DNA of 64,000 bases from Candidatus Planktophila lacus (GTDB taxonomy: Bacteria; Actinomycetota; Actinomycetes; Nanopelagicales; Nanopelagicaceae), in NCBI RefSeq assembly GCF_002287925.1, contig NZ_CP016769.1, positions 744,001 to 808,000 on the forward strand, written 5' to 3'. Below the pieces are notes generated by a model. It saw only the letters and a program-made list of their open reading frames with translations, searched no databases and was not told the DNA's origin. The stretch's first letter is position 1, and every line of letters starts with the position of its first letter. Made by a program: the position numbers and the translations under genes. This document shows positions 1 through 64,000 of the stretch, piece after piece.

Positions 1-253
1 CACCGAAACCAATAGTGATGACTAGATCTATCTCTGACACTGCTAGTTTGAGTTCTTCCTGGTCGACTGGTTTTCGAACGCTGATTCCACGATCTTTTGC
101 CCATATCGCAACTGGTGATTCCTTTAGCGAAAGCCCGCGACCTGCTGGTCGGTCGGGCTGAGTGATCACTGAGACAAGATCGTGTTCGCTCTTTAAGAGA
201 GCTTCAAGGGTGGGTAGAGCGACTTCTGGTGTTGCGGCAACTGCGATCTGCAC
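1..253 (-). CDS. fmt: Methionyl-tRNA formyltransferase, N-terminal part (runs off window)
   Basis: Transfers a formyl group from 10-formyl-tetrahydrofolate to initiator Met-tRNA. About 84 residues are present; the rest lies left of base 1. The visible part has the family's N-terminal Rossmann start: a beta strand (VQIAVAATPEVALPTLEAL), then HDLVSVITQPDRPAGRG, the conserved substrate loop. The start is a GTG at 253-251 that overlaps the def stop codon by one base (TAGTG), so it is probably translationally coupled. The def-fmt pair is the usual partnership for adding and later removing the N-formyl group. Confidence 0.9.
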   Translation of the reverse strand, partial: MQIAVAATPEVALPTLEALLKSEHDLVSVITQPDRPAGRGLSLKESPVAIWAKDRGISVRKPVDQEELKLAVSEIDLVITIGFG

Positions 254-813
254 TAAATGCTCTTCCCAAACATGTTATGCGGTGAAGTTTTAATGACTGG
301 GCCATTCCCGCCATCTAAAGCGGTGCCGAACCATTCTGATTCGCGGATCTCCTTCATCGCCAATTTGCGATCTTGAGCAGATAGGCGATCGATAAAGACA
401 ATTCCATCTAAATGATCGGTCTCATGCTGAAGGGCGCGAGCTAATAACTCAGTTCCTTCAACAGTAATTGGCTCCCCATACATATTAAATCCCTTAGCAA
501 CTGCGCGAAAAGCGCGCGGTGTCTCATAACTCAAAGCCGGGAAAGAGAGGCAACCTTCTTCACCATCTTGCAGTTCCGCACTTAAATCAAGCGTCGGATT
601 AATCAGATGACCGATCGCTTCATCTACATCCCAAACAAATACTCGTAGTGGGACACCTATTTGTGGCGCTGCTAGACCTGCACCCGGTGCTTCCAGCATG
701 GTGTCCGTTAAATCTTCAACCAGAGTTCGTAGTTCTTTATCAAAGTCGATAACCGCAGCTGCCGGAGTGGTCAGCACTGGATCGCCAAAGAGGCGGATCG
801 GTTGAATGGACAT
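253..813 (-). CDS. def: Peptide deformylase
   Basis: Removes the N-formyl group from new proteins; a cytosolic metal hydrolase. All three family motifs are visible: GAGLAAPQIG (about residues 44-53), EGCLSFP holding the Cys metal ligand, and QHETDHLDG holding the two His ligands and catalytic Glu. At 186 residues it has normal length. It lies 58 bases downstream of priA and overlaps fmt by one base. The ATG at 813 starts just before the first conserved residues (IRLFGDPVL), so the start is well supported. Confidence 0.97.
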   Translation of the reverse strand: MSIQPIRLFGDPVLTTPAAAVIDFDKELRTLVEDLTDTMLEAPGAGLAAPQIGVPLRVFVWDVDEAIGHLINPTLDLSAELQDGEEGCLSFPALSYETPRAFRAVAKGFNMYGEPITVEGTELLARALQHETDHLDGIVFIDRLSAQDRKLAMKEIRESEWFGTALDGGNGPVIKTSPHNMFGKSI

Positions 814-871
814 GTGCGAAGTCTATCTCAGCGCAGTAGTGAAAGAACTTATTAGCGCCTAGCAAACTTTG

Positions 872-2755
872 TTAAGAGAGTGAATATGGGTCGATTCGCA
901 CTTGCATCGCCTCTTTCTTGGCGATCGCGCGATGTTTTACAAACTCACCTACAAATTGTGTGAGATCGGCGAAGTCAAATTCCGACGCCGTCAAAATAAT
1001 TCTCGCCTTATCTCCGCCTCGTATTGATGGCCCCAAAACCTTTGTTGATGCAGGAATACGCGAATCAAGCAGAGCCTTCTTAAATCCTTCTGCGACCGTG
1101 CTCGCCTCAGAGGTAGCTAAATCGACAGTCAAAGGTCGCGTAAATGGTGGAAGATCTAAAGATTCAAGATCGGCAAGTTCACGTTTATACATATGCGCTG
1201 GATTCCAACTAGCCAGAGCAGCATTTATTGGGTGGCTACTATCGATCGCAACTAAAACTGGTGCTCCTGGTTTTACCTGCCCCGCCGCCTCAAAGAAAGC
1301 TTCGCGAGATCGTTCCTGACCTCGCAGATCAGAGTACGAAAAGAAAGATCCTCCCTCAAGAAGGACTGCCGCCGAATATCCACCTTCACATCTTGGCGCC
1401 ATTCCCTGCGTTGCAATAACTAGCGAACTCTTACCGGTGACTTCTTTAACCGGTGTATCAGCATCCGAATTAATTACGGGGAATCCTGGAAAAGCTCGTC
1501 CAATTTCCTCAGCGTGACGGATCGCTCCCCTGCCAAGCAAAACCAACTTGTCCTCGTTGCACCATTTACATTTCCGTGTCGAGAAAGTCGTTGAACAATG
1601 TACGCAAGTAGGCGGAGCGCTCTGGTTCGAGCGCGAGAGTTTTCCACCACAAGGGCAGATCGCTAGATTGCGACATTTCTTACACATTAATGCACTGGCA
1701 TAACCCTTCTTCGGGACTAAGAAAAGTACTGACCCCGACTTTAAAGCGGTTCGGATTGGAGAAAAGATTCGCTCCGGTAACAACTCTGAATTACCTTGCG
1801 GAAATGTTGATACCTGCAGACGCGCTTTCTTACTTAAGAATTTCACCGAACTGGAATCGATGGCCCGAGCCATTTCAAGTGAAGGTGAATAGCCAACAAA
1901 ATAAAGGTTTAATTCCTCTTCGCTCTGACGCAGAAGGGCGACATCTCGCACATTCCAGCCTGGATGACGTGGTTCATAATGGCTCTGTGAATTCTCGCGA
2001 TAGACAATCAAGGTAGCTAAATCAGGCGGAGTCAAAAAGATCGCACTCCGGGTACCGATAATAATCTGGCCCGATTTGTTGATAGCAGTGAGGTAATTTG
2101 AATAGCGGTGGGTACGTGACAACGACGAAGTCAGAATGAGAGCGTCCGGAATCTCCACTTTGAGAAGTTCTAACTCGCGATCTTCTGGAACGATAATTAG
2201 AACGGAACCCTTTGCTTGAGCTTTCTGCGCGAATTCACTTAAGCGCTTTAAGGGATCTTCATGCGGCGCTAGATGTAGATAGGTAACTTCCCCTTTTCCT
2301 TTGTTCGCCAAATCTTTCGTTGTCGAACTTCTGAATTCGGTGGTGAAAGCTTTATCGACGCTAGCCACCCGCGCCGGTATGGCGCTTCTAATTACATCGA
2401 ATTGATTACAGATCCAACGCTTGGAGATTGCTGAAATCAGAGCTATTAGAGCTGGAGTCGCAACTATTTCCTCTGAAATTACAGATGAGATGAACTTTAG
2501 ATTGGTGATCTCGCTCTTATCTGATCGCTCCAGTACTAGCGCTTCAACATCGCGACCAGCAAATGGAACACCGACGCGGATTCCAGGCTTTACCAATTGC
2601 GAAAGCCGTTCAGGTACCAAGTAGTCGTATGTTCCATCTAAATGGCTTACCGAAGTATCGACCCAAACTTTGACAAAGGCAGCATGCTGCGCCTGAGCGC
2701 TATCGACTCGCTTTACTTCTTCCCGCTTTAAGCGAAGTGGACGCGCCGTAGCCAC
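872..2755 (-). CDS. priA: Primosomal protein N' (PriA), helicase-dead actinobacterial type
   Basis: PriA restarts collapsed replication forks by recognising branched DNA. This 627-residue protein keeps the N-terminal DNA-binding domain (FVKVWVDTSVSHLDGTYDYLVP) and the paired zinc-binding cysteine motifs in the C-terminal half (CKKCRNLAICPC, then CVHC and CKWC). The helicase core is degenerate: there is no GxTGSGKT Walker A, and the DEEH position reads YRENSQSHYEPRHP. Loss of helicase motifs is known for actinobacterial PriA, so this is a lineage trait rather than a fresh pseudogene. The start is a GTG at 2755; the gene lies 14 bases after metK. Confidence 0.88.
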   Translation of the reverse strand: MATARPLRLKREEVKRVDSAQAQHAAFVKVWVDTSVSHLDGTYDYLVPERLSQLVKPGIRVGVPFAGRDVEALVLERSDKSEITNLKFISSVISEEIVATPALIALISAISKRWICNQFDVIRSAIPARVASVDKAFTTEFRSSTTKDLANKGKGEVTYLHLAPHEDPLKRLSEFAQKAQAKGSVLIIVPEDRELELLKVEIPDALILTSSLSRTHRYSNYLTAINKSGQIIIGTRSAIFLTPPDLATLIVYRENSQSHYEPRHPGWNVRDVALLRQSEEELNLYFVGYSPSLEMARAIDSSSVKFLSKKARLQVSTFPQGNSELLPERIFSPIRTALKSGSVLFLVPKKGYASALMCKKCRNLAICPCGGKLSRSNQSAPPTCVHCSTTFSTRKCKWCNEDKLVLLGRGAIRHAEEIGRAFPGFPVINSDADTPVKEVTGKSSLVIATQGMAPRCEGGYSAAVLLEGGSFFSYSDLRGQERSREAFFEAAGQVKPGAPVLVAIDSSHPINAALASWNPAHMYKRELADLESLDLPPFTRPLTVDLATSEASTVAEGFKKALLDSRIPASTKVLGPSIRGGDKARIILTASEFDFADLTQFVGEFVKHRAIAKKEAMQVRIDPYSLS

Positions 2756-2769
2756 GGCGTTACTTCTCT

Positions 2770-3960
2770 TTAGTTAACAGCAGCGCGTAGCGCATCGACT
2801 CGCGAAGTTGATTCCCATGTGAAGTTAGGGAGTTCGCGACCAAAGTGGCCGTACGCAGCAGTTTGTGAATAGATTGGACGAAGCAGATTTAGATCGCGAA
2901 TAATGGCAGCAGGACGTAGATCAAAGACCGTGGTCACAGCATCTTGAATCTTCTGAACAGGAACAGTTTCAGTTCCAAAAGTTTCAACAAAGACGCCAAC
3001 TGGTTGTGCTTTACCAATTGCATAGGCAACCTGTACTTCGCAGCGACGTGCCAGTCCTGCGGCAACGACGTTCTTAGCTACCCAACGCATTGCATATGCA
3101 GCAGAGCGGTCAACCTTTGAAGGATCCTTACCCGAAAATGCTCCTCCGCCGTGGCGGGCCATTCCACCATAAGTATCTACGATGATCTTGCGACCGGTAA
3201 GTCCTGCATCTCCCATTGGACCACCGATTACGAATCGACCGGTTGGATTAATCAAGGTACGCATATCTTTACGAGGTAGATCGATCTTGGAAAGCACAGG
3301 TTCAATAACGTGTTCAATAATTTCAGGGGTTAACTTCTTTGCAACATCTACTTCTTCAGCATGCTGACTTGAGATAACAACTGTGTCTAGGGCAACCGCT
3401 TTATCGCCATCGTATTCGATCGTTACTTGAGTCTTGCCATCAGGGCGCAGGTAGCCAAGTGCTCCTGATTTACGCACCTTAGATAGCTGCTGCGCAAGCT
3501 CGTGGGCCAACCAGATCGGAAGTGGCATCAACTCTTTAGTGTCATCGCACGCGTAACCAAACATCAAACCTTGATCTCCGGCACCTTGCAGATCCAGTGG
3601 ATCAGCAGAAGACGCAACTCGATTTTCGTAAGCGTCATCTACTCCCTGGGCGATATCTTGCGATTGCTGACCAATGGAAATAGATACACCACAACTGTTC
3701 CCATCAAAACCCTTAACTGAAGAGTCGTATCCAATGCCAATGACGGTGTCGCGAACGATGCCCATGACATCTGCATATCCGTTAGTTGTTACTTCACCAG
3801 CAACATGTACTTGACCTGTAGTGATAAGAGTTTCTACCGCAACGCGACTTGAAGGATCTTGAGAGAGAAGTGAATCTAAGATCGCATCCGAGATTTGATC
3901 GGCGATCTTATCTGGATGGCCTTCCGTGACAGATTCGGAGGTAAATAGACGCTTTGACAT
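2770..3960 (-). CDS. metK: S-adenosylmethionine synthetase
   Basis: Makes S-adenosylmethionine from methionine and ATP in the cytosol. The 396-residue protein has the standard family length and the three-domain pattern: [16 protein letters not shown] near the N terminus (ATP and metal binding), [12 protein letters not shown] (hexapeptide signature region), and [19 protein letters not shown] (second signature). It follows coaBC after only four bases, so there is no room for a SAM-type riboswitch directly upstream and the gene is probably read from the long upstream transcript. Confidence 0.98.
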
Positions 3961-3964
3961 GGGC

Positions 3965-5161
3965 TTAACCTAACTGAATAAGGGCTTGGTCGAGGAGAAG
4001 TTCGGCCAGCGAGTCCTTGCTTGAAGTTGGTACTTCAATTTGAGCGCCATTGCTCGTTAAAACAATTCCTTGAGTCTCAGTAGCGCCGAATATGGCGCCT
4101 TCTGAAACATCGTTGAGATAGAGAATATTAGCGCCTTTAGCCACTAACTTTGCTTTAGCGATCTCAATATCCAGTGATGTCTCTGCGGCAAAGGCGACAA
4201 CTATCTGTTTATCCCTTAGGCGAGCGATTGATTTCAGTAGATCTGGATTCTCTGATAACTCGATCTGTTGCAGATCGCCCTTCTTTATCTTGCCTTCGGA
4301 ATACTGCGAAGGTCTAGCATCTGCAACCGCCGCGCTCATGACCAATACATCGGTCTTTGGAAATTCTTCTTCCAAAAATTGGTGCATTTCAATAGCGGTT
4401 TCAACAGGTATAACTCGCACACCCTGCAGAGTTCGAGACTCTTCTTCAGTTAACTGTGAATTAGCCATAATCAAAGTTACTTCCGCACCGCGATTTAGCG
4501 CAGCGCTAGCAACTGCCGCGCCTTGTCGGCCACTGGAACGGTTTCCGATATAGCGAACCGGATCGATCGACTCACGAGTTCCACCAGCGGTAACCAGAAC
4601 TTTGCGACCTAAGTAATCCTTCTTTGCGCCTATCGCTTCTTCAAATTTTTCAATGATTGCTGCTGTTTCCGGAAATCTACCCGGACCGATGTCATCGCCA
4701 GTAAGTCGACCTACCTCAGGCTCCATAACTTTAAATCCGCGCGATCTAAGGGTTGCTACGTTCGCGACAGTGGCGGGATCTAGCCACATCTGCGGATGCA
4801 TGGCGGGCACGACCAGAATTGGTACATCGATTGCGAGTATTAGATTTGTTAATAGATCGTCCGCTCGACCAGCTGCGATGCGCGCGATGAGGTCAGCAGT
4901 AGCTGGAGCGATGATTGCGCAATCCGCATCTTTGGCAAGTGAGATATGGCGAACTTCATCAACGCGTTCCCAAACCTGCGTAGTGACCGGTCTGCCAGAG
5001 AGCGCTTCCCAGGTAGCTGCACCAACGAAGTTAAGGCTTGATGGAGTTGGAACAACAGTTACGAGATAGCCGCGATCCTGCAGACGACGAAGTAGATCGC
5101 AAGATTTATAGGCAGCGATGCCTCCGCCAACTCCGAGAATTACTTCTCGAGCGCGCGCCAT
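3965..5161 (-). CDS. coaBC: Bifunctional phosphopantothenoylcysteine decarboxylase / phosphopantothenate-cysteine ligase
   Basis: Carries out two consecutive steps of coenzyme A synthesis. The N-terminal flavoprotein half (about 1-185) shows [18 protein letters not shown] and the PAMHPQMW substrate motif, the common actinobacterial form of PxMNxxMW. The C-terminal ligase half begins near [19 protein letters not shown] and includes [10 protein letters not shown] and FAAETS. The length of 398 residues is typical. It lies 24 bases after rpoZ and 4 before metK. Confidence 0.96.
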
Positions 5162-5185
5162 GACTTAAACCTAATTAAAGGCTAA

Positions 5186-5434
5186 TTAAGCAGTTGGCTC
5201 GAGGTTTTCGATGGTCAAGAGACCTTCGTTGATTTCGCGGAGCGCGATTGAGAGAGGCTTCTCGTGAACGTGGGTCTCAACTAGCGGACCAACATATTCA
5301 AGTAAGCCTTCTCCGAGTTGTGAATAGTAAGCGTTGATCTGACGTGCACGCTTTGCCGCATATAGAACGAGGCTGTACTTAGAACCGCTCTTCTCGAGAA
5401 GTTCGTCGATTGGTGGATTAGTGATGCCGTCCAT
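5186..5434 (-). CDS. rpoZ: RNA polymerase omega subunit
   Basis: Small subunit that helps assemble RNA polymerase by clamping beta-prime. The 82-residue protein carries the family pattern [20 protein letters not shown] followed by [12 protein letters not shown], and its gmk-rpoZ-coaBC-metK-priA context is the standard actinobacterial one. A strong ribosome binding site (GGAGG, complement near 5440-5444) precedes the ATG. The 73-base gap upstream (5435-5507) is one of the larger gaps in this run and may hold an internal promoter, but no clear -35/-10 pair was found. Confidence 0.95.
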
Positions 5435-5507
5435 TTGCGCCTCCAGTAATAATTGCTAACTGCTTCTAAAAGTAATTTGCTCGGAAAACGGTTAAATAAC
5501 AGAAGCC

Positions 5508-6386
5508 CTAGCGTTGAGTCACCAATGATATCAGGTGAGCGACGACTTCTTCTACTCGCTCATTTACCAAGGAAATATCGAAAAAACCAGCCTGGGCTAG
5601 CTCTTCTTGCGCCAACTCTAAACGCGCCGCCCGTCGCTCTGGTGAATCAGTACCGCGTCCTTCTAACCGTGAAACTAACTCTTCCCATGATGGCGGCTCG
5701 AGAAATACAAGTACCGCTTCAGGGGCACGTTCTTTAACTTGCTTGGCGCCAGCAATTTCAATTTCAAGAAGAACGCTCTTTCCATCGCGGAGTGCATCTT
5801 CAACCGGCTTGCGAGGAGTTCCGTAACGAGCGCCTGCAAAATTTGCCCATTCTAAGAAGAGCGCACTTTTAACTGCGTTATCAAATTCTTCATCCGTATA
5901 GAAGAAGTAGTCCACGCCATCTACTTCGTTGTGGCGAGCCGTTCTTGTAGTTGCGGAGATGCTAACCCAGAACTCTCCGGACTCTCGTAGAACTTTTGCA
6001 ACAGTGCTCTTTCCGACTCCCCCAGGCCCAGAGAGAACCAGAAGTTTGCCGCGTTGTGCAGCAGCTACACGATCAGGAAATTCCTTCAATAAGTTCTCGC
6101 GCTGTGAAACTCCCAATCCTTGAATTCTTCTAGTTGGGGAAATATTCAACTTCTCTAGTATTGCTAGAGCACGAACCTTGCCAACGCCTGCGAAAGATTC
6201 GAGAAGTTCAGCTACACGCATCTTGGCGATCGCTTCATCATTTACCGCAAGGGTCAGAATTGCAGAGAGAGAAAGTTCGCCTGCCTTTACTCGCGCTTTG
6301 ATCGCCGCTCTCACCTGACGAGCCGCAGTCGATTTGGCCAGCGCCGCTGATCTCTGTGCGGGAGTTAACTGTGGAGGCGTTGGCAT
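5508..6386 (-). CDS. gmk: Fused mycobacterial-type integration host factor (mIHF) and guanylate kinase
   Basis: One 292-residue reading frame joins two proteins that are normally separate neighbours in actinobacteria. Residues 1 to about 104 are mIHF, a nucleoid DNA-binding protein: PPQLTPAQRSAALAKSTAAR at the start and LLESFAGVGKVRALAILEKL, the helix-two-turn-helix DNA-binding element, at 61-80. Residues 112-292 are guanylate kinase (GMP + ATP to GDP + ADP), with P-loop GPGGVGKST at 120-128, SATTRTARHNEVDGVDYFF for GMP binding, and the lid and core regions. No stop codon or frame change separates them. The ATG at 6386 is chosen because it gives the canonical mIHF N terminus; an in-frame start at 6422 would overlap pyrF. 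Confidence 0.93.
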   Translation of the reverse strand: MPTPPQLTPAQRSAALAKSTAARQVRAAIKARVKAGELSLSAILTLAVNDEAIAKMRVAELLESFAGVGKVRALAILEKLNISPTRRIQGLGVSQRENLLKEFPDRVAAAQRGKLLVLSGPGGVGKSTVAKVLRESGEFWVSISATTRTARHNEVDGVDYFFYTDEEFDNAVKSALFLEWANFAGARYGTPRKPVEDALRDGKSVLLEIEIAGAKQVKERAPEAVLVFLEPPSWEELVSRLEGRGTDSPERRAARLELAQEELAQAGFFDISLVNERVEEVVAHLISLVTQR

Positions 6387-6396
6387 ACGCGAAAGT

Positions 6397-7101
6397 CTAG
6401 TTACTGAGAATTTCACTAGCAATCGCCGCGGCTTTATCGCGCAACGCTTGTGGACCTTGGCTCCAGGCTGATGTTATTGGGCGACCAATCACAACATAAT
6501 TTGCGCCTTGCGCAATTGCATCTGCCGGAGTCATTGTTCGCTTCTGATCGTCTGAGCCAACTTCCGTTAATGGTCGAACTCCAGGAGTAATGATTATTGG
6601 CTCTGTACCTACCGCGCTGCGAATCGCGGCTGTTTCAAGTGGTGAGCAAACCAATGACTTAGCGCCAGCTGACACGGCCATCTTTGCTAAGGCGACCGCA
6701 CTTTCTAGAGCCGGGCTTGCAAAACCTACTTCGAAAAGATCTTCTTCAGATAGCGAAGTCAAGATGGTTACAGCGGTAACGCTAACCTGCGGAACTGCAG
6801 TCGCTGCAGCTTTAACCATCTCGCGTCCACCGCTTGCATGCACCGTCAAAAATTTTGGAGATAAGTGAGAGATCGCCTTCGCTGCTCCCGCAACGGTGTG
6901 AGGGATATCGTGCAGCTTTAGATCAAGAAAGATCTCGGCACCGGTCTTTTCGATAATCCTTGAAACGCCAGCGCTGCCAAAGTTTAGATAGAACTCGAGT
7001 CCGAGTTTGTAGACCGACACTGAGCCCTTTGTATTCTCGATCCATGCCAGCGCTGTATCAAAATCTGAGGTATCAACCGCCAGAATTATGGGTGCTTTCA
7101 T
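6397..7101 (-). CDS. pyrF: Orotidine 5'-phosphate decarboxylase
   Basis: Last step of UMP synthesis. The catalytic motif reads FLDLKLHDIPHTV, matching the DxKxxD signature of the short type 1 enzyme, and the phosphate-binding end reads ITPGVRP and IGRPITSA. At 234 residues it fits type 1 rather than the longer type 2 common in mycobacteria. It overlaps pyrD by four bases (ATGA) and precedes the mIHF-Gmk fusion by ten bases, so it belongs to the same transcript. Confidence 0.96.
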   Translation of the reverse strand: MKAPIILAVDTSDFDTALAWIENTKGSVSVYKLGLEFYLNFGSAGVSRIIEKTGAEIFLDLKLHDIPHTVAGAAKAISHLSPKFLTVHASGGREMVKAAATAVPQVSVTAVTILTSLSEEDLFEVGFASPALESAVALAKMAVSAGAKSLVCSPLETAAIRSAVGTEPIIITPGVRPLTEVGSDDQKRTMTPADAIAQGANYVVIGRPITSAWSQGPQALRDKAAAIASEILSN

Positions 7102-8051
7102 GGCGTATCCGTTCTGTGTGCATATCCAATTGCAGATTTCAGAGATGTGAATCCCTTGGATATCAATAACTGCTGCAATTGGTTTTGAATATCAATTAGA
7201 GCATGTGGATTTCCGAAACTTGCTGTTCCTACAGAAACACCTGATGCTCCGGCAAGGATAAGTTCGAAGGCATCGCGACCACTGGTTACCCCACCCATTC
7301 CGAGAATTGGCACGTTCGGTAGCGCTTGATGTACCTGGTAAATAGCCCGAACTGCGACGGGGCGAATTGCAGGACCAGATAGGCCGCCGGTCTTTCCGCC
7401 AAGGTGCGGACGCATTGAATCAACGTTGATAACCATTCCAAGAACGGTGTTGATCAAGGCAAGTGCATCGGCCCCAGATTCAACTACTCCCGCTGCAATC
7501 GATGGAAGGTCAGTTACATCTGGAGATAGCTTTGCGATGATCGGAAGGTCTCCCCCAATAATTCTGCGCACACCGTCGATAACGCGGCGTGAAGCTTCCG
7601 GATCGCAGGCAAAGACTAGACCGCGATTTTCAACATTTGGACAAGAGATATTTACTTCCAAAGCGCTGATCCCTGCAACTGAGCGAACCTTGCGCGCTAA
7701 AGTTGCATATTCCTCAACCGTTTCTCCCGCGATCGAAACAATTACTCGTGCTTTTTCTTCAATGAGCCATGGCACGTCATTGGCAAGAAAAGCATCAATT
7801 CCTGGACCTTGTAAACCGATTGAGTTAAGCATTCCTGAAGGAGTCTCTGCCATACGCGGCGTTGGTCGCCCGTGACGCGGTTTATTCATGACCGACTTCG
7901 TTACGACCGCACCGATCTGGTTTAGTGGAAAGAACTGCGCCAACTCTTTACCAGAACTAGCGCAACCACTTGCGGTGAAGATCGGTGAGGCAAAATAAGC
8001 ATTTCCTAGAGTTGTCGCAAAGTCGAAGTTTTCTCCATTAATTAAGGTCAT
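7098..8051 (-). CDS. pyrD: Dihydroorotate dehydrogenase, class 1B catalytic subunit
   Basis: Oxidises dihydroorotate to orotate with FMN; class 1B enzymes pass electrons through PyrK to NAD. Visible features are ASGCASSGKELAQFF near the N terminus, the NISCPN loop with the active-site Cys typical of class 1, and GMGGVTSGRDAFE for FMN phosphate binding. The ATG at 8051 gives 317 residues and a four-base ATGA overlap with pyrK; an upstream in-frame start at 8087 would add 12 residues overlapping pyrK. The neighbouring pyrK supports the 1B assignment. Confidence 0.95.
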   Translation of the reverse strand: MTLINGENFDFATTLGNAYFASPIFTASGCASSGKELAQFFPLNQIGAVVTKSVMNKPRHGRPTPRMAETPSGMLNSIGLQGPGIDAFLANDVPWLIEEKARVIVSIAGETVEEYATLARKVRSVAGISALEVNISCPNVENRGLVFACDPEASRRVIDGVRRIIGGDLPIIAKLSPDVTDLPSIAAGVVESGADALALINTVLGMVINVDSMRPHLGGKTGGLSGPAIRPVAVRAIYQVHQALPNVPILGMGGVTSGRDAFELILAGASGVSVGTASFGNPHALIDIQNQLQQLLISKGFTSLKSAIGYAHRTDTP

Positions 8052-8896
8052 TGCTGCACCTGCGGAGTCTGTCCAACCAAGTGCCATTGCACGTCAGCGC
8101 CATCCATTACCGGACCATCAATACAAGAACGCAACATGGAAACTTGTCCATCGCTGCCCTTTACCGGCAAGACACAGGTCATGCAAATACCAATGCCACA
8201 AGCCATCGCTTCTTCAACCGCGCACTGATGAACAACATCGGTTCCTTCGGTGAGTTTAGATATGGCAGACAGCATTCCCATAGGGCCACATGAATAAATA
8301 ACGTCAACGCTGCCGGCCTTGATCAAGTCAACGATTGGCTCGGTAACTCTTCCAGTCTGACCCATGGTTCCATCTTCGGTATAAATCTTTAGCGAGTTAA
8401 CCGAACGCTTGCCCTCCATCGGTGCGTAAATCTTTCCTCCGGTAGATGCACCTAGCAACATATCCACCTTGCAGCCACGAGATTTCAAAACTTCTGCAAG
8501 CCCGAAGAGCGGCGCTGACCCATAACCACCGCCAACTAGGAGCGCGTTGACAGGAGATGTAGGGATGCCGAAGGCGGTTCCAAGTGGCGCGACAATATCT
8601 ATTTCAGAACCTTCTGGTTGGGAACATAACCATTGAGAACCGCTACCGTGAGGAGCTGCAATTAACTCCATCGTTCCACCAAATGAAGTGCTTTCTGCAA
8701 CGCGTGAAATAGCGAATGCGCGACGAAGAATCATCCGTGAACTGTCTCCGCCAACCTTGATCGCTACAAAGTTTCCCGGTTTACAGACTTTTACTAGGTC
8801 GCCAACACCGAGGAGTATCTGATGGTATTGACCGACGCGTTTATTTGATAGCACTGTTGCGAATGCGTGTGTCGCACCACGATTTATAGACGTCAT
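8048..8896 (-). CDS. pyrK: Dihydroorotate dehydrogenase electron transfer subunit
   Basis: FAD and [2Fe-2S] subunit that connects PyrD to NAD. The 282-residue protein has the flavin-binding RRAFAIS segment, the glycine-rich GGGYGSAPLFGL nucleotide-binding turn, and a C-terminal cysteine cluster (CGIGICMTC followed by a later Cys) for the iron-sulphur centre. The chosen ATG at 8896 overlaps the carB stop by one base (TAATG); an ATG five codons upstream is possible but overlaps carB further. Placement between carB and pyrD fits its role. Confidence 0.94.
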   Translation of the reverse strand: MTSINRGATHAFATVLSNKRVGQYHQILLGVGDLVKVCKPGNFVAIKVGGDSSRMILRRAFAISRVAESTSFGGTMELIAAPHGSGSQWLCSQPEGSEIDIVAPLGTAFGIPTSPVNALLVGGGYGSAPLFGLAEVLKSRGCKVDMLLGASTGGKIYAPMEGKRSVNSLKIYTEDGTMGQTGRVTEPIVDLIKAGSVDVIYSCGPMGMLSAISKLTEGTDVVHQCAVEEAMACGIGICMTCVLPVKGSDGQVSMLRSCIDGPVMDGADVQWHLVGQTPQVQQ

Positions 8897-11800
8897 TATT
8901 TCTTTAGCCACTCTTGGATCGGCAACACCGATAATTCACCGCGTTGCAACGCCTTAATTCCCTCGACAGCGGCGCTAAATCCTGCCGTTGTTGTGATGCA
9001 TGGAATAGATCTTTGAACTGCTGCCGTGCGTATCGCCCAACCGTCGGCTCTCGTTCCGCGACCAACTGGCGTATTGATAACAAGATCAATTTCACCGCTA
9101 TTGAGTAGTTCAACAATAGTTTTTTCACCAAGTGGACCTGTTCCTTCAGAATTCTTACGAACCTTCTGGGCGAGAATGTTATTAACCGCAAAGAAATCGG
9201 CGGTGCCGCCAGTTGCAATCAGCTTGAAACCCAGTTGCAGAAGAGCGCGCGCCGGAGCAAGACCTGCTTCCTTATCTTTATCCGCGAGTGAAACGAATAC
9301 CGAACCAGTTTTTGGTAGCGGGCCAAATGCTGAGATCTGACTCTTGGCATAACTCTCACCAAATGTCTCAGCTATTCCCATAACTTCACCAGTAGAGCGC
9401 ATCTCTGGCCCGAGAACTGCATCAACTCCCCGACCATCAGTACGACGGAATCGGTTCCATGGAAGTACCGCTTCTTTAACAGATATTCCCTTGGCAACTC
9501 CATCTCCACTTGCTGGAAGCAGGCCTTCACTTCGTAGCTCTGAAATCTTTGTGCCCATCGAAATACGCGCCGCCGCCTTGGCTAACGCAACGCCGGTTGC
9601 TTTACTGACAAAAGGAACTGTGCGCGATGCGCGCGGATTGGCTTCGAGTACATAGAGAATCTCATCAGCCATAGCGAATTGAATATTAATTAAGCCGAGT
9701 ACGCCAACACCTTGTGCGATCTTTATCGTTGCTTCGCGAATTGCCTTCTGCTGCGAAGGGGTAATGGTCATCGCAGGTAAAACACAAGCGCTATCTCCCG
9801 AGTGAATACCCGCTTCCTCAATGTGTTCCATGATGCCACCTAGGAAGAGTTCTTCACCGTCAAAGAGGGCGTCAACATCTAATTCAATAGCGCTATCTAG
9901 GAACCGGTCTACCAAGACAGGGTGATCTGGAGTTATATCGGTAGCCCTTGAGATGAAGCCCGCCAGCGCTGCATCGTCGTAAACAATCTCCATACCGCGG
10001 CCACCTAGAACAAATGAAGGGCGCACAAGAACTGGATAACCGATACGTGTAGCGATGGATTGAGCCTCTTGTTGAGAAGCAGCCATTCCAAATTCTGGAG
10101 CGAGGAGTGATTGTTCTGCAAGAACTTGACCAAATGCGCCGCGTTCCTCTGCCAAGTTAATCGCCTCTGGTGATGTTCCAAGAATAGTTACGCCTGCCGC
10201 TTTTAAACCTGCCGCTAGCCCAAGAGGAGTCTGCCCGCCTAATTGAGTAATCACGCCAAGGACAGGACCGGCCAGCGTTTCAGCATGAACAACCTCTAAA
10301 ACATCTTCCAAAGTTAGCGGTTCAAAGTACAGGCGATCTGATGTGTCGTAATCAGTCGAAACTGTCTCTGGATTGCAGTTGATCATTACAGTTTCAAAGC
10401 CCGATTCACGTAATGTAAATGATGCGTGTACGCATGAATAATCGAATTCAATTCCTTGGCCAATTCGGTTGGGCCCGCTACCTAAGATGATTACCGCTGG
10501 TTTGGTGCGTGGTCGCACTTCCGTCTCTTCTTCATAACTTGAATAGTGATACGGGGTAAAAGCTTCAAACTCAGCCGCACAAGTGTCAACAGTCTTGTAA
10601 ACCGGTCTGACGCCTAAGTGGTAACGAGCCTTGCGAATATCTTCATCTGTCACGCCACGCAGCGCCGCGATTTGGAGATCGGAGAAGCCCATCTCTTTAG
10701 CGCTACGTAAGAACTCTTCGCTAATTTCACCAGGCTGTGCGATCTCACGTGCTCGTTCATTAATCAGTTGTAGTTGATGTAAGAACCAACGATCAATCTT
10801 GGTCGCAGCGAATACATCTTCCGTTTTAGCGCCCGCCCAAAGCGCGAGCTGCACTTGCTGAAGCCGGTATTCGGTTGGAATAACCATCGCCTTTAGCAGA
10901 TGTGGAAGATCGATCTTAGAAATATCACTCGGGAATGTGAAGATCGCTTCTTTACGTTCTAGGGATCGTAAGGCTTTCATTAAAGCTTCTGGGAAAGAGC
11001 GACCAATGGCCATCGCTTCGCCAACGCTCTTCATCGTTGTCGTTAGCCGTGGGTCGGCATCCGCAAATTTTTCAAAAGCAAAACGAGGAGCTTTAACGAC
11101 TATGTAATCAAGGGTTGGCTCAAAAGAAGCCGGCGTAACTTGGGTTATGTCATTGTTAATTTCATCGAGGGTGTAACCAATCGCCAATTTAGTCGCAATC
11201 TTGGCGATAGGAAAACCTGTTGCCTTAGATGCAAGGGCGCTTGACCTTGAAACGCGTGGGTTCATCTCAATCACAATAATGCGACCGTTATCTGGATTAA
11301 CCGCGAATTGGATATTGCAACCACCTGTAGCGACGCCAACTTCACGAATAATATCTATCGAAAGATTACGAAGCTTCTGAAATTCAACATCAGTAAGTGT
11401 TAGCGCAGGGGCCACGGTAATTGAATCTCCGGTGTGAACACCCATCGGGTCAATGTTCTCAATACTGCAGACGATAACGACGTTATCTGATTTATCGCGC
11501 ATTACTTCGAGTTCGTACTCTTTCCAGCCAATGATCGATTCTTCAAGTAAAACTTCTGTAGTTGGGCTATGACGAAGACCCGCGCCCGCGATCTGTCGCA
11601 AACTCTCTTCTTCAAATGCGATTCCGGATCCGAGTCCACCCATCGTAAAAGAAGGGCGAACGACGACTGGATATTTGAGAATTGCGGCGCCCGCAATTAC
11701 CTCGTCCATCGTGTGACAGATAATCGACTTAGCCGACTCTCCCCCAATTTTCTCAACGATAGTGCGGAAGATTTCACGATTTTCACCGCGTTCAATCGCA

Positions 11801-12162
11801 TCGACATCGGCGCCAATTAAATGTGCGCCGTAACGTTGCAGCGTCCCGGCCTTATGAAGACCGATTGCTGCGTTAAGAGCTGTTTGTCCGCCGAGCGTTG
11901 CAAGAACAGCGTCAGGGCGTTCTTTAGCAATAATGCGTTCGATAAATTCTGGGGTGATTGGTTCGATATACGTCGCATCGGCAAACTCAGGATCGGTCAT
12001 GATCGTTGCCGGATTCGAGTTAACTAGGACAACGCGGATACCTTCGGCGCGCAGCACGCGACAAGCTTGAGTTCCTGAATAATCAAATTCGCAGGCCTGG
12101 CCAATAACAATTGGTCCGGAACCAATTACAAGTACACTCTTGATCGAGGTGTCGCGTGGCAT
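8896..12162 (-). CDS. carB: Carbamoyl phosphate synthase large subunit
   Basis: Makes carbamoyl phosphate from bicarbonate, ammonia and two ATP; feeds both pyrimidines and arginine. At 1088 residues it is full length, with two homologous ATP-grasp halves: the first opens with [20 protein letters not shown] and the second with [19 protein letters not shown]. The C-terminal allosteric MGS-like domain (about the last 140 residues) includes [11 protein letters not shown]. It starts at the last base of carA and stops at the first base of pyrK. Confidence 0.98.
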
Positions 12163-13289
12163 TAGATCGCCACCTTTGCCCGTGGGTAACGCAGCATTAA
12201 CTCAATGAAGCGATCAAATAAGTAAGCAGCATCATGCGGGCCAGCTGCTGCTTCAGGGTGATACTGAACGCTAAATGCACCGCGTTCTAGTAGTTGCAAA
12301 CCCTCAACGACTCCATCATTAAGGCCGAGGTGTGTTACTTCGCCGGCGCCAAATACGGTATTGAAGGTTCCCTCTGTCGGAGCTTTAATTGCGAATCCAT
12401 GGTTATGCGCAGTGATTTCGACCTTTCCAGTTCGCTTATCGATTACCGGTTGATTGATTCCGCGGTGACCAAATTGCAACTTATACGTTTCGAAACCGAG
12501 TGCGCGTCCGAGAATTTGATGACCAAAACAAATTCCAAAGATCGGTATCTGATCCAGCAAGATATCTCTAACCAGATCAACGACATCGTTCATTGTTGAG
12601 GGATCACCTGGACCGTTGGATAAGAAAACACCGTCCGGTGAGATCGCCATGATCTGCTCAAGGGTTGAGTTGTAAGGCATGACATGGACTTCTACTCCAC
12701 GTTGGGCAAGGGCGCGTGGCGTTGCTCCCTTAATTCCGAGATCAAGTGCGGCAACAGTAAATTTCTTTTCACCAATTGCGGGGACGATGTAGGTCTCTTT
12801 GGTGGAGACATCCTCGCTCAAGTAAGCACCGCTCATCTGAGAAGTCTTACGAACTTCGACAACCATCTCTTCTTTACTCAACTCTTCACCGGAGAAAATT
12901 CCAACTCGCATCGCACCGCGATCGCGTAAATGGCGGGTTAAAGCGCGTGTATCAATCCCCTGAATTCCTACAATATTCTGATCGATTAACTCTGCTTCCA
13001 GATCTTTCTCACTGCGCCAGTTGCTAGTTAAAGTAGATGGATTTCTTACGACAAAGCCAGCCACCCAGATCTTCTTTGATTCATTATCGGTTGAGTTAAC
13101 GCCAGTATTTCCAATATGAGGCGAGGTCATGACCACCACTTGTCGGTGGTAGCTAGGGTCGGTAAGAGTCTCTTGATAACCAGTCATACCAGTTTGAAAA
13201 ACTGCTTCACCGAAAGTTCTTCCTGGTGCGGCCCAAGATTTACCTTCAAAGATCCGTCCATCATCTAAAACCAGGTAGGCCTTACTCAT
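12162..13289 (-). CDS. carA: Carbamoyl phosphate synthase small (glutaminase) subunit
   Basis: Splits glutamine and channels ammonia to CarB. The 375-residue protein has the CarA-specific N-terminal domain ([34 protein letters not shown]) and a class I glutaminase domain with nucleophile motif [10 protein letters not shown] and the His-Glu pair in [13 protein letters not shown]. It overlaps pyrC by four bases and carB by one. Confidence 0.98.
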
Positions 13290-14638
13290 CTAGAGCTACC
13301 TCCCTGCGCTTCTGAATTTGAACCGTTGCTATGTATCGATGTTAGTTGTCCAGCCAAATAGGTCGGAATACCTCGGAAGAAAGTTCCCTGAATTACTCCA
13401 GCGAGTTCCATTCCATGGAAGGGAGTATTGCGACTTCGAGAGGCAACTAGGTCGCGATCCACGCGGTAAGTCTGGGTCGGGTTAATCACAGTCAGATGTG
13501 CGGGTGCGCCAACCTCGATCTTGCCACCATGGTTTACATAACCTGCGATGCGAGAAGGAGCACGGCTCATACGCTCTGCCACGCCCTCCCAATTTAATAG
13601 GCCGGTCTGAACCATTGTTTGGTTAACGATCGAGAGCGCGCTCTCTAAGCCCAGCATTCCAAATGCAGCCTCTTGCCATTCGCACTCTTTCGCTTCCGCT
13701 GGATGTGGTGCGTGATCAGTTGCGACGATATCGATAGTGCCATCTGCTAAACCTTCACGAAGCGCTTCTACATCTCGTTGGGTACGTAGCGGCGGGTTAA
13801 CTTTAAAAATCGGATCATAACTATTTGCGTAGTCATCGGTCAGAAGTAAGTGATGAGGAGTAACTTCTGCGGTTACATTGATTCCGCGGGCCTTTGCCCA
13901 TCGAATAATGTCCACGCCACCAGCAGTTGTTAAGTGGCAGATATGTAGCCTTGATTGGACATGATCAGCAAGCAGGACATCTCGAGCGATAATCGCCTCT
14001 TCGGCTACCGCAGGCCAACCCTTCAAACCTAAGCGAGAAGAGTTAACTCCTTCATTCATCTGCGAACCGATTGTCAGCGCTGGCTCCTGCGCATGTTGGG
14101 CAATAACGCCATTGAATTTCTTTACATACTCCAAAGCCCGGCGCATGACTAATGGATCATGAACGCAATTACCATCATCGCTAAATACTCGAACTCGCGC
14201 ATTTGAATCTGCCATTGCACCGATCTCAGAGAGCGTTTCTCCATTTAAACCTTGCGTAACTGCGCCAATTGGAAAAACATCGACAAAGCCAGCGCTCTGG
14301 CCAAGTGCGTAAACCTGTTCCACGACTCCTGCAGTATCAGCAACTGGTGAGGTATTGGCCATCGCAGAGATCGCAACGAAGCCACCTTTTGCCGCTGCCA
14401 TCGAACCAGATAGAACTGTTTCGGCATCTTCCTTACCTGGTTCTCGCAAATGTGTATGTAGGTCAACTAAACCAGGAAGTACTACCGAACCCTTGAAATC
14501 AATAACTTCGTCTGTAGAGTTTTTAGGAAGTGATTTGCCGATTGCGGTGATAACTCCATTTGCAATCTGAATATCACTAGATGTTCCATCTGGAAGAGTT
14601 AACCCTGAAAGGAGATAGTTTGAATTCGATGCGCTCAT
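13286..14638 (-). CDS. pyrC: Dihydroorotase
   Basis: Cyclises carbamoyl aspartate to dihydroorotate. The 450-residue class I-like enzyme shows the amidohydrolase zinc motif [19 protein letters not shown] and the late metal/catalytic motif VATDHAPH. It is encoded between pyrB and carA with a 1-base and a 4-base overlap. Length and gene order match the pyrBC-carAB arrangement of actinobacteria. Confidence 0.97.
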
Positions 14639-15609
14639 TACAAAGCACCTACCTCTCTGTTAATTCCGATAATTTCACCTTCAGGAGCGCCAGCTAACAA
14701 CATATATAAAATGGCCATTCTTACGCTTACGCCATTTGAAACTTGCTCAACAATTACAGAACGGGCACCATCTGCGGCATCTGCAGTGATTTCTAAGCCA
14801 CGATTCATTGGACCTGGGTGCATAACCAGCGCTGTTGGTTTAAGACTTTTAACGCGATCACCATTTAAACCAAAGTATCTTGAATACTCACGGGCATTGG
14901 GAAAGAACATTTCAGACATACGTTCTAGTTGAATGCGAAGCATCATCACCGCATCGGCGCCGACCAGCGCATCATCAAAGTCATAGGAAATCTTGCATGG
15001 CCAACTTTCAACACCTACCGGTAGCAAAGTAGGTGGCGCTACCAAAGTTACATCGGCTCCCAACTTTGCCAGTAGAAGTACATTCGAGCGCGCAACTCGT
15101 GAGTGCAGCACATCGCCAACGATGACGACTTTTATACCCGTGAGATCCTCACCTGATTTTGCTAAATGCTTACGGATGGTGAAGGCATCAAGCAGAGCCT
15201 GACTTGGATGCTCGTGCGTTCCATCGCCTGCATTTATCACCGCACCGGACATCCATTTTGAATCTGCTAAACGTTGCGCAGCACCCGATGCGCCATGGCG
15301 GATTATCACCGCATCTGCGCCCATCGCCTGCAAAGTCTGTGCGGTGTCTTTTAGGGATTCGCCTTTACTGATACTTGAACCTTTAGCCGAGAAGTTGATT
15401 ACATCGGCAGATAGCCTCTTAGCTGCGGCTTCGAATGAGATTCGAGTTCTGGTGGAATCTTCCGCGAAGAGATTTACTATCGTTCTTCCGCGAAGAGTAG
15501 GAAGTTTCTTCATCGGTCCATCACTCACTCGAGCCAACTCTTGGGCTGTATCCAAAATTGCAATCGACTCAGCTTTACTCAAATCATTTATTGACAATAG
15601 ATGCTTCAC
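14638..15609 (-). CDS. pyrB: Aspartate carbamoyltransferase catalytic subunit
   Basis: Commits carbamoyl phosphate and aspartate to pyrimidine synthesis. The 323-residue protein has the carbamoyl phosphate loop [11 protein letters not shown], the [12 protein letters not shown] region, and [11 protein letters not shown] near the C terminus, which distinguish it from ornithine carbamoyltransferase. No pyrI regulatory subunit is present, which is normal for actinobacteria; control probably comes from PyrR. It overlaps pyrR by four bases and pyrC by one. Confidence 0.97.
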
Positions 15610-16139
15610 TTTGCGCCACCTTCAATCAAGACCTCATCAGCGCCATCGAGCTCTGTTAAATGAACAAGGACGCTCTGATCTATAGATGTTGGCAAGTTTT
15701 TGCCTACGAAATCTGCGCGGATCGGAAGTTCGCGATGGCCACGATCTACTAACACTGCCAATTGCACGCTCTTCGGGCGACCGATCTCACCGAGGGCATC
15801 GAGTGCAGCTCGGATCGTTCTGCCAGAGAAGAGAACATCATCGATGAGAACAACGTTTCTTCCTTCAACGCCTAGTGGAGGTATCAGGGTCGGCATCAAG
15901 GCGCGAGGCGGTCTCATCCGAAGATCATCTCGGTGCAAGGTGATATCTAAAGTTCCGACTTGAACCGGGACCTTTTCGATCGTTTCAATTATTGCGGCGA
16001 TTCTCTTAGCTAAATGTGCACCGCGCGTTGGAATTCCAAGAAGTGTGATTGATTCAGAACCTGAGTTGCGTTCTAGGATTTCATGGGAGATGCGGGTTAG
16101 CGCGCGCGTTATATCTGGCGCAGGCAGGGCAAGGCTCAT
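15606..16139 (-). CDS. pyrR: PyrR, pyrimidine operon regulator / uracil phosphoribosyltransferase
   Basis: RNA-binding regulator that senses UMP or UTP; many members also have uracil phosphoribosyltransferase activity. The PRPP-binding motif [19 protein letters not shown] is clear. The ATG at 16139 gives 177 residues, close to the family length, and has AAGGAG seven bases upstream. A longer in-frame reading to 16367 would run through the leader and into the bldD gene and is rejected. As first gene of the run, it sits immediately behind a probable PyrR-binding loop, so it likely controls its own operon. Confidence 0.96.
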
Positions 16140-16146
16140 CGTAAAT

Positions 16147-16171
16147 CTCCTTCCCCGCCTCGCAGGACGGG
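16147..16171 (-). promoter_or_regulatory. Probable PyrR-binding RNA hairpin abutting the pyrR ribosome binding site
   Basis: Read on the minus strand, 16171-16154 is CCCGTCCTGCGAGGCGGG. It contains CGUCCUGCGAGGCG, which matches the known PyrR-binding loop consensus ARUCCNGNGAGGYU at all defined positions except the outer A/U, here replaced by a C/G pair. The arms CCCG(U)CC and GGCGGG pair with one bulged U, as in known PyrR sites. One base later comes AAGGAG (16152-16147), then the ATG at 16139. Binding should block the ribosome, as described for mycobacterial pyr operons. No terminator hairpin is visible in the leader. Confidence 0.75.
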
Positions 16172-16252
16172 TCGTTAAAGGATGTTGGCTGATGTTACAC
16201 CGAAATTCAATAGCCCTGTGGACAGCCACGGTGGCGCAACTCATGGGTGATC

Positions 16253-16258
16253 TACCTT
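16253..16258 (+). promoter_or_regulatory. Candidate start-proximal -10 element of bldD (leaderless mRNA)
   Basis: TACCTT fits the TAnnnT pattern of a -10 box and ends seven bases before the bldD ATG at 16266. No Shine-Dalgarno sequence lies in those seven bases, so transcription would start at or next to the start codon. No convincing -35 box is seen. This is inference from spacing only. Confidence 0.35.
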
Positions 16259-16265
16259 TGCGCGC

Positions 16266-16781
16266 ATGAGCCAGATAACACCCGCCACAGCATTCACTCA
16301 GCCTACGACCGCGACCATCAGCGCACGCATCCGCGCGCAGCGGAAAGCGCGATCCCTGACGCTGCAAGATATCGAAAGACTTTCAAACGGGAGAATCAAA
16401 GCGGTTGTCATGGGTTCTTACGAGAGAGGCTCTCGGGCGATCTCCTTGGCGCGAACAATTGAGATAGCAAACCTATTCACTATTCCGCTTTCTGAACTGA
16501 TCGAAGAATCGAAAAATCCCGAACGAGGAAGCAACGATCAGTTGATCTTTGACCTTAGAAAATTGCGCGAGATTTCTTTAGCGGTGACGGGAAATGAGAT
16601 CAGCAAAATCAACGCTTTCGTTAGCGCTATCTGCGCCAGGCGTAGAGATTGGAATGGTGAAATATTAACGCTACGTTCAGGCGATTTAGATACGCTCACG
16701 CTCGTACTTTCGGCGCCTCGCGCAGCCGTTCAAGAACTCTTGGAGCGCTTCCAACTAGTTATTAAAGTGCCTGAGATTTAA
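16266..16781 (+). CDS. bldD: BldD-type transcriptional regulator
   Basis: Homologue of the Streptomyces developmental repressor BldD, a DNA-binding protein dimerised by cyclic di-GMP. The N-terminal XRE-type helix-turn-helix spans about residues 18-80, including KAVVMGSYERGSRAISLART, close to BldD's own recognition region. The C-terminal domain keeps the c-di-GMP contact pattern R-x-D-x8-R-x-x-D (R126, D128, R137, D140); BldD reads RGD-x8-RQDD. The 171-residue protein lies between divergent pyrR and convergent nusB-efp, the same neighbourhood as in Streptomyces, and overlaps the nusB end by four bases. Confidence 0.88.
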   Translation: MSQITPATAFTQPTTATISARIRAQRKARSLTLQDIERLSNGRIKAVVMGSYERGSRAISLARTIEIANLFTIPLSELIEESKNPERGSNDQLIFDLRKLREISLAVTGNEISKINAFVSAICARRRDWNGEILTLRSGDLDTLTLVLSAPRAAVQELLERFQLVIKVPEI

Positions 16782-17200
16782 AGTGCTAGACCATCTTTAA
16801 GCGAGGCGATACGACCCAAAACTCCATGGATATACCCAGCGGATTCATCGGTGGAAAGCTCCTTAGCAAGCGAAAGTGCTTCATCGATTGCAATCGCATC
16901 ATCTAAACCCGGTGACCAGAGAATCTCATAGAGCGCAAGGCGCATAATGTTGCGATCTACTGCTGGCAAGCGATCCATATCCCAGCCCTGCGCGTAGGTA
17001 GCAATCAACTCATCAATTTTTCGGCGGTGCTCTGAAACTCCGGTAACTATCTCGCGGGTGTATTCACGAATAGGACGCGCATCCGGTCCATCTTCAGTTA
17101 CATCTCGAGATGCCAAAATATCAAGCGGCAGAGTTCCCCGGATATCTGCCTCAAAGAGAATATCCAGACTCTGTTTACGCGCTTTACTGCGAGCTGACAC
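16778..17200 (-). CDS. nusB: Transcription antitermination factor NusB
   Basis: RNA-binding factor needed for rRNA antitermination with NusE (S10). The 140-residue, all-helical protein shows SARSKARKQSLDILFEADIR at the start, the conserved DRLPAVDRNIMRLALYEI core, and a C-terminal ELSTDESAGYIHGVLGRI. It begins at the last base of efp and so is probably coupled to it. Confidence 0.96.
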   Translation of the reverse strand: MSARSKARKQSLDILFEADIRGTLPLDILASRDVTEDGPDARPIREYTREIVTGVSEHRRKIDELIATYAQGWDMDRLPAVDRNIMRLALYEILWSPGLDDAIAIDEALSLAKELSTDESAGYIHGVLGRIASLKDGLAL

Positions 17201-17760
17201 TAGTTAGCGCGACCTTGGTATGACCCATCGCGTGTATCTACCAATACCTTCTCATCCTGCTTGATGAAGAGCGGAACCTGGATTTCAATTCCAGTTTCAA
17301 CGGTGGCAGGTTTTGTTCCACCTGAAGAGCGATCGCCCTGAAGGCCTGGTTCGGTGTAGGTAACGGTCAGTACAACTGATGCCGGAAGTTCGATATATAG
17401 CGGGTTATTCTCATTGATAGCAACGATAGCCTCAGTGTTCTCAAGCATGTAGTTCACAGCATCTCCAACAATCGCTGCTGAGATATTCATCTGGTCAAAA
17501 GTTTTGTTATCCATGAATACGAAATCTTCGCCCTCTTTGTAAAGGAAGTTCATCTCGCGCTTTTCTAGAATAGCAACTTCGACTTTGACGCCTGCGTTAA
17601 AGGTCTTATCGACAACTTTGCCGGTCAGAACCTGCTTTAACTTTGTACGAACGAACGCTGGACCTTTGCCTGGCTTCACATGCTGAAACTCAACGACCGT
17701 CCATAGCTGGCCTTCAATATCTAAAGTCATGCCATTTTTTAGATCATTTGTTGTTGCCAC
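17200..17760 (-). CDS. efp: Elongation factor P
   Basis: Rescues ribosomes stalled at consecutive prolines. The 186-residue three-domain protein has the usual length. Its loop that reaches the peptidyl transferase centre reads KPGKGPAF, placing it in the PGKGP subfamily described in actinobacteria, whose members work without post-translational modification of the tip lysine. It follows aroQ after 122 bases, the largest gap in the aro run, so it may have its own promoter there. Confidence 0.97.
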
Positions 17761-17839
17761 GAGAAACTCCAGTTCACGTCCGTTGACGTAATAATTTCAA
17801 CCATCAGCGAACCAAAGTGCCTTTGATCTAGCGCGGTTG

Positions 17840-17858
17840 GCCTTCGAATGTCGAAGGC
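17840..17858 (-). terminator. Perfect 8-bp hairpin between aroQ and efp
   Basis: GCCTTCGA and TCGAAGGC form a perfect 8-bp inverted repeat with a three-base loop, 24 bases beyond the aroQ stop and 79 before the efp start. It has no U-tract on the minus strand, so it is at best an actinobacterial-type hairpin terminator or an mRNA stability element. A second shorter repeat, CAAAG(TGC)CTTTG, lies nearby at 17813-17825. The rest of the 17761-17882 gap shows only weak promoter-like A/T stretches. Confidence 0.4.
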
Positions 17859-17882
17859 GAATGCTTTAGTTTACCTGAACTT

Positions 17883-18314
17883 TTAGGCTAGCAACGCCTT
17901 CAGTGCGATCAGCGCAAGAACGTAAGAGTTTGGACCAAATCCCCCGATGGTGCCATTGGCTACTCCCGAAATTACCGATGTGTGGCGGAATTCCTCGCGC
18001 GCCAATGGATTTGAGAGGTGCACTTCAATTACTGGTGATTTCACCAATTCAACCGCGTCGCGAATTGCATATGAATAATGTGTAAAGGCCGCTGGATTGA
18101 TTATCACCGGCAACTTCTTATCTGCCGCCTCGTGCAACCAGCCAATAATTGTGGCTTCATCATCGCTTTGGCGTACTTCAGCTTTAAAACCTTGCGTCTG
18201 TGCAGCGTTTTCTATGTGGGCGACCAACTGAGGGTACGTCATATCGCCATAGATTGCAGAATCTCTGATATCTAAACGCGCAAGATTTGGGCCGTTGATT
18301 ACCAATACGTTCAT
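17883..18314 (-). CDS. aroQ: 3-dehydroquinate dehydratase, type II
   Basis: Third step of the shikimate pathway. The 143-residue protein matches the small dodecameric type II family: VINGPNLARLDIRD at the start (normally GPNLNLLG), RQSDDEATIIGWLHEA, the NPAAFTHYSYAIRDA active-site segment, and EVHLSNPLAREEFRHTS with the catalytic His. The NLARLD segment is a small deviation from the usual NLNLLG. It overlaps aroB by four bases. Confidence 0.95.
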   Translation of the reverse strand: MNVLVINGPNLARLDIRDSAIYGDMTYPQLVAHIENAAQTQGFKAEVRQSDDEATIIGWLHEAADKKLPVIINPAAFTHYSYAIRDAVELVKSPVIEVHLSNPLAREEFRHTSVISGVANGTIGGFGPNSYVLALIALKALLA

Positions 18315-19366
18315 GAACTCACCTTTTCATATGCGGCATACAACTTCTTGGGATCAGGGTTTTCTAACCTATCCGTCTTTCCTATCTCGCTAATGGTAAC
18401 GAATCGCAGGCTATTGCCGCGGGACTTTTTATCAACTGCCATATGAGCCAATAACTTAGGCCAACTTTCGCGCTTGTATTTGATCGGCAAATCCAAATCT
18501 TGCAATATCTGCAGATGATCTCCTGCCAACTCTTTACTAATTAACCCTAAATCCAATTGGAGATTTGCCATGAAGGCCATCCCAATCGCTACACATTCGC
18601 CATGGCGCATTGAATATCCACAATCTAGTTCAACAGCGTGGCCTAAGGTGTGGCCGTAATTCAACGCTTCACGGGCAAAGCTCTCTTTAAAGTCCTGCGA
18701 TACAACCTCACCCTTAACCCTTACCGATCGTTCTACTAACTCCTTTACGAGGGATTCATCTTTTCGGATCTCAGGGGTTTTCTTTCCTCGCAATAGATCC
18801 AAAATCCTTCCATCGGAGATAAATCCACATTTCACAACTTCAGCCAAACCAGCTGCGAAATCACGATCAGTGAGAGTGCCAAACCAATCAAGATCAATAA
18901 TCACCTTGATCGGACTGTGAAATGCTCCAATTAAATTCTTTCCGTAATCGCTATTGATCGCAGTTTTTCCACCAATTGCAGCATCTACAGCGCCCGCAAC
19001 TGTTGTTGGAATCGCAATCCAATCAAGGCCTCGTAACCAACTCGCTGCCGCAAAACCTGCGAAGTCGGTAACTGCTCCCCCGCCGATTCCAACAATTAAA
19101 TCACTTCGGGTAAATCCGGCCGCACCGAGCCAATCCCAAATCTTGAGCAAGGTGACGGATGATTTACCCGCTTCGCCATCCGGTATTGCAAAGGTAAAAA
19201 TCTCTGAACTTCCCAGATCTAATCCCTCGACTCTAGAAGCTAAAGTTTCCGAAACAATAAGTGCAACGCGAGATCGTCCTTGCACGCTCTCGGACAATGA
19301 GTTTCTCCAAGATTGGGAGAGCAGAACGCTGTAATCGCGTTCAGCGCTGACCTTAATCTCGCTCAT
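18311..19366 (-). CDS. aroB: 3-dehydroquinate synthase
   Basis: Converts DAHP to 3-dehydroquinate using NAD and a metal ion. The 351-residue protein shows GIGGGAVTDFAGFAAASWLRG for NAD binding, AAIGGKTAINSDYGKNLIGAFH for the active-site lysines and asparagine, and metal-ligand histidines in NYGHTLGHAVE and RHGECVAIGM. It overlaps both aroK (one base) and aroQ (four bases). Confidence 0.97.
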   Translation of the reverse strand: MSEIKVSAERDYSVLLSQSWRNSLSESVQGRSRVALIVSETLASRVEGLDLGSSEIFTFAIPDGEAGKSSVTLLKIWDWLGAAGFTRSDLIVGIGGGAVTDFAGFAAASWLRGLDWIAIPTTVAGAVDAAIGGKTAINSDYGKNLIGAFHSPIKVIIDLDWFGTLTDRDFAAGLAEVVKCGFISDGRILDLLRGKKTPEIRKDESLVKELVERSVRVKGEVVSQDFKESFAREALNYGHTLGHAVELDCGYSMRHGECVAIGMAFMANLQLDLGLISKELAGDHLQILQDLDLPIKYKRESWPKLLAHMAVDKKSRGNSLRFVTISEIGKTDRLENPDPKKLYAAYEKVSS

Positions 19367-19914
19367 TACTTAACCCCATCCGTTGCCGCTTTGACGCTCT
19401 TTTCGCCCGTGATGATCTCGTCGACGATTTCTCTAGGAGTTAGGTTATCTACTAGGACAACTTGGGTAGCTAAAGAAAGATAAGTTGGACGGCGTTTCTC
19501 CATTAACTCTTGCCATGCCGCTCGTGGATTGCTCAGTAATAGCGGACGATCACGATTAAATCCCACGCGCGGAGCTGCTGCTGATAATGAGATATCGAGA
19601 TAGATCACATTAGCGCCGGATTCCTTTATCGCCTGCTGTGCGATTTCAGAAAGTGGTGCCCCACCACCAAGTGAGAGAACACCTGAGAACGTCGCAATTT
19701 CTCTTGCGACTATTCGCGCTTCAACTTCGCGAAACCAAGGTTCACCCTTATCAATAAATATCTGTGAAATAGAAGTACCCACTTCAGATTCAATTAACGA
19801 ATCGGTATCAGATAAGTTGGAACTAAGGGCCTTAGATAACGCTCTGCCAATTGTGCTCTTGCCAGAACCCGGTGGGCCGATCAAGATGTAGTTCTGCTTT
19901 CTAGAGTCGCTCAT
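19366..19914 (-). CDS. aroK: Shikimate kinase
   Basis: Phosphorylates shikimate at the 3-hydroxyl with ATP. The 182-residue protein has a P-loop GPPGSGKSTIGRAL near residue 14, the shikimate-binding DTDSLIESEVG, the conserved FREVEARIV, and LSLGGGAPLSE. The lid arginine is in FNRDRPLL. It lies five bases after aroC and shares one base with aroB. Confidence 0.96.
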   Translation of the reverse strand: MSDSRKQNYILIGPPGSGKSTIGRALSKALSSNLSDTDSLIESEVGTSISQIFIDKGEPWFREVEARIVAREIATFSGVLSLGGGAPLSEIAQQAIKESGANVIYLDISLSAAAPRVGFNRDRPLLLSNPRAAWQELMEKRRPTYLSLATQVVLVDNLTPREIVDEIITGEKSVKAATDGVK

Positions 19915-19919
19915 ATCGC

Positions 19920-21107
19920 CTACTTAAAACGTAGGTTGCTCATATAGTTTTCGAAGTTGCGACGGGTTTCACTTACATTATCGCCGCCAAATTTTTCGAG
20001 GACCGCCTCTGCCAGAACTAGCGCTGCCATCGCTTCTGCAACGACTCCCGCAGCAGGAACAGCACAAACATCTGATCGTTGATTAATAGCTTTTGCAGCC
20101 TCACCGGTCTTAACATCGATCGTATCTAACGCTTTTGGCACAGTAGAGATTGGTTTCATAGCAACGCTAACGCGAAGGATCTCGCCATTAGACATACCGC
20201 CTTCGGTACCACCAGCGCGATCGGTGCGTCGCTTTATTAATCCATCTGAACCGCGCTCAATTTCATCATGGGCAACTGACCCTCGACGAGTAGCCGTTTG
20301 GAAACCATCACCGATTTCCACACCTTTGATTGCTTGAATTCCCATCATGGCTCCAGCCAAGCGTGCATCTAAGCGGCGATCCCAATGAACATGTGAACCA
20401 AGACCGGGCGGCAAGTTGTAAGCAAGAACTTCACAGACGCCACCAAGTGTGTCTCCATCCGAGTGTGCAGCTTCAATCTCCGCGATCATTTTTACGCTAG
20501 TTGCAGGATCTGCACACCTAACTTGGTCCTCGTCAATTCTTGCCATATCTGTTTTCTCTGGAAGTTTTGTGCCATCAGGAATTCTTACCGAACCGATAGA
20601 TACAACGTGGCTCAAGATTGTTACTCCGACGCTCTGTTCCAGAAATGCTCGAGCAACTGCGCCAAGTGCAACGCGCGCTGCAGTTTCACGTGCGCTGGCA
20701 CGTTCGAGAATTGGTCGCGCGTCATCTAAGTCGTACTTCTGCATTCCAACTAAATCTGCATGTCCTGGACGTGGTCTAGTCAGCGGTGCGTTTCGAGCCA
20801 AGTCTTTAATTTCTTCATCAGGAACTGGATCAGCCGACATAACCTTTTCCCATTTTGGCCATTCTGAGTTTCCAACCTGAATTGAAATTGGACCACCTTG
20901 TGTTAAGCCAAGACGGATTCCACCAAGGATCGAAATTTTATCGGCCTCGAAATTCTGTCTAGCACCGCGACCAAAACCTAAACGACGCCTAGCTAAATGA
21001 AAATCAATATCTTTAGATGAAATCTCAACACTTGCCGGAATGCCCTCAATAATCGCCGAGAGGGCCGGGCCATGAGATTCACCTGCTGTTAACCAACGCA
21101 CTCGCAT
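19920..21107 (-). CDS. aroC: Chorismate synthase
   Basis: Final step to chorismate, needing reduced FMN. The 395-residue protein has the N-terminal signature [19 protein letters not shown], the [12 protein letters not shown] segment, [13 protein letters not shown], and late signature [17 protein letters not shown]. Length is normal for the actinobacterial form. It follows the small prepilin peptidase gene. Confidence 0.98.
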
Positions 21108-21126
21108 ATTGTGTCAGATAAGCGCG

Positions 21127-21525
21127 TCATCTCGCGCACCATATAAAAGCGGCGCAGATTGCTGGCGCCAACGCTATTGGATCGGCGAACGATCTCCTCG
21201 AAATAAGATGACCAATCAGAAGTAACACACCTCCCAAGATAAAGCCCTGGATGAGATCACTCCATCTCGATATTTCCAAAGGCAGAAAGAATAGAGCGAG
21301 CAGGGCCGCCAACTTCACATCGCCAGCGCCCAAACCAAAGAACATCGCAATAAAACCAATTGAGAAAATGGCTAGTGAACTAGCGAGATGAATCTGCCCC
21401 TTACCTACGAAAGTGGTTGCAGCAAAAATCGCGGCGGTGAAGATCAGATTTCGATTTCTAACCTTATGGGTTGTGATATCGACTATCGAGATATAGAGCG
21501 ATGAGATGAGAAGGAGCGCATACAC
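21127..21525 (-). CDS. Small A24-family prepilin peptidase
   Basis: Membrane aspartic peptidase that would cut leader peptides of type IV pilin-like proteins. Only the peptidase domain is present (132 residues, about four or five hydrophobic segments); the N-terminal methyltransferase domain of full PilD is absent, as in other actinobacterial versions encoded beside aro genes. Both catalytic aspartates are visible: SIVDITTHKVRNRNL and the GxGD motif in GAGDVKLAALLAL. No pilin or pilus assembly gene is in this window, so its substrate is unknown. Confidence 0.85.
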   Translation of the reverse strand: MYALLLISSLYISIVDITTHKVRNRNLIFTAAIFAATTFVGKGQIHLASSLAIFSIGFIAMFFGLGAGDVKLAALLALFFLPLEISRWSDLIQGFILGGVLLLIGHLISRRSFADPIALAPAICAAFIWCAR

Positions 21526-21581
21526 ACCGTGACGCTAATGGCTTGATAACCTGAATTTACATCTTTCGCAGAATCTGTGAA

Positions 21582-22409
21582 TTACTTCGAAGCATTGATC
21601 AGCGCCAGTCTTAGCTCGCTATCGATAATCTTTTGTCCAAGTGGATAGACAGCGTTGATCTGGTCGATACCCTGATAGAGAAGTAGCTCTAGACCGCTGA
21701 TCACCTTTCCCCCGCCATCAGACCAACGTCGTGCAATCAGAGTCGGCCAAGGTTTATAGAGGACATCGAAGAGCAGGCCATCGACCTTAGAAGGAATATT
21801 CTCAGCAACTAAATCTGCCGCACCAGAAGGAGTTGTATTTACAACCAGATCGAAATTGCGAAGATCAATTTGATCATCCCAAGTAATAAACTCCGGAGCC
21901 AATTTTCTAAAGCAAGCAGCTATTCCAACATTTCGCCTGACGCTTCTTCCCATAATTGCGACGCTGTCTGCGATCTCGTCCAGCGCTCCCGCAACTGCTC
22001 GAGCGGTTCCACCGGCTCCTAATATCAAAACCGAATTGAAATGATCGTATCCAGCATTGGCAAGTGCTTTAACAAATCCTGAGCCGTCTGTACTGGTCGC
22101 ACTCCAACCCGAACCATTTCGAATCAGCGTATTTACCGATTGGATTTGCAGCGCAAGTTCGTCAACTTCAATTCCCGAACTTTCGGCGATAACCAACACT
22201 TCTTCCTTTAAAGGCATAGTAAGTGAGAGGTAATCATAATTTGCGCCTTGGCTTTTTAGAAAATCAGCCAAACCGCCACTTGCTACTTCAATGGCTTCAT
22301 AGCTACCTGCGACACCAAGCAAATCGAAGGCTTTGGTATGCAATACGGGAGAGAGAGAATGCGCAATTGGAAAGCCAAGTACGGCAGCTTTTAAACTCTT
22401 ATCTGACAT
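21582..22409 (-). CDS. aroE: Shikimate dehydrogenase
   Basis: Reduces 3-dehydroshikimate with NADPH. The 275-residue protein has the shikimate-binding start AVLGFPIAHSLSPVLHTKAF, the LTMPLKEEV loop with the catalytic lysine, the Rossmann turn ILGAGGTARAVAGAL, and the NTTPSG segment. It lies between mltG and the prepilin peptidase, the order seen in mycobacteria, and starts seven bases after mltG. Confidence 0.95.
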   Translation of the reverse strand: MSDKSLKAAVLGFPIAHSLSPVLHTKAFDLLGVAGSYEAIEVASGGLADFLKSQGANYDYLSLTMPLKEEVLVIAESSGIEVDELALQIQSVNTLIRNGSGWSATSTDGSGFVKALANAGYDHFNSVLILGAGGTARAVAGALDEIADSVAIMGRSVRRNVGIAACFRKLAPEFITWDDQIDLRNFDLVVNTTPSGAADLVAENIPSKVDGLLFDVLYKPWPTLIARRWSDGGGKVISGLELLLYQGIDQINAVYPLGQKIIDSELRLALINASK

Positions 22410-22416
22410 GTCCTAA

Positions 22417-23469
22417 TCACTCCTTACTCTCAAATAGCCCAGCACGTAAATTTTTCTTATACTCAACTTTCCATACGCCAAACTCTTCAAATGATGAGGT
22501 AAATCTAGTATCATTTGGTGCAACGGTGATGAAGTAAATCCAGTCCCCTGGTTCAGGGTTAACTGCAGCCAACAAGGCTTGCTTACCTGGGTTTCCTATC
22601 GGTCCAGGAGGAAGGCCGTATTTTCTGTAGGTGTTATATGGCGAATTCAACAAAGTTGATTTAGTGCTCAAGAAGATATTGCCCCGCAACTTCTGCACAT
22701 AATGAACTGTTGAATCCATCTGCAGAGGCATCCCCTTCTCTAAGCGATTTCGAATAACGCGCGATACTTTTGTGAAATCCGCCAGACCGCCTTCCGCCTG
22801 AATAATCGAAGCGATTGTTAAAAGCTCTTGCGCGCTGAATTTTCCTCGAGCTTCTAGAATCCCGGCGCTCTTCATCTCAGACTGAGCCCGCTCAACCATA
22901 GTTGCAATAGCTACGGATGCAGTCGTGCCCTTGGCAAATGAGTACTGCGCAGGGAAGAGAAGTCCTTCAAGTGATTTGTATCCCACCGGCAACTTCAATT
23001 GAGCGAGGGCTTCTTTTATCTCAGAACGTGAGTATCCAGCTTTAACCATATCTTCAAAGACTTCAGAGTTCCATTCACCTTCAACGATATTGATTAGCCC
23101 CGCGATTCGCTTACTATCTAGAAGTTGTTCGAGGGCATCCTTTGCGCAAAGTTCGGGCGAGATCATATGTAAACCTGGTGCAATTTTGGCGGCACGAGCA
23201 TCTCCAACTGCGACACCGAAGAAAGCCCTTGAAGATTTAACAACGCCTTTCTCAAAAAGTTGAGACGCTATATCAGAACCAGTTGCCCCTGTACCGATCT
23301 CTATTGCAATATCTGCCTCTGTTATTTTCTTACCAGCTGAAGATTCATCGGAACAGGAAAAATCAGGTGCCGCTGATGTCTTGCGAAGTTCGTGAACTCC
23401 CCCAGTGAAGACGAATACAAATGCGAGTGCTAAAGCAACGCGAATAAGCGCCTTTCTATCTCTTATCAA
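22417..23469 (-). CDS. mltG: Endolytic murein transglycosylase MltG
   Basis: Cleaves nascent peptidoglycan glycan strands at the membrane. The 350-residue protein has one N-terminal membrane segment (LIRVALALAFVFVFTGGV) and the YceG catalytic region with ASIIQAEGG holding the catalytic Glu, VIRNRLEKGMPLQMDSTVHY, and the C-terminal YGLPPGPIGNPG. The start is a TTG at 23469, with AAGGG upstream, and overlaps ruvX by 14 bases; no better downstream start precedes the membrane segment. Confidence 0.93.
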   Translation of the reverse strand: MIRDRKALIRVALALAFVFVFTGGVHELRKTSAAPDFSCSDESSAGKKITEADIAIEIGTGATGSDIASQLFEKGVVKSSRAFFGVAVGDARAAKIAPGLHMISPELCAKDALEQLLDSKRIAGLINIVEGEWNSEVFEDMVKAGYSRSEIKEALAQLKLPVGYKSLEGLLFPAQYSFAKGTTASVAIATMVERAQSEMKSAGILEARGKFSAQELLTIASIIQAEGGLADFTKVSRVIRNRLEKGMPLQMDSTVHYVQKLRGNIFLSTKSTLLNSPYNTYRKYGLPPGPIGNPGKQALLAAVNPEPGDWIYFITVAPNDTRFTSSFEEFGVWKVEYKKNLRAGLFESKE

Positions 23470-23878
23470 GCGCTAGCCCTTGTTCAAGAATCGCAACTGC
23501 GGCAGCACAATCAATAAGAGTTTTTGCGCTTTTGGCATCTATTCCGGCATCTCGTAACTGGCGACTTGCCGAAACAGTTGACAGCCGTTCATCAATCATC
23601 GAAATTTCAATATCGAATTTAGCGCTAAGTCTCTCTGCAAATTTCATAGCCTTTTCTGCAGCGACTGAATCAGCGCCACTAAGTTGCTTCGGCTCTCCTA
23701 CATAAAACTTGACCGGCTCATACTCTTGGACAAGTTCGTTGATTTTGACTAACAAATTGGGGTCTTTACTCTGTAGAACTTCTAAAGGTGTCGCCAATAA
23801 ACCATCAGGATCACAAATTGCTACACCGATACGGACATCGCCATAATCAAATGCGATCCTCCGGCCTAGCCTTGCCAT
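23456..23878 (-). CDS. ruvX: Holliday junction resolvase-like protein YqgF (pre-16S rRNA nuclease)
   Basis: RNase H-fold nuclease linked in other bacteria to 16S rRNA 5' end maturation. The 140-residue protein has the N-terminal acidic motif IAFDYGDVRIGVAICD, the central VGEPKQLSG, and the C-terminal MIDERLSTVSASRQL. It follows alaS with a one-base overlap and precedes mltG, the widespread alaS-ruvX-mltG-aroE order. Confidence 0.93.
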   Translation of the reverse strand: MARLGRRIAFDYGDVRIGVAICDPDGLLATPLEVLQSKDPNLLVKINELVQEYEPVKFYVGEPKQLSGADSVAAEKAMKFAERLSAKFDIEISMIDERLSTVSASRQLRDAGIDAKSAKTLIDCAAAVAILEQGLALDKR

Positions 23879-26553
23879 TACTTCCCGCTTATTGCGAGTT
23901 CAATCGCTTGTAACGCTTTATCAATCGCCGAAATTTCAGTTCCGCCACCTTGTGCGAAATCATCTTTACCGCCACCTCCACCGCCCAGAACGGTTGAACC
24001 GATCTTGACTAAGGCACCAGCTTTCACTCCACGTGCCCGAGCAGCGTCACTTGCGGCAACGACTAGTACGGGTTTTCCATCAACGACACTTACCAAGGCT
24101 ACGACGCTATCGGATTCACGATTGCGCAGTTCAAGTGCAATCTTGCGAAGATCATCAACTGCTATGCCATCCGGAATACGATTAGCTATAAACGTTGCAC
24201 CGCCAATCTTCTTTGCACCCGAAGCAAACTTTGAAATATCAGCCATTGCCGCAGCGGATCTAACCTGCGCTAGCTCTTTCTCGATCTCTTTAAACTTAGC
24301 CAGAAGATCTGCAATTCGTTCTGGAAGTTCCTCAGCGCGCGAGCCTTTGATCAGAGATGTTAACGAATTGAGCAAGATATGTTCGCGCGCTAGAAAGCGG
24401 TAAGCATCCACTCCAACTAGGGCTTCAACGCGACGTACGCCAGCACCAATTGAGGATTCACTTAACAGCTTTACGACACCTAATTGCCCAGAGCGCTGAA
24501 CATGTGTTCCTCCGCAGAGTTCGCGCGCCCAATCTCCAACGGAAACTACTCGAACGCGATCTCCATATTTTTCACCGAAGAGCGCCATCGCGCCTAACTT
24601 CTTCGCTTCATCTTGCGACATAACTTCTGCACTTACTTCAAGGTTATCTAGTAAAAGCGTATTTACGCGCGCTTCAACGTCATTGAGTACGCCTTCAGAG
24701 ACCGCACCCGTTGAAGGGAAGTCGAAACGAAAACGTCCTGGTGAGTTCTCCGATCCTGCCTGAGTTGCAGTCTCACCTAATATTTCACGGAATGCTTTAT
24801 GAACCATATGGGTTGCAGTGTGTGCGCGAGAGATTCCATCTCGACGCTCTTGATCGATTGTCGCTAGACCCTTATCCCCTACCCCGACTTCACCCGAGAT
24901 AACACGACCGCGATGAACAGATAATCCGGTAACAGGTGCTTGCACATCTTCAATTTCAATAACCGCGCCATTACTTAGAACAATGCGTCCACCATCGGCT
25001 AACTGTCCGCCGCCTTCAGCGTAGAAAGGGGTGCGATCTAGAACTATCTCGACATCGCTTCCTGATTGCGCAGATGTTACGGATATACCGTCAACCAAAA
25101 TTCCATTGACCTGAGATTCAGTCTCGGTCTTTGTATAACCGAGGAATTCGGATGCACCCTTGCTGTCGGCGATCTTCTTGTACTCACTCAGATCAGTGTG
25201 ACCACTCTTCTTCGCCTTGGCATCGGCCTTCGCGCGATCACGTTGTTCTTTCATTAGGCGCGTGAAACCGGCCTCATCGACTTCTAAACCTTCTTCGCGC
25301 GCCATTTCAAGAGTGAGATCAAAAGGGAATCCATAAGTGTCATGCAATTTGAAGACTTCTTCGCCAGGTAGTACCGATTTCTTAGATTTTTTAAGTTCGG
25401 TAGAAGCCATGTCAAAGATCTGGGTTCCGCTCTTTAGCGTCTGCAGGAATGACTCTTCCTCTGAAACTGAAACCGCCAAGATTCGTTTCTTATCTGTAAC
25501 AAGCTCTGGATACTGCGGCCCCATGGCACCAATAGCAGCAACTGTGAGCTCAGACATAATCGGGTCATTGGTACCCAGCAAGCGCATATTTCTGATGGTG
25601 CGACGCATCATGCGACGCAGGACATAGCCACGACCTTCATTGCCAGGAGTTACTCCATCGCCAATCAACATCGCAGATGTACGAGCATGATCAGCGATAA
25701 CACGCAGTGCAACATCAGATTTCTCAGATGAGCCATATTTAACGCCGGTTAACTCCATCGCTTTATTCAAAATCTGCATAGTCGTATCAATCTCGTAAAT
25801 ATTTTCCACACCTTGCAATAGCGCGGCTGTGCGTTCTAGCCCAAGGCCAGTATCGATACTCTTTGCAGGAAGCTCCCCCAAAATTGGGTAGCTATCTTTA
25901 CCGCCACCGGCACCTCGTTCGTTCTGCATAAAGACGAGATTCCAAATTTCTAAGTAACGATTCTCATCCGCGATTGGGCCGCCATCTCTTCCGTAGGCAG
26001 GACCGCGATCGAAGTAAATCTCTGAACATGGACCACATGGTCCGGGTACGCCCATCGACCAGAAGTTATCTGCCATATCCCGGCGCTGAATTCGCTCTTT
26101 AGGTATGCCGATCTTCTTATGCCAGATATCTGCCGCTTCATCATCGGTTAGATAAACAGTTACCCATAACTTATCTTCCGGAAAACCGTAACCACCATCT
26201 GAAATAGGTCGAGTTAAAAGATCCCAAGCAAGCGCGATCGCACCCTCTTTAAAGTAATCTCCAAATGAGAAGTTTCCACACATCTGGAAAAATGATGCAT
26301 GGCGAGTTGTCTTTCCAACTTCATCGATATCAAGAGTACGTACACATTTTTGGACCGACGTTGCGCGCTTAAAGGGAGGAGTTACCTCGCCAAGAAAATA
26401 GGGTTTAAATGGAACCATTCCTGCATTTACAAGTAGGAGATTTGGATCATCTGCTATTAAAGATGCTGATGGAACAACGGTATGGGTTAAACCTTCGCGG
26501 TTAGCGCTTTCAAAAAAGCGCAGCCAGCGTGAGCGTATCTCGGCGGATTCCAC
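23878..26553 (-). CDS. alaS: Alanyl-tRNA synthetase
   Basis: Charges tRNA-Ala and edits mischarged Ser or Gly. The 891-residue protein is full length: class II core with [19 protein letters not shown], the editing domain zinc ligands in [11 protein letters not shown] and ELCGGTHV, and the C-terminal glycine-rich tail ([17 protein letters not shown]). The start is a GTG at 26553. It follows the DUF948 gene by nine bases. Confidence 0.98.
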
Positions 26554-26562
26554 GTTTGGAGA

Positions 26563-26934
26563 TCACTCAGCCTTCTTCTTCTTTTTAGAGCGAGATTTAC
26601 TCATTCCAGCCGCGCTAATTAGCGCACCAGCGACCTTTACCGCAGGACCACTCTTATCCATGAATCCTGTAGTTGCATCAGCGACTTTTGTCGTTACATC
26701 TTCTACGTTCTTAGTGATGCGCGCAAAACTTTCAAGAGGGCTATTTACTAGCTCTACAGTGCGGGTCGATTCGTGAATCAGCGGTGCCGCTTCGTCTGTA
26801 AGCGTCTTTAGTGAAGCCTTAGCCTCATCGACGAGTCGCCCAATTCGGATTACTGCATAAGAGATAGCGATGGCGATAACAAGTAGTGAGCATGCCGCAA
26901 TAATCGTTGCAACTCCGCCTGGACCGGTAACCAT
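26563..26934 (-). CDS. DUF948 membrane protein
   Basis: Small membrane-anchored protein of unknown function. About 123 residues: one N-terminal transmembrane helix (IIAACSLLVIAIAISYAVI), an amphipathic helical stretch with VDEAKASLKTLTDEAAPLI typical of DUF948, and a lysine-rich tail (KSRSKKKKKAE). Position directly upstream of alaS is conserved in actinobacteria. Three in-frame starts exist (26946 GTG, 26940 ATG, 26934 ATG); the last is chosen because AGGA lies about five bases before it. Confidence 0.8.
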   Translation of the reverse strand: MVTGPGGVATIIAACSLLVIAIAISYAVIRIGRLVDEAKASLKTLTDEAAPLIHESTRTVELVNSPLESFARITKNVEDVTTKVADATTGFMDKSGPAVKVAGALISAAGMSKSRSKKKKKAE

Positions 26935-26998
26935 TTCCATCCTCACTTAAATTCGACTAATACTCTGCTAACAATCGCTAGCCTACCTGAGATAGCCA

Positions 26999-28747
26999 TT
27001 ACTTCTGGCTATCTACCTTTGCAACTCCATCAATTCCACTCTCTTTACGCTGTGCTGGAGTAATTGGCGTAGGCGCCCCAGTAAGCGGATCTCCCCCGCT
27101 TGCAGTCTTTGGGAAGGCGATAACTTCACGGATTGAGTCGCTTCCGGTTAGAAGTGCACAAACGCGATCTAAACCAAGTGCAATTCCGCCGTGTGGTGGT
27201 GGACCGTAATTAAAAGCTTCAAGTAAGAAACCAAATTTGCTCATCGCTTCTTCATCACTTAACCCAATTACAGAAAAGACATCTTTTTGAATTTGACGAT
27301 CATGGATACGGATAGATCCGCCACCGAGTTCAGTTCCGTTAAGAACGATGTCATATGCATATGCCAAAGCCTTCGCTGGATCAGATGAGAAAGTCTTTGC
27401 AAACTCTGGCTTTGGACCAGTAAATGGGTGGTGAACTGCTGTCCATCCACCATTGTCCGTTGGTTCAAACATTGGAGCATCGACAACCCAAAGAAATTCC
27501 CATGCGCCTTCAGCAATCAAATGGCAACGCTTGCCAATTTCTAAACGAACTGCACCGAGAAGAGAGAGAGATGATGATCGATCGCCGGCAGCGAAGAAGA
27601 TTGCATCTCCAGGTTTTGCTCCAGCTGCTGCAACAATTCCAGCGGTCTCTTTTTCAGAAATATTCTTTGAGACTGGTCCACCAAGAGTTCCATCCTCATT
27701 TACCAGGATGTAGGCCAGGCCCTTAGCGCCACGCGCCTTTGCCCAATCTTGCCAAGCATCGAGTTCGCGACGTGGTGATGATGCGCCTCCAGGCATAACG
27801 ACGCTTCCAACGTAAGGCGCTTGGAAGACGCGGAACTCAGTATCTTTAAAGAATTGAGTCTGCTCAACTAACTGCAATCCAAAACGAAGATCAGGTTTAT
27901 CTGAACCATAGTTCTGCATCGCATCGGCATAGGTCATGTGGCGAATTGGAGTTGGAATATCGTAGCCAACTGCTTCTTTCCAGATCTTAACCAAGAGTTT
28001 TTCAGCAACAGCCAAGATATCTGCCTGATCAATGAAAGACATTTCAATATCTAGTTGAGTAAATTCTGGTTGGCGGTCGGCACGGAAATCTTCATCGCGG
28101 AAACAGCGCGCGATTTGGTAATAGCGTTCCATTCCGGCAACCATCAGGAGTTGCTTAAACAACTGTGGAGATTGCGGAAGTGCATACCAACTTCCGGGTT
28201 GCAGACGAACTGGAACTAAAAAGTCGCGCGCACCTTCTGGAGTACTGCGAGTCAGATATGGAGTTTCGATCTCTAAGAAATCAAGATCTTCCATAACACG
28301 ACGAATTGTTGAAGTAACCTTTGAGCGGAGGCGCATATTTGCAGCCGGCTTTTCGCGACGCAGGTCTAGGTAGCGGTACTTCAGGCGTACCTCTTCAGAT
28401 ATCTCTGAATCATTTCCGCTATCAACAGGAAATGGAAGAGCCGCGCTCTCGCTTAAAACGACAATGTCATCGCCCATGACTTCAATTGCACCAGTTGGGT
28501 TTGAAGAATTTGCATTTCCATCTGGTCGCAGAACGACCTCGCCTTTTATCTGTAGACACCATTCAGCGCGGAGTGAACCCGCTAAAGCTTCGTCGCGAAT
28601 AACTACCTGAACTGAACCTGTTGCATCACGAAGGTCGATAAAGGCAACCCCACCATGATCGCGGCGACGCGCAACCCAACCAGCCAGGCTTACCGTCTGA
28701 CCAGCATCGCTTGCGCGTAGCGCGCCAGCATCGTGAGTACGTAACAT
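26999..28747 (-). CDS. aspS: Aspartyl-tRNA synthetase, probably non-discriminating
   Basis: Charges tRNA-Asp. The 582-residue bacterial-type enzyme has the OB-fold anticodon domain, GAD insertion, and class II motifs ([39 protein letters not shown]). The anticodon-domain loop reads ARRRDHGG with His at residue 31. His here, rather than the Leu of E. coli, is a known mark of enzymes that also charge tRNA-Asn, which then needs GatCAB. Whether asnS or gatCAB exist cannot be seen in this window. Confidence 0.97.
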
Positions 28748-28782
28748 TTAAAAAGCCGCCTTTAACAGTTGAAAAACGTTGG

Positions 28783-30045
28783 TCAGAGATCCCCGAGTAG
28801 AACGCTCTGTAATTGGTCAATCTTAACCGATCTCGTGCTGCCATCGCTCATGCGTTTGAGTTCGACGCTGCCAGAGGCAAGTTCGCTATCGCCAAGAACG
28901 ATTACATAGCGAGAACCACTTTTATCGGCAGCCTTCATTGCACCCTTCAAGGCGCGATCACCAAATGCGATCTCCGTACGAATACCAGCTGTACGCAATT
29001 TCGCTGCAATCGATAAGCATGCGCTCATCTGGTTTTCGCCTAAGGGAATTATGAATAAATCTGACGAGAATTGATTTTCAACTAGAACTCCTTCTGCTTG
29101 TGCAGCAAGCAGGGCGCGATCTACTCCAAGACCAAAGCCAATGCCAGAAAGTGCTTGTCCACCAAGAATCTCCATCAAGCCGTCGTAGCGTCCACCGCCT
29201 CCAATTCCTGATTGCGCACCAAGACCTTCATGAATGAATTCAAAAGTAGTGCCGGTGTAATAATCCAATCCGCGGACCATGCGAGGATTTACAAGATACT
29301 CAATTCCAAGTTGATCGAGGTAGGCCTTAACCGCTTTAAAGTTCTGGGCCGAGTTTTCGGATAAGTAATCCAGTAGTAGGGGAGCACCTGCCATCGCCGC
29401 TTTCATTTCGGGGCGCTTATCGTCAAATAAGCGAAGCGGATTAATGGCAGCACGAGCAGCCGTTGCCTCATCGAGATCTAACTTAGAAATAAACTTCAGT
29501 AAATCAACCCGATGTGCAGCGCGTGATTGGGCATCTCCAAGCGAGGTAATCTCTAAGCGGTAGTTCTTCAAACCTAGAGATTTAAATCCTTGATCTGCGA
29601 TCGCAATTACTTCAGCATCAATCGCAGGATCATCTAAACCAATAGCTTCAATTCCAACTTGATAGAACTGGCGAAAACGTCCTGCCTGCGGACGTTCGGC
29701 GCGGAAGAAAGCACCGGAGTACCAAACCTTTACGGGAAGTTGTCCGCGATCTAAACCTTTTTCGATAACCGCGCGCATCACTCCGGCAGTTCCCTCGGGA
29801 CGAAGAGTTATGGAACGCCCGCCACGATCTTCAAAGGTGTACATCTCCTTCGATACAACATCAGTTGACTCACCTACTCCACGAGAAAAGAGAGATGTAT
29901 CTTCAAAGACTGGTAGCTCCATTAGTTGATATCCAGCTAATTTGGCGGGAGAGATAAGAGATTCACGGACCCATTCAAAGGCAGCCGAAAGTGGGGGTGC
30001 GTATTCGCTTACCCCTTTCGGTGCTTGGATCTTCTCGTACTTCAT
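28783..30045 (-). CDS. hisS: Histidyl-tRNA synthetase
   Basis: Charges tRNA-His. The 420-residue class II enzyme has motif 2-like [15 protein letters not shown], the histidine-binding motifs [19 protein letters not shown] and [11 protein letters not shown], and a C-terminal anticodon-binding domain. It overlaps the upstream hydrolase gene by four bases and precedes aspS by 35 bases, matching the mycobacterial hydrolase-hisS order. Confidence 0.97.
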
Positions 30046-30698
30046 ACCCGTAATTCTTTCAGATATGGATTATTTTTTCGCTCGAATTTAATAGTTGTTT
30101 CTGGGCCATGGCCCGGCAGGACTCTTAAATCGTCATCGAGCGTCAGTACCCGAGTCTTTAACGTCTTTACCATCGCATCGTGCGAACCTGATGGCAGATC
30201 GGTGCGTCCGATAGAGCCTGCAAATAAGACATCTCCCGATAGAAGAATTTGATCGTTTATCGTGAACATAACGCTCCCCCGCGTATGTCCGGGTGAATGA
30301 ATTGCCTTGATCTTCATTCCGAGAAGATCTATCTGATCACCATGTCTTAAATTCTTTACCTCATTTGGCTCTACGAAATCCATCGCATTTAGAGTTTCAA
30401 TGAACTCTGCACCATGTGCCCCCTGCGGTTTTAGAAGTAGATCTCGGTCTTCGCTATGAATATATGCGGGAATGTCATAGCCATCGGCAAGAGGTTTCAC
30501 TGAAAATGTATGGTCGAGATGTCCATGTGTAATCAAAGCTGCAACTGGTTTCAAACCATGCTCGGCAACCAGCGCGGTGATCTCATGAGAAATATCTGGC
30601 ATTCCAGGATCAACGATGATGCACTCTTGCCCCACCGCCGGTGCGATAACCCAGCAATTGGTAGCAAACATTGGGGCGACAAAGGAGGTAACGAACAT
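30042..30698 (-). CDS. Metallo-beta-lactamase-fold hydrolase (glyoxalase II-like)
   Basis: Zinc-dependent hydrolase of unknown substrate; the family includes hydroxyacylglutathione hydrolases. The 218-residue protein has the metal-binding motif [13 protein letters not shown], a second His in [12 protein letters not shown], the bridging Asp in [20 protein letters not shown], and [11 protein letters not shown]. The ATG at 30698 is preceded by GGTGAGG and begins with the first conserved strand; the in-frame extension to 30797 looks non-coding. It is coupled to hisS, as in mycobacteria, where a physiological link is not established. Confidence 0.88.
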
Positions 30699-30838
30699 CG
30701 CCTCACCCCTATATCCCGCGCAAAATAGGCGCGAACTTTCCCCGATAAGTAAGACAGGGTACCTTTTATCTCCGCAAGACCTCATCTGCACACTCAAACA
30801 ACGAAGGCGAAATCGCCGACGCGCTGAAAGGGAAAACT

Positions 30839-32158
30839 ATGACCGAGCAAATCAATCCAGGATCAATCAACATCACACCAGCCAATGCAAGTGCAGCATC
30901 TGCACTAATTGGAGATCCATCAAAGTTCGGTCGAGTCGCAGAAGATGGCACGGTTTATGTTCGCACCCCAGAAGGTGAAAAAGCCGTTGGTTCATATCCC
31001 GGCAAAACTGCAGAAGAAGCGTTGCAATACTTTGTAAGAAAATTCGAAGCCCTAGCATCCGAGGTTGCGCTAACCGCAGCCCGTATCACAAGCGGTGCAA
31101 TGGTTCCTGATGATGCTTACGAAGCAGTTAAGAAGTTACGCCAGCAAGTCCGCGAGCTAAATGGTGTTGGTGACCTTGCCGCACTTGCTGTCTCAGTAGA
31201 ACAGATTGAGCCACTCATTGAAGGCCACCGCGAAGCATATGAAGCGAAGAAGGTCGCAGAAGCTGCTGTAAAGGCTGCACGTCGCGAACAAGTTTTGGTT
31301 GAGAAAGAGAAGATTGTTGCGGAGGCAGAATCACTAGCGCTCTCTGAAAACTGGAAGGTAACCGGTGATCGCCTAAAGACGCTGCTCGAAGAGTGGAAGT
31401 CAGCTCCACGCCTAGATAAGAAAGTAGATGGAGAACTCTGGAAGCGTTTTTCTGCATCACGCAATAAATTTGATAAGCGTCGTAGAACTCATTTTGCAAC
31501 GCTAGAAGAGACAACCGCCAAAGTCTCCTCTGCTAAGAAAGCCCTTGTCGAGCAGGCTTCAAAACTTGCTACCTCCACCGATTGGGTTGCCACCGCGCGC
31601 GCTTTCAAAACTCTTATGGATCAATGGAAGGCCTCTGGTCGCGGTAAGCCAAGTGAAGATGCCAAGCTTTGGGCAAAGTTCAAAGCATCACAAGATCAAT
31701 TCTTCACCGCAAAGAACGCTGATCTAGAAAAGCGTGAAGTCTCAATGGTTGCCAACCTGGCCAAGCGCGAAGAGTTGATAGTTCAGATTGAGGCGCTAGT
31801 CCCATTTACTGATGTGAAGGCTGCGAAGAACTCGTTCCGTGAACTTTCTCGCTCATGGGAAAAGATCGGAATCACTCATCGTGATAAGCGGGCGGCCATG
31901 GATGCGCGTGTTGCAAAAGTTGAAGATGCAATTAAAAGCGCTGAGGCTGAGATCTGGCGCAAGACCGATCCAGCGGCAAAGGCTCGCGCTGCAGATGTGG
32001 TTAAGCAGTTAGCTGATTCAATCGCTAACTACGAGAAGGTTGCTGCGAAATCAACCGCTGCAGGTAATGCGAAGAAGGCGCAAGAAGCGCTTGATTCAGC
32101 TGAAGCTCGTAAGGTTTGGTTGGCAGAGGCTGAAAAGTCTCTCGCTGAATTTAACTAA
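30839..32158 (+). CDS. DUF349 coiled-helical protein
   Basis: A 439-residue, Lys/Glu/Ala-rich helical protein with repeated DUF349 units: ENWKVTGDRLKTLLEEWKSA, then DWVATARAFKTLMDQWKASG with LWAKFKASQDQFF, and a third weaker unit near SFRELSRSWEKIGI. The function is not known. It is a single plus-strand gene between the divergent hydrolase-hisS and the convergent rel; a DUF349 gene near rel is common in actinobacteria. GGGA precedes the ATG. No signal peptide or membrane segment is seen. Confidence 0.85.
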   Translation: MTEQINPGSINITPANASAASALIGDPSKFGRVAEDGTVYVRTPEGEKAVGSYPGKTAEEALQYFVRKFEALASEVALTAARITSGAMVPDDAYEAVKKLRQQVRELNGVGDLAALAVSVEQIEPLIEGHREAYEAKKVAEAAVKAARREQVLVEKEKIVAEAESLALSENWKVTGDRLKTLLEEWKSAPRLDKKVDGELWKRFSASRNKFDKRRRTHFATLEETTAKVSSAKKALVEQASKLATSTDWVATARAFKTLMDQWKASGRGKPSEDAKLWAKFKASQDQFFTAKNADLEKREVSMVANLAKREELIVQIEALVPFTDVKAAKNSFRELSRSWEKIGITHRDKRAAMDARVAKVEDAIKSAEAEIWRKTDPAAKARAADVVKQLADSIANYEKVAAKSTAAGNAKKAQEALDSAEARKVWLAEAEKSLAEFN

Positions 32159-32183
32159 ACTTTACTTTCTAAAAACCATCTAG

Positions 32184-34337
32184 TTAGTTGCGATAGACGT
32201 CGTAGACGCCTTCAACGGCGCGTACCGCAGCTAAGACAGAGTCGAGATGCGTTGCATCTGCCATTTCAAAGGTGAACTTGCTGATTGCAGTTCTATCTTT
32301 AGAAGTATTTACCGCGGCGCTTAGAATATTTACATGTTGCTCAGATAGCGCTCTCGTTACATCTGCCAGCAAACGGGCTCGATCTAGCGCCTCTACTTGA
32401 ATATTCACCAGGAAGACACTGCCAGCACCATCTAGCCAACGTACCTTAGCGATTCGTTCGCCTTGATTTAACTGCAGGTCAGCAGCATTAATGCAATCAT
32501 CGCGATGGACTGAGATTCCACTTCCTTTGGTAATGAAGCCAATAATTCCATCGCCAGGAACTGGAGTGCAGCAGCGGGCGAGCTTCACAAGAACATCACC
32601 AACACCTTCGACTTCGATCGCGCTACTTGAACGTCTGATTGAGTGCGATCCAGTTGGAATAACATCGATAGTTGGTTCAGGATGCGAATCTTCCACGCCT
32701 AGCGAAACAACTAACTTTTCAATAATGGAAGCTGCCGAAACATGTCCATCTCCCACTGCGCTATAGAGCGCAGAGATATCGGGATAACGCAGTTCGTGTG
32801 ACAACTCCAATAAAGAATGTCCAGCGAAGATTTTCTGAAGCGGAAGTCCTGCTTTACGCATCTGACGCGCTATTGATTCGCGTCCAGCATCAATCGCTTC
32901 TTCGCGACGCTCTTTACTGAAATGCGCCTTGATCTTTGATCTAGCGCGTGGAGATTTAACAAAGTTAAGCCAATCGCGTGAAGGCCCTGCGTTCTCGCTC
33001 TTATTGGTAACGATCTCGATCACATCGCCATTGACCAAGCGCGTATCAAGTGGAACTAAGCGACCATTTACTTTTGCGCCAGCGCATTTGCTTCCGACAT
33101 CTGTATGCACTGAGTATGCGAAGTCAACCGGAGTAGAACCACCAGGAAGAGCAATCACGCTCCCCTTCGGAGTAAAGACGAAAACTTCAGGGCTACCTAA
33201 ATCAAAGCGGAGCGCTTCTAGGAATTCTGAAGGATCCTCAGTCTCTTTCTGCCACTCGTGCAACTGGCGTAGCCAAAGCATCTCTGGTGAGGAGTTCTTT
33301 GACTCATTGCCTTGCTTGTACTTCCAGTGCGCTGCGATACCGAATTCAGCGCGGGAATGCATCTCAAAAGTTCTGATCTGGATTTCAATCGCCTTGCCGT
33401 TTGGCCCAATCACCGTTGTATGCAATGACTGGTATAGATTGAATTTTGGCATTGCGATGTAATCTTTAAATCGTCCTGGCACAGGCGACCAGCGAGCGTG
33501 AATCGAACCAAGAACCGCGTAGCAATCCTTGACGTCATTTACCAAGACGCGAATACCGACTAAGTCATAGATATCGTTGAAATCGCGTCCTCGCACCACC
33601 ATCTTCTGATAGACGCTGAAATAATGTTTTTTGCGCCCTGTAACTGTCGCAGCGATCGCATCTCGATCTAGATCACTTTGCACCGCATCAATTACCTCTT
33701 GTGACAGCGCATCGCGGGAAGGCGAACGCTCGGCAACTAACCGGGAAATCTCTTCAAACTTCTTAGGTTCCAGAACCTCGAAGGAGAGGTCTTCCAGCTC
33801 CCATTTAATTGCATTCATACCTAAGCGGTGTGCTAGAGGGGCATAAATATCTAAAGTTTCACGTGCTTTTCGCTCAGCGCTCTCAGTGCTAACAAACTTC
33901 CAAGTGCGCGCATTATGTAATCGATCCGCAAGTTTTATCACCAGAACTCGAATGTCGCGCGACATGGCAACGACCATCTTGCGAACCGTCTCAGCCTCAG
34001 CGGTCGGACCGTAAGTTAATTTATCTAACTTGGTGACTCCATCGACTAAGTTAGCAATCTCGTCACCGAAATCAGCACGCAATTGAGTGAGCGAGTAAGG
34101 CGTATCTTCAACGGTGTCATGAAGAAGGGAGGCGATTATTGTTGTGTCATTTAAACCAAGTTCAGCCAGAATCTGCGAAACTGCAACGGGATGAGTTATG
34201 TACTCTTCACCGGATTTACGCATTTGCCCTACATGGGCCTGCTTTGCGATTTCAAAAGCGCGCTCAACCTCAGAGAGCCGACTTGTTGGGTGGCTCTCTT
34301 TAAGTGTTGCTAATAGTGGTGCAACTAGAGCGTTCAA
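32184..34337 (-). CDS. rel: Bifunctional (p)ppGpp synthetase/hydrolase Rel
   Basis: Makes and degrades the stringent-response alarmone. About 717 residues: hydrolase HD domain with ASLLHDTVEDTPYSL, synthetase domain with RFKDYIAMPKFNLYQSLHTT, TGS domain (VFVFTPKGSVIALPGGSTPV), and a C-terminal ACT domain. Both catalytic halves look intact. The start is uncertain: TTG at 34337 leaves ten bases after secF and has AAGG upstream, whereas GTG at 34430 would overlap secF by 83 bases. Homology to actinobacterial Rel extends slightly before 34337, so intermediate starts are possible. Confidence 0.93.
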   Translation of the reverse strand: MNALVAPLLATLKESHPTSRLSEVERAFEIAKQAHVGQMRKSGEEYITHPVAVSQILAELGLNDTTIIASLLHDTVEDTPYSLTQLRADFGDEIANLVDGVTKLDKLTYGPTAEAETVRKMVVAMSRDIRVLVIKLADRLHNARTWKFVSTESAERKARETLDIYAPLAHRLGMNAIKWELEDLSFEVLEPKKFEEISRLVAERSPSRDALSQEVIDAVQSDLDRDAIAATVTGRKKHYFSVYQKMVVRGRDFNDIYDLVGIRVLVNDVKDCYAVLGSIHARWSPVPGRFKDYIAMPKFNLYQSLHTTVIGPNGKAIEIQIRTFEMHSRAEFGIAAHWKYKQGNESKNSSPEMLWLRQLHEWQKETEDPSEFLEALRFDLGSPEVFVFTPKGSVIALPGGSTPVDFAYSVHTDVGSKCAGAKVNGRLVPLDTRLVNGDVIEIVTNKSENAGPSRDWLNFVKSPRARSKIKAHFSKERREEAIDAGRESIARQMRKAGLPLQKIFAGHSLLELSHELRYPDISALYSAVGDGHVSAASIIEKLVVSLGVEDSHPEPTIDVIPTGSHSIRRSSSAIEVEGVGDVLVKLARCCTPVPGDGIIGFITKGSGISVHRDDCINAADLQLNQGERIAKVRWLDGAGSVFLVNIQVEALDRARLLADVTRALSEQHVNILSAAVNTSKDRTAISKFTFEMADATHLDSVLAAVRAVEGVYDVYRN

Positions 34338-34347
34338 AGGCTGCGCC

Positions 34348-35418
34348 TTACTTGCGGCCCTTGCGCTTTGGTTGATTGCGAGGTCCGCGACCAACGCTTG
34401 GACGAATCGCAGCTCTCTCACTATTTGCACTCACTGAAGCTGAGACTGGTTCTGCTCCCCCGCGCGATGCAACTCGCTTTGCAAGCGCTTGCATCGCTGG
34501 TTCCTTCTCGCGAAGTGATGCCAGGAATGGCGGAGCTATAAAGATTGAAGAGTAAGTACCAACTGCAAGTCCGATAAAGAGAGCAAGTGATAGATCTTTA
34601 AGTGTTCCGGCGCCAAGTAAACCTGCGCCCACGAAGAGGATCGCTCCTACTGGAAGAAGTGCAATCAGTGAAGTGTTTGCAGAACGCACGATTGTCTGAT
34701 TAACCGCCAAGTTAGCCGCTTGCGAATATGTAACTTTGCCGACGGCAGCAACAGATTTGGTGTTCTCGCGAACCTTATCGAATACAACAACGGTGTCATA
34801 GAGCGAATAACCAAGGATCGTTAAGAATCCGATCACAGTTGCGGGGGTGACATCGAACCCGACGAGTGCATAGATTCCAACTGTAATGAAGACGTCGTGA
34901 ACAACGGCAACGATCGCAGAGATTGCCATCTTAGGCTCGAAGATCATCGTCAAGAAGATCATGATTACGATTAAGAAAGCGATAAGTCCGTAGAGCGCCT
35001 TCTTGGTAATTTCCTTACCCCATGAAGGTCCGATCAACTGAGTATCGATAGATTCAAGTGGCACGTTAAAGGCGATAGTCAAAGCTTTCTCAACTGCCGC
35101 TGACTGCGCCGCAGAAAGCGCACCAGTCTGAACCTTTACTTTGTCATCACCGATCTTCTGGACGATGATTTCTCCTGGGATATCAACATCTGCAACAGCG
35201 GCGCGAGCTTGTTCTACAGTCGTGCCCGCCTTATTTACTGTGTAAGAAGAACCACCCTTAAATTCGATTCCAAGGTGAAGACCTTGAATCAGGAGCGCGC
35301 CTATTGATAGCAAGATGAATATTGCTGAGATTGAGTACCAACGACGGCGATTACCAACGATATTAAATGAAGTTTCGCCAGTGTAAAGACGACCACCAAG
35401 ACCTGAGAGTTTTACCAT
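34348..35418 (-). CDS. secF: Protein-export membrane protein SecF
   Basis: Partner of SecD that uses the proton gradient to aid late steps of Sec export. The 356-residue protein has six predicted membrane helices, the first periplasmic motif LGIEFKGGSSYTV, and the conserved VIGFLTILGYSLYDTVVVFDKVREN. The C-terminal tail is basic and extended (ending NQPKRKGRK), which is common in actinobacteria. It follows secD after three bases. Confidence 0.96.
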   Translation of the reverse strand: MVKLSGLGGRLYTGETSFNIVGNRRRWYSISAIFILLSIGALLIQGLHLGIEFKGGSSYTVNKAGTTVEQARAAVADVDIPGEIIVQKIGDDKVKVQTGALSAAQSAAVEKALTIAFNVPLESIDTQLIGPSWGKEITKKALYGLIAFLIVIMIFLTMIFEPKMAISAIVAVVHDVFITVGIYALVGFDVTPATVIGFLTILGYSLYDTVVVFDKVRENTKSVAAVGKVTYSQAANLAVNQTIVRSANTSLIALLPVGAILFVGAGLLGAGTLKDLSLALFIGLAVGTYSSIFIAPPFLASLREKEPAMQALAKRVASRGGAEPVSASVSANSERAAIRPSVGRGPRNQPKRKGRK

Positions 35419-35421
35419 GGC

Positions 35422-36996
35422 TTATGCCTCCAATGTTGAAACAGACTGGGTAGAAACAGAATTGGTTGAATCAGCTGTGATTGATGCAGTTCTATAATTC
35501 TTCATACCGATGCTCTTAGGCGATAGCCCTGAAAGAGGATGACCGGAAGAAAAGAATTTGACTCCGGCCAAGATGCTAACCATTGGCTTGGTGAAGAAGA
35601 AGACGATAATTAAATCGACCAGTGTTGTGAGACCTAGAGTGAAAGCAAACCCACGTACGCCACCCACTGCGAAGAAGTAGAGCAACGCAGCCGCAATCAG
35701 AGAAACCGCATCTGCAACCAAGATCGTGTGACGAGCTTTTGCCCAGCCGCTTTCAACTGCCGAACGGATTGAACGGCCTTCACGCGCTTCATCGCGAATA
35801 CGTTCGAAGAAGACGATAAATGAGTCCGCGGTAACGCCGATAGCCACAATGGCACCTGCGATACCTGCCAAGGTGAGAGTAAATCCAATTGTTTCGCCGA
35901 GTACTAGGAAGAGCAGATAAACAATCAACGCAGCCAGTGCCAGCGAACCAACGACTACTAGACCAAGTCCGCGGTAGTAAAGAAGTGAGTAGATAAGAAC
36001 TAGACCGAGACCGAGCGCACCAGCCAAAAGACCAGCACTTAATTGGTCAGCTCCAAGAGTTGGAGAAACTTGTTGCACTTCACCGCGATCGAATGCCAAA
36101 GGAAGCGCTCCATACTTAAGAACGTTTGCCAGATCTTGCGCTTCAACTTGTGAGAAGGATCCAGTGATCTGTGCATTGCCTGATGGAATTGCCTCATTGA
36201 TTCGAGGTGCTGAAACAACCAAGCCATCGAGAACAATCGCCACTTGATTAAGCGGTGATTGCAGCGAAGTTACGCGGTTAGTTAGCGCACCAAATGCCTT
36301 TGTGCCATCGCCATTGAAGGTTAGAGAAACAAACCAAGCAAGGCCTTGTGATGGGTCATACCCAGCCTCGGCGGAAGAGACTTGAGTTCCGAGAACTTCG
36401 GCTGGAGCTAGAATGTACTTTGCGCCGCCATCGCGAGAGCAGGAAACAATTGTGTCGGCCGGACTATCAGCGCCAGTACCTTCACGACTAGCAGGATCGG
36501 TACAGTCGAGTGCGGCGTACTTCGCATTGAGATCAGCGTTAACACCGGCTGCAGGTGTTGCAGCAGTTGAAGTGTCAGCAGGATTTGATATGCCAGAACC
36601 TTCTGCTAGTACCTGACGAAAACGTAGCTCTGCAGTTTGTCCAACCAGATCCACAACACGACGTCCGCTATCTCCTGGAACAGAGATTACGATCTGTCGA
36701 TTAGTTCCGCTTCCTTGAGCGGTAACTTCACTTTCTGCTACGCCAATTGAGTCAACGCGTTGGCGAATAATTGAGACTGCTTGATCAATCGCCTCAGAAG
36801 TAACCTTGTTGGAGTCATTTGATGCTCGGGGTTGCAGCGTCACGCTGGTTCCACCACGAAGATCGAGGCCTAGCTTCACCGATGAAACACCTTGGATAAA
36901 GGTGGTTGCAAGTAGACCGAAGATAATGAGCGCCAGAATCAAAAGGGCGCGGCCAGAGCGGGCAGGGCTCTTCACAGTTTTATTTGGTGTGGACAT
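35422..36996 (-). CDS. secD: Protein-export membrane protein SecD
   Basis: Membrane component of the Sec auxiliary complex. The 524-residue protein has an N-terminal membrane segment, the GLDLRGGTSVTLQP motif, a large extracytoplasmic domain, and five C-terminal membrane helices with AIVAIGVTADSFIVFFERIRDE. The ATG at 36996 is chosen; an ATG at 37080 adds 28 residues that overlap the ruvB end. Only 11 bases separate it from ruvB, so the yajC gene often found here is absent. Confidence 0.95.
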   Translation of the reverse strand: MSTPNKTVKSPARSGRALLILALIIFGLLATTFIQGVSSVKLGLDLRGGTSVTLQPRASNDSNKVTSEAIDQAVSIIRQRVDSIGVAESEVTAQGSGTNRQIVISVPGDSGRRVVDLVGQTAELRFRQVLAEGSGISNPADTSTAATPAAGVNADLNAKYAALDCTDPASREGTGADSPADTIVSCSRDGGAKYILAPAEVLGTQVSSAEAGYDPSQGLAWFVSLTFNGDGTKAFGALTNRVTSLQSPLNQVAIVLDGLVVSAPRINEAIPSGNAQITGSFSQVEAQDLANVLKYGALPLAFDRGEVQQVSPTLGADQLSAGLLAGALGLGLVLIYSLLYYRGLGLVVVGSLALAALIVYLLFLVLGETIGFTLTLAGIAGAIVAIGVTADSFIVFFERIRDEAREGRSIRSAVESGWAKARHTILVADAVSLIAAALLYFFAVGGVRGFAFTLGLTTLVDLIIVFFFTKPMVSILAGVKFFSSGHPLSGLSPKSIGMKNYRTASITADSTNSVSTQSVSTLEA

Positions 36997-37007
36997 AAGA
37001 GCAGAGT

Positions 37008-38072
37008 CTATGCGTTGGGCGCGGGCGTGTCGAAAAGGGTTGCAACCCCAGCAGGAGGGGTTCTCCCTAAATGGCGCCATCCGAGTTCGGTGGCGATACG
37101 ACCCCGCGGAGTTCGAGCCATAAATCCATTTCTAACCAAGAAAGGTTCAGCAACGGCTTCGACCGTTTCCGTCTCTTCTCCCACCGCAATCGCCAGCGTT
37201 GAAAGACCTACCGGTCCCCCATTAAATCGCTCGATTAGCGCTGTAAGAACTGAGCGATCTAACCGATCTAAACCTTTCTCATCAACCTCATACATTTCAA
37301 GCGCTGCCATCGCATCTGAGTGAGTGAGGGCATTTGCAGCTTTAGCGCTGGCTCCACCACTTGAACGTACTTGGGCATAGTCGCGGACGCGACGCAATAA
37401 ACGATTGGCGATACGAGGTGTGCCGCGAGACCTGCCGGCAACTTCAAGTACTGCCTCTTCTTCAATTGTCAGCTGCAGTAGTGCAGCGCTGCGACGAATG
37501 ACTTCAGCGAGTTCTGATGACTCATAGAAATCAAGATGTGCAGTAAATCCGAAGCGATCTCTTAGTGGACTTGGAAGTAAACCTGCGCGAGTAGTTGCTC
37601 CAACTAGTGTGAAGCGCGGCAGTTGCAAGGGAATCGCAGTTGCTCCCGGACCTTTACCAACAACAACGTCAACTCGGAAATCTTCCATTGCAAGATAAAG
37701 AAGTTCTTCGGCAGGTCTTGGCAAACGGTGAATCTCATCTAAGAAGAGAATTTCTCCTTCAACTAGTGAAGATAAAATCGCTGCTAAATCTCCAGCATGA
37801 GTGATTGCAGGGCCGCTGGTAATTCGAATCGGCGTTTGCATCTCGCTCGCCAAGATCAAAGCCAGAGTTGTCTTTCCTAGTCCGGGAGGACCGCTCAGCA
37901 AGATGTGATCGGCTGCAGAGCCGCGTGAACGCGCTGCTGATAACAAGACATCTATCTGGTCTCGAACACGATGTTGCCCAATGAAATCATCGAGAGTCTT
38001 TGGACGTAGCGCATGTTCGGCAGCTGAGTCATCCTGACTAAATTCTGGCGTAACTAAACGATCATCGCTCAT
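37008..38072 (-). CDS. ruvB: Holliday junction branch migration helicase RuvB
   Basis: AAA+ motor of the RuvAB branch-migration complex. Walker A is [15 protein letters not shown], Walker B is [10 protein letters not shown], sensor I is [19 protein letters not shown], and the winged-helix C terminus ends near [16 protein letters not shown]. The ATG at 38072 gives about 354 residues; a GTG four codons upstream (38084) with GGTGGG before it is an alternative. It follows ruvA by 13 bases. Confidence 0.97.
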
Positions 38073-38085
38073 ATCTTTAGCCACT

Positions 38086-38691
38086 TTAACGCCCACCTTG
38101 CGAAAGCGCACGCTTTAAAAGATCAGAGAGTTCAAGTGTTTGCGCATCGATCCCATCTTCAGATAAACGTGACACAACGCTAGATATTGCCGCATCTGAA
38201 TCCTTGGCGTTAAAACCGAGCGAGACTAATGCGCTAGTTAACTGTTCGCGCCAGACAGGTTGATGGCGATCGCTCTTTGATGAAGTTCCAAAATCAGTTA
38301 ACTTGCCCTTTAACTCAAGGATCAACCGCTGCGCACCTTTTCGACCTATGCCCGGAACCTTCTCGATCGCCGATATATCTTCTTGGGCTACAGCAACGGC
38401 TAATTGCGATGGTGAGAGCGCCGAAACAATGGAGAGCGCAACCTTTGGACCAATTCCACTAACTGTCTGAACTAATTCAAAGAGAGCGCGATCTCCATCT
38501 TCTAGAAAACCGTAAAGCGTTAACGCATCTTCGCGAACTACCAGCGTTGTAAACAACTGCACTTGCACGCCAATATTCAACTGGGCAGATGTCTTCTGGG
38601 TAATTGAGAGAGACAAACCAACTCCGCCAACTTCAACTATGACCTTATCTGGCGAAATAGAGCGAACAACGCCGTTAACAAGTGAAATCAT
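38086..38691 (-). CDS. ruvA: Holliday junction DNA-binding protein RuvA
   Basis: Binds four-way junctions and loads RuvB. The 201-residue protein shows the three domains: OB fold ([20 protein letters not shown]), tandem helix-hairpin-helix ([16 protein letters not shown] and [17 protein letters not shown]), and a C-terminal RuvB-contact domain with [17 protein letters not shown]. It overlaps ruvC by four bases. Confidence 0.97.
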
Positions 38692-39242
38692 TTGCGAACC
38701 AACTTGGCTAGCCGTGATTTTTCAGCAGCTAGTGCAGATGCAATTTTGCTGTTGCCACCACCACGCCAAATGTGGCAGATCGCCAACGCCAGAGCATCGG
38801 TGCTATCAACCGGTTTAGGTATCTCGGTTAAGGAAAGCAATCTTTTTACCATCTCGGCGACTTGCACTTTATTGGCGCGACCCGAGCCAGTTACGGCAGC
38901 CTTCACTTCACTCGGTGTGTGCATTACAACTGGAATACCTGCTCTTGCAGCAACTAGTAGTGCAATACCCGCAGCTTGTCCGGTGCCCATCACGGTACGA
39001 ACATTATGTTGGGAGAAGACTCTCTCAACTGCGATGCGATCAGGTTGATATTTGCTGACCCAATTGGTGATCTCTTCCTCGAGTTGCAACAGACGTTGTT
39101 CTAGCGGGTTATCGCTGGGAGTCTTGATGACTCCCACACTGATCAACTTAAGTGGTGATCCAGGTAGACCTTCAATTACACCAATGCCGCAGCGCGTAAG
39201 GCCTGGGTCGATACCCAAAACTCTCAGCGTTGCTTGGCTCAT
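38688..39242 (-). CDS. ruvC: Crossover junction endodeoxyribonuclease RuvC
   Basis: Cuts Holliday junctions. The 184-residue RNase H-fold enzyme shows its acidic catalytic residues in [30 protein letters not shown], and [13 protein letters not shown], with the conserved [17 protein letters not shown] in between. It heads ruvCAB and follows yebC by 33 bases. Confidence 0.97.
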
Positions 39243-39275
39243 AACTTCAAAGCCTATGTCCGAGTCCGCAAAGAG

Positions 39276-40028
39276 CTAGGAAAGGCTCGCCATAACTTCG
39301 TCGGAGACATCAAAGTTACTGTAAACATTCTGCACATCATCTAACTCTTCAATGGCGTCAATGAGTTCAAAGACCTTGGTGGCACCTTCTGCATCCAAGG
39401 GAATGGACATCGATGGCAAGAATGATGAATCCGCAGATTCGTAATCAAGGCCAGAATTCTGCAACGCTGTGCGAACCGCAACAAGGTCACTAGCCTCGCA
39501 GACCACTTCAAAAGATTCGCCTAAATCGTTAACTTCCTCGGCACCGGCTTCAAGTACAGATTCAAGTATTTTCTCTTCTGTTACCGACTCCGCCTTGGCA
39601 ATGATGATTACACCTTTGCGATTAAAGAGATAGGAAACAGATCCTGGATCTGCCATCGAACCACCATTGCGAGTTACGGCTACACGAACTTCTGAAGCTG
39701 CGCGATTTCGGTTATCTGATAAACATTCGATCATGATCGCAACGCCATTTGGACCATAACCTTCATACATGATTGTCTGCCAGTCAGATCCGCCAGATTC
39801 GAGTCCAGCGCCACGCTTTACCGCTCTTTCGATGTTATCGGCGGGCATCGAGTTTTTCTTCGCCTTTGCGATTGCGTCAAAGAGAGTTGGATTGCCGTCA
39901 ACATCTGGCCCACCATTACGCGATGCAACTTCAATTGCTTTAATCAGTTTTGCAAAGTTCTTTGCACGGCGGCTATCGATTACCGCTTTCTTATGCTTTG
40001 TCGTTGCCCATTTGGAATGGCCTGACAT
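39276..40028 (-). CDS. yebC: YebC/PmpR family protein
   Basis: Member of a conserved family first described as transcription regulators and more recently implicated in translation at proline-rich sequences. The 250-residue protein has the invariant start [20 protein letters not shown], then [16 protein letters not shown] and [15 protein letters not shown]. Placement between pdxT and ruvC is the usual actinobacterial order. Confidence 0.96.
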
Positions 40029-40088
40029 GGCGTAACCTCAAACTTTCACTCTCGTTGAGCGGTATCTAAACCGCGTAATTCACTTCGC

Positions 40089-40679
40089 TTACTTTATCGC
40101 GCCTGTACAGACTTGATCAAAGAAGTAGCGATGTACGCGTAAATCTCCAGTTAACTCGGGATGGAATGAGGTTGCCAAGAGCCTTCCTTGTCGAACGGCT
40201 ACCGCGTGCGATCCACGCGCGGTTTTCACTGATGCTAGGACCTCAACCGTTGCGCCGACTTCTTCTACCCACGGCGCACGAATGAAGACCGCGTGAAGAT
40301 TAACGCCTTGAAAATCAAGATCGCTTTCAAAAGAATCAACTTGGCGACCAAAGGCATTTCGTCGCACTGTCATATCAATGCCACCGAAAGTTTCTTGGCC
40401 ATCTGATCCATCAATAATTCGATCTGCTAAGAGAATCATTCCCGCGCAAGATCCATAGACCGGCATACCAGATTTGATTCGATCTCTTATCGGCTGCATC
40501 AAGTTAAAGGTATTAGCAAGGTGGGCAATCGTTGTTGATTCTCCCCCAGGAAGAATTAACGCATCAACTTCGGCAAGTTCTTCCGGGCGACGCACTGTGA
40601 GTGCCGCGTGGCCAGCGCTCTTTGCTGCAACTAGGTGTTCGCGAAAATCACCTTGTAGAGCAAGAACGCCAATCTTCAT
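40089..40679 (-). CDS. pdxT: Pyridoxal 5'-phosphate synthase glutaminase subunit
   Basis: Supplies ammonia to PdxS for vitamin B6 synthesis. The 196-residue class I glutaminase has [13 protein letters not shown], nucleophile motif [12 protein letters not shown], and the His-Glu pair in [11 protein letters not shown]. It follows pdxS by 11 bases. Confidence 0.97.
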
Positions 40680-40690
40680 TTTCTAATGAA

Positions 40691-41578
40691 CTACCAACCG
40701 CGATCAGCTAAGCGGTGTGGCGCAGGAAGATCGGCAACGTTGATTCCAACCATCGCTTCACCAAGACCACGTGAGGCATCGGCAATTACTTTTGCATCCT
40801 CGAAGAATGTGGTTGCTTTAACGCAAGCAGCTGCGCGAGTTGCAGGATCGCCTGACTTAAAGATCCCTGAGCCAATGAATACGCCGTCAGCGCCCATCTG
40901 CATCATTAAAGCCGCATCGGCAGGAGTTGCGATACCACCAGCAGTAAATAGAACGACAGGAAGTTTTCCGGTCTCAGCTACTTCTTTAACAAGTGCGTAA
41001 GGAGCTTGTAACTCTTTTGCGGCAACATAGAGTTCATCTTCGCGCATGGAAGATAGGCGACGGATTTCTGCCCCGATCTTGCGCATATGCATCATGGCGT
41101 TGGAAACATCTCCAGTACCTGCTTCGCCCTTTGAGCGAATCATTGCTGCACCTTCGTTGATACGACGTAGCGCTTCACCTAAGTTGGTTGCACCGCATAC
41201 GAAAGGAACTTTGAAATCCCACTTATCAATATGGTTTTCAAAATCTGCTGGGGTTAAAACTTCTGACTCATCGATGTAATCGACGCCCAGAGATTCAAGA
41301 ATGCGCGCTTCGACGAAGTGACCGATACGAGCCTTAGCCATTACGGGAATTGTTACCGCAGCCTTAATCTTTTCGATCATGTCTGGATCTGACATGCGTG
41401 CGACACCACCTTGGGCGCGAATATCTGCGGGAACTCGCTCGAGCGCCATAACAGCACAAGCACCTGCATCTTGAGCGATCTTGGCCTGCTCAACGTTGAC
41501 GACATCCATGATGACGCCGCCCTTAAGCATCTCTGCCATACCGCGCTTAACGCGAGCTGTTCCGACTGCCTCTGACAT
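40691..41578 (-). CDS. pdxS: Pyridoxal 5'-phosphate synthase lyase subunit
   Basis: Builds pyridoxal phosphate from ribose 5-phosphate, glyceraldehyde 3-phosphate and ammonia. The 295-residue TIM-barrel protein shows [20 protein letters not shown], the catalytic lysine region [13 protein letters not shown], and the phosphate-binding [20 protein letters not shown]. An AGGGAG ribosome binding site lies just before the ATG. The 47-base gap upstream (41579-41625) is A/T-rich and could hold a promoter. Confidence 0.97.
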
Positions 41579-41625
41579 CGCTAACTCCCTAAAAAATATC
41601 TATCCAAATAGTTAAGGGCTTAATA

Positions 41626-42681
41626 CTACTTTGCTGCAGCAGATGGCGCATCTGCGGGGATTTTCGAAGGAATAGGCGTGAATACTGGTTCATTATCGGT
41701 TAGCGCGATCCAAATTTGCCCAGGTGCGAAGGGAATCGCTACTCCAGAAGTGGTTTTCCAAGTAGTTCCTGATTCAGGAGTTGGACGATCCCATAGCGCG
41801 GAAATGTATTTACCGTCGCGAAGAATGTAGCCACTTCCTGAACCGACCGTTGCGGTGAATGGAGTAACGCCTCCGAATTTATCTCCATATTCAGATGGAG
41901 TAATTGAAACGATCTGAATTACGAAGGTACTCGCACCTAAATGAACGCCACTGGCTGCAATGTTTGGAACACCTTTGTGTGAGAGCAGCCAGCGCTTCTC
42001 GGCATTTGACCAGACCGCATCGTATGAATTTGCTGGCCAGGAAACTTTCGCTGATGCAATAGCTGTTCCAGTATCGAAGGATTCTGCGAAGTTCCATCCA
42101 ACGCTCTTCGAGATCGCGACAGGCAGTTCCTGTTCCTTAACTTTTTGCATCAAAGTTTGCGCCTGCAGCATCATCGCCGTTGGTGCGCTACGAAGCGGAT
42201 CATTGGAATAGATTTCGCGTGACTGGCGTTGCGCACCTAGGTTCTCAAGGTTTGCTTCAGATATAACCGGTAACAACTTCTTCTGCGCTCCGCTGTAGGC
42301 AAAGGCAACGCGGCCAAACTGTTCCAGAATTTCTATATCTGAGATTCGCGCGCTTCTTATAGGTCCAATTACCGTCGGGATAGTTGAGGAGAAGACGGCA
42401 GCCAGTCTGGTGAGCCCACCTTCTACTTGCTCGATATAAACCACATCAGCATCTTCGAGCCCCGCTTGTGGATGTGCAGGCGGAGTGTCATCGATCTTTA
42501 CCACCAGGATTGGTCCATCGCTTCCGATGCGACCACTTAATGAGTTAACCGGCTCTGGATCCTTAAAGACATTTTCGATATCGCCCAATTTAGAAAACTG
42601 ATCAGGCGAAAGAACGCTTAAGCCGACCACGAGTATTGAGGTGGTTCCAATTAAGGAGATTGCAAACTTTTTAAAGAACAT
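41626..42681 (-). CDS. DUF3048 (YerB-like) exported protein
   Basis: Conserved secreted or membrane-anchored protein of unknown function. The 351-residue protein begins with a hydrophobic signal or anchor (FAISLIGTTSILVVGLSVL) without a lipobox Cys. The DUF3048 core includes DTPPAHPQAGLEDADVVYIE, GGLTRLAAVFSS and IGPIRSARISD; a C-terminal DUF3048_C part includes SALWDRPTPESGTTW. It overlaps the upstream LemA-like gene by 11 bases. The function is not inferable from the neighbours. Confidence 0.85.
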   Translation of the reverse strand: MFFKKFAISLIGTTSILVVGLSVLSPDQFSKLGDIENVFKDPEPVNSLSGRIGSDGPILVVKIDDTPPAHPQAGLEDADVVYIEQVEGGLTRLAAVFSSTIPTVIGPIRSARISDIEILEQFGRVAFAYSGAQKKLLPVISEANLENLGAQRQSREIYSNDPLRSAPTAMMLQAQTLMQKVKEQELPVAISKSVGWNFAESFDTGTAIASAKVSWPANSYDAVWSNAEKRWLLSHKGVPNIAASGVHLGASTFVIQIVSITPSEYGDKFGGVTPFTATVGSGSGYILRDGKYISALWDRPTPESGTTWKTTSGVAIPFAPGQIWIALTDNEPVFTPIPSKIPADAPSAAAK

Positions 42682-43174
42682 CGGCTTCGAACTCGTAGGT
42701 CACGGGAAGTGGTGCTCGTCCGGCTAAACGAAAAATCCTAAAGACTGGCTTACGTCGCACCATTTGCGTGCGATTGACAGCATCAACATGTAGAGCGATT
42801 GCGATGCGAATCTTGTCGGTTAACTCGCTTAACTCTCTCAACAAATCCTTTTCGATTGAGCCACTAACCAAATGACCATCATTCAATAAGAGACCGAGCG
42901 CACCCGATAGTCCACTTTCGGCTTGCGAACGTGCGCTCATTTCAGCGTCTCGTGCTTGGTGCGCAGCAGCAGTCAAGAGAAGCGAAGAAGCAGGATCAGC
43001 GATCTCACTCTTAGCAATCTCTAAAGCGACTGCTGCGCGACGTTGTAGTAGGCCATCAAGATTTGCCCAACTGGTTTCAACGCGATTATGAAGTCGATCT
43101 AACCTCGTTGCCGAATACGAGAGATACCAAATTGAAAAGATAATGATGAAGGCAATGAAGAAGTATTTTTCCAT
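42671..43174 (-). CDS. LemA-like small membrane protein
   Basis: A 167-residue protein with one N-terminal membrane helix (YFFIAFIIIFSIWYLS) and a following helical stretch RLDRLHNRVETSWANLDGLL that resembles the start of LemA-family proteins. No clear catalytic motif is present. In mycobacteria a membrane protein with a C-terminal Nudix-type domain occupies this place next to pimA; here no Nudix box is visible, so the gene may represent only its N-terminal part. It starts one base before the pimA stop. Function unknown. Confidence 0.65.
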   Translation of the reverse strand: MEKYFFIAFIIIFSIWYLSYSATRLDRLHNRVETSWANLDGLLQRRAAVALEIAKSEIADPASSLLLTAAAHQARDAEMSARSQAESGLSGALGLLLNDGHLVSGSIEKDLLRELSELTDKIRIAIALHVDAVNRTQMVRRKPVFRIFRLAGRAPLPVTYEFEADVL

Positions 43175-44353
43175 CTAACTTCCTTCTCTTCCTAGGAAGC
43201 GATTCCAGGCGCGATTTTCTGAAGAAAGAGTTACCCCAGAACTTCCCACAAGAGCCATTTCGTATATTGAATAAATATCTTCTGCGACGACATCCCAGTC
43301 AAATCGTTGTGCGTACTCTTTGCCTCGCTTAGCAAGTGCTCTGCGCTTGTCGCCATCGCGCAGTAGATCTATTGCAACGCGCGCCAGATCTTGGGGATCT
43401 TCTGACTTAAAGAGCGCACCAAATTCTCCATTGCCAAGCAGCGAATCAAAAGCTGGGATATCGCTGGCAAGTACCGCCGCTCCCCCAGCTAACGCCTCTG
43501 CCAGAATAATGCCGAAGGATTCTCCTCCAGTGTTTGGCGCTACATAAATAGCAACTGATGAGAGAAAATCAGCTTTCTCTTTCTCAGAGATTCTGCCAAG
43601 AAATTCGAAGCGGCTTCGTAGTTGAGGATCAATGCTTTCTAGTACCTCTTTACTCTCGCCTGGTCCAGCAACTAAAACTCTTACATCAGGCGCAAAACGC
43701 GCGATTATTGGCAGCGCTTCGAGTAGGACAGGCAAACCTTTGCGCGGCTCTTCATAGCGGCCAATAAATCCAATTGTGTTACCGCTCCATTTCTCAACCA
43801 CTTCGCCATCGCGATATCGATCAGCATAAATACCGTTTGGAATCACAACCGCGTCAGTTTCTAGGTGCTCGGTCAGAGTGGAACGGGCGGCTTCACTTAC
43901 TGCGATTCGCGCAGTTAACTTTTCAATCACCGGCTCAAGGATTGGTCCAATTGCAAATATCGCCTTCTGACGTTTTGCAGCAGCATGAAATGTTCCCACC
44001 ATTGGTCCTTCGGCAGCCCAACATGCCAATAACGAAATTGATGGAATCGCTGGTTCGTGTAGATGTAAAAGATCAAATTTTCCATTGCTGATCCACTGGC
44101 GCACTCTGGCAAATGCGATTGGCCCAAAGAGCAGGCGCGCCACGGCTCCGTTATATGGAATGGCTAAAGGTTTTCCCGCACTTGTTACATATTCAGGAGC
44201 CTTCTCTTCATCAACAACTGGTGCTAAAACGGATACGTAATGACCTTTGGCGATTAGATACTCGGCCAAATCACGAACATGGCTCTGTACGCCACCCGGT
44301 GTATCCCAACCGTATGGACAAACTAATCCGATCCGTAATTTTTTCTGGTTCAT
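43175..44353 (-). CDS. pimA: Phosphatidylinositol alpha-mannosyltransferase PimA
   Basis: Adds the first mannose from GDP-mannose to phosphatidylinositol at the inner face of the membrane. The 392-residue GT4 enzyme begins RIGLVCPYGWDTPGGVQSHV, close to mycobacterial PimA, with IPYNGAVARLLFGP and LLHLHEPAIPSISLL. The nucleotide-sugar site reads GFIGRYEEPRKGLPVLLEAL and GGESFGIILAEALAGG. It overlaps patA by four bases and completes the pgsA-patA-pimA cluster. Confidence 0.93.
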   Translation of the reverse strand: MNQKKLRIGLVCPYGWDTPGGVQSHVRDLAEYLIAKGHYVSVLAPVVDEEKAPEYVTSAGKPLAIPYNGAVARLLFGPIAFARVRQWISNGKFDLLHLHEPAIPSISLLACWAAEGPMVGTFHAAAKRQKAIFAIGPILEPVIEKLTARIAVSEAARSTLTEHLETDAVVIPNGIYADRYRDGEVVEKWSGNTIGFIGRYEEPRKGLPVLLEALPIIARFAPDVRVLVAGPGESKEVLESIDPQLRSRFEFLGRISEKEKADFLSSVAIYVAPNTGGESFGIILAEALAGGAAVLASDIPAFDSLLGNGEFGALFKSEDPQDLARVAIDLLRDGDKRRALAKRGKEYAQRFDWDVVAEDIYSIYEMALVGSSGVTLSSENRAWNRFLGREGS

Positions 44354-45240
44354 GCGCTTCGCTCCTGGAAATCTCCATCAATCCAGATTCGCTGCAACAT
44401 ATGCCAATCTTGTGGAGATGATGCGATTCCTTTTGCAAAGAGGTCAGCACAACGCTGAACTACTTGAGAAACTCTTTCTTCTTCACTTCCCGTTGTTGGA
44501 ATCTCAACTGAATTGAAAATGATGTGGATTCCAGTAGGTGTGTAAGAAACATATGCCGTTATTAGCGGGATGCCAGTTCTGATTGCAAGTAGTGCTGGGC
44601 CGGCGGGCATGCGTGCAGGATGTCCGAAGAATGAAACATCTACGCCGCTCTTAGAAAGATCGCGATCGGCAACAAGGGCGATCAACCGACCTTCCCGCGC
44701 CCTTTGCAGAAGGGTGACGATTGATCTTGAATCAAGTGAAAGAACTTCCATCCCGATATTCTGGCGATACTCCAAGAATTTTTTGAAGAGCGCTTCCGGC
44801 TTTAAACGCTCGGCAACAGTTACGAGTGGGAATCCCATTCCGCAGAAGTAAGAGCCTGCATGATCCCAGTTTCCTGCGTGAGGAAGGGAAACAACTACAC
44901 CAGTTCCGTTCTTCATTGGCGAGGTTAGTAAATCTTCACCGTCAACAGTGACTGTTGCAGCAATTCGCTCACGTGACCAATCTGGCGATCTAAATGTGTC
45001 ACACCAATAACGCATGTAAGAACTCATGGCGCGGCGCATCAGCTCGTCCATCTCAGATGAAGAGTAAGTGGGGCAAACTCGTGACAGGTTAGAGCGCAGT
45101 CTTTTCACGCTTGAACCGTTTCGCAAAAGCGCATACTGACCGATTTTTTCAAAAGTTTTATATGCAAACTTTTCTGGAAGCGCTCGTACGAGGCGCCAAC
45201 CAGCGAAGTACCCACCTGCTACTGCGAAATCAAAATTCAT
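44350..45240 (-). CDS. patA: Phosphatidylinositol mannoside acyltransferase
   Basis: Lysophospholipid-type acyltransferase that would acylate the mannose of PIM. The 296-residue protein belongs to the LpxL/HtrB-like superfamily and has the catalytic HxxxxD motif in VSLPHAGNWDHAGSYF, plus LIALVADRDLSKSGVDVSFFG. The identity as PIM acyltransferase, rather than another LpxL-like enzyme, rests on its place between pgsA and pimA. It follows pgsA by four bases. Confidence 0.87.
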   Translation of the reverse strand: MNFDFAVAGGYFAGWRLVRALPEKFAYKTFEKIGQYALLRNGSSVKRLRSNLSRVCPTYSSSEMDELMRRAMSSYMRYWCDTFRSPDWSRERIAATVTVDGEDLLTSPMKNGTGVVVSLPHAGNWDHAGSYFCGMGFPLVTVAERLKPEALFKKFLEYRQNIGMEVLSLDSRSIVTLLQRAREGRLIALVADRDLSKSGVDVSFFGHPARMPAGPALLAIRTGIPLITAYVSYTPTGIHIIFNSVEIPTTGSEEERVSQVVQRCADLFAKGIASSPQDWHMLQRIWIDGDFQERSA

Positions 45241-45244
45241 TGCG

Positions 45245-45847
45245 TTACAGCGCTGCCTTCACAATCAAAATTCGTTGGATTACGGTTACTAGGGCGAGAA
45301 TCAGTAGAAGCCAGATACCGATCGCTAGAGCAAAAGGAACTCCAAGACCTTCCAGACCAATCGCAGTTAAAGAGATGATCAACCGTTCGGTTCGCTCAGC
45401 GATTCCGCCAGAACAGGCGATTTGCATACTTTCGGCTTTGGCTCTGATGTATGGAACGAGTGAGCCAAAAACTAGTGCGACAATCACAACGGCAGTTAAT
45501 GGGTCATCTGCGTCTACTAAGTAAAGTGTTAAACCAGCCAGAATCGCCGAATCTGTAATTCGATCAATTGTTGAATCTAAAAATCCGCCCCAAGCGCTAG
45601 CCCCCTTGTGAGAGATACGAGCCATGGCGCCATCAAAGAGATCGCTAAGTGCAAAGAAGGAGATTACGAGCGTTCCGATAAAGAAATCGCCTTTGGGATA
45701 GAAATAGAGCGCTGAAGTGACAAGGCCAAGTGCGCCGATAAAGGTGACTGCATTTGGAGTTAAACCAATAGCAAGGGCACCGCGAGCGATCGGATTGATA
45801 GCGCGGGTGACTGCGGGTTTTAAAGAGGTGCTTAACATCAGGTCCAT
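45245..45847 (-). CDS. pgsA: CDP-alcohol phosphatidyltransferase (phosphatidylinositol phosphate synthase type)
   Basis: Joins CDP-diacylglycerol to an alcohol, here most likely inositol phosphate. The 200-residue membrane enzyme has the full signature D-x2-DG-x2-AR-x8-G-x3-D-x3-D: DLFDGAMARISHKGASAWGG continuing FLDSTIDRITD. Several hydrophobic helices follow. The link to patA and pimA favours PI phosphate synthase over phosphatidylglycerol phosphate synthase. Its start (45847, or internal Met at 45838) lies 39 bases from the divergent gene. Confidence 0.9.
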   Translation of the reverse strand: MDLMLSTSLKPAVTRAINPIARGALAIGLTPNAVTFIGALGLVTSALYFYPKGDFFIGTLVISFFALSDLFDGAMARISHKGASAWGGFLDSTIDRITDSAILAGLTLYLVDADDPLTAVVIVALVFGSLVPYIRAKAESMQIACSGGIAERTERLIISLTAIGLEGLGVPFALAIGIWLLLILALVTVIQRILIVKAAL

Positions 45848-45873
45848 CGTAGGCTCACCTGCGGATTTTCACC

Positions 45874-45879
45874 TATTCT
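45874..45879 (+). promoter_or_regulatory. Candidate start-proximal -10 element
   Basis: TATTCT matches the -10 consensus at four of six positions and ends seven bases before the GTG at 45887, with no Shine-Dalgarno sequence between. This spacing fits a leaderless transcript. The whole divergent gap to pgsA is only 39 bases. No -35 box was recognised. Confidence 0.4.
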
Positions 45880-45886
45880 GACGCCT

Positions 45887-46480
45887 GTGAGTTCAGAGAG
45901 AGATAGCGCTAGTCCGCGTATCCATATATATGGACATGTTTCCTCGCAACCAAAAGCGCTAGCCGAACTCTTCGGTGCGGTTCATTCCAATGAACCAATA
46001 GCCGAGAGTGAACTAGCTATCTTTGCAATTAATCCCGCTGCCGGAATTGATCAAGAAACGATTGATCTTTGGACCACTCTCTCTGACTTCCAGTTACCAC
46101 GTTTAGTTGTTGTAAATGAACTGGAGGGAAGCGATTCAGATTTCGACGATGCGGTATTACTTGCTAATCGAGTCTTCGATCCTCTAGTAACCCCGTACTT
46201 AGTTCTCCATGACGATGCAGGAAATCCATCTGCACTGATTGATCTCGAAACGCTCGAAATAATTGATTATTCGCAAAGCCCCATTTCACGTAGAGATAGC
46301 GATGCGGAACATAAAGAGTTAGTTGCAGATTTCAGAAGTGAATATTTAGAAGCGGTAGAAGATGCGGGAGAAAGCGCGTTTGAGGCAGGTTTACTCTTTC
46401 CAGCAATTCCAGTCGTGATCAGCAAAGGAATCGGTCTGGATATTGTGAACGCTTTTATAGCAAGAGCGGTAAGAAGTTAA
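45887..46480 (+). CDS. Degenerate orphan G domain related to EF-G-like protein
   Basis: A 197-residue protein with no obvious enzyme motif. Its layout follows the G domain of EF-G-like GTPases, but every nucleotide-binding motif is broken: RIHIYGHVSSQPKAL (11-25) where EF-G has GHxxxGKT; LAIFAINPAAGIDQET (43-58) like the strand before G4; LPRLVVVNELEG (70-81) where NKxD is expected; and IPVVISKGIGLDIVNAF (174-190) like the G5/G' end. Domains II-V are absent. Streptomyces carries an EF-G-like gene in this pgsA-HIT-thrS interval, from memory. The relationship is inference; function unknown. The start is GTG, possibly leaderless. Confidence 0.7.
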   Translation: MSSERDSASPRIHIYGHVSSQPKALAELFGAVHSNEPIAESELAIFAINPAAGIDQETIDLWTTLSDFQLPRLVVVNELEGSDSDFDDAVLLANRVFDPLVTPYLVLHDDAGNPSALIDLETLEIIDYSQSPISRRDSDAEHKELVADFRSEYLEAVEDAGESAFEAGLLFPAIPVVISKGIGLDIVNAFIARAVRS

Positions 46481-47020
46481 CTACCAAGCCTGTGCGAGCT
46501 CGGCACGTGTTTGAGCTAGAAGAACTGGCAAGACCTTGGTCTGTCCGATGATCGGCATGAAGTTAACATCGCCAGACCAGCGCGGAACAATATGTTGGTG
46601 GATATGTTCTGCAACTCCGGCACCTGATATCGCGCCTTGATTCATACCAAGATTAAAACCTGCTGGCGCCGAAACCTTACGTAGAGTTTTCATCGCATGC
46701 GCGCTTAGCTCGAATATTTCGTTACGTTCTTCCTGATTGAGTTCGGTTAAATCTGCGACATGGCGATATGCGCAAATAAGTAAGTGACCCGCGTTATACG
46801 GATAGAGATTCATAACGACATAAGCGCTTGTTCCGCGAGCAACAACTAGGCCTTCTTCATCGCTCATCTTGGGAATTTCACAGAAGGGGCAAGTGACTTC
46901 ATTTCCTGCAAGCGGTCGGTTCTCCCCCTTTAAATACTCCATACGATGCGGCGCCCAAAGTCGTTCCCAGCGATCGGGCATTCCTACCCCACCTGGAATA
47001 ACTTGGTCGCCTTCACGCAT
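46481..47020 (-). CDS. HIT-domain nucleotide hydrolase/phosphorylase
   Basis: Histidine-triad protein that acts on dinucleoside polyphosphates or AMP derivatives; the syntenic mycobacterial protein acts as an Ap4A phosphorylase. The 179-residue sequence has the triad motif AEHIHQHIVPRW, the upstream MNLYPYNAGHLLICAYRHV, and Cys residues in VTCPFCEIPKM that may bind zinc. It follows thrS by three bases and ends base-to-base against the convergent 45887 gene. Confidence 0.9.
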   Translation of the reverse strand: MREGDQVIPGGVGMPDRWERLWAPHRMEYLKGENRPLAGNEVTCPFCEIPKMSDEEGLVVARGTSAYVVMNLYPYNAGHLLICAYRHVADLTELNQEERNEIFELSAHAMKTLRKVSAPAGFNLGMNQGAISGAGVAEHIHQHIVPRWSGDVNFMPIIGQTKVLPVLLAQTRAELAQAW

Positions 47021-47023
47021 TGC

Positions 47024-49012
47024 TTAAACCTGTTTACGATCTGTAATCGCGCTGCGAATCTCCGCAATGGCATCTGCAACCGCGATTGAGTTCTTCTGTT
47101 CACCGTTGCGATAGCGAATCGAAACTTTGCCTGCTTGTTGATCTTCCTCACCTGCGATCAGCATGTAAGGAACTTTCTGCATCTGCGCATTGCGAATCTT
47201 CTTCTGCATCCGGTCATCAGAGGCGTCCAAATCGATTCGGATACCCGCTGCTTTAAACTCTCTAACAACCGAGGCAAGGTAATCCGCGAAAGCTTCAGCA
47301 ACTGGGATGGCAGTTACTTGTACTGGCGCCAACCATGGAGGGAATGCTCCTGAGTAGTGCTCGGTAAGAACTCCGAAGAATCGCTCGATAGAACCAAATA
47401 GAGCGCGGTGAATCATCACTGGACGCTGACGAGTTCCATCGGTTGCGGAATATTCAAGTTCAAAGCGTTGAGGCAACTGGAAATCAACTTGGATAGTAGA
47501 CATCTGCCAAGTGCGACCAATGGCATCTTTAGCTTGAACTGAAATCTTTGGCCCGTAGAACGCTGCGCCACCTTCATCCAGAACTAGTTCTAGTTTTTGG
47601 GCCAACGCAGCTTTACGTAGCGCTTCGGTTGCTTCGGCCCAGTCGCTATCTTCTCCGACAGATTTTTCAGGGTTGCGAGTAGATAGCTCGAGATAGAAAT
47701 CTTCTAAGCCGTAATCGCGCAATAAATTAAGAACGAAAGTTAAGAGTGAATCTAACTCACCCACCATCTGTTCTTTGGTGCAGTAAATGTGGGCATCATC
47801 TTGGGTAAAGCCGCGCGCACGAGTGAGTCCATGAATTACACCTGATTTTTCGTAACGATAGACAGTTCCAAATTCAAAGAGACGAAGTGGAAGTTCGCGA
47901 TACGAGCGTCCGCGCGATGCAAAAATTAAATTGTGGAAAGGGCAGTTCATCGGCTTCATGTAGTACTGCTGTCCAGCACGCTTGATAGTTCCGTCAGCGT
48001 GTAGCTCTTCATCCATAACCATCGGTGGATACATACCTTCTGAGTACCACTGCAAGTGGCCAGACTTTTCGAAGAGCGCAGCCTTAGTTAGATGTGGTGA
48101 GTAAACGAATTCGTAACCTTCATCTTCATGGCGCTTGCGTGAATAATCTTCCATCGCGCGACGAACAATGCCGCCCTTGGGATGAAAGACCGCAAGACCT
48201 GAGCCAATTTCCTCCGGAAACGAGAATAGATCGAGTTCGGTACCAAGGCGGCGATGATCGCGCTTTTCTGCTTCTGCTAAAAGTTCTAAGTAAGCCGCCA
48301 ACTCTTCTGGAGATGGCCAAGCAGTGCCGTAGATGCGTTGCAGCATTGGATTCTTCTCAGAACCGCGCCAATATGCGGCTGCGCTACGCATCAATTTAAA
48401 TGCGGGGATGTGCTTCGTTGATGGAAGATGCGGACCACGACAAAGATCAGACCAGACGGGTTGTCCATCGCGACCTAAATTGTCATAGATAGTGAGCTCT
48501 GCTCCCCCAACCTCTACGCTGGCTTCCTCTCCGGCGCCAGATTTAATTCCAATTAACTCGCATTTATATGGCTCGTTCGCCAACTCTTTAAGAGCATCTG
48601 CTTCGTTTGTAACGCGACGACGAAAACGTTGGCCTTCTTTTACGATCTTGCGCATCGCGCTTTCAATCTTCTCTAAATCTTCTGGGTTGAAAGGACGCTC
48701 TGGATCGAAGTCGTAATAAAAACCATCAGTGATTGGTGGACCGATACCGAGTCGAGTTTGTGCAAAAACTTGTTGTACCGCTTGCGCCATTACGTGCGCT
48801 GTTGAGTGGCGCAGAACTGATAAACCTTCAGGCGAAGAAATTGAAACTCCCTCGACAACATCACCATCTTTGAGATCAGTCCATAGGTCTTTGAGTTCGC
48901 CATTTATCTTGCAGACGACGATCTCTTTGCTTTCGGCGAAGAGATGGGTCGGGCGTTGGTCATCTGCAACGCTTACGGCGCGACCATCTACGGTGAGCGA
49001 GAGCTGGGACAT
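47024..49012 (-). CDS. thrS: Threonyl-tRNA synthetase
   Basis: Charges tRNA-Thr. The 662-residue protein is full length: N-terminal TGS domain, editing domain with [17 protein letters not shown] (HxxxH) and [15 protein letters not shown], class II core with zinc Cys in [13 protein letters not shown] and [20 protein letters not shown], and C-terminal anticodon domain. The ATG at 49012 is followed directly by the TGS strand. It lies four bases after pabC. Confidence 0.98.
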
Positions 49013-49016
49013 GTTC

Positions 49017-49781
49017 CTAGCCTACCGAATGAGAATGCGTCTGGGCGCGAATTTCATCTAGGAAGGAGCGACATTGGCCATCAAAAATGAGATCGCGATT
49101 ATCGATTGATGTAACGGCTAGACCAATTTTTAGACTTGAAATAACAATTGCAGAATCCACGCGTTCTATGTCGTGACGCGTCAATGATTGAACGGTAACC
49201 CCACATCTTTCGATGGTTATGGCGCGTTGAACTCCAGGTAAAACGCCCGCACTTAGCGGGGTCGTAACCCACTGCCCATCAATTAGGAAGAGAAAATTTG
49301 AGACCGCACCTTCGGTTATCTCACCCGATTCATTGACGCAGATGATCTCGTCAAAGCCGTCTCGCTGCGCTAACTGCAGCAAACCGGTTCGGTGGCTATA
49401 TGGAAAGGTTTTAAATGCGATTGGGTCAACCAATCTGCTTTCATCTATGACCTTCAATTTTGCAGGTAGTAAAATTTCATCATAACTTTGATGTACAGCG
49501 ACAAACCAATCTTTTGAGAATAGCAATCGCAATCGGCCTAGCTGATGAGGTTCTGCAGTAAGCAGCGCCGCGATTGCATCTCTGATCTGATCCTCGCCAG
49601 GTAACTTAATTTCGAAATTTCTGGCAGCGGTTGCTGCTCGGCGCATATGGCGCGCTAATTCGAAAACCTCACCATTTTCAGTTCTGATGGTTTCGAAAAC
49701 ACCGTTCCCTACCGGCCAACCATCGGAGTCAAGATCGATTACTTGAGAATCACAGATTTGGTCGTTAAGCCAGATCTTCAT
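49017..49781 (-). CDS. pabC: Class IV aminotransferase, probable aminodeoxychorismate lyase
   Basis: PLP enzyme; next to pabB it most likely releases p-aminobenzoate from aminodeoxychorismate. The 254-residue protein has the fold-type IV pattern: [20 protein letters not shown], a catalytic Lys around [11 protein letters not shown], and [21 protein letters not shown] branched-chain or D-amino acid aminotransferase cannot be excluded on sequence alone. The ATG at 49781 overlaps the pabB stop as ATGA; the upstream extension is rejected. Confidence 0.85.
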
Positions 49782-50779
49782 TTGATAGATCCTCCTGCTA
49801 TCGAAATCAGACGTTGCGCCTTTAGCTCTGTCTCTTCCCATTCCAAAACCGGATCGCTTCCGTAGGTAATTCCAGCACCGGTTCCAAACTTTAGAAGCCC
49901 ATCGTTTTCCTGCCAGAAGATGCGAATCGCAACTGAAAGTTCAGCGCGATCTCCTTCTACCCAACCCAGCACACCACAGTAAGGACCGCGTTTTATCTCT
50001 TCATTTTCTGCAATTACAGACAGTGCCGAACTCTTTGGCGCCCCGCTGATGGAACCGGCAGGAAGTAACGCCTCAAAAATTTCCGACCAAGAGATATCTT
50101 TCCGCAGTTGGCCAACAACGTCAGAGACCAAGTGGCGCAGACCGGGATGTTCTTCGCTTCGAAGTAGTTGAGCAACATCCACGGAGCCGGGCTCACAGAT
50201 ACGCCCGAAATCATTGCGCATCAAATCAACGATCATCACATTTTCGGATTGATCCTTATTGCCAAACCCCTGTTCGCCCAAAGTTTGTGTGCCTTTTATC
50301 GGTGAAGTCTTCACCGAAGAACCATTACGTGACAAAAAGAGTTCGGGGGATGCAGATGCAATTTTTAACTGCGGGATAGAGAGATATGCGGCATGTGGCG
50401 CGGGGTTCTCGCTTAGTAATTTGCCAAAGAGCGAAGCAAGTTCTTCTCGATCTGATGCAACCTGCAACTGTCGACAAGCGTTGACTTGGTAAACCCAACC
50501 ATCGGATATCGAACTTCGAATATTTTCTACATACTTGCCGTACTGAACTTTGCTAAGAGATGAGACCCAATCGCCTTCCAAGGGCTTCCAATGCGAACCG
50601 CTAAATGGGAAATCTGCTTCAAAGTTAGATCTAAACCTAGCAAGAGTTACTTCCCCTTCAAAAGAGATCGCCACCGCCCAAAAGTTTCCATCATCGAGTC
50701 GCGAAAGATCGTTCGTTACTTCGACAAGAGATCTGGCATACCTTCGACCCATCCAGAATGAGTCATCGCGCAGATCCAT
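49778..50779 (-). CDS. pabB: Aminodeoxychorismate synthase component I
   Basis: Converts chorismate and ammonia to aminodeoxychorismate for folate. The 333-residue protein is a short chorismate-binding enzyme without the long N-terminal domain of TrpE. Motifs are YQVNACRQLQ, ASASPELFLSRNG, SPIKGTQTLGE, NVMIVDLMRNDFGRIC and AGSISGAPKSSAL. The frame stays open to 50893, but that part covers tRNA-Gly, so the ATG at 50779 is chosen. No pabA is seen in this window. Confidence 0.9.
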   Translation of the reverse strand: MDLRDDSFWMGRRYARSLVEVTNDLSRLDDGNFWAVAISFEGEVTLARFRSNFEADFPFSGSHWKPLEGDWVSSLSKVQYGKYVENIRSSISDGWVYQVNACRQLQVASDREELASLFGKLLSENPAPHAAYLSIPQLKIASASPELFLSRNGSSVKTSPIKGTQTLGEQGFGNKDQSENVMIVDLMRNDFGRICEPGSVDVAQLLRSEEHPGLRHLVSDVVGQLRKDISWSEIFEALLPAGSISGAPKSSALSVIAENEEIKRGPYCGVLGWVEGDRAELSVAIRIFWQENDGLLKFGTGAGITYGSDPVLEWEETELKAQRLISIAGGSIK

Positions 50780-50809
50780 AGCCCTAACGCTACGGTGAAA
50801 GCGCTCACT

Positions 50810-50839
50810 TTGGCGGATAGCCCCTTGCTGCGCTAGATT
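50810..50839 (+). promoter_or_regulatory. Possible promoter of tRNA-Gly
   Basis: TTGGCG (50810-50815) and TAGATT (50834-50839) are separated by 18 bases and each match the sigma-70-type consensus at four of six positions. Initiation near 50846 would put the tRNA about ten bases downstream. Weak but correctly placed. Confidence 0.35.
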
Positions 50840-50855
50840 TGCCCCCGCACGAAAT

Positions 50856-50928
50856 GCGGACGTAGCGCAGCTGGTAGCGCGGAACCTTGCCAAGGTTCAG
50901 GTCGCGGGTTCGAACCCCGTCGTCCGCT
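50856..50928 (+). tRNA. tRNA-Gly (anticodon GCC)
   Basis: A 73-base cloverleaf: acceptor GCGGACG pairs with CGTCCGC, D stem GCGC/GCGC, anticodon stem GAACC/GGTTC around loop TTGCCAA, T arm with TTCGAAC, discriminator T. The anticodon GCC reads GGU and GGC. CCA is not encoded. Confidence 0.97.
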
Positions 50929-50936
50929 CGGATTCT

Positions 50937-50974
50937 CCGCCGCTTTGGAATTAATTTTTCAGGTGGCGGTTTTT
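50937..50974 (+). terminator. Possible intrinsic terminator after tRNA-Gly
   Basis: CCGCC (50937-50941) and GGCGG (50965-50969) form a 5-bp G/C stem with a 23-base A/T-rich loop, followed at once by TTTTT (50970-50974). The long loop weakens the case. A -10-like TATAAG follows directly, so the two tRNA genes may be separate units. Confidence 0.35.
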
Positions 50975-50975
50975 C

Positions 50976-50981
50976 TATAAG
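50976..50981 (+). promoter_or_regulatory. Possible -10 element for tRNA-Cys
   Basis: TATAAG matches the -10 consensus at five of six positions and lies 32 bases before tRNA-Cys. The -35 region would fall in the A/T-rich loop of the preceding hairpin and has no clear consensus match. Confidence 0.3.
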
Positions 50982-51013
50982 TGAAAAGATCAGCAAGAAG
51001 ATAGTAAAAGAAT

Positions 51014-51084
51014 GGTCGGATGGCCGAGAGGCGAGGCAAGGGACTGCAAATCCCTCTACACGGGTTCAAATCCCGTTCCGACCT
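51014..51084 (+). tRNA. tRNA-Cys (anticodon GCA)
   Basis: A 71-base cloverleaf: acceptor GGTCGGA/TCCGACC, D stem GCC/GGC, anticodon stem AGGGA/TCCCT around CTGCAAA, T arm ACGGG-TTCAAAT-CCCGT, discriminator T. The anticodon GCA reads UGU and UGC. CCA is not encoded. Confidence 0.97.
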
Positions 51085-51131
51085 CCAATATCGAATAGCA
51101 ATAGTTCAAAACAGTTCTACTGGAGGAGAAG

Positions 51132-51476
51132 ATGAGCGAAGATCAATCACAACGTCCGTGGGGACGCTATGAAATCTTGCAAGAAAGTGATGCTCATAAA
51201 GTTAAAACGATCTGGGTCAATCCAGGTAAACGTCTTTCATACCAACGCCATGAAAAGCGCGCAGAACATTGGTTCATCGTTCAGGGTCAGGCGAAGATAA
51301 CTTTGAATGGTGATTCATTTGAGATGACTGTTGGTGATTCAATAGATATCGAAATCGGCGATCTTCACCGCATCGAAAATATTGGATCAAACGATGTAAT
51401 TTTCATCGAAGTACAGACAGGTAGTTACTTTGGCGAGGATGATATTGAGCGTATCGAAGACGATTTCGGTCGCTAA
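51132..51476 (+). CDS. Stand-alone cupin of the mannose-6-phosphate isomerase type II family
   Basis: A 114-residue cupin that corresponds to the C-terminal isomerase domain of bifunctional mannose-6-phosphate isomerase/GDP-mannose pyrophosphorylase. Recognisable parts are RPWGRYEILQESDAHKVKTI, GKRLSYQRHEKRAEHW with likely metal-binding His and Glu, VGDSIDIEIGDLHRIENIG, and the end QTGSYFGEDDIERIEDDFGR. The pyrophosphorylase domain is missing. It could supply mannose-6-phosphate for PimA's GDP-mannose, but that is inference. The ribosome binding site GGAGGAG is strong; the gene sits between tRNA-Cys and tRNA-Val. Confidence 0.85.
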   Translation: MSEDQSQRPWGRYEILQESDAHKVKTIWVNPGKRLSYQRHEKRAEHWFIVQGQAKITLNGDSFEMTVGDSIDIEIGDLHRIENIGSNDVIFIEVQTGSYFGEDDIERIEDDFGR

Positions 51477-51531
51477 ATAGCCTCGGCTATACTTTCGACC
51501 ACAACTTAATAGATACCGAAGTTTTAGACCC

Positions 51532-51603
51532 GGACGATTGGCTCAGCGGTAGAGCACCACATTGACATTGTGGGGGTCACTGGTTCGATCCCAGTATCGT
51601 CCA
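51532..51603 (+). tRNA. tRNA-Val (anticodon GAC)
   Basis: A 72-base cloverleaf: acceptor GGACGAT/ATCGTCC, D stem GCTC/GAGC, anticodon stem CCACA/TGTGG around TTGACAT, T arm ACTGG-TTCGATC-CCAGT, discriminator A. The anticodon GAC reads GUU and GUC. A TATACT at 51488-51493 is a possible upstream -10 element. Confidence 0.97.
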
Positions 51604-51630
51604 CAAAATTATTTTTTAATTGGGGTTTCT

Positions 51631-52206
51631 ATGAAGTCAATCTCTTGGTCAGAAGGCATCTGGACACGACCGCCTGTTTCGCAAACCTCAAAAGATAATT
51701 GCTTAATTGTCGAAGCGTCAGAGGGAAGCGATTGGTGGCGTACAACATCTTATGGATTCATCCATGACGACGGTCACGCTCTCCTTAGAGAATTTCCACA
51801 AGATAGTTCGATAGAGGTCTCGTTTATTCTCAACTTTGGAGAGCAATTTGATCAATGTGGAATTCTCGTAAGAAGTGATGAGGAAAATTGGATTAAAGCA
51901 GCGGTTGAATTCAGTGATGGATATCCGCAACTTGGATCTGTAGTTACTCAAACTCGTTCAGACTGGTCGACCGGTCGTGTTCCCGAGTGGATAGGCAAGG
52001 AAGTGACAATTCGCGTTAGTCGAACCGGTGACGCAATTGCAATAAGAGCAAGAGCGGACGATGACTTTCGACTTGTTCGCGTTGCACCGCTCGATAGTAA
52101 ACGGTCGTGGAAAGCGGGCCCTATGCTCTGCGCTCCAAGTAGAGCGGGATTTGTTGCCACAATGACATCTTGGTGCGCAGGAGAACCAGACAAAGAACTT
52201 CACTGA
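51631..52206 (+). CDS. DUF1349 protein
   Basis: A 191-residue cytosolic protein of the DUF1349 family, which has a concanavalin-like beta-sandwich fold and no settled function. Family-like segments are SDWWRTTSYGFIHDDGHALL, FGEQFDQCGILVRSDEENWI, KAAVEFSDGYPQLGSVVT, and AGPMLCAPSRAGF. The ATG at 51631 has GGGG upstream; the frame is open back to 51562, but that lies inside tRNA-Val. No signal peptide. It lies directly behind the tRNA, as accessory genes often do. Confidence 0.8.
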   Translation: MKSISWSEGIWTRPPVSQTSKDNCLIVEASEGSDWWRTTSYGFIHDDGHALLREFPQDSSIEVSFILNFGEQFDQCGILVRSDEENWIKAAVEFSDGYPQLGSVVTQTRSDWSTGRVPEWIGKEVTIRVSRTGDAIAIRARADDDFRLVRVAPLDSKRSWKAGPMLCAPSRAGFVATMTSWCAGEPDKELH

Positions 52207-52345
52207 TCAAGCACCTCTAGTGTTTGAATGTAATCTGTGAGTGTCATGCGCAAGAGCGGAGCGCGATTTTATCAGAGAGAGACGGGCTTAGATTTGTCCA
52301 TGTCATGACGTGAAGTGGCGCAACTACTTACTCAGCTTTCAGTAT

Positions 52346-52351
52346 TACTAT
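52346..52351 (+). promoter_or_regulatory. Candidate start-proximal -10 element
   Basis: TACTAT (TAnnnT pattern, five of six consensus matches) ends six bases before the GTG at 52358, with no Shine-Dalgarno sequence between. This favours the GTG start and a leaderless transcript. The preceding stretch 52207-52345 shows no other gene. Confidence 0.4.
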
Positions 52352-52357
52352 TTATTC

Positions 52358-52522
52358 GTGAGCGCCAACAACCAGATGCCCTGCGACTTTTGCGGGCAAC
52401 CTTACGATCCAGTTTCATCTCGATGGTTCTGTCCGAACTGTCACATGAAAACTAATTGTTGTGATGGCGCACCTTGCCCAATTCCAGATGCACCAACGAT
52501 GAAGATTGAAGGGACTGCTTAA
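52358..52522 (+). CDS. Small zinc-ribbon protein
   Basis: A 54-residue protein with two CxxC knuckles, CDFCGQPYDP and WFCPNCHMKTNCC, in the spacing of a rubredoxin-like or zinc-ribbon fold, followed by GAPCPIPDAP. The function is unknown; the family seems to occur as tiny proteins in actinobacteria. The start may be GTG 52358, ATG 52376, or GTG 52310; the first is preferred for the -10 element just upstream and because the region before it codes for an unlikely aromatic stretch. The stop abuts the ATG of the next gene, so the two are probably co-translated. Confidence 0.7.
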   Translation: MSANNQMPCDFCGQPYDPVSSRWFCPNCHMKTNCCDGAPCPIPDAPTMKIEGTA

Positions 52523-52696
52523 ATGGAGAAGGAGCCTCGCACCGGATTTATGGGCGAATGGGATCGCCTATCGCCAAATATGAAGATCGTCGCGGTAATT
52601 CTTCTGATCATTCCGATCTTTCTATACCCACCATCAGTATTTCTTTACATGGGCTATGCCGTGTATCTGAATGTGCGGGATAAGCGAAAGAAGTAG
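52523..52696 (+). CDS. 57-residue single-pass membrane protein
   Basis: The reading frame starts immediately after the stop of the zinc-ribbon gene and is too short for routine gene finding. It has a soluble start (MEKEPRTGFMGEWDRLSPNM), one or two hydrophobic stretches (KIVAVILLIIPIFLYPPSVF and LYMGYAVYLNV) and a basic end (RDKRKK), giving a probable membrane hairpin or single span with a cytoplasmic positive tail. No family is recognised. Tight coupling suggests it works with the zinc-ribbon protein. Confidence 0.6.
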   Translation: MEKEPRTGFMGEWDRLSPNMKIVAVILLIIPIFLYPPSVFLYMGYAVYLNVRDKRKK

Positions 52697-52699
52697 CAG

Positions 52700-53248
52700 G
52701 TGGCACCAAAAGACTCAACAAGAGAAGCGCATTTTCCATCGATAGAGAAGAAGCATGGCGAACCAATGAAGTACTGGTTTGCGGTTATGAAGAAGCTAGA
52801 TAGCAAGAAATACCCAGAACAGATAGCGCACTTGCGAGAGAATTATGGTTTCTCTCAAGCACATGCAAATGCGCTCGTAATGTTCTCAAGAGGATCCGTA
52901 TCATCTAGAAGGCACGAAACTTCGGCTGATTATTTCAAAAGTATCAAGCCTGAGCAGGCTAAGACGATGAAGAAGATTTTCAAGGCTATTCAGAGCAAGT
53001 TTCCCAAGCTAGAACTTGTCATCGCTTGGAATCAGCCGATGCTAAAGAATGGCGATGAGTATATTTTCGGTGCATCTGCCGCTACTAATCACATTCTGAT
53101 TGCGCCATGGGATCAGCAAGTCCTCAAAGAGTTCACCCCACACTTTGCTGAATATCGAGTTAATAAGAAAACCATCGCACTACCTAACGATTGGCCAGTG
53201 GATGAGAAGCTGTTGCAGAAAATGATCAAGGCGAGCATTAAGAAATAA
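52700..53248 (+). CDS. DUF4287/DUF1801 protein
   Basis: A 182-residue cytosolic protein with two recognisable parts. Residues up to about 70 resemble DUF4287 (KHGEPMKYWFAVMKKLDSKK, LRENYGFSQAHANALVMFSR). The rest resembles DUF1801 (YdhG-like): KSIKPEQAKTMKKIFKAIQS, AWNQPMLKNGDEYIFGASAA, and TPHFAEYRVNKKTIALP. The function of both is unknown. The start is a GTG at 52700, three bases after the small membrane protein gene. Confidence 0.8.
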   Translation: MAPKDSTREAHFPSIEKKHGEPMKYWFAVMKKLDSKKYPEQIAHLRENYGFSQAHANALVMFSRGSVSSRRHETSADYFKSIKPEQAKTMKKIFKAIQSKFPKLELVIAWNQPMLKNGDEYIFGASAATNHILIAPWDQQVLKEFTPHFAEYRVNKKTIALPNDWPVDEKLLQKMIKASIKK

Positions 53249-53285
53249 CTTCTATTTGTGCCACTTCGCGTGAGAGGATCTGCGC

Positions 53286-54302
53286 ATGACTAGAGCCAAA
53301 CTTGAATGCTTTGCCAAGGAAAAACTCACCTTCGGAGCCTCTCCACTGCAACGACTTGATCGGTTAACCGAACACCTCGGTGGCAAAGTAGAAATCTGGG
53401 CAAAGCGCGAAGATGTGAATTCAGGGTTGGCTTATGGCGGAAATAAGACGCGCAAGCTTGAGTACTTGGCAGCAGAAGCGCTGGCAACAGGTTGTGACAC
53501 TCTCGTTTCAATTGGTGGAGTTCAGTCAAACCACACTCGCCAAGTTGCTGCGGTTGCGGCTCACCTTGGTTTGAAATGTGTTTTAGTCCAAGAACACTGG
53601 GTTGATTGGGAAGAAGTTAATTACGAGAAGACTGGCAATATTTTATTGAGCCGCATTATGGGCGCAGAAGTTCGCCTGGATCCAGCGGGTTTTGATATCG
53701 GCTTCAGAAAATCTTGGGAAGAAGCGATTGCCGATGTAATTGCGCGAGGCGGAAAGCCTTATCCAATTCCAGCCGGTGCCTCAGATCATCCGCTTGGTGG
53801 TCATGGTTTTGCAGGTTGGGCTTTTGAAGTTGAAGATCAAGAGAAGGATCTCGGTTTCAAATTCGATAACGTAATCGTTTGCTCAGTTACCGGATCAACG
53901 CAAGGTGGAATGATCGCGGGTTTTGCTCACTCAAATCGTGCTGAAGGCGTTATTGGTATTGATGCATCAGCAACCGTTGAGAAAACTTGGGATCAGATCA
54001 AACGAATTGCATCTCGTACAGCAGCGGCGATTGATCTAGGGCGCGAACTTAAAGATTCAGAAATCGTTCTGCTAGATCGTTGGCATGATGGCATCTATGG
54101 AGTTGCTGGTCCACGAACAATCGAAGCGATTCGCTTAGCGGGAAGTTTGGAAGGCATGATTACTGATCCGGTTTATGAGGGTAAATCGATGGCGGCAATG
54201 ATTGATTTGATCCGTGAAGGTTTCTTTAAAGAAGGTTCACGAGTTCTCTATGCACACTTAGGTGGACAGCCAGCGATTAACGGATATACCGGCGCTTTCT
54301 AA
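53286..54302 (+). CDS. acdS: 1-aminocyclopropane-1-carboxylate (ACC) deaminase
   Basis: PLP enzyme that breaks ACC, the ethylene precursor, into alpha-ketobutyrate and ammonia. At 338 residues it has the length of the Pseudomonas enzyme and closely resembles it throughout: [20 protein letters not shown] with PLP lysine K54, [20 protein letters not shown] with S81, [12 protein letters not shown], and DPVYEGKSM with Y297 and E298, then YAHLGGQPA with L325. E298 and L325 separate true ACC deaminases from D-cysteine desulfhydrases, which have Thr there. GAGAGGA precedes the ATG. It is the last gene of the tRNA-linked plus-strand group. Confidence 0.92.
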
Positions 54303-54317
54303 GCGATTTATAAGTAA

Positions 54318-55655
54318 TTACTTTGTGAACGTTGGTTGTAAAACTCCGAGGTCGAGAACTCTCTCAATTAGCGCCATTGCTTGCACCAGCCTGTCTTCTT
54401 GATTGGCTCTAGCAACAACGCCAACAGCGACCGGCAACCCATCAACTAAGCCCATCGGAAGTGCGCCGATTGGAGTTCCTGCGATCGCTGGCGCCATTGA
54501 GATCCACGATGCAGAACCGTAATCATCTCCCCCGCCTAGATTACTCTTCCATGCAGGTGCATAGGTTTCACCGATCAAAATATCGAACTTTTCAAATGCA
54601 GGTGCCAAGACTCTATTGACCGCCCAATCCAAATTTTCGCTTCGCAACTTTTGATAATCTCTATTTCGGCCACCTAACTTGAGTGCCATGTCAAAGTATT
54701 CCTGACCGAAGTGCTGCAACTCGGCACCCTTATTTGCGAGATTGAAATCAACAACATCTTGCAAAGTCTTTACGCGCGCGCCTTGACGAGTTAATAGGTA
54801 GGTAGCTAAATCTTCATTTAGTTCATGCATTAAAACCTTGAACTCTGACTCGCCTTCTTGATCACTTGGGGACGGCAGAGATATCTCGGCAACTTTTATT
54901 TGTTTACTCAACTTGCTAACAAGTTCTTGGAAGAGTTGATTTGTGACAGGGTTCTGAGTTGCCCATTCCTTCACCACTCCGATACGAATCTCAGATCTAC
55001 CGTTTACTGCAGACTGATATCCGCTTTTTCCAGTTAGCACTTCTAACAAGAGCGCCGCCTGCGCAACGCTCTGCGCCATTGGCCCTGGTGTGTCCTGGCT
55101 ACCGCTAATCGGAATCATCGCATCGCGTGGAATCGAACCAACAGTTGGCTTAATACCAACGCAGCCATTTAACGAGGCGGGACAAACAATTGATCCATCG
55201 GTTTCACTACCAACTGCCATAGAAACGATTCCGGCACCAACAGCTGCGCCTGACCCTGAAGATGAACCGCCTGCGCTGTGCGCATGTTTCCAGGGATTAG
55301 CGGTAAGTCCACCAACTGCAGACCATCCACTAGTTGATTTTCCAGAGCGAATATTTGCCCACTCAGAAAGATTTGTTGAACCGATAATGGTTGCACCAGC
55401 AGCACGCAATCGTTTGGCAATAGTTGAATCGCGAACAACTGGAGTTTCTGCCAGAGCCAACGAACCAGCAGTTGCAGGTAGCCCCAACGCTTCTATGTTG
55501 TCCTTAATCAGAATAGGAACACCAGCCAGAGGGCCGTCAATCTCATTAAAAGTTAGATCCTCGCTGACCGCCAATACGGAATTTAGTTGATAACCAGAAG
55601 CGTCAATCTCAGCAATTTTGCTTAAAGATCTCTCAAAACTATCTTTACTCGCCAT
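54318..55655 (-). CDS. Amidase-signature family hydrolase
   Basis: Hydrolyses an amide of unknown identity. The 445-residue protein has the Ser-cisSer-Lys triad: K51 in PILIKDNIEALG, cis-Ser near 131 in SAGGSSSGSGAAVG, and nucleophile S155 in ETDGSIVCPASLNGCVGIKP. It is shorter than, and lacks the gatB/gatC context of, the glutamyl-tRNA amidotransferase subunit GatA. It lies six bases behind the esterase gene, so the pair is probably an operon acting on small esters or amides. Confidence 0.87.
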   Translation of the reverse strand: MASKDSFERSLSKIAEIDASGYQLNSVLAVSEDLTFNEIDGPLAGVPILIKDNIEALGLPATAGSLALAETPVVRDSTIAKRLRAAGATIIGSTNLSEWANIRSGKSTSGWSAVGGLTANPWKHAHSAGGSSSGSGAAVGAGIVSMAVGSETDGSIVCPASLNGCVGIKPTVGSIPRDAMIPISGSQDTPGPMAQSVAQAALLLEVLTGKSGYQSAVNGRSEIRIGVVKEWATQNPVTNQLFQELVSKLSKQIKVAEISLPSPSDQEGESEFKVLMHELNEDLATYLLTRQGARVKTLQDVVDFNLANKGAELQHFGQEYFDMALKLGGRNRDYQKLRSENLDWAVNRVLAPAFEKFDILIGETYAPAWKSNLGGGDDYGSASWISMAPAIAGTPIGALPMGLVDGLPVAVGVVARANQEDRLVQAMALIERVLDLGVLQPTFTK

Positions 55656-55661
55656 CTAGTA

Positions 55662-56435
55662 TCAATTCGCGGCGTGAGTTTCGATGAAGATTTTGGAGTT
55701 CTCAAAGATTATTTCAGCATCGTAATCGAGGGTGGCAACGTGGTAGCTATTGGTTAGTTCAATCCTCTGTTTAATTCTAGAACCTACGCCCTTCATGATT
55801 ATTTCGGTATTTGATACTGGAAGGGTGTGGTCGTCAACGCTATGGAATAACTGCATTGGGACGGTGACGTCATGCAGGCGTTCCCTTGTGTATTTCAACA
55901 TAATCAAGAGTTGATGGATTCCTCTTGTAGGTAAGGCGTCATAACCCCACTCCGAGATACCTGGACGCTTTATGTCATCGCCCACTGATTTGCGCATCTT
56001 TTGAAATCTCGAAAGAACGAAGGCCAATTGCGGACTAACCATCGCTACGTGAATCATTGGATTGACCAAGATGATTCCGCTGATCCGATTCGAATAACGC
56101 GTAGCAACATTTAGCGTTGTTCCGCCACCCATGGAAAGGCCACAGATGAATACCTTTGAACAAGTTTTGAAAAGTTCTGCTAACTCGGCTTCAACTTTGG
56201 CGGGCCACTGCTCCCATTTAACTTCATTTAAATCCTCGGGTTTAGTGCCGTGGCCAGGCAGTAAAGGAACTCTGACTGTAAATCCTCTTTGATTTAAATA
56301 CTCTGCCCAAGGTCGCATCGACGCCGGCGATCCGGTGTATCCATGAACCAATAGAACACCGACAGTTTTATTTTTTCCGCTTCCATCTGCTGCCCAATCT
56401 TCAAGCAGACCAGCGGGCGCTCCAATTACTCCCAT
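55662..56435 (-). CDS. Alpha/beta hydrolase (carboxylesterase, Est30/monoglyceride lipase-like)
   Basis: The 257-residue protein has a complete catalytic triad: S101 in FICGLSMGGGTTLNV, Asp 201/202 in FHSVDDHTLPVS, and H232 in NSYHVATLDYD. The oxyanion strand reads VLLVHGYTGSPASMRPWAEY and is followed by PLLPGHGTKPEDL, a layout like Est30-type carboxylesterases. No signal peptide is seen. The substrate is unknown. It leads the two-gene unit with the amidase. Confidence 0.87.
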   Translation of the reverse strand: MGVIGAPAGLLEDWAADGSGKNKTVGVLLVHGYTGSPASMRPWAEYLNQRGFTVRVPLLPGHGTKPEDLNEVKWEQWPAKVEAELAELFKTCSKVFICGLSMGGGTTLNVATRYSNRISGIILVNPMIHVAMVSPQLAFVLSRFQKMRKSVGDDIKRPGISEWGYDALPTRGIHQLLIMLKYTRERLHDVTVPMQLFHSVDDHTLPVSNTEIIMKGVGSRIKQRIELTNSYHVATLDYDAEIIFENSKIFIETHAAN

Positions 56436-56488
56436 TTCTAAAGCGTAGCGATATCTCGCTGTCAGGGCTATGGATTAGCCTTACATTC

Positions 56489-57109
56489 ATGTCGGTACAT
56501 GCACTCTCTCTTGCAGAAACCACATTTGTAGTTCTCGACCTCGAAACCTCAGGGGCGGCCCCATCAACAGGCGCTGCAATTACCGAGATCGGTGCCCTGA
56601 AAGTTCGGGGTGGCGAAATAATCGGTGAGTTTCAAAGTTTTGTAAACCCTGGTCATTCACTTCCTGATTTCATAACAGCGCTAACTGGCATAACCGATTC
56701 GATGCTCTTTGATGCGCCAACAATTGCCGAAATTCTTCCAACGTTCTTTGAGTTTCTCGGTTCTCATCACGAAACGGTTCTTGTCGCCCATAATGCTCCG
56801 TTCGATATTGGTTTTCTAAAAGCAGCAGCGATTGAAAGTGAAAACATTTGGCCTGAATTTATAATTGTAGATACAGTTCGAATTGCCAGATCTGCCTTGG
56901 GTCGCGACGAGGTGCAAGATTGCAAACTATCAACCTTGGCCGAATTTTTCGGGGCATCTATCGAACCTAACCATCGCGCCTTAGATGATGCCCGGGCTAC
57001 CGTTGATGTCATGCACGGAATCTTTGAACGCCTCGGAACCTTTGGAGTATCAACGCTCGGAGAGCTAACGACCTTCAAGCGTAAGCGTGAACGTAAAGCC
57101 CTAGATTAA
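56489..57109 (+). CDS. DnaQ-like DEDDh 3'-5' exonuclease
   Basis: A 206-residue exonuclease of the DNA polymerase III epsilon superfamily. The four acidic residues and His are visible: D17/E19 in FVVLDLETSG, D106 in VLVAHNAPFDIGFL, H162 and D167 in NHRALDDARATVDVMHG. It has no polymerase, GIY-YIG or BRCT extension, so it may be a proofreading subunit or a stand-alone nuclease. It overlaps the convergent trpD end by four bases. Confidence 0.87.
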   Translation: MSVHALSLAETTFVVLDLETSGAAPSTGAAITEIGALKVRGGEIIGEFQSFVNPGHSLPDFITALTGITDSMLFDAPTIAEILPTFFEFLGSHHETVLVAHNAPFDIGFLKAAAIESENIWPEFIIVDTVRIARSALGRDEVQDCKLSTLAEFFGASIEPNHRALDDARATVDVMHGIFERLGTFGVSTLGELTTFKRKRERKALD

Positions 57110-58152
57110 TTAGCGGCTAATTTATTGCTCAGCAGAACCCATTCGCCAAGCAAAGAATTTGCCTTTCCAGAGTCAACGCTCTCTGTCGCCTTCTTTAGTG
57201 ACTTACTCAAACGTTCATGAATCGAGAGCTCGAACTCACCATCAAAAGCAGCGATCGCAGCGGCAGCGTTGAGTAATACTGCATCTCTAGGCGTTCCGCG
57301 TTCCCCGGAAAAGATCGCTTTGGTGATGCGAGCATTTTCTTGCGCATCTCCCCCAACCAGAGCCGAAATCGGCGCGTTAGCTAATGAAAAGTCCTGAGCG
57401 TCGATGCGATCACTGGAGATTTCACCATTACCGATTGTTAGAACTGAAGTTGTCGTGGCCAAAGTGATTTCATCCAAACCATCATCTCCGCGGAATACGA
57501 AACCTTCTACGCCACGTTCGGCCAGCACTTGGGCCATCACTAAATGCATTCGATCATTGGCAACGCCTATGGCTGCGGCTTTCGGCTTGGCTGGATTGGC
57601 TAGCGGGCCAAGGATGTTAAAAACCGTGGCGGTTGCTAACTCTTTACGCGCCGGCGCTGCAAAGCGCATCGCTGGATGAAAAATTGGTGCAAAGCAGAAA
57701 CCGATTCCGAGTTCTGAAACAGTTTGTGCTACCTTCGCACCATCTAGATTGATTGCAACGCCGAGGGCTTCGAGAAGGTCGCCGGCGCCAGATTTCGAAG
57801 ACGCTGCCCGATTGCCATGTTTAACTACTCGCGATCCGGCTGCCGCCGCGATGATCGCTGCGGTAGTTGAAATATTGATGGTGTGGGCACCGTCGCCGCC
57901 AGTTCCGACAGTATCTACGGCGCGTTCATTTATAGTTATTGGTGCGCAAAATTGATACATCTGAGCAACAAGCGCTCCGACTTCTTCGGGATTCTCGCCT
58001 TTATTTTTTAGCGCAATCAAGAAACTCTTCAAAAGTTCTTTATCGGCGCGATCTTCCAGGACTTCGCGCATGACAGATTGCGCCTCTAGCGGTAGGAGAT
58101 CAAGACCGTTTTCTAATTTGGCGATAACGCCGGCCCAATCAAGTGAGCTCAT
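57106..58152 (-). CDS. trpD: Anthranilate phosphoribosyltransferase
   Basis: Second committed step of tryptophan synthesis, joining anthranilate to PRPP. The 348-residue protein has DTVGTGGDGAHTINISTTAA (PRPP and anthranilate binding), VVKHGNRAASSKSGAGDLLE, and GPLANPAKPKAAAIGV. No other trp gene is nearby; an isolated trpD next to the cytochrome oxidase genes is also the mycobacterial layout. It follows the receiver-like gene by 24 bases. Confidence 0.96.
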   Translation of the reverse strand: MSSLDWAGVIAKLENGLDLLPLEAQSVMREVLEDRADKELLKSFLIALKNKGENPEEVGALVAQMYQFCAPITINERAVDTVGTGGDGAHTINISTTAAIIAAAAGSRVVKHGNRAASSKSGAGDLLEALGVAINLDGAKVAQTVSELGIGFCFAPIFHPAMRFAAPARKELATATVFNILGPLANPAKPKAAAIGVANDRMHLVMAQVLAERGVEGFVFRGDDGLDEITLATTTSVLTIGNGEISSDRIDAQDFSLANAPISALVGGDAQENARITKAIFSGERGTPRDAVLLNAAAAIAAFDGEFELSIHERLSKSLKKATESVDSGKANSLLGEWVLLSNKLAAN

Positions 58153-58176
58153 TTAACAATCGCTTTCGTTTATTGG

Positions 58177-58602
58177 TTAAGCAGTAGCAACTGCGCTGGT
58201 GCGCATTAAGTTTGCAACGGTATTTGCCAAGGTGAATGGGTCGATCGGATGGATAACGCTAGCTTCGGCGCGCGACCATGCGGCAAGCCAGGCATCTTCT
58301 CGTCTTCCAGTTATCAAAAGAACTGGCGGACAGTTAAAGACCTCATCTTTGAGTTGGCGGGCGATTCCCATGCCGCCTTCAGGTACTGCTTCCCCATCTA
58401 AAATAAAAAGATCGGCGCGGAGATTTCCAGAGACGTTCTTGCGATCTATATAAGAGCGAAGCGCGGGCCCTGTAGCGAATTCCTCAATCTGATGTTCTGG
58501 CAGATCGGCCGCAACTTTCTTTCCCAAAGCGGCAACAATCGACTGGCGCACCGCAGAATCATCGGAGTAAACAATGATGATCGGCTTGTGTGGAGAACTC
58601 AT
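58177..58602 (-). CDS. Receiver-like (CheY-fold) protein without output domain
   Basis: A 141-residue protein that aligns with response-regulator receiver domains: acidic pair D14/D15 in IVYSDDSAV, phosphoacceptor-like D69 in LFILDGEAV, and T98 in LLITGRRED. The conserved Lys near the end is replaced by H118 (ASVIHPIDPF), so phosphotransfer signalling may be altered or lost. There is no DNA-binding or enzymatic output domain and no sensor kinase gene nearby. It is divergent from ctaE across a 148-base gap, suggesting a link to respiration or to trpD. Confidence 0.75.
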   Translation of the reverse strand: MSSPHKPIIIVYSDDSAVRQSIVAALGKKVAADLPEHQIEEFATGPALRSYIDRKNVSGNLRADLFILDGEAVPEGGMGIARQLKDEVFNCPPVLLITGRREDAWLAAWSRAEASVIHPIDPFTLANTVANLMRTSAVATA

Positions 58603-58738
58603 GGGGTAAGTCTAATCAAAGCGGCGAGAATTCCCAGCCAGTTTTAGGGTGGAAATGCGTGACCCGTTTCACCAAAAAGTAGGGCATTTTAAGTGTCAGA
58701 ACCAAGGCTATAACTAGGTAGGTGAGCCCACTTTCAGG

Positions 58739-58744
58739 GATACT
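58739..58744 (+). promoter_or_regulatory. Candidate start-proximal -10 element of ctaE
   Basis: GATACT ends six bases before the ctaE ATG at 58751 and keeps the key A at position 2 and T at position 6. A second option is TATAAC further upstream at 58709-58714. A weak GGGA lies about ten bases before the ATG, so leaderless translation is possible but not clear. The remaining part of the 58603-58750 gap shows no gene. Confidence 0.3.
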
Positions 58745-58750
58745 TGCCCC

Positions 58751-59380
58751 ATGACCAGCACCTCAACTGCGACCCATCACAATATCAATCGTCCGAACAT
58801 GGTGGCGGTCGGAACGATCGTATGGCTCTCAAGCGAGTTGATGTTCTTTGCGGCGCTCTTTGCAATGTATTTCACTACGCGCGCAGTCCAAGGCCCAGAG
58901 ATCTGGCTTGAGTCAACGAAGGTTCTAAATATTCCTTTCGCTGCATTTAACACAACAGTTTTGGTTCTCTCATCTGTTACCTGTCAGTTCGGAGTATTTG
59001 CCGCTGAACGTTTCCAAGCAAAGCGCACCGGTTCACTTCTTAACGTTAAATCTTGGGGCATGCGCGAATGGTTCTCCCTAACCTTCCTGATGGGTGCATT
59101 CTTTATCTCCGGTCAGGTTTATGAATATGCGCATCTAACTCAAGAAGGTTTGGCTCTTTCAACTAACGCCTACACATCTGTCTTTTACCTAGCAACCGGC
59201 TTCCACGGATTACACGTAACCGGCGGGTTGATTGCATTCCTGATTGTCATGGTCCGAGTCGCAAAGGCGCGACGTTTCACCCACAACCAAGCTACAACAG
59301 CGATCGTTGCCTCTTACTACTGGCACTTCGTTGATGTTGTTTGGATTGCACTCTTCGCAGCGATCTATCTAATTAAATAA
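58751..59380 (+). CDS. ctaE: Cytochrome c oxidase subunit III
   Basis: Membrane subunit of the aa3-type terminal oxidase. The 209-residue protein has five hydrophobic segments and the family pattern: [20 protein letters not shown] at the start, [30 protein letters not shown], and the C-terminal [20 protein letters not shown] with [15 protein letters not shown]. It heads the ctaE-qcrC-qcrA-qcrB operon, the conserved actinobacterial order. Confidence 0.97.
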
Positions 59381-59397
59381 TTTAACTATCGAAAGAA

Positions 59398-60201
59398 ATG
59401 GAAGATAACTTGAAGCGTCTCTCACGTTTTCGCAGACACCGCGCAGTAGCCCCACTTCTCTTGGTGCTTGCACTTCTTTCAATAGGAACGACTTTCTCAG
59501 TTGCGGGTGCCGCGACTAGTACTCCGATCACTGCTGCCGAAAGAAGCGCTTTAATCGAAGAAGGTAAAGAGATCTTCCTTAAGGGATGTTCCTCTTGCCA
59601 CGGCCTAAATCTTGAAGGCAGCGCTATCGCTCCTGCACTACTAGGAGTCGGTGCAGCGTCCGTAGATTTCCAAGTGGCAACAGGCCGTATGCCAGTAGCT
59701 GATATGAGCCAACAAATCGCGCGTAAGGATCCTGTTTATGATGAACGAGAAGTAGAGGCTCTTGCAGCCTATGTTGCATCTCTTGCTCCAGGACCTGAAA
59801 TTCCTGGCGAAGAACATTTAAATTACGAACGCGATGGATCTCTTGCAGAAGGTGGAGAGCTATTCCGTACAAACTGCGCGATGTGCCACAACTTCGCCGG
59901 ACAAGGTGGAGCGTTAACTCGTGGAAAGTACGCGCCAACAGTTATGGGCGTTACTTCACGTCATATATATGAAGCGATGGTTACCGGTCCTCAATCAATG
60001 CCGGTCTTCTCTGATAAGACAATCACTCCTGAAGAAAAACTCTCAATTATTAAATGGATTAAAGCCGCTGAAGTTGAACCGCAGTTAGGTGGCGCAGCGT
60101 TAGGTCGCGTTGGTCCTGTAACAGAAGGTTTATTAGTTTGGACTCTTGGACTCGGACTGCTTATTGGTGTTGCAGTCTGGCTAGCGATGAAGGCGAGATA
60201 G
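59398..60201 (+). CDS. qcrC: Cytochrome bc1 complex diheme cytochrome c subunit
   Basis: Carries electrons from the bcc complex straight to the oxidase, replacing a soluble cytochrome c. The 267-residue protein has an N-terminal signal or anchor (VAPLLLVLALLSIGTTFSVA), two heme-c sites CSSCH (64-68) and CAMCH (160-164), and a C-terminal membrane anchor (VWTLGLGLLIGVAVWLAM). The fold is the two-domain diheme QcrC type of actinobacteria. It starts 17 bases after ctaE. Confidence 0.96.
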   Translation: MEDNLKRLSRFRRHRAVAPLLLVLALLSIGTTFSVAGAATSTPITAAERSALIEEGKEIFLKGCSSCHGLNLEGSAIAPALLGVGAASVDFQVATGRMPVADMSQQIARKDPVYDEREVEALAAYVASLAPGPEIPGEEHLNYERDGSLAEGGELFRTNCAMCHNFAGQGGALTRGKYAPTVMGVTSRHIYEAMVTGPQSMPVFSDKTITPEEKLSIIKWIKAAEVEPQLGGAALGRVGPVTEGLLVWTLGLGLLIGVAVWLAMKAR

Positions 60202-60207
60202 GTAAAT

Positions 60208-61200
60208 ATGTCGAATGAAATCGAAGCGATAAAAGATCCAGGGCTACCAGTACACGTTCATCGCCGCGCTGATACCGATCCAAAGGCCGCTAAGAAAGCC
60301 GAGCGCCAAGTTGCGATTCTCTTCCTACTCTCTGCCGCCGGAACAGTTCTCTTAATCGCCTCATACCTTTTCATTCCGCAAGATGTCTTTATCTTCTTTC
60401 CGATACTTGGCAGCACTAACGCACACCAACTCTTTCTTGGTCTCGGAATGGCTGCATCTCTCTTCTTTATCGGAATGGGCGCGATCCATTGGGCAAAGAC
60501 ATTAATGCCGGATGAAGAAGTAATTATTCAGCGCCATGAATTTCGATCACCGGATGAAGATCGTGAAGAATTCGTAAAGGCTGCCAAGGATGGCGCTGAG
60601 GCAGCAGGGCTAGGTCGTCGTTCACTTATCAGGCGCACTCTTGGGCTATCTCTTGGCCTCGCAGGTTTATCACCACTTATTCTGCTTGGCGACCTTGGAC
60701 CTCTTCCAGATGAAGAGCAGAAAATGACATCTTGGAAGAAGGGCACTCGCTTAGTCACGGATCCAGGTGATCGACCAATTCGACCTGAAGATCTAGAAGT
60801 TGGCGCGGTTGCACAAACTTTGCCAGCGATCGCAGCTGGAGAGCATCGCAAACTATCCGATATCGCAAAAGATGCCGTCTTGTTGATTCGCCTTCGCCCT
60901 GAAGAGTTTAATCTGGATGCCGAACGACTTTCTTGGACCCATGAAGGCATCATCGCCTTCTCAAAGATTTGTTCACATATGGGATGCGCGGTTGCCTTGT
61001 ACGAGCAGCAAACTAAGCACCTGCTCTGCCCTTGCCACCAGTCAACCTTTGATGTGACGCGCGCCGCGAAGGTGATCTTCGGACCATCTGCCCGACCACT
61101 GCCTCAACTCGCGATAACAGTAGATTCCGAGGGATACTTAGTCGCACAGAATCCATTTAACGAACCTGTAGGACCTAGCTTTTGGGGGCGCTCAGCATGA
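60208..61200 (+). CDS. qcrA: Cytochrome bc1 complex Rieske iron-sulphur subunit
   Basis: Passes electrons from quinol to QcrC through a [2Fe-2S] centre. The 330-residue protein has the long actinobacterial N-terminal part with three membrane segments (about 35-55, 72-95 and 145-162), rather than one as in other bacteria. The Rieske motif is complete: C255-SH-MGC260 and C274-PCH277. It begins six bases after qcrC and ends inside the qcrB start codon. Confidence 0.96.
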   Translation: MSNEIEAIKDPGLPVHVHRRADTDPKAAKKAERQVAILFLLSAAGTVLLIASYLFIPQDVFIFFPILGSTNAHQLFLGLGMAASLFFIGMGAIHWAKTLMPDEEVIIQRHEFRSPDEDREEFVKAAKDGAEAAGLGRRSLIRRTLGLSLGLAGLSPLILLGDLGPLPDEEQKMTSWKKGTRLVTDPGDRPIRPEDLEVGAVAQTLPAIAAGEHRKLSDIAKDAVLLIRLRPEEFNLDAERLSWTHEGIIAFSKICSHMGCAVALYEQQTKHLLCPCHQSTFDVTRAAKVIFGPSARPLPQLAITVDSEGYLVAQNPFNEPVGPSFWGRSA

Positions 61201-62783
61201 CAGCACGTGAAAGAATCGCAGGCAGCGTTGCAAATTACGTTGATGAAAGAACTGGCGCTGCCAAATGGATGAAGAAGAATTTAACAAAGGTCTTTCCTGA
61301 CCACTGGTCATTCCTTCTAGGCGAGATCGCGCTCTACTCATTCGTTATCCTGCTTCTCTCTGGTACGTATTTAACTTTCTGGTTTGATCCATCACAGCGC
61401 GAAGTTATTTATGATGGAAGTTACGCACCACTTCAAGGTATCGAAATGTCTGCGGCATATGCATCCGCACTTGATATCTCATTTGAGGTTCGCGGCGGGC
61501 TCTTGATGCGTCAAATTCACCACTGGTCTGCGCTAATTTTCATGGCAGCAATTGTTGTTCACTTGATGCGCGTTTATTTCACTGGCGCATTCCGTAAGCC
61601 TCGCGAATTCAACTGGATTATCGGAGTTGGTCTACTAACTCTTGGAATCGTCGAAGGCTTCCTTGGATATTCACTCCCTGATGATCTGCTTTCAGGAACT
61701 GGTATTCGTATCGCTGAAGCGATAATTCAGGCTCTACCTGTTGTTGGTTCTTACCTTTCCTTCTTCGCCTTTGGTGGCGCATTCCCAGGAGAAGCCTTTA
61801 TCCCACGTATCTATACCGTTCACGTTCTTCTTCTACCAGGAGCGTTCTTAGCGCTGATTACAGTTCACTTGATGTTGGTCTGGTACCAGAAGCACACTCA
61901 ATACCCTGGCCCAGGTCGTACAGAGAAGAACGTTGTTGGTTACCCACTTCTTCCTGTCTACATGGCAAAAGCAGGTGGCTTCTTTTTCATTGTCTTCGGC
62001 GTAACTGCATTCCTTGGCGCAGTTGCTTCCATTAACCCAATCTGGCTCTACGGTCCGTATACGCCTGCACAGGTTTCAGCTGGATCCCAGCCCGATTGGT
62101 ATATGGGCTGGCTCGATGGGCTAGTTCGTATGGCTCCCCCACTTGAAAGTTATATCTTCGGATACACAATCTCATGGAACATTTTGATTCCAGGTTTAAT
62201 AGTTCCGGGAATCTTGTTTACCGGAATGGCGCTCTATCCATTTATCGAAAGTTGGATAACTGGAGATAAGCGCGAACACCACCTTCTAGATCGTCCGCGC
62301 AATGCGCCAAACCGCACAGCGCTCGGCGTCATGTCACTTACCTTTATGTTAGTTGCGCTAATTAACGGTGGTAACGACATTATCGCCGTGACCTTCGACC
62401 TATCGATCAATCAGATAATGTGGTTCTCGCGAATTGCTATCTTCGTTCTTCCACCTATTGCCTTTGTAATCACTAAACGGCTTTGTCTATCTCTACAACG
62501 CGCAGATCGCGAACTCGTATTACACGGCCGCGAAACTGGTCGCTTAGTCATGATGCCGCACGGTGAATTCGTTGAAGTTCATGAGCCAATCTCACCTGAG
62601 AAGGCTTGGATTCTGACGCAACATGAGCAGATGCCGGCGCTAGCTCTCGAAGAGCACGATGCCAGCGGAGTGCGCCGTCCTAAGGCGTTGAAGAATAAGT
62701 TGCGTGCACGTATGAGCAAGGCTCATGCTGTATCGATTCCGAAGGCCACCGCTGAAGATCTAAAGCAGATCGAGAACCACTAA
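61197..62783 (+). CDS. qcrB: Cytochrome bc1 complex cytochrome b subunit
   Basis: Quinol-oxidising membrane subunit with two b hemes. The 528-residue protein has the N-terminal cyt b block with heme His pairs (LMRQIHHWSALIFMAAIVVH and VLLLPGAFLALITVHLMLVW), PDDLLSGTGIRI, the PEWY-equivalent loop reading QPDWYMGWLDG, and a C-terminal extension typical of actinobacteria. The ATG at 61197 overlaps the qcrA stop as ATGA and is preferred over a TTG at 61182. Confidence 0.97.
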   Translation: MTARERIAGSVANYVDERTGAAKWMKKNLTKVFPDHWSFLLGEIALYSFVILLLSGTYLTFWFDPSQREVIYDGSYAPLQGIEMSAAYASALDISFEVRGGLLMRQIHHWSALIFMAAIVVHLMRVYFTGAFRKPREFNWIIGVGLLTLGIVEGFLGYSLPDDLLSGTGIRIAEAIIQALPVVGSYLSFFAFGGAFPGEAFIPRIYTVHVLLLPGAFLALITVHLMLVWYQKHTQYPGPGRTEKNVVGYPLLPVYMAKAGGFFFIVFGVTAFLGAVASINPIWLYGPYTPAQVSAGSQPDWYMGWLDGLVRMAPPLESYIFGYTISWNILIPGLIVPGILFTGMALYPFIESWITGDKREHHLLDRPRNAPNRTALGVMSLTFMLVALINGGNDIIAVTFDLSINQIMWFSRIAIFVLPPIAFVITKRLCLSLQRADRELVLHGRETGRLVMMPHGEFVEVHEPISPEKAWILTQHEQMPALALEEHDASGVRRPKALKNKLRARMSKAHAVSIPKATAEDLKQIENH

Positions 62784-62809
62784 TTAAAGTAGTTTGTAGC
62801 TTAATTAGT
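62779..62809. terminator. Inverted repeat between convergent qcrB and SRPBCC genes
   Basis: ACTAATTAA (62779-62787) and TTAATTAGT (62801-62809) form a perfect 9-bp inverted repeat with a 13-base loop. The two stop codons of the facing genes lie in the two arms. The stem is A/T-rich and the T-tract is short, so a bidirectional terminator is only possible. It is the only structure in the 17-base gap. Confidence 0.35.
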
Positions 62810-63277
62810 TTCGCAGATTGCCTTTAAGCGCACCAAGCTCTTAGCAATCCATTTTGGGTTGTGGGCCATCGCGCCCGTTATCTTGAGCCAGTGCTTCGCA
62901 AAGAACGGTATTTCTCGGGCATCAAAGGTTTCGGTTACGCGGGTATTGCCATTTGCTAGCTCCTCTAGCTGATAACTCCAGGTCCACTTCATCAAGTGAC
63001 ACCATGAGATCTTGCGACCTTCTTCAAAAGCCACAACGGTATTGGTGATGCGATATGGCAACCTGATCTTCATTGCCATTCCGAACTTCGCACCAAGATG
63101 AAGTCGAACTGGCCCCGAGATACTCCCCTGCACCGTCCCAGAGCCATCGAAGAGTTGGTGGCAACGTGGGTCTGCAATCAAGTCAAAGATTTGTTGCGCC
63201 GGTGCGTTAATTTCAATTTGCGCAGAAGTAGCGAGATCAGAACCAGTATCTAGAATCTCTGCTCGTACCTTCTCCAT
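62801..63277 (-). CDS. SRPBCC (START-like) family protein
   Basis: A 158-residue protein of the polyketide cyclase/START-like fold with a hydrophobic ligand cavity. Recognisable parts are SAQIEINAPAQQIFDLIADP near the N terminus, the central ISWCHLMKWTWSYQLEEL, and NGNTRVTETFDAREIP. The ligand is unknown. It follows ctaF after 34 bases at the end of the ctaD-ctaF group, so a link to the respiratory chain is possible but unproven. Confidence 0.82.
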   Translation of the reverse strand: MEKVRAEILDTGSDLATSAQIEINAPAQQIFDLIADPRCHQLFDGSGTVQGSISGPVRLHLGAKFGMAMKIRLPYRITNTVVAFEEGRKISWCHLMKWTWSYQLEELANGNTRVTETFDAREIPFFAKHWLKITGAMAHNPKWIAKSLVRLKAICETN

Positions 63278-63311
63278 AGCGATCTCTTTCAGGTGCTTAC
63301 GTAACGCTTAC

Positions 63312-63719
63312 TTAGTGAGCGGCGTTATCAGGTAGTGGTTTCTCATACTCAGTTACGAAACCGATGATGCTAATCACCAGTGCACCAAGTGCGATAAGAG
63401 TTAGCCACCAACCAATAAGAAGAGAGAGACCTAAAGCCATTGCGCTTGCCGCAACCGGCAGTGGCCACCATGAATGAGGGCTGTAGAAACCAAGTTCGCC
63501 TGCGCCTTCTGCAATCTCTGCAGTAGGGCGATCTTCAGGCAGTAGTCGCCCAATTCGTTTCTGGGTAAACCAAACATAGAAACCGACCATCCCAGCCAAA
63601 CATGCAGCGAGAATCATTCCTGTAATGCCAACTGCCTCGCCACCTACGTAGTAGTAAACGACCGACATTAAGACATAGAAAACACTTAGACCACCGAAGA
63701 GCTGCCAATTAGTTTTCAT
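63312..63719 (-). CDS. ctaF: Cytochrome c oxidase subunit IV (actinobacterial type)
   Basis: Small membrane subunit found with aa3 oxidases of actinobacteria. The 135-residue protein has four hydrophobic segments (about 7-25, 32-51, 87-104 and 107-124) and the family-type segments WQLFGGLSVFYVLMSVVYYY, GELGFYSPHSWWPLPVA and ALVISIIGFVTEYEKP. It lies six bases after ctaD, its usual partner. Confidence 0.93.
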   Translation of the reverse strand: MKTNWQLFGGLSVFYVLMSVVYYYVGGEAVGITGMILAACLAGMVGFYVWFTQKRIGRLLPEDRPTAEIAEGAGELGFYSPHSWWPLPVAASAMALGLSLLIGWWLTLIALGALVISIIGFVTEYEKPLPDNAAH

Positions 63720-63725
63720 ATTTAA

Positions 63726-64000
63726 TTAGTGGCCTTCCGTTTTAACGTGTGGGTGGTGAAGATCAAATGCTGGGCGCTCAGAGCGAATACGTGGCATCGT
63801 CAAGAAGTTGTGGCGCGGTGGTGGGCAAGATGTCGCCCACTCAAGGGATGAGCCATAGCCCCAAGGATCATCGCAATTAACGAGCGGTGACTTGCGGGTG
63901 ATCCAAACGTTTACAAAGAACGGAATCATTGAGAGCGCAAGGAGCGCAGATCCAATTGTTGAAATCATATTCATTCCAGTGAAGCCATCAGTTGCTAAGT
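63726..64000 (-). CDS. ctaD: Cytochrome c oxidase subunit I, C-terminal end (runs off window)
   Basis: Catalytic heme-copper subunit; only the last 91 or so residues are present, the rest lies right of base 64000. The visible end shows the last membrane helix ([20 protein letters not shown]) and the conserved cytoplasmic tail [20 protein letters not shown] followed by [15 protein letters not shown]. The frame is open to the window edge ([11 protein letters not shown] before the helix), so the Met near 63974 is internal, not the start. Confidence 0.95.

Follow-up and report, generated by a model that had tools for sequence, protein, structure and literature searches.

Our analysis revealed that the open reading frame at 45887-46480 of the window, by which we mean the whole stretch of 64,000 nucleotides analysed, encodes a protein whose homology to the EF-G2 (EFG II) G domain is well beyond chance. 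On the sequence evidence, this gene (hereafter the remnant) is shown to descend from a full-length EF-G2 that was reduced before most of the order diversified, and to be maintained by strong purifying selection. It is almost certain to be a functional non-GTPase of EF-G2 origin, and the best explanation overall, to which we give an even chance and no more, is that of an EF-G2-derived binding module, most likely for the stalk protein bL12 via its G' region. It would make the remnant a conserved pseudoGTPase that arose from a translation factor, which is unusual among bacteria.

Anatomy of the remnant and its homology to EF-G2

The features of the locus are listed below, the names of the secondary-structure elements in the remnant being transferred from EF-G by alignment.

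45245..45847, minus strand: phosphatidyltransferase gene of pgsA type, divergent neighbour
45850..45855, plus strand: TAGGCT hexamer, 31 nt upstream of the start codon in the window's clade; in most other genera it is the -10 and lies 5-8 nt from the start
45874..45879, plus strand: -10 element TATTCT, 7 nt upstream of the GTG; this hexamer is found a single time in the window
45887..46480, plus strand: EF-G2-derived putative pseudoGTPase ORF, 197 aa, GTG start at 45887, stop at 46478-46480
45917..45934, plus strand: beta1 strand, residues 11-16 RIHIYG (alignment and entropy); P-loop residues missing immediately after
45983..45997, plus strand, approximate: internal deletion junction; alpha1, switch I, beta2 and beta3/switch II gone, about 60 aa
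46007..46177, plus strand: beta4-alpha3-beta5-alpha4, residues 41-97; G4 NKxD replaced; D85, F86, D87 and D88 near-invariant
46190..46375, plus strand: G' strands and helix A, residues 102-163; most conserved part of the remnant (alignment, entropy)
46391..46471, plus strand: beta6 (G5 strand) with alpha5, residues 169-195, closing the G domain (alignment)
46481..47020, minus strand: HIT-family gene, convergent neighbour, 0-nt gap to the remnant
47024..49012, minus strand: thrS, belonging to the ancestral EF-G2 locus context

The initial annotation, made from the letters alone, had described an open frame tracking the G domain of EF-G from the P-loop strand to the G' region. In fact the frame is open over 197 aa and the match is real, but its extent was understated, since beyond G' the homology also takes in the G5 strand and alpha5 and thus reaches the end of the G domain, where the protein stops. 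The NCBIfam family for EF-G2, NF009377, matches the remnant with an E-value of 5.8e-16 over profile positions 103-219 of 700, and NF009381 matches with 7e-9; the score on NF009377 is 58 bits against a curated cut-off of 890, which is therefore not met. To the EF-Tu GTP-binding domain family (Pfam GTP_EFTU, PF00009) there is only a weak similarity, with E 0.07 and under the gathering score, and the motifs of that family are absent. Searches of families and of the PDB returned EF-G proteins as the only relatives beyond chance. With the single sequence the best PDB match is 9k0z, a 709-aa EF-G (8.3e-11), with 1wdt, an EF-G homologue from Thermus, matched at 1.9e-5; with the family profile the two rise to 3.8e-16 and 8.2e-12 respectively. 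The profile-profile comparison that had been proposed as a check (hhalign, remnant family versus full-length EF-G2) gave a probability of 99.8 and E 2.3e-28 over 159 columns. The identity to full-length EF-G2 is 32-42% across residues 41-157, and that to the canonical EF-G of the same genome is 27% across 80 aa. The latter is encoded separately and is apparently intact as far as it was read, and therefore translocation does not depend on the remnant protein.

The alignment with full-length EF-G2 bears out the early statement that GKT, NKxD and domains II-V are gone. At the P-loop the remnant has YGHVSSQP instead of VGHSGAGKT, with the lysine and the threonine lost, and at G4 it has NELE instead of TKLD; the DxxG of switch II was lost within the deletion of about 60 residues between beta1 and beta4, and the G2 motif xxxSx is absent as switch I is deleted. 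Altogether G1 (GxxxxGKT), G3 (DxPG) and G4 (NKxD) are all lacking, a GH-x-S motif persists after beta1 in most members of the family, and domains II-V are missing. A second deletion removed about 24 residues of the helical part of G', after helix A. The protein is acidic, with a net charge of about -23. Across 44 members the best conserved residues are D85-F-D-D88, T102-P-(Y/F)-L-V-L-H108, G112, P114, I118, L120, D127-Y128, E141-H142, L145-V146, F149, E152, F165, G168, P172, P175 and G183, among which T102 to H108, D127-Y128, E141-H142, F149 and E152 are the conserved residues of G'. These positions lie mostly on alpha4 and the G' face, not at the former nucleotide site.

Compared with EF-G2 (NF009377; FusA2 of mycobacteria), the remnant shares the locus and a homologous G domain from beta4 through the G' helix, and it partly retains the acidic region of G'; however it is without G1-G4, the switches and domains II-V, and has 197 instead of about 700 aa. 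With canonical EF-G (FusA) it has a distant G-domain homology, but it is inferred to be neither GTPase nor translocase. Of the traits expected of a pseudoGTPase, the remnant shows descent from a GTPase domain without nucleotide-binding motifs, and purifying selection (dN/dS 0.04-0.13); that it is nucleotide-free is predicted from sequence alone. Like the pseudoGTPase domains of p190RhoGAP (PMC5593906), an example without nucleotide binding, it is a G-domain descendant inferred to serve as a nucleotide-free binding scaffold; unlike them, the remnant is bacterial, derived from a translational GTPase, free-standing, and has no beta2/beta3.

A fold comparison, also suggested at the beginning, is less informative. 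The structure model, built from an alignment of 5 sequences, is poor (pLDDT 45, pTM 0.42); the top Foldseek matches are all translational GTPases (EF-G/RF3), with E about 6e-4 and TM 0.34-0.42, and a low-confidence model of this kind lends only weak support to a G-domain-like fold.

Locus, selection and promoter within the order

Wherever the locus was read in the order, pgsA (divergent), the remnant and HIT-thrS (convergent) follow each other in the same orientation, and the remnant thereby fits the ancestral arrangement pgsA - EF-G2 - HIT - thrS; the divergent gene at 45245..45847 we take to be pgsA from general knowledge of the locus. Full-length EF-G2 is found above the cut-off in one of the 151 genomes screened in the order, namely G081 (genus g23, L090; 1094 bits), from the same family and a different genus, where it occupies the same locus in the same orientation with HIT 1.9 kb away. 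Moreover, the full-length gene is located close to pgsA and/or HIT in the remaining families of the class for which loci were read, as had been supposed for related actinobacteria. The presence of the full-length gene at the same locus argues that the ancestor was a full EF-G2 which was reduced in place. Two outcomes had been named that would refute this origin, a fold unlike that of a P-loop GTPase and the absence of any EF-G-like gene at this locus in relatives; both attempts at refutation failed, the former on the significant homology to the G domain of EF-G and on the top matches of a poor model.

The extent of the reduction varies within the order. In the genus g21 (3 genomes; L086-L088, L091, L092) the version is longer, at about 345 aa, and retains the G' hairpin; on visual inspection its C-terminal 88-94 aa resemble domain V of EF-G, with which they are collinear. 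In hhalign, this C-terminal stretch matched EF-G domain V with a probability of 0.4%, which is not significant, and shuffled alignments of the two gave a mixed picture (0/400 for L086 against L024, up to 283/400 for others). The stretch may derive from domain V, and this is offered as a suggestion only.

The gene had been called an orphan, a description that has to be given up: matches to the remnant occur throughout the 17 genera of the order, in 267 of its 296 genomes and 105 of the 108 near-complete ones, and EF-G2 was independently reduced in other families. In six genomes without a match that were examined, HIT and pgsA are undetectable too (6/6), which makes an unassembled locus likelier there than a loss of the gene. 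The comparison of substitution rates among relatives, again one of the checks proposed, gave a dN/dS (Nei-Gojobori) of 0.04-0.13 in the informative pairs that are unsaturated or nearly unsaturated, similar to that of the pgsA neighbour, and thus indicates purifying selection; dS is close to saturation in many pairs. Most of the nucleotide changes fall at third codon positions.

The promoter-like element noticed initially corresponds to TATTCT, and its placement is conserved: in nearly all loci read, across genera, a TAnnnT hexamer lies 5-8 nt upstream of the start codon. Such a start-proximal -10 matches what is expected for leaderless actinobacterial mRNA, and a leaderless start is inferred. 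In the window's clade TATTCT seems to have replaced the older TAGGCT, which is located 24 nt further upstream, an apparent case of promoter turnover. The low dN/dS and the conserved leaderless -10 element together mean that the remnant is a functional gene. The initial idea, a non-GTPase with a role left behind by reductive evolution, thus has good support from homology, locus and dN/dS, the new role itself being unproven.

Some further observations were made at the locus. The divergent pgsA is transcribed from the same 40 bp that hold the promoter region of the remnant (45850-45879). The remnant and HIT stand tail to tail at 46478-46483, 0 nt apart, and in many genera their ends overlap in antisense, by 39 nt at most. 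In one genome that is 41% complete (G008, L023) the copy of the remnant is broken by an internal stop, which is either real decay or an assembly error.

Proposed binding role and its alternatives

Without P-loop, switches and NKxD, neither binding nor hydrolysis of GTP would be expected, and with domain IV missing the remnant would be unable to translocate. We propose that it is a small acidic module whose binding does not depend on nucleotide, an inference for which there are no partner data. The binding surface would be the conserved alpha4/G' face of the former G domain, and that the remnant acts via the G' face is moderately probable. Most likely it would dock by this face on bL12, or on another former partner of EF-G2, and would thereby tune how readily translation factors reach the ribosome, for instance when growth is slow.

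In EF-G, helix A of G' is known to have the C-terminal domain of bL12, a stalk protein, as its partner on the ribosome; in the remnant helix A is retained and acidic, the G' helical hairpin being partly deleted. Acidic G' residues of EF-G contact the L7/L12 stalk (PMC8446442), and the charged G' region is reported to be conserved in EFG II (PMC3150367), which together make bL12 the first candidate partner and do not amount to proof. At the remnant positions aligned to the bL12-contacting triad of EF-G, namely E155, D159 and E162, an acidic residue is found in 66%, 57% and 75% of the members respectively, and the three positions are less conserved than E141, E148 or E152. With no binding data at hand, bL12 or the ribosomal stalk as the partner can only be put forward tentatively, and a non-ribosomal partner is nearly as likely as bL12.

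In that latter case the remnant would be a nucleotide-blind scaffold that has lost its link with translation and binds through the G' face, possibly to something local such as the HIT protein or the membrane phospholipid enzyme. The wide conservation in the class of the order pgsA, EF-G2-type gene and HIT-thrS fits with this, as does an acidic and free-standing protein. However, full-length EF-G2 has the same neighbours, so the linkage is older than the truncation and does not imply an interaction, and in one locus (L059) 877 nt lie between the gene and HIT. Such a scaffold remains conceivable, with somewhat more against it than for it.

There is a slimmer chance that the remnant acts on the ribosome away from the stalk, for instance at the factor-binding site, where it could serve in hibernation or as an anti-association factor, given that it comes from a domain docking at the GTPase-associated centre. 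The contacts of EF-G with the GTPase centre are made by domain II and switch II, however, and both are gone from the remnant. The strengthened ribosome contacts predicted for EFG II members (PMC3150367) would also speak for such an action, but they sit in domain IV, which is missing here. It is very unlikely that the remnant retains an altered nucleotide-binding site and works as a cryptic GTPase or as a sensor of nucleotides: GH-x-S after beta1 and the truncated g87 versions of family f34, which retain GSGKT and TKLD, could be read in this way, but in the present order none of G1, G3 and G4 is present, and both switches have been deleted along with beta2/beta3. Finally, a decaying pseudogene, that is, a neutral leftover of EF-G2 open by chance, is scarcely credible and is refuted as a general account by the order-wide presence of intact copies (nearly all genomes, 17 genera), the conserved start-proximal -10 element, the dN/dS and the like constraint on independently truncated versions, even granting the loss of the catalytic motifs of the homologous EF-G, the internal stop in G008 and the different extent kept in g21, and the overlapping antisense HIT gene, with at most 39 nt shared, could hardly supply the constraint.

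Parallel reductions of EF-G2 in other families

A class-wide search and the reading of regions revealed that the pgsA...HIT locus also holds truncated EF-G2 in family f39 and in several genera of family f34. The lengths below are those of open frames, with start codons not settled.

Family f39 (L093-L096): 344-360 aa, the C-terminal part after the G domain of unassigned origin
Family f34, genus g97: about 232-249 aa
Family f34, genus g135: about 200 aa
Family f34, genus g103: 262 and 423 aa
Family f34, genus g87: 377-422 aa
Family f34, genus g67: 353 aa
Family f34, genus g147: 361 aa

Other genera of f34 retain full-length EF-G2, and in the f34 genus g130 no EF-G2-like match was found in 10 genomes, by loss or by divergence beyond detection. 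Draft MAGs are the source of some of the truncated genes, but a clean end 0-40 nt from HIT is seen in most of those measured. When full and truncated genes are marked on a tree built from five neighbouring proteins, 7 changes of the label are required, and at least 6 are forced by the branches starred there; such trees imply about six independent reductions of EF-G2, if full-length genes were never regained. Where close pairs exist the truncated genes are constrained, w being mostly 0.03-0.17, with 0.26 in g67 and 0.30 in a distant g103 pair.

The truncated genes that were read to their ends have all lost switch II (DxxG) and domains III-V, and all retain the stretch that runs from beta4 over the strands of G' to its helix A. 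The P-loop is often lost as well, but not in every case, as most truncated genes of g87 retain GSGKT and TKLD. For example, those of L121-L125 (G701, G699, G697, G702, G698), with 377-422 aa and w about 0.03-0.06, keep the P-loop and TKLD and are without DxxG and domains III-V.

The role of EFG II has been openly questioned in the literature (PMC3150367). One may speculate, though we doubt it more than we believe it, that the enduring function of EF-G2 would be binding through G/G', not GTP-driven translocation, and that its motor was discarded repeatedly with a free-standing stalk ligand as the result, which would act as a translation regulator or decoy in some of the most abundant freshwater bacteria. 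Against a nucleotide-independence shared by all reductions counts the P-loop and TKLD kept intact by most truncated g87 genes. About six reductions that kept the same stretch and dropped the domains for translocation amount to a deletion series made by nature, which points to the region with a selected function and makes it testable directly using small proteins; the surviving part should reveal what the long-unexplained EF-G2 really does. In this regard another species of g87 keeps an EF-G2 of 762 aa (L105:3135-5423, G404) whose domain IV is visibly degenerate, the conserved GGHGQ region being lost from it, and this is perhaps an early stage of reduction.
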